Of a DNA stretch of 8,165 nucleotides, positions 1-8,165 are shown one piece after another (the first letter of the stretch is position 1; each line of letters opens with the position of its first letter). The stretch covers positions 1 through 8,165 of the forward strand of contig JAAYYM010000710.1 of the NCBI GenBank assembly GCA_012515365.1, read 5' to 3'. The position numbers were made by a program, and so were the translations under genes. The notes beneath the pieces are model-generated. The model ran no database searches. It had not been told where the DNA came from and worked only from the letters and a program-made list of their open reading frames with translations. The DNA comes from Clostridia bacterium (GTDB lineage Bacteria; Bacillota_A; Clostridia; Lachnospirales; Lachnospiraceae).

Positions 1-312
1 AGCTGCAATACAGTCTACACCATATTTATCACGGAAAGTATCTGTAAAAAATTTTAGTATCATTTCCGGTTCTTCCTTTGTCAACGATTCTTCCAATGCA
101 ATAATCCATTCTCTGCCCTCCACCACCATACCGGAACAACCATAGCGATCATGCTCTTTATGATTTTCTTCCTTGAGCTGCTTCCAGAATTCAGGTGTAG
201 CAGTATCATATGTGGCATAAAGATGTTCCTGTCTATCGGGATTGGTGATGTAATCAATTCGACCACCGATATCAGATAACTTTGTTTGTCTACAATATGA
301 ATGTCTTGGCAT
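1..312 (-). CDS. MobA/MobL-type relaxase, N-terminal part (cut by window edge)
   Basis: This is the first 104 codons of a mobilisation relaxase, the enzyme that nicks one strand at oriT and pilots it into the recipient. The ATG at 310-312 has a good ribosome binding site (AGAAAGGAG, five bases upstream). The visible protein begins MPRHSYCRQTKLSDIGGRID and contains the pattern GRIDYI.NP.RQEHLYATYDT...FWKQL, then REWIIALEES and YGVDCIAA. From memory of the family, these match the N-terminal region of Firmicute MobA/MobL-like (MobP) relaxases, in which the VDC.AA stretch is followed at once by the metal-binding HxH motif. That motif would fall just outside the window, so catalytic residues cannot be checked. 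The gene is the last visible in the minus-strand run excisionase, repA, small DNA-binding protein, relaxase. It is preceded by a hairpin-rich spacer that probably contains its target. Confidence 0.75.
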   Translation of the reverse strand, partial: MPRHSYCRQTKLSDIGGRIDYITNPDRQEHLYATYDTATPEFWKQLKEENHKEHDRYGCSGMVVEGREWIIALEESLTKEEPEMILKFFTDTFRDKYGVDCIAA

Positions 313-326
313 ACGTTCTCCTTTCT

Positions 327-380
327 GTGAGTAGGTGCCATAGGGCACCTGTTTACGAACGATTGTCCGTTTCCGGACAT
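327..380. repeat. Two-hairpin module, copy A
   Basis: A 54-nt unit: GTGAGT, a 7-bp hairpin with a 4-nt loop (AGGTGCC/GGCACCT, 333-350), the linker GTTTACGAAC (351-360), three bases, then a 6-bp hairpin with a 4-nt loop (TGTCCG/CGGACA, 364-379). It aligns without a gap to copy B, 153 bases to the right. On the minus strand it lies just upstream of the relaxase ribosome binding site. It may be a relaxase or accessory-protein site in an oriT region, or a structured leader in the relaxase mRNA. Confidence 0.8.
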
Positions 381-400
381 CTGGCTTTGGCTCCGCAGGA

Positions 401-448
401 CGAAATACGTTTGCATAAGGCGCAGCCTTGTGCAAATGGGGTATTTCG
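401..448. repeat. Large nested inverted repeat, candidate oriT core
   Basis: The inner arms TTTGCATAAGGC (410-421) and GCCTTGTGCAAA (425-436) pair over 12 positions around a GCA loop, with one T/G mismatch that would be a wobble pair. The outer arms CGAAATAC (401-408) and GTATTTCG (441-448) are a perfect 8-bp inverted repeat. The structure sits in the non-coding spacer directly upstream of the relaxase gene, the usual place for an origin of transfer. The repeat is directly visible. The oriT role is inferred, and no nic site can be assigned. Confidence 0.6.
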
Positions 449-451
449 CTC

Positions 452-751
452 TCAATCGGCGAGGCCTGTTTGAGGGAACGTGAGTGGATGCTTTGGAGCA
501 TCCGTTAACGAACTATGAGCCGTATCCGGCTCTTTAGAATACAGATTATCTAACTCATTCTGTATAATTTTTCGTAGCATTTTCTCTATTTCGTCTTGAT
601 AAGATTCTACTGTTGATTGGTTATCATCCTGATCAAGCAATAACTTTTTGATACTTTTACTATGAATTTTCCCTAGTTGTTTCAGATTTTCGTAAGCCTT
701 AACGTCCTCCGGCTTTTCCATATAAAATCGAACCATTACCTCTTTCTTCAT
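452..751 (-). CDS. Small ribbon-helix-helix / ParR-like DNA-binding protein
   Basis: A 99-residue protein. Its N-terminal segment, KKEVMVRFYMEKPEDVKAYE up to about residue 40, resembles ParR-type centromere-binding or mobilisation-accessory proteins: a short beta strand (EVMVRFYM) followed by helices, as in ribbon-helix-helix folds. Residues 40-75 are charged and probably helical. The C-terminal 25 residues (rich in Pro, Thr and Ser) look disordered. The start is firm: AGGAGG precedes the ATG and overlaps the stop codon of repA, nine bases upstream, so the two genes are likely translationally coupled. Possible roles are partitioning of the circular form or help to the relaxase at oriT. The gene's 3' end runs through hairpin module B, so its last codons may be shaped by the DNA or RNA structure rather than by the protein. 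Family assignment is by eye and uncertain. Confidence 0.6.
   Translation of the reverse strand: MKKEVMVRFYMEKPEDVKAYENLKQLGKIHSKSIKKLLLDQDDNQSTVESYQDEIEKMLRKIIQNELDNLYSKEPDTAHSSLTDAPKHPLTFPQTGLAD
480..533. repeat. Two-hairpin module, copy B
   Basis: The second copy of the 54-nt unit, with the layout of copy A: GTGAGT, the 7-bp hairpin GGATGCT/AGCATCC with a 4-nt loop (486-503), the linker GTTAACGAAC (504-513), three bases, and the 6-bp hairpin GAGCCG/CGGCTC with a 4-nt loop (517-532). All six differences between the stems of the two copies are matched on the partner strand. The copy lies inside the 3' end of the small ParR-like gene, so these bases both code for protein and fold. Confidence 0.8.
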
Positions 752-760
752 GTCTGCCTC

Positions 761-1690
761 CTATTCCGGTAAAACACCTTTTTCCTGCCATCCACCACCA
801 TACATGTCATGTTGTACAGTCTGGTCAATATAATTTCGAAATGTCGTAGGAGCATGATATAAGGCTGTAGTCAAATAGGCTCTTATATTTTTAATTTTGG
901 TAGTGGTCTTATCCAGACAATCCATAACATACAACAAATGTTTTTCCGTAATCATCAAATATCTTGCTTTGACCGTTTCATACGGATATTCTGTACCTTC
1001 AATGCGAATGGTTTTTCGCTTTACACTGACTACGTCACAAATAATTTCATATATTTCCTGTAGCTTCTGTTTTTGTGAATCATCCAATACTTCCATGCTC
1101 TCATCAAGACTAATATTCTCCTTGATAATCTCTCGATACATATTTGTCATATCAATCTCATCCATCTCTTTCGTATCACAAGGATTGATAGATTGGATAT
1201 TATTCTGTTCAATATAACTCATATCTATATAACTAGTGTCCGTTTCTTGAGCCTGCGCAGGTTCTGTAATCGGGTTTGCAGAGGTTCGATTTTCGGACTT
1301 CTTATTTTCAGATTTCCCTTCGTCATCTTGTTTACAGCCTGTATAATGAACAAAATCTTGAACGTATATCTTATCTGGCTTTCCTAACCCCTGTCTTTTT
1401 CTCTCAATTAGTCCATATCCTTTTTCTATATCAAGTTCTGCTAAAATCTTTGTACATTTTCCTTTACCACATCCAAGGTCATCCATGATGTTTTCTGTAG
1501 AATAGTAGATAAATACTCTATTTTCTTTATCTATCCATTTGTTTTTGACTGACAAGGACATTTTTTCAAGCATAAGACCATATAGCATTTTTGCTTCTAA
1601 TGACATATCCTTAAATCTTTCATCCTTGATTAATATTCTTGGTATCCGTAAAAACGAATACTGTTCTGCTTCATTTCCCTTAAAATACAT
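761..1690 (-). CDS. RepA_N-family replication initiator with DUF6017 C-terminal domain
   Basis: A 309-residue replication initiator of the kind carried by Clostridia plasmids and by integrative elements that replicate after excision. The N-terminal RepA_N winged-helix domain spans about residues 10-115 (FLRIPRILIKDERFKDMSLEAKMLYGLML, then VFIYYSTENIMDDLGCGKGKCTKILAELD and GLIERKRQGLGKPDKIYV). A low-complexity polar linker covers about 120-180. The C-terminal part (about 182-300: MYREIIKENI, VSVKRKTIRIEG, NIRAYLTTALYHAPTT) fits the DUF6017 domain that is paired with RepA_N in these elements. The ATG at 1688-1690 has an AGGAGG site seven bases upstream. A hairpin with a U-tract lies about 20 bases above that site and may attenuate expression. 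In this family the origin often lies within the rep gene; I could not pick out iterons by eye. The family assignment is confident, the replication role is inherited from the family. Confidence 0.9.
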   Translation of the reverse strand: MYFKGNEAEQYSFLRIPRILIKDERFKDMSLEAKMLYGLMLEKMSLSVKNKWIDKENRVFIYYSTENIMDDLGCGKGKCTKILAELDIEKGYGLIERKRQGLGKPDKIYVQDFVHYTGCKQDDEGKSENKKSENRTSANPITEPAQAQETDTSYIDMSYIEQNNIQSINPCDTKEMDEIDMTNMYREIIKENISLDESMEVLDDSQKQKLQEIYEIICDVVSVKRKTIRIEGTEYPYETVKARYLMITEKHLLYVMDCLDKTTTKIKNIRAYLTTALYHAPTTFRNYIDQTVQHDMYGGGWQEKGVLPE

Positions 1691-1710
1691 ATAAATCCTC
1701 CTGTTCTGTA

Positions 1711-1748
1711 CATAGAAAAAGCACCAACAATGATTATTGCTGATGCTT
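1711..1748 (-). terminator. Intrinsic terminator or attenuator between the excisionase and repA genes
   Basis: In the minus-strand RNA, AAGCATCAGCAAT and ATTGTTGGTGCTT pair over all 13 positions (two G-U wobbles) around an AATC loop, followed by a U-tract (TTTTTCTATG). It begins just after the excisionase-like gene and ends about 20 bases before the repA ribosome binding site. I see no separate repA promoter between, so partial read-through may set the level of the initiator. Confidence 0.7.
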
Positions 1749-1759
1749 GTGATTAGTTA

Positions 1760-1996
1760 TTATTTTGATGTCCCGTGTTTCTCTTGATATTCCGATGTAG
1801 CCATAAGTGCAATTAAATCTGCTTTCAGTATTCGGTAATCCCCTTTACAACGAAACGATGGTAATTTCCCACTCAACAGCCAATTTCCTATACTGGTTTT
1901 TTGGACTCCGGTAATATGGCACACATCCTTTTTGGTTAGTACCGTGGGATAATTCATTAACTTGATTTCTAACTCTTTCTTTCGTTGATAACCCAT
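1760..1996 (-). CDS. Excisionase-like helix-turn-helix protein
   Basis: A 78-residue basic protein built around a MerR/excisionase-type helix-turn-helix (HTH_17-like) at about residues 19-66: VLTKKDVCHITGVQKTSIGNWLLSGKLPSFRCKGDYRILKADLIALM. The typical features are the T.KDV....GV...SI..WL helices, the GKLPSFR wing and the R.LK.DLI ending. Proteins like this bend DNA at att sites to favour excision, or regulate element genes. The start ATG follows AAAGGAG at 2001-2007 with a short spacing. It is the element gene closest to the tRNA-Ser att junction, about 240 bases away, which supports an excisionase role. It heads the minus-strand run into repA. The integrase it would work with is not in the window. 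A plain transcriptional regulator is the alternative. Confidence 0.75.
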   Translation of the reverse strand: MGYQRKKELEIKLMNYPTVLTKKDVCHITGVQKTSIGNWLLSGKLPSFRCKGDYRILKADLIALMATSEYQEKHGTSK

Positions 1997-2237
1997 TTTG
2001 CTCCTTTCCGGAATATGGAATAATTCATCTGAACAAAGTCATTCCACTCGTGGTTAGTTCTCCCCGAGTTCTTCCCATTTTGATTTCTTTTTCACAAATC
2101 CAATTTTCGGAAAAATCAAGATTTTATCAACGTTTTATTTTTTATTCAGTATTTACAGGGGTTTGAGTATGATTTGGTATTTAACATAATTGTTAAACGC
2201 TTACTAGAGTTATAATAGATTTACAATAAGCAAAAGA
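1997..2237. other. Non-coding element end between the excisionase gene and the att junction
   Basis: This holds no convincing gene. It is very AT-rich (for example 2125-2160) and contains a 7-bp inverted repeat TTTAACA/TGTTAAA (2180-2197) with a TAAT loop. It also has a short AAAATC/GATTTT hairpin near 2113-2127, and TATAAT at 2211-2216. It is the expected place for integrase arm-type sites and the excisionase promoter, but I could not define either. Confidence 0.4.
2180..2216 (+). promoter_or_regulatory. Possible rightward promoter or operator at the element end
   Basis: TATAAT at 2211-2216 is preceded by TTGTTA at 2190-2195, giving a short 15-base spacer. The -35-like hexamer overlaps the inverted repeat TTTAACA-TAAT-TGTTAAA (2180-2197), which could be an operator. 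In the integrated state transcription would run through the tRNA fragment into its terminator. The spacer is suboptimal, so this is tentative. Confidence 0.25.
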
Positions 2238-2290
2238 CTCGAAATGCGTTAGCCCTCCGGGGCACGAGGGTTCGAATCCCTCCGACTCCG
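2238..2290 (+). pseudogene. tRNA-Ser(CGA) 3' fragment marking the element's att site
   Basis: The fragment reads as the 3' part of a class II tRNA: anticodon loop CTCGAAA (2238-2244, anticodon CGA at 2240-2242), 3' anticodon stem TGCGT, and a variable arm with stem GCCC/GGGC. It continues with a T arm GAGGG-TTCGAAT-CCCTC (2266-2282), acceptor strand CGACTCC and discriminator G (2290), with no encoded CCA. The bases before the loop (AAAGA) do not pair with TGCGT. No D arm or 5' acceptor strand (expected GGAGTCG) lies upstream, so the tRNA is not functional here. This is the displaced 3' copy left when an element integrates into a tRNA gene; the complete tRNA should be at the other end of the element, outside the window. 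Confidence 0.8.
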
Positions 2291-2292
2291 TT

Positions 2293-2328
2293 AAAACAGC
2301 ACTGGACGTTAATCCAGTGCTGTTTTTT
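2293..2328 (+). terminator. Intrinsic terminator of the tRNA-Ser gene
   Basis: A perfect inverted repeat, AAAACAGCACTGGA (2293-2306) and TCCAGTGCTGTTTT (2313-2326), around a CGTTAA loop, with the T-run extending to 2328. It lies three bases after the tRNA discriminator base, as expected of the original chromosomal tRNA terminator. Confidence 0.9.
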
Positions 2329-2339
2329 GCAATTTAATG

Positions 2340-2367
2340 TTGTACATCGCATAAATTATGATATACT
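2340..2367 (+). promoter_or_regulatory. Promoter (extended -10) of the structured leader and DUF3800 relic
   Basis: TGATATACT (2359-2367) is an extended -10 element with TATACT at 2362-2367. A weak -35 candidate, TTGTAC, lies at 2340-2345 with a 16-base spacer. Transcription would begin near 2374, right at the first hairpin of the leader RNA. Confidence 0.5.
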
Positions 2368-2373
2368 ATAAAT

Positions 2374-2470
2374 ACAGATATGAATCTGTTTGCACTTGTG
2401 CAATTTTATTTGGGCTGGTCGTAAGACCCTGGTCCAACCTAATCGGCGGGGAGACTCCCCGCCATTTTTT
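2374..2470 (+). ncRNA. Structured RNA leader ending in a terminator, upstream of the DUF3800 relic
   Basis: Four hairpins occur in a row: ACAGAT/ATCTGT (2374-2389), TTGCA/TGCAA (2390-2403), GGTC-GTAA-GACC with a GNRA-type tetraloop (2417-2428), and the strong GGCGGGGA/TCCCCGCC (2445-2463) followed by ATTTTTT (2464-2470). CTGGTC occurs twice (2415-2420 and 2429-2434), so alternative pairings are possible. Several conserved RNA classes named DUF3800 motifs have been reported upstream of DUF3800 genes, and this position fits. I cannot tell which class, if any, it belongs to. It could be a regulatory leader or a free small RNA. Confidence 0.55.
2445..2470 (+). terminator. Rho-independent terminator at the end of the leader RNA
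   Basis: An 8-bp GC-rich stem, GGCGGGGA/TCCCCGCC, with a GAC loop and a run of six T. It lies 18 bases before the DUF3800 start codon, so most transcripts should stop before the reading frame unless the leader prevents this hairpin. Confidence 0.85.
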
Positions 2471-2488
2471 ATTTTATGAGGAAAACAA

Positions 2489-2641
2489 ATGAAAGAATTA
2501 AGCATTTTTGTCGATGAATCCGGAGATTTTGGCAAATACAGTCAACAATTCCATTTATCTCGCTCTGAAAAACTTATATTTTATTCTAAACGCGACTTAA
2601 ACAAAGATTTCTTAAAGCCAATCCAAAAACTACTGTTCTAA
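2489..2641 (+). pseudogene. DUF3800 protein relic, internally deleted
   Basis: A 50-codon frame with a good site (GAGG seven bases before ATG). It begins MKELSIFVDESGDFGKYSQQ, the very typical start of DUF3800 proteins (IFVDESGDFG, with a conserved acidic residue). It continues directly into FHLSRSEKLIFYSKRDLNKDFLKPIQKLLF, which resembles the C-terminal end of the family (a polar SRSE..IF helix, then RDLNKDFLKPI). Family members are usually more than 200 residues, so the middle appears to have been lost by an in-frame deletion near codons 19-21. The frame and stop are intact, so a short peptide could still be made, but the presumed catalytic core is gone. DUF3800 proteins are uncharacterised nuclease-like proteins common in accessory DNA. 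The last four bases overlap the convergent stop of the AlbA_2 gene (2638-2641). The family call is confident; the C-terminal match is from memory. Confidence 0.7.
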
Positions 2642-4095
2642 TTCTTAAGTCTATATACTCTATTACGGTTCCCACCTTCTGCCACAATAATATCTTCCCC
2701 AATGAGTTCCTTTAGATAATCTCGTGTTCTTGATGGTTTTAGATTAATTTCCTTAGCAATATCTGATGCCTTTACAACTGCCTGATCCGTAAGATATTCA
2801 ATAATCTTTTCTCGTGTTTTGTCTTTTATCGCCGTTTTTTTATCGCCGTTTTTTATCGCCGTTTTTTTATCGCCGTTTTTTTCAATTGATAACTTGAGCG
2901 TGATACGTTCCGGTTCATAATTTTCCGTAATAACCGGCAATTTCCAACCCTGCTGATTCCATACACCATAGATATTCGGTATACCACTTCCTGCACGTTC
3001 CCCAATATCAATCAAATTAAACATTTTAAAGATTATATTATTTCGCGGATCAGAAACGCCGCCGCTTTTTGCCGCTTCAATTTCAATACGGAAACTACCT
3101 GGATTGGATAGCGTTATTAGATTTCTCTTTTTGATAATAACCAAACCTTGCCTACCATAATAATCTGCATTGACAAGGCAATTAGCAAGCGCCTCTCGCA
3201 ATGCCTGATGAATGGGAGTATCCTCTACTCGCTCTCCGCCTTCCAATCTAAACGGAACCTTAATATCCTGCATCAGTTTATGATATACTCGATAATAAAA
3301 ATCATAGATATTTCCGCTCCAATCACCGGATGATGAAATAATTCGATCCGTCCAGCGCGTTGTATCATCATACTGCTCCTGATAGTCCAAGAAGTAGTTA
3401 TTGAATTCTCTTACAATTTCATATTCCCAACCAAACATTAGCAGACCGGCAGCTGTTGGATGCTTTTTGCCGTCATTTCCAATCCCAATTGCACCTATCT
3501 TCATCAAAAAACTTTCATCGTCAAGAACTTCCCAAACATGTCCGGGCCGTGATAATCTCATCCTCATACGATAACTTTTGACACTCTCTGCACAAAATAC
3601 AGAGGTATCCATTTCCTCAAGAATAATCATGTCTTGTGTTTTCGTAGTAGCATCACGCATCATGGCATGAACTTCTTCTTTTGTACATTTGTAATCACCC
3701 TCACCATTTCGACGATAAGTGCCCGAAATAGGGTTTCCGTCAATATACACGGGCTTGTAATATCTCTCTGCTCGAGGAACAGATATGACAATGATATCAT
3801 TCCCGTCAACTTCTTGGACAAATACATCTTTATCGGAGAGGATATTAACGCTGACTTTATTTGGATTGTTTAAGATATCCCAAAACTCTTTAATCAATTT
3901 CTCCGGATTAGAGAGATTCACTGCATGCAACGATTTATCTGCATGTTCTACAACACCCAGCAAAATAATTCCACCCAGTGTATTGGCAAAAGCAGAATAT
4001 GTTTCCCATATGCTAAGAGGTAACCCGCCGAGTGCTTTCTTGGCTTCAATTCGATTATTTTCTCTATACTGGTCCAAACGATTAAAATCTATCAT
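2638..4095 (-). CDS. AlbA_2 (Schlafen-type) / ATPase / winged-helix regulator, COG2865-like
   Basis: A 485-residue protein with three parts. An AlbA_2/Schlafen-like nucleic-acid-binding domain spans about residues 8-145 (ENNRIEAKKALGGLPLSIWE, FANTLGGIILLGV, GTYRRNGEGDYKCT). A GHKL-type ATPase segment covers about 290-400, with EALANCLVNADY at 301-312, NPG at 331-333 and RNNIIFKMFNLIDIGERAGSGI at 351-372. The C-terminal winged helix is at about 427-485 (REKIIEYLTDQAVVKASDIAKEINLKPSRTRDYLKELI). Between the last two lies a perfect 9-residue tandem repeat, NGDKKTAIK twice. Proteins of this kind are annotated as predicted transcriptional regulators or RecG-like ATP-binding proteins, and some relatives occur in defence islands; the substrate is unknown. 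The start ATG overlaps the stop of the preceding small gene (ATGA, 4092-4095), indicating coupling. I infer a regulatory or stress role and cannot specify a target. Confidence 0.85.
   Translation of the reverse strand: MIDFNRLDQYRENNRIEAKKALGGLPLSIWETYSAFANTLGGIILLGVVEHADKSLHAVNLSNPEKLIKEFWDILNNPNKVSVNILSDKDVFVQEVDGNDIIVISVPRAERYYKPVYIDGNPISGTYRRNGEGDYKCTKEEVHAMMRDATTKTQDMIILEEMDTSVFCAESVKSYRMRMRLSRPGHVWEVLDDESFLMKIGAIGIGNDGKKHPTAAGLLMFGWEYEIVREFNNYFLDYQEQYDDTTRWTDRIISSSGDWSGNIYDFYYRVYHKLMQDIKVPFRLEGGERVEDTPIHQALREALANCLVNADYYGRQGLVIIKKRNLITLSNPGSFRIEIEAAKSGGVSDPRNNIIFKMFNLIDIGERAGSGIPNIYGVWNQQGWKLPVITENYEPERITLKLSIEKNGDKKTAIKNGDKKTAIKDKTREKIIEYLTDQAVVKASDIAKEINLKPSRTRDYLKELIGEDIIVAEGGNRNRVYRLKN
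2828..2882. repeat. Four tandem 13-14 nt repeats with poly-T runs, inside the AlbA_2 gene
   Basis: ATCGCCG followed by six or seven T occurs four times in a row (2828-2841, 2842-2854, 2855-2868, 2869-2882; lengths 14, 13, 14, 14). On the coding strand, alternate units are read in different frames, as NGDKK and as TAIK. The linker between the ATPase and winged-helix domains is therefore a 27-nt, 9-residue repeat in two copies. Runs of seven A and tandem units make it prone to slippage. Confidence 0.9.
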
Positions 4096-4283
4096 GGCCG
4101 CTCCTCTTCCTTTGCTGATTTCTCTCTTGTTGTATTTTTCTCTATCTTTTCCATGGAAAGTGGATAATCGAATTCCTTTTTAATTCTCTCAGCCGTATAT
4201 CCTTTGTCTGCCAGATGCCTAATTGCATCTCCATATGCAAAGTTCTGTACAAAATCTGCTAAAGCATCATCAAAGTATGACAC
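4092..4283 (-). CDS. Small conserved-type protein coupled to the AlbA_2 gene
   Basis: A 63-residue acidic protein if read from the GTG at 4281-4283. The longest frame would reach an ATG at 4304. I prefer the GTG because AAGGTG lies six bases before it, while the ATG has only a weak site, and the recognisable part begins there (SYFDDALADFVQNFAYGDAIRHLADKGYTAERI). This resembles the start of an uncharacterised Clostridia family with the pattern DDALADF...AYGDAIRHLAD.GYT...I...FD.PLS, whose members, as I recall them, continue for roughly another 50-100 residues. Here the protein stops soon after PLSMEKIEKNTT in a charged tail, so it may be a truncated version. Its TGA overlaps the ATG of the AlbA_2 protein by four bases. 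It follows the DUF368 gene by 46 bases without a terminator between, so all three are probably co-transcribed. Function unknown. Confidence 0.6.
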   Translation of the reverse strand: MSYFDDALADFVQNFAYGDAIRHLADKGYTAERIKKEFDYPLSMEKIEKNTTREKSAKEEERP

Positions 4284-4329
4284 ATCTATCACCTTCCGCA
4301 ACATCTATGCACTTCGTTTTACAGTATCT

Positions 4330-5172
4330 CTACTTCTTTTCTATCTTACCATTAAATCGATCCAGCATCAATGCAGCAAAAATCCCGACTGCAAGGCATA
4401 CTACATTAATCATCCAACTCATCCAAGAAGTAAAAAAGCTATCATATGGGATAATCATAACCGTTGCTGCAATTACAATTCCCACAATTGCATGAAACGA
4501 AACGGAATAATGACAATCAAAGAGATAATTAACCCCCTTTGACAGGCAGACAACCGTCAGCAATGCACCAATGCCGCCGGGGAGCAGCACACCCATAGAC
4601 AGATTCCCGATACCGTCCACAAAAGGTGTATACAACCCAAGTGGCATCAAAAGAGTTGAAAAGCTCATGCCGGGTGCAATCAAACTTAATGCCAGACAAA
4701 AGCCACAGAATAAGTACCATGTAAAACCGGGAGTGAGCGAAACAGATGCACTTTTCAAACCAATCAAAAGTGCAAAGATAACCACCATAGCAGTCAACAT
4801 CGACCAAACAGACATTTTATTTCTGCCTTGTTCGCCGGCTTCTCTCCACAAAGAAGGTAACATTCCGCCGATTAAGCCTACAAACAAGCAAACTGAAGGC
4901 GCCGGATACCGTTCTAAGACAAATGCCAATAACTTGGCAATTCCTAAAAATCCAATCATTACTCCGATAATATAAGGAATTAACTTGGGAACGTGTGTCT
5001 TGAAATTACGGAAAGGATTAGCCAACAACTCCATAATGGGTTTGTAGATACCAAATATAACGCTGAGAACACCTCCGGAAACACCCGGTAAAACGGCACC
5101 CAATCCAATGAGTGCCCCTTGGAACATCTGTAGTACAAAATTATTATTCGTCAAAATCTGTTTCTCTTTCAC
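4330..5172 (-). CDS. DUF368 membrane protein, PopT-type polyprenyl-phosphate transporter
   Basis: A 280-residue, very hydrophobic protein with about eight predicted membrane segments. It carries the two DUF368 signature motifs in pseudo-symmetric halves: GALIGLGAVLPGVSGGVLSVIFGIY at residues 19-43, and LALSLIAPGMSFSTLLMPLGLY at about 160-181. DUF368 proteins (PopT) have been shown to help return undecaprenyl phosphate across the cytoplasmic membrane, recycling the lipid carrier for peptidoglycan and other envelope polymers. That role is taken from the family. The start is GTG at 5170-5172; AAAGGAG lies upstream with a rather long spacing (about 12 bases), and I see no better in-frame start. 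The gene follows a histidine kinase/response regulator pair by 130 bases that include a perfect 14-bp inverted repeat, and precedes two small-operon genes. Regulation by the two-component system is plausible from position only. Confidence 0.88.
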   Translation of the reverse strand: MKEKQILTNNNFVLQMFQGALIGLGAVLPGVSGGVLSVIFGIYKPIMELLANPFRNFKTHVPKLIPYIIGVMIGFLGIAKLLAFVLERYPAPSVCLFVGLIGGMLPSLWREAGEQGRNKMSVWSMLTAMVVIFALLIGLKSASVSLTPGFTWYLFCGFCLALSLIAPGMSFSTLLMPLGLYTPFVDGIGNLSMGVLLPGGIGALLTVVCLSKGVNYLFDCHYSVSFHAIVGIVIAATVMIIPYDSFFTSWMSWMINVVCLAVGIFAALMLDRFNGKIEKK

Positions 5173-5201
5173 TAATCTTTGAGTCTCCTTTTTTCATAGT
5201 A

Positions 5202-5234
5202 ATAGGGGAAATTATATAAAATAATTTCCCCTAT
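5202..5234. repeat. Perfect 14-bp inverted repeat between the response regulator and DUF368 genes
   Basis: ATAGGGGAAATTAT (5202-5215) and ATAATTTCCCCTAT (5221-5234) are exact reverse complements around ATAAA. No T-run follows on the minus strand, so it is not a classical intrinsic terminator. A possible leftward promoter (CTGACA, 17 bases, TAGTAT, at about 5236-5264) lies just upstream in the minus direction, which would place the repeat in the DUF368 leader. It may be an operator, an mRNA-stabilising hairpin or a weak terminator. Confidence 0.6.
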
Positions 5235-5302
5235 ATACTAAAGGATATGCTTTTTTATGTCAGTTAAATACAGATTTCTTAACAAAATCTAAATTTAACC
5301 TA

Positions 5303-5992
5303 TTATATCTTAAATCGATATCCAACACCCCATATCGTCTCAATATACTGTGGCTTTGCAGTATCAAATTCAATCTTTTCACGAATTTTCTTAATATGCA
5401 CGGTAACCGTTGCAATATCTCCGATAGAATCCATATCCCATATTTCCCGGAACAACTCTTCCTTTGTATATACATGGTTAGGGTTCTGTGCCATAAATGT
5501 CAATAAATCAAATTCCTTGGTCGTAAAGTTCTTCTCTTCACCATCCACATAAACTCTTCTTGCCGTCTTATCAATGCGAAGTCCTCTGATTTCCACAATT
5601 TCATTTGCATTGGCATTGCTTCCAATCAGCCGCTCATAACGCGCAAGATGTGCCTTTACCCTTGCTACCAATTCACTCGGGCTAAACGGCTTCGTGATAT
5701 AATCGTCAGCACCAAGTCCTAATCCTCTGATTTTATCGATGTCATCCTTCTTTGCCGATACCATGATAATGGGAATATTCTTGGCAATTCTAATCTGTTT
5801 GCAAATTTCAAATCCGTCTACATTTGGCAACATCAAATCCAGGATAAATAAATCAAAATCCTCTTCTAATGCTCTTGCAAGCCCTGTGTCTCCCGAATTT
5901 TCTATTTCTACCTCAAAGCCCGATAATTCAAGATAGTCTTTCTCCAGTTCCGCAATGGATTCCTCATCCTCAACTATTAATATTCTGTTCAT
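5303..5992 (-). CDS. OmpR/PhoB-family response regulator
   Basis: A 229-residue, full-length two-component response regulator. The receiver domain covers residues 1-118: acidic pocket E8-D9, phospho-acceptor D52 in LFILDLMLP, switch S79 in IIMVSAK, and K101 in DDYITKPF. The winged-helix DNA-binding domain covers about 132-228 (VYVDGEEKNFTTKEFDLLTFMAQNP, then TVTVHIKKIREKIE and the closing IETIWGVGYRF). The start ATG at 5990-5992 has GGGAGGT about nine bases upstream, inside the 3' end of the kinase gene; the two frames overlap by 23 bases, so kinase and regulator are translationally coupled. The order, kinase first and regulator second, is the less usual one. The target genes are not shown by the sequence; the DUF368 gene directly downstream is the obvious candidate. 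Confidence 0.95.
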   Translation of the reverse strand: MNRILIVEDEESIAELEKDYLELSGFEVEIENSGDTGLARALEEDFDLFILDLMLPNVDGFEICKQIRIAKNIPIIMVSAKKDDIDKIRGLGLGADDYITKPFSPSELVARVKAHLARYERLIGSNANANEIVEIRGLRIDKTARRVYVDGEEKNFTTKEFDLLTFMAQNPNHVYTKEELFREIWDMDSIGDIATVTVHIKKIREKIEFDTAKPQYIETIWGVGYRFKI

Positions 5993-7475
5993 CTTCTATT
6001 ACCTCCCGGTATTTTCTCAGGCAAAAATGTATCGTTGTTCCGATGCCTTCTTTACTGGTTGCCCATATATATCCACCATGATCTTCAATGATTTTCTTAA
6101 CAATTGATAATCCGATTCCACTTCCGCCCTGCGAAGAATTTCTGGAAGCATCTGTACGATAAAATCGTTCAAAGATACTTGGCAGGTCTTTTGTGGCAAT
6201 TCCCTTTCCATTATCTTCAATTTCTACCTGAATGGCATCTCCGATATCAATAATATGAATATTGACAATACCTCGCGGCTTATCGATATATTTTACGGAA
6301 TTACCAATGATGTTATTGATGACGCGTCGCAACTGCTCCGGATCTGCAATAATACGAACGTCCTTATCCAGATAATTCATATAATGCAGTGTAATGTTCT
6401 TATCCTCAAGTTCCATTCCCACTTCTTCGACACAATCTCGGAAATATTCATCCACATTAATTCTATGAAAGTTATAGGGGATACGATTGGTATCAATCCT
6501 GGAATAAAGCGTCAACTCATTAATCAGACGATCCATTTCATTTGCTTTATTATATATCGTTTTGATATACTTATCCATCTTTTCCGGTGTATCTGCTACA
6601 CCGTCCATAATTCCCTCCACATACCCTTTAATTGCTGTAATCGGAGTCTTCAAATCATGGGAAATGTTGCTCACAAGCTCGCGGTTTTCGGTATCATATT
6701 GTACCTTTGATTCTGTTGATTCCTTCAGGCGCTTGCGCATCTCTTCAAAGTCTCGGCACAAATGTCCGATTTCATCATCGCTGTCTGCCTCTATTGTAAA
6801 ATCCAGATTGCCGTCCGCAATATTCTGCATAGCTTTATTTAACTTATTTACAGGAATGACAATACTTCGATAAGTCCACGACGTCATCAAAACACTGGTC
6901 AATATCAAAATCAAAGTAATCACCATGATAACATTCAAAATAAATGAGTTCGGCATCAAACTGGTAACCTTTGTAATAATCAGCACACTGCCTTGATCCC
7001 CATCCGCCGATGTAAAATCTATTTTCTTTAACAGCCGTTGTATATCTCCAAAGTAGAAATCTCCGGCACTTCCGAATTCACCATTCTCATACTTCGGGAG
7101 TAGACTTGCAACCGTGGAGAAATCGTCTTCATTTCCGATATAATAATTTTCATTGCCAATTCTGATAATCAGATAGGAAGACTTACTCTGTAACTCGGAA
7201 TTAACATTTCTCAGATATTCTTTATCCTGCAACAGCGATGGATTTACATCTGCTGTCCTACTCAACTGCTCATATATATTTCTGGTTACCTTACTGAATG
7301 CCTGCACGGGATTCAGCATAATACCATAACTGCTGCCTTCTTCTTCAATACCATAGGTCGTCTTAATATTGCGCATTTGAACAACACCCAGAACCAAAAT
7401 AGAACAGGTTGCAAGGATAATCGGCAAAATAACAATGGTACATGCAGTAATGGTCAGCTTGGTCTTTAACTTCAT
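5970..7475 (-). CDS. Membrane sensor histidine kinase with HAMP domain
   Basis: A 501-residue sensor kinase, the partner of the overlapping response regulator. The first membrane segment spans about residues 7-33. An extracytoplasmic sensor region of about 140 residues follows, with no domain I recognise, and then a second membrane segment at about 177-198. HAMP covers about 199-252. The HisKA domain has the phosphorylated H273 in SNISHDLKTPIT. The HATPase domain has an N-box at 387-394 (NNIIGNSV), G1 box DNGKGI at 421-426, F box IFERFYR, and G2 box GGSGIGLSIVKK from 450. All catalytic motifs are intact. The frame extends upstream to a TTG at 7496, but the ATG at 7473-7475 has GAGGAG six bases before it and leads straight into the basic MKLKTKLT membrane entry, so I chose that. 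The ligand is unknown. The domain order fits kinases responding to envelope or antimicrobial-peptide stress, but that is only a possibility. Confidence 0.93.
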   Translation of the reverse strand: MKLKTKLTITACTIVILPIILATCSILVLGVVQMRNIKTTYGIEEEGSSYGIMLNPVQAFSKVTRNIYEQLSRTADVNPSLLQDKEYLRNVNSELQSKSSYLIIRIGNENYYIGNEDDFSTVASLLPKYENGEFGSAGDFYFGDIQRLLKKIDFTSADGDQGSVLIITKVTSLMPNSFILNVIMVITLILILTSVLMTSWTYRSIVIPVNKLNKAMQNIADGNLDFTIEADSDDEIGHLCRDFEEMRKRLKESTESKVQYDTENRELVSNISHDLKTPITAIKGYVEGIMDGVADTPEKMDKYIKTIYNKANEMDRLINELTLYSRIDTNRIPYNFHRINVDEYFRDCVEEVGMELEDKNITLHYMNYLDKDVRIIADPEQLRRVINNIIGNSVKYIDKPRGIVNIHIIDIGDAIQVEIEDNGKGIATKDLPSIFERFYRTDASRNSSQGGSGIGLSIVKKIIEDHGGYIWATSKEGIGTTIHFCLRKYREVIEDEQNINS

Positions 7476-7526
7476 ATCGTTCTCCTCGGCTTTCAACAGT
7501 AACTGAAAACCTCATATATAATGGTA

Positions 7527-7535
7527 AGTATATCA
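7527..7535 (-). promoter_or_regulatory. Possible extended -10 promoter for the kinase operon
   Basis: On the minus strand TGATATACT forms an extended -10 element (TATACT at 7527-7532), about 52 bases upstream of the kinase ATG. No good -35 is seen at 17 bases (GCGAAC), which is tolerated with an extended -10. Confidence 0.4.
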
Positions 7536-7609
7536 TACTTTTGTACCATGTTCGCTATAAATACTCTAAACATTTCTAAAATTAGTATAAATTTATTTCT
7601 CTCATTTTA

Positions 7610-7647
7610 TTGACAGATATGCTATTCATGCTTTATAATAATATCAA
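7610..7647 (+). promoter_or_regulatory. Vegetative promoter of the PerR-like gene with a possible PerR box
   Basis: TTGACA (7610-7615), an 18-base spacer and TATAAT (7634-7639) make a near-ideal sigma-A promoter. TTATAATAATATCAA (7633-7647) covers the -10 and matches the PerR box consensus TTATAATTATTATAA at 11 of 15 positions, with the left half perfect. This would allow autoregulation; the promoter is firm, the operator is inferred. Confidence 0.6.
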
Positions 7648-7682
7648 TAACTATTACTGATGTTAGACTGGAGGTGATTTCT

Positions 7683-8075
7683 TTGAATTTGAAATACAGT
7701 CGTCAAAGAGAAGCAATCAAAGAATTTCTGATGACCAGAAAAGACCATCCAACTGCGGATATTGTATACACAAATGTAAAACAAGAATTTCCTAACATTA
7801 GTTTAGGCACCGTATACCGCAACCTTACCTTGTTATCGGATATCGGAGAAATACAGAAATTGAATATGGGTGACGGAGCAGACCACTTTGATGCCAATAT
7901 CATGCCGCATTATCATTTTGTTTGTACAGAATGCGGAAGCGTCATTGATTTAGAAATGAAAGATTTATTAAAGATTGATGAAGATGCAGGACTGCATTTT
8001 CCCGGCAGAGTAGATGGACATGTTACTTATTTTTATGGCGAATGCCAAAAATGCCTTACGCAAAACAAAAATTAA
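7683..8075 (+). CDS. perR: Fur-family metalloregulator, PerR type (peroxide stress)
   Basis: A 130-residue Fur-family repressor. The N-terminal winged helix (about 1-75) has the typical HPTADIVYTNVKQEFPNISLGTVYRNLTLL. The C-terminal metal and dimer domain follows. Compared with Bacillus PerR, the full ligand set is visible: H22, D70, H76, H78 and D89 for the regulatory iron or manganese site, and C81, C84, C121 and C124 for the structural zinc site. This pattern favours PerR over Fur or Zur. By family knowledge, iron-bound PerR is inactivated when peroxide oxidises its histidine ligands, releasing oxidative-stress genes. The start is a TTG at 7683-7685: GGAGG at 7670-7674 sits eight bases before it, and the upstream in-frame GTG at 7674 overlaps that site and cannot be used. 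The gene is divergent from the kinase operon and ends in its own terminator. It appears monocistronic. Confidence 0.85.
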   Translation: MNLKYSRQREAIKEFLMTRKDHPTADIVYTNVKQEFPNISLGTVYRNLTLLSDIGEIQKLNMGDGADHFDANIMPHYHFVCTECGSVIDLEMKDLLKIDEDAGLHFPGRVDGHVTYFYGECQKCLTQNKN

Positions 8076-8082
8076 CAAACCT

Positions 8083-8128
8083 AAAGCCGACTCCTTCGAT
8101 GAATATTCAGGGAGTCGGCTTTCTCATT
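8083..8128 (+). terminator. Intrinsic terminator after the PerR-like gene
   Basis: AAAGCCGACTCC (8083-8094) and GGAGTCGGCTTT (8111-8122) form a perfect 12-bp stem around a 16-base loop that itself contains the palindrome TGAATATTCA. TTTCTCATTTTT follows. It begins eight bases after the stop codon. Confidence 0.9.
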
Positions 8129-8165
8129 TTTATGTAATAATAAATGCTGTAACACGTTTCACACT

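Follow-up and report, generated by a model that had tools for sequence, protein, structure and literature searches.

The primase site ssi of RSF1010 has hairpins near oriT, and in the nic regions of IncQ and IncP plasmids a conserved block follows an inverted repeat on the transferred strand. Leader RNAs are described for conjugation operons of Gram-positive bacteria, namely conAn2 and canT (PMC8955417, PMC11658703). We present here a two-hairpin module that we infer to be a structured cis-acting element in the mobilization region of Lachnospiraceae-type mobile elements. Because its shape is kept while its letters change, and because it accompanies two unrelated sets of transfer genes, this module very probably functions in moving or controlling these elements.

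Organization of the locus

The window, i.e. the whole stretch of 8,165 nucleotides analysed (Clostridia bacterium, Lachnospiraceae, contig JAAYYM010000710.1), carries on its minus strand, in this order, a RepA_N/DUF6017 initiator, a 99-aa gene and the start of a relaxase. ‘Sense’ denotes the strand of the relaxase, here the minus strand; hairpin 1 of the module is separated from the linker by 3–4 bases. The features are as follows.

1..312, minus strand: N-terminal 104 aa of a relaxase homologous to the PF03389 MobA_MobL relaxases; the gene runs off the window
327..380, minus strand: module copy A, in the relaxase leader, from reading and folding; in sense order hairpin 1, linker GTTCGTAAAC, hairpin 2, ACTCAC; on the plus strand GTGAGT (327–332), 7-bp hairpin, linker, GAT, 6-bp hairpin
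333..350, minus strand: hairpin 2 of copy A, 7 bp, sense-strand loop CTAT
351..360, minus strand: linker of copy A, GTTTACGAAC on the plus strand and GTTCGTAAAC on the minus strand
364..379, minus strand: hairpin 1 of copy A, 6 bp, sense-strand loop GAAA
392..400, no strand assigned: small hairpin at the foot of the inverted repeat, with loop TGC on the sense strand and GCA on the other
401..448, no strand assigned: inverted repeat of the presumed oriT core, folding with z −5.2
449..466, plus strand: conserved block beside the inverted repeat, on the presumed nic side, CTCTCAATCGGCGAGGCC; sense-strand counterpart in relatives (A)GCCCTCGGCGTTTGAGAG
452..751, minus strand: 99-aa gene with no family assigned; its 3′ end coincides with copy B and overlaps the conserved block
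480..533, minus strand: module copy B, within the 3′ end of the 99-aa gene, across the oriT core from copy A, from reading and folding; on the plus strand GTGAGT (480–485), 7-bp hairpin, linker, TAT, 6-bp hairpin
486..503, minus strand: hairpin 2 of copy B, 7 bp, sense-strand loop CCAA
504..513, minus strand: linker of copy B, GTTAACGAAC on the plus strand and GTTCGTTAAC on the minus strand, deviating from GTTCRYA
517..532, minus strand: hairpin 1 of copy B, 6 bp, sense-strand loop GATA
761..1690, minus strand: replication initiator with RepA_N and DUF6017 domains (Pfam)

On direct reading, the two copies align over 54 bases without a gap and differ at six of 13 stem pairs (pairs 1, 3 and 7 of the 7-bp stem; pairs 1, 2 and 3 of the 6-bp stem), all six being changed on both sides and none broken, exactly as the original prediction had claimed. 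The pattern GTGAGTN{14,24}GTTWACGAAC matches exactly twice in the window and in none of 200 shuffles. With DNA parameters, both copies fold on both strands with z values of −5.6 to −6.0, and 0 of 200 shuffles folded as well. Three further structures were considered and discarded: a 3-bp linker mini-hairpin GTT..AAC, drawn by the folding program, is not conserved, its pairing being lost in relatives (sense-strand examples are GTTCGTAACC, GTTCGTAGAC and GTTCGTATGC), and the bases fit, by eye, neither a loop–loop pairing between the two hairpins nor a tRNA-like T-loop in the linker.

The 99-aa protein had been called ParR-like, and a centromere had been suggested among other readings. Neither idea is supported: the protein has no Pfam match near the cut-off, no NCBIfam match and no convincing PDB match, and no ParR-type protein was recognized by family or structure. 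A protein search retrieved one cluster, 94% identical. Copy B codes for the C-terminus of this protein, and those residues are kept in its sole protein relative, P0001, except one in the spacer. In a plasmid collection, two weak matches to the relaxase were obtained, with no DNA match to positions 300–560 and no match to the 99-aa protein.

Elsewhere in the window, positions 2411–2460 (plus strand) match the Rfam RNA DUF3800-XI with 64.8 bits (gathering threshold 37.8), and are followed by a short, probably truncated reading frame (2489–2641) that we take to be DUF3800-like. Positions 2241–2290 resemble the T arm and acceptor that make up the 3′ half of a tRNA, and ARAGORN reports no full tRNA gene; this stretch is possibly the attachment site at one end of a mobile element. 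A short tandem repeat lies at 2826–2881 in an AlbA_2/HATPase_c_4 gene, the protein repeating GDKKTAIK.

The presumed oriT core

The inverted repeat at 401–448 presumably belongs to an oriT core. Indeed, the window and nine loci retrieved through its relaxase share a conserved core upstream of the relaxase, composed of (A)GCCCTCGGCG..TGAGAGCGAAATACACCC, then a loop, then a returning arm with TTTCG at its end; this marks the region as a putative oriT, with a presumed nic position. A pattern search located the core ahead of the relaxase at 21 of 22 near-full-length matches (defined below), and it is present at 31 of 33 module-bearing loci, L219 showing only part of it and L159 none that we could find. 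The stem letters of the foot hairpin vary among relatives, its loop being TGC in 10 of 17 distinct hairpins. A compound oriT had been one of the readings first offered for the two copies: they do flank an oriT core that contains the 401–448 repeat, but the module itself is not the core.

Other hairpins are found around the core. A pair of them (e.g. GCCCGGATACGGGC and GGGCGGATACGCCC) occurs on the leading side of oriT in L131, L133–L136, L143, L149, L158, L160, L161 and L163, and likewise in some module-free loci (L127, L129). Extra perfect hairpins are stacked between core and module in L141, L142, L152, L186, L216, L217 and L224, putting the linker about 100, 145, 190 or 285 bases from the core.

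Relatives of the module

Alignment of the relaxase start yielded nine loci from named genomes, 46–50% identical, of which one (L123) has the module, the other eight giving no match at E ≤ 1 with the covariance model R1 described below. The pattern GTTCGTWAACN{12,22}ACTCAC, scanned in 348 genomes of the family of Anaerobium, occurred at 13 places in 12 genomes, and the reversed pattern used as a control at none among the 348 rows listed. Eleven of these 13 places enclose a hairpin, have another 5′ of the linker and a relaxase homologue downstream; the remaining two (L137, L140) lie inside unrelated genes without a hairpin and were set aside as chance matches.

Two covariance models were then used. 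R1, built from eight of the 14 modules then known, chosen for equal spacing, had matches in one genome out of 391 in the class, 12 out of 392 in the order and eight out of 64 in one genus; R2, built from 27 modules, matched at 29 places, spread over 26 of 378 genomes from the family (these genome draws overlap, so that totals are not additive). In the order, 10 of the 13 R1 places adjoin relaxases and three (E 0.03–0.07) do not. With R2, 24 places reach E ≤ 1e-4 and all 24 are at relaxases, some of whose genes look broken (e.g. L216, L217, L219); among the five weaker places, one is the second copy of L151 and the others seem to be chance matches. The window's own copies, both within the training set, score 64.4 bits with R1 and 62.6 bits with R2 (copy A) and 66.9 bits with R1 (copy B).

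Altogether, the pattern and covariance searches brought 35 distinct module versions beyond the window's two. All confident matches adjoin mobilization genes, usually between the oriT core and the first such gene. The placement of copy A in a relaxase leader and the association with MobA/MobL-type relaxases, both stated in the original prediction, are thereby confirmed, and the covariance search that it proposed did return matches with covarying stems upstream of relaxases of this type. L154–L156, L220–L223, L150:2351, L193 and four weak rows of the final module alignment were dropped as chance. In viral contigs, the pattern scan gave at least 120 matching stretches; of the 120 listed, two had any 4-bp spacer stem and none was a module. 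The relaxase scan gave five stretches, none of them a relative.

Covariation and constant parts

The pairing is maintained throughout these relatives. In a MAFFT alignment of eight modules, which is not fitted to any model, 96.6% of cells are paired, eight of 11 pairs show two-sided changes and the covariation score is 0.614, versus 0.269 when shuffled. Alignments fitted to the model, which lean towards it, give higher values: for 27 modules, 98.0% of cells paired, two-sided changes at 11 of 11 pairs and a score of 0.803 (shuffled 0.246; slid controls at most 0.147); for 48 rows, including the four judged chance, 98.3%, 11 of 11 and 0.748 (shuffled 0.199). Compensatory changes thus exceed both shuffled and slid controls, as expected of a conserved, covarying structured element: the module is under strong selection for pairing and is not a product of chance. 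The earlier claim of selection on pairing, with sequence kept in linker and flank, is borne out.

While the stems vary, the sense-strand linker is GTTCRYA in 34 of 37 distinct modules, and the tail YTCAC ends 32 of the 37. The three linker exceptions are exactly the copies located upstream of the oriT core, namely copy B in the window and, in L151 and L153, the second copy. The hairpin-1 loop is GNNA in 31 of the 37 (over all loops, GATA 14, GAAA eight, GACA six, AATA three and six others once each), and many of these loops are not GNRA, their third base often being T or C. L219 has an extra hairpin inserted between linker and hairpin 2. The combination GTTCRYA–hairpin–YTCAC beside an oriT core could serve as a sequence tag for finding the oriT regions of such elements.

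Inheritance of the module and the second copy

When 392 genomes of the order were searched with a relaxase profile, 21 genomes had matches, 27 in all; five of these matches were partial (L196, L197, L201–L203) and were left out, and the other 22 were near full length. The module is present at 10 of these 22 loci, nine being detected by R1 at E ≤ 3.1e-5 and the diverged L186 at E 0.005 and by eye, and is absent from the other 12. In a tree built from the relaxases of 53 loci (33 with the module, 20 without), its presence changes four times, versus 16.3 in shuffles, in a sample enriched for module-bearing loci, many of which were fetched via the module; the module thus appears to be inherited along clades and sometimes lost. 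The window itself forms a long separate branch.

The usual state is a single copy, downstream of the core. Indeed, linker-like sequence upstream of the core was found at one of 31 module-bearing MobA_MobL loci with a core, the window itself, so that two copies are not a general feature of MobA_MobL elements. Related elements lacking the second copy had been named as what would refute the two-copy module: 30 of 31 MobA_MobL module loci do lack the upstream linker, and the module itself is missing from 12 of 22 relaxase loci, but two of three elements with a PF03432 relaxase (L151, L153; see below) have a second, diverged copy across oriT (R1 E 0.13 and 0.28; R2 E 0.003 and 0.016, respectively). 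L150, the third, has a similar but degenerate stretch across oriT, seen by eye. Hairpins with GNNA loops are also found upstream: at least two occur at 12 of 31 loci with the module versus two of 19 without, and at least one at 26 of 50 loci on the sense strand versus two of 50 on the other strand.

These data bear on the simplest explanation of the window, a recent tandem duplication or a functionless chance repeat. The two copies are merely 153 bases apart, as a duplication could leave them. However, they have different hairpin-2 stem types, each present in other elements: AGGTGC of copy A recurs in eight loci whose relaxases are closest to the window's, and GGATGC of copy B in L131, L132, L134 and L139. 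As the module is moreover held along relaxase clades in this enriched sample, and as covariation already disfavours it, such an origin is hardly credible.

Two relaxase systems

Most module matches belong to PF03389 MobA_MobL relaxases, the domain being identified by Pfam at L131, L168, L169 and L179; the window's 104-aa fragment, which has no Pfam match of its own, is assigned to this type of mobilization region by homology. L150, L151 and L153 have MobC and a different, VirD2-like relaxase (PF03432, by Pfam on L150 and on L153, analysed as L173, and by reading frames for L151). Their oriT core differs; its arrangement, AGCAAGCA.. hairpin ..TGCTTG, is also that of four MobC-relaxase regions taken from plasmid records (L164–L167, including pMG2200), in which no module was found. 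In the PF03432 elements the module directly precedes mobC, and its orientation relative to the mob genes is the same in both systems. In L172 and L173, a Tn916-type integrase lies at a distance of 3 to 6 kb from the start of the relaxase. The idea that these elements lack transfer machinery and are purely mobilizable was abandoned, since Pfam analysis of nine ORFs in L173 identified a DUF87/TrwB_AAD_bind (HerA/TrwB-like) protein at 2395–5610, about 2.7 kb beyond the relaxase gene.

By eye, L150, L151 and L153 have a terminator-like hairpin with a T run, located upstream of the second copy and between a divergent gene and the module; it might attenuate or insulate the mob operon. A T-run attenuator considered for the window was rejected, no terminator being found there.

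The occurrence of the same element in two unrelated relaxase systems with overlapping host groups could mean that both families present a cis site, for recognition or by mimicry, to a helper conjugative element and are mobilized along with it. We hold this to be improbable: no copy was found in a conjugative element, the four MobC-relaxase plasmid regions are devoid of it, and the HerA/TrwB-like gene of L173 suggests that the PF03432 family may not need a helper.

Among the genes observed, the only one common to both systems is an RHH/NikA-like accessory protein. The hairpins could then be mere inverted repeats, acting as double-stranded sites for such a dimeric protein, and the conserved short motifs that flank hairpin 2 would suit this reading. 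Nevertheless, the stem letters change freely while pairing stays, unlike in an operator read by its bases, and no RHH match is detectable in the window's 99-aa protein, which makes this explanation very unlikely.

Strand, molecule and possible role

Two readings are left to be weighed, a folded RNA and a folded single strand of DNA, and the strand that folds bears on both. Read on the sense strand, 39 distinct stems contain seven G·T versus two A·C mismatches (one-sided binomial 0.09), which, together with the GNNA loops, favours folding of the sense strand. This bias is weak, since a wider survey of 124 hairpins of these regions gave 14 G·T versus 15 A·C, along with 16 GNNA versus seven TNNC tetraloops. 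The transferred strand is probably the opposite one, on which the conserved block follows the inverted repeat and the foot hairpin has its GCA loop; a fold of the sense strand would then mean RNA. The conserved orientation of the module does not separate RNA from DNA, as the polarities of transcription and transfer coincide in both families.

On this weak evidence we slightly favour, as a tentative proposal, a module acting as folded RNA within the mob operon's 5′ leader; the transcript of this operon would run through oriT. The two stems, with the purine-led tetraloop of hairpin 1, would hold unpaired GUUCRYA and YUCAC in a fixed geometry and present them to a hypothetical trans-acting factor, which would regulate translation of the relaxase genes or elongation into them. 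The second copy, in the window, would precede oriT within the same presumed transcript. Such a factor might be encoded by the host or a helper, given that the two systems share no observed gene except that of the RHH/NikA-like accessory protein. All 11 hairpin-bearing pattern matches and all 24 R2 places at E ≤ 1e-4 stand at relaxases, and in the window and L150 a few bases separate the end of the module from the ribosome-binding site that follows, as would suit a leader. However, the module lies at widely differing distances from the start codon, the strand bias, judged on the broad set, is weak, and loops other than GNRA are frequent. Promoter scans lent no support to a transcript through the module: no sigma-70-like promoter was found on the minus strand between 200 and 900 of the window, and none above threshold in 13 of the 22 relatives with a located core. 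Moreover, the matches lie only at oriT and not in other operon leaders, which suits a role in DNA transfer at least as well.

Such a role would be that of a single-stranded DNA element whose hairpins fold after nicking; a protein of the host or of a helper would bind them, to prime the complementary strand (sso/ssi-like), assemble the relaxosome or close the strand. We regard this as a serious possibility, if still short of probable. Confident matches occur only beside oriT and mob genes; in the window, L151 and L153, oriT is flanked on either side by full or partial hairpin units, and many others have upstream GNNA hairpins; and further perfect hairpins fill the same region. Two unrelated relaxases carry the module, as expected of a factor acting on any transferred strand, and Tn916 offers a precedent, having a single-strand origin beside oriT. 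Against this stand the loop and wobble asymmetries, which point to the strand that is probably not transferred, and the fact that no sso or ssi consensus is apparent by eye in the module.

More speculatively, and with some doubt on our side, the module might be a portable, relaxase-independent folded element that unrelated Lachnospiraceae elements placed separately beside oriT, a shared cis ‘licence’ (RNA or single-stranded DNA) read by one host or helper factor and coupling mob expression or second-strand synthesis to transfer. An element common to two unrelated mobilization systems points to a common, unrecognised step or factor. Integrative mobilizable elements are common and little studied, and the module offers a compact target for compensatory-mutation tests.

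Comparison with known systems

Literature searches brought up no record that, judged by its entry, describes such an element. In a survey of structured RNAs in human microbiomes, the words mobile, conjugati and mobiliz are absent from the main text (PMC8040213); the module may be among the candidates in its supplementary lists. The module covaries like an RNA family, but no family of Rfam 15 matches it in the window or in the 10 relatives searched. It adjoins, in both families, a core resembling the oriT inverted repeats of MOBQ/MOBP relaxases, but differs from that core, being absent from 12 of 22 relaxase loci when the core is found at 21 of the 22. With sso916 and the ssi of RSF1010 it has in common hairpins near the oriT of mobile elements, whereas no consensus is shared by eye and its functional strand appears to be the other one. 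The leader antiterminator RNAs conAn2 of pLS20 and canT of Tn916 are similar in being cis elements located close to where an operon for Gram-positive conjugation or DNA processing begins, and in these known cases the element is RNA; the present module, likened to them by description only, differs in lying beside oriT and, in the PF03432 elements, downstream of a terminator-like hairpin. We regard it as a new structured oriT-leader element, whose function we infer.
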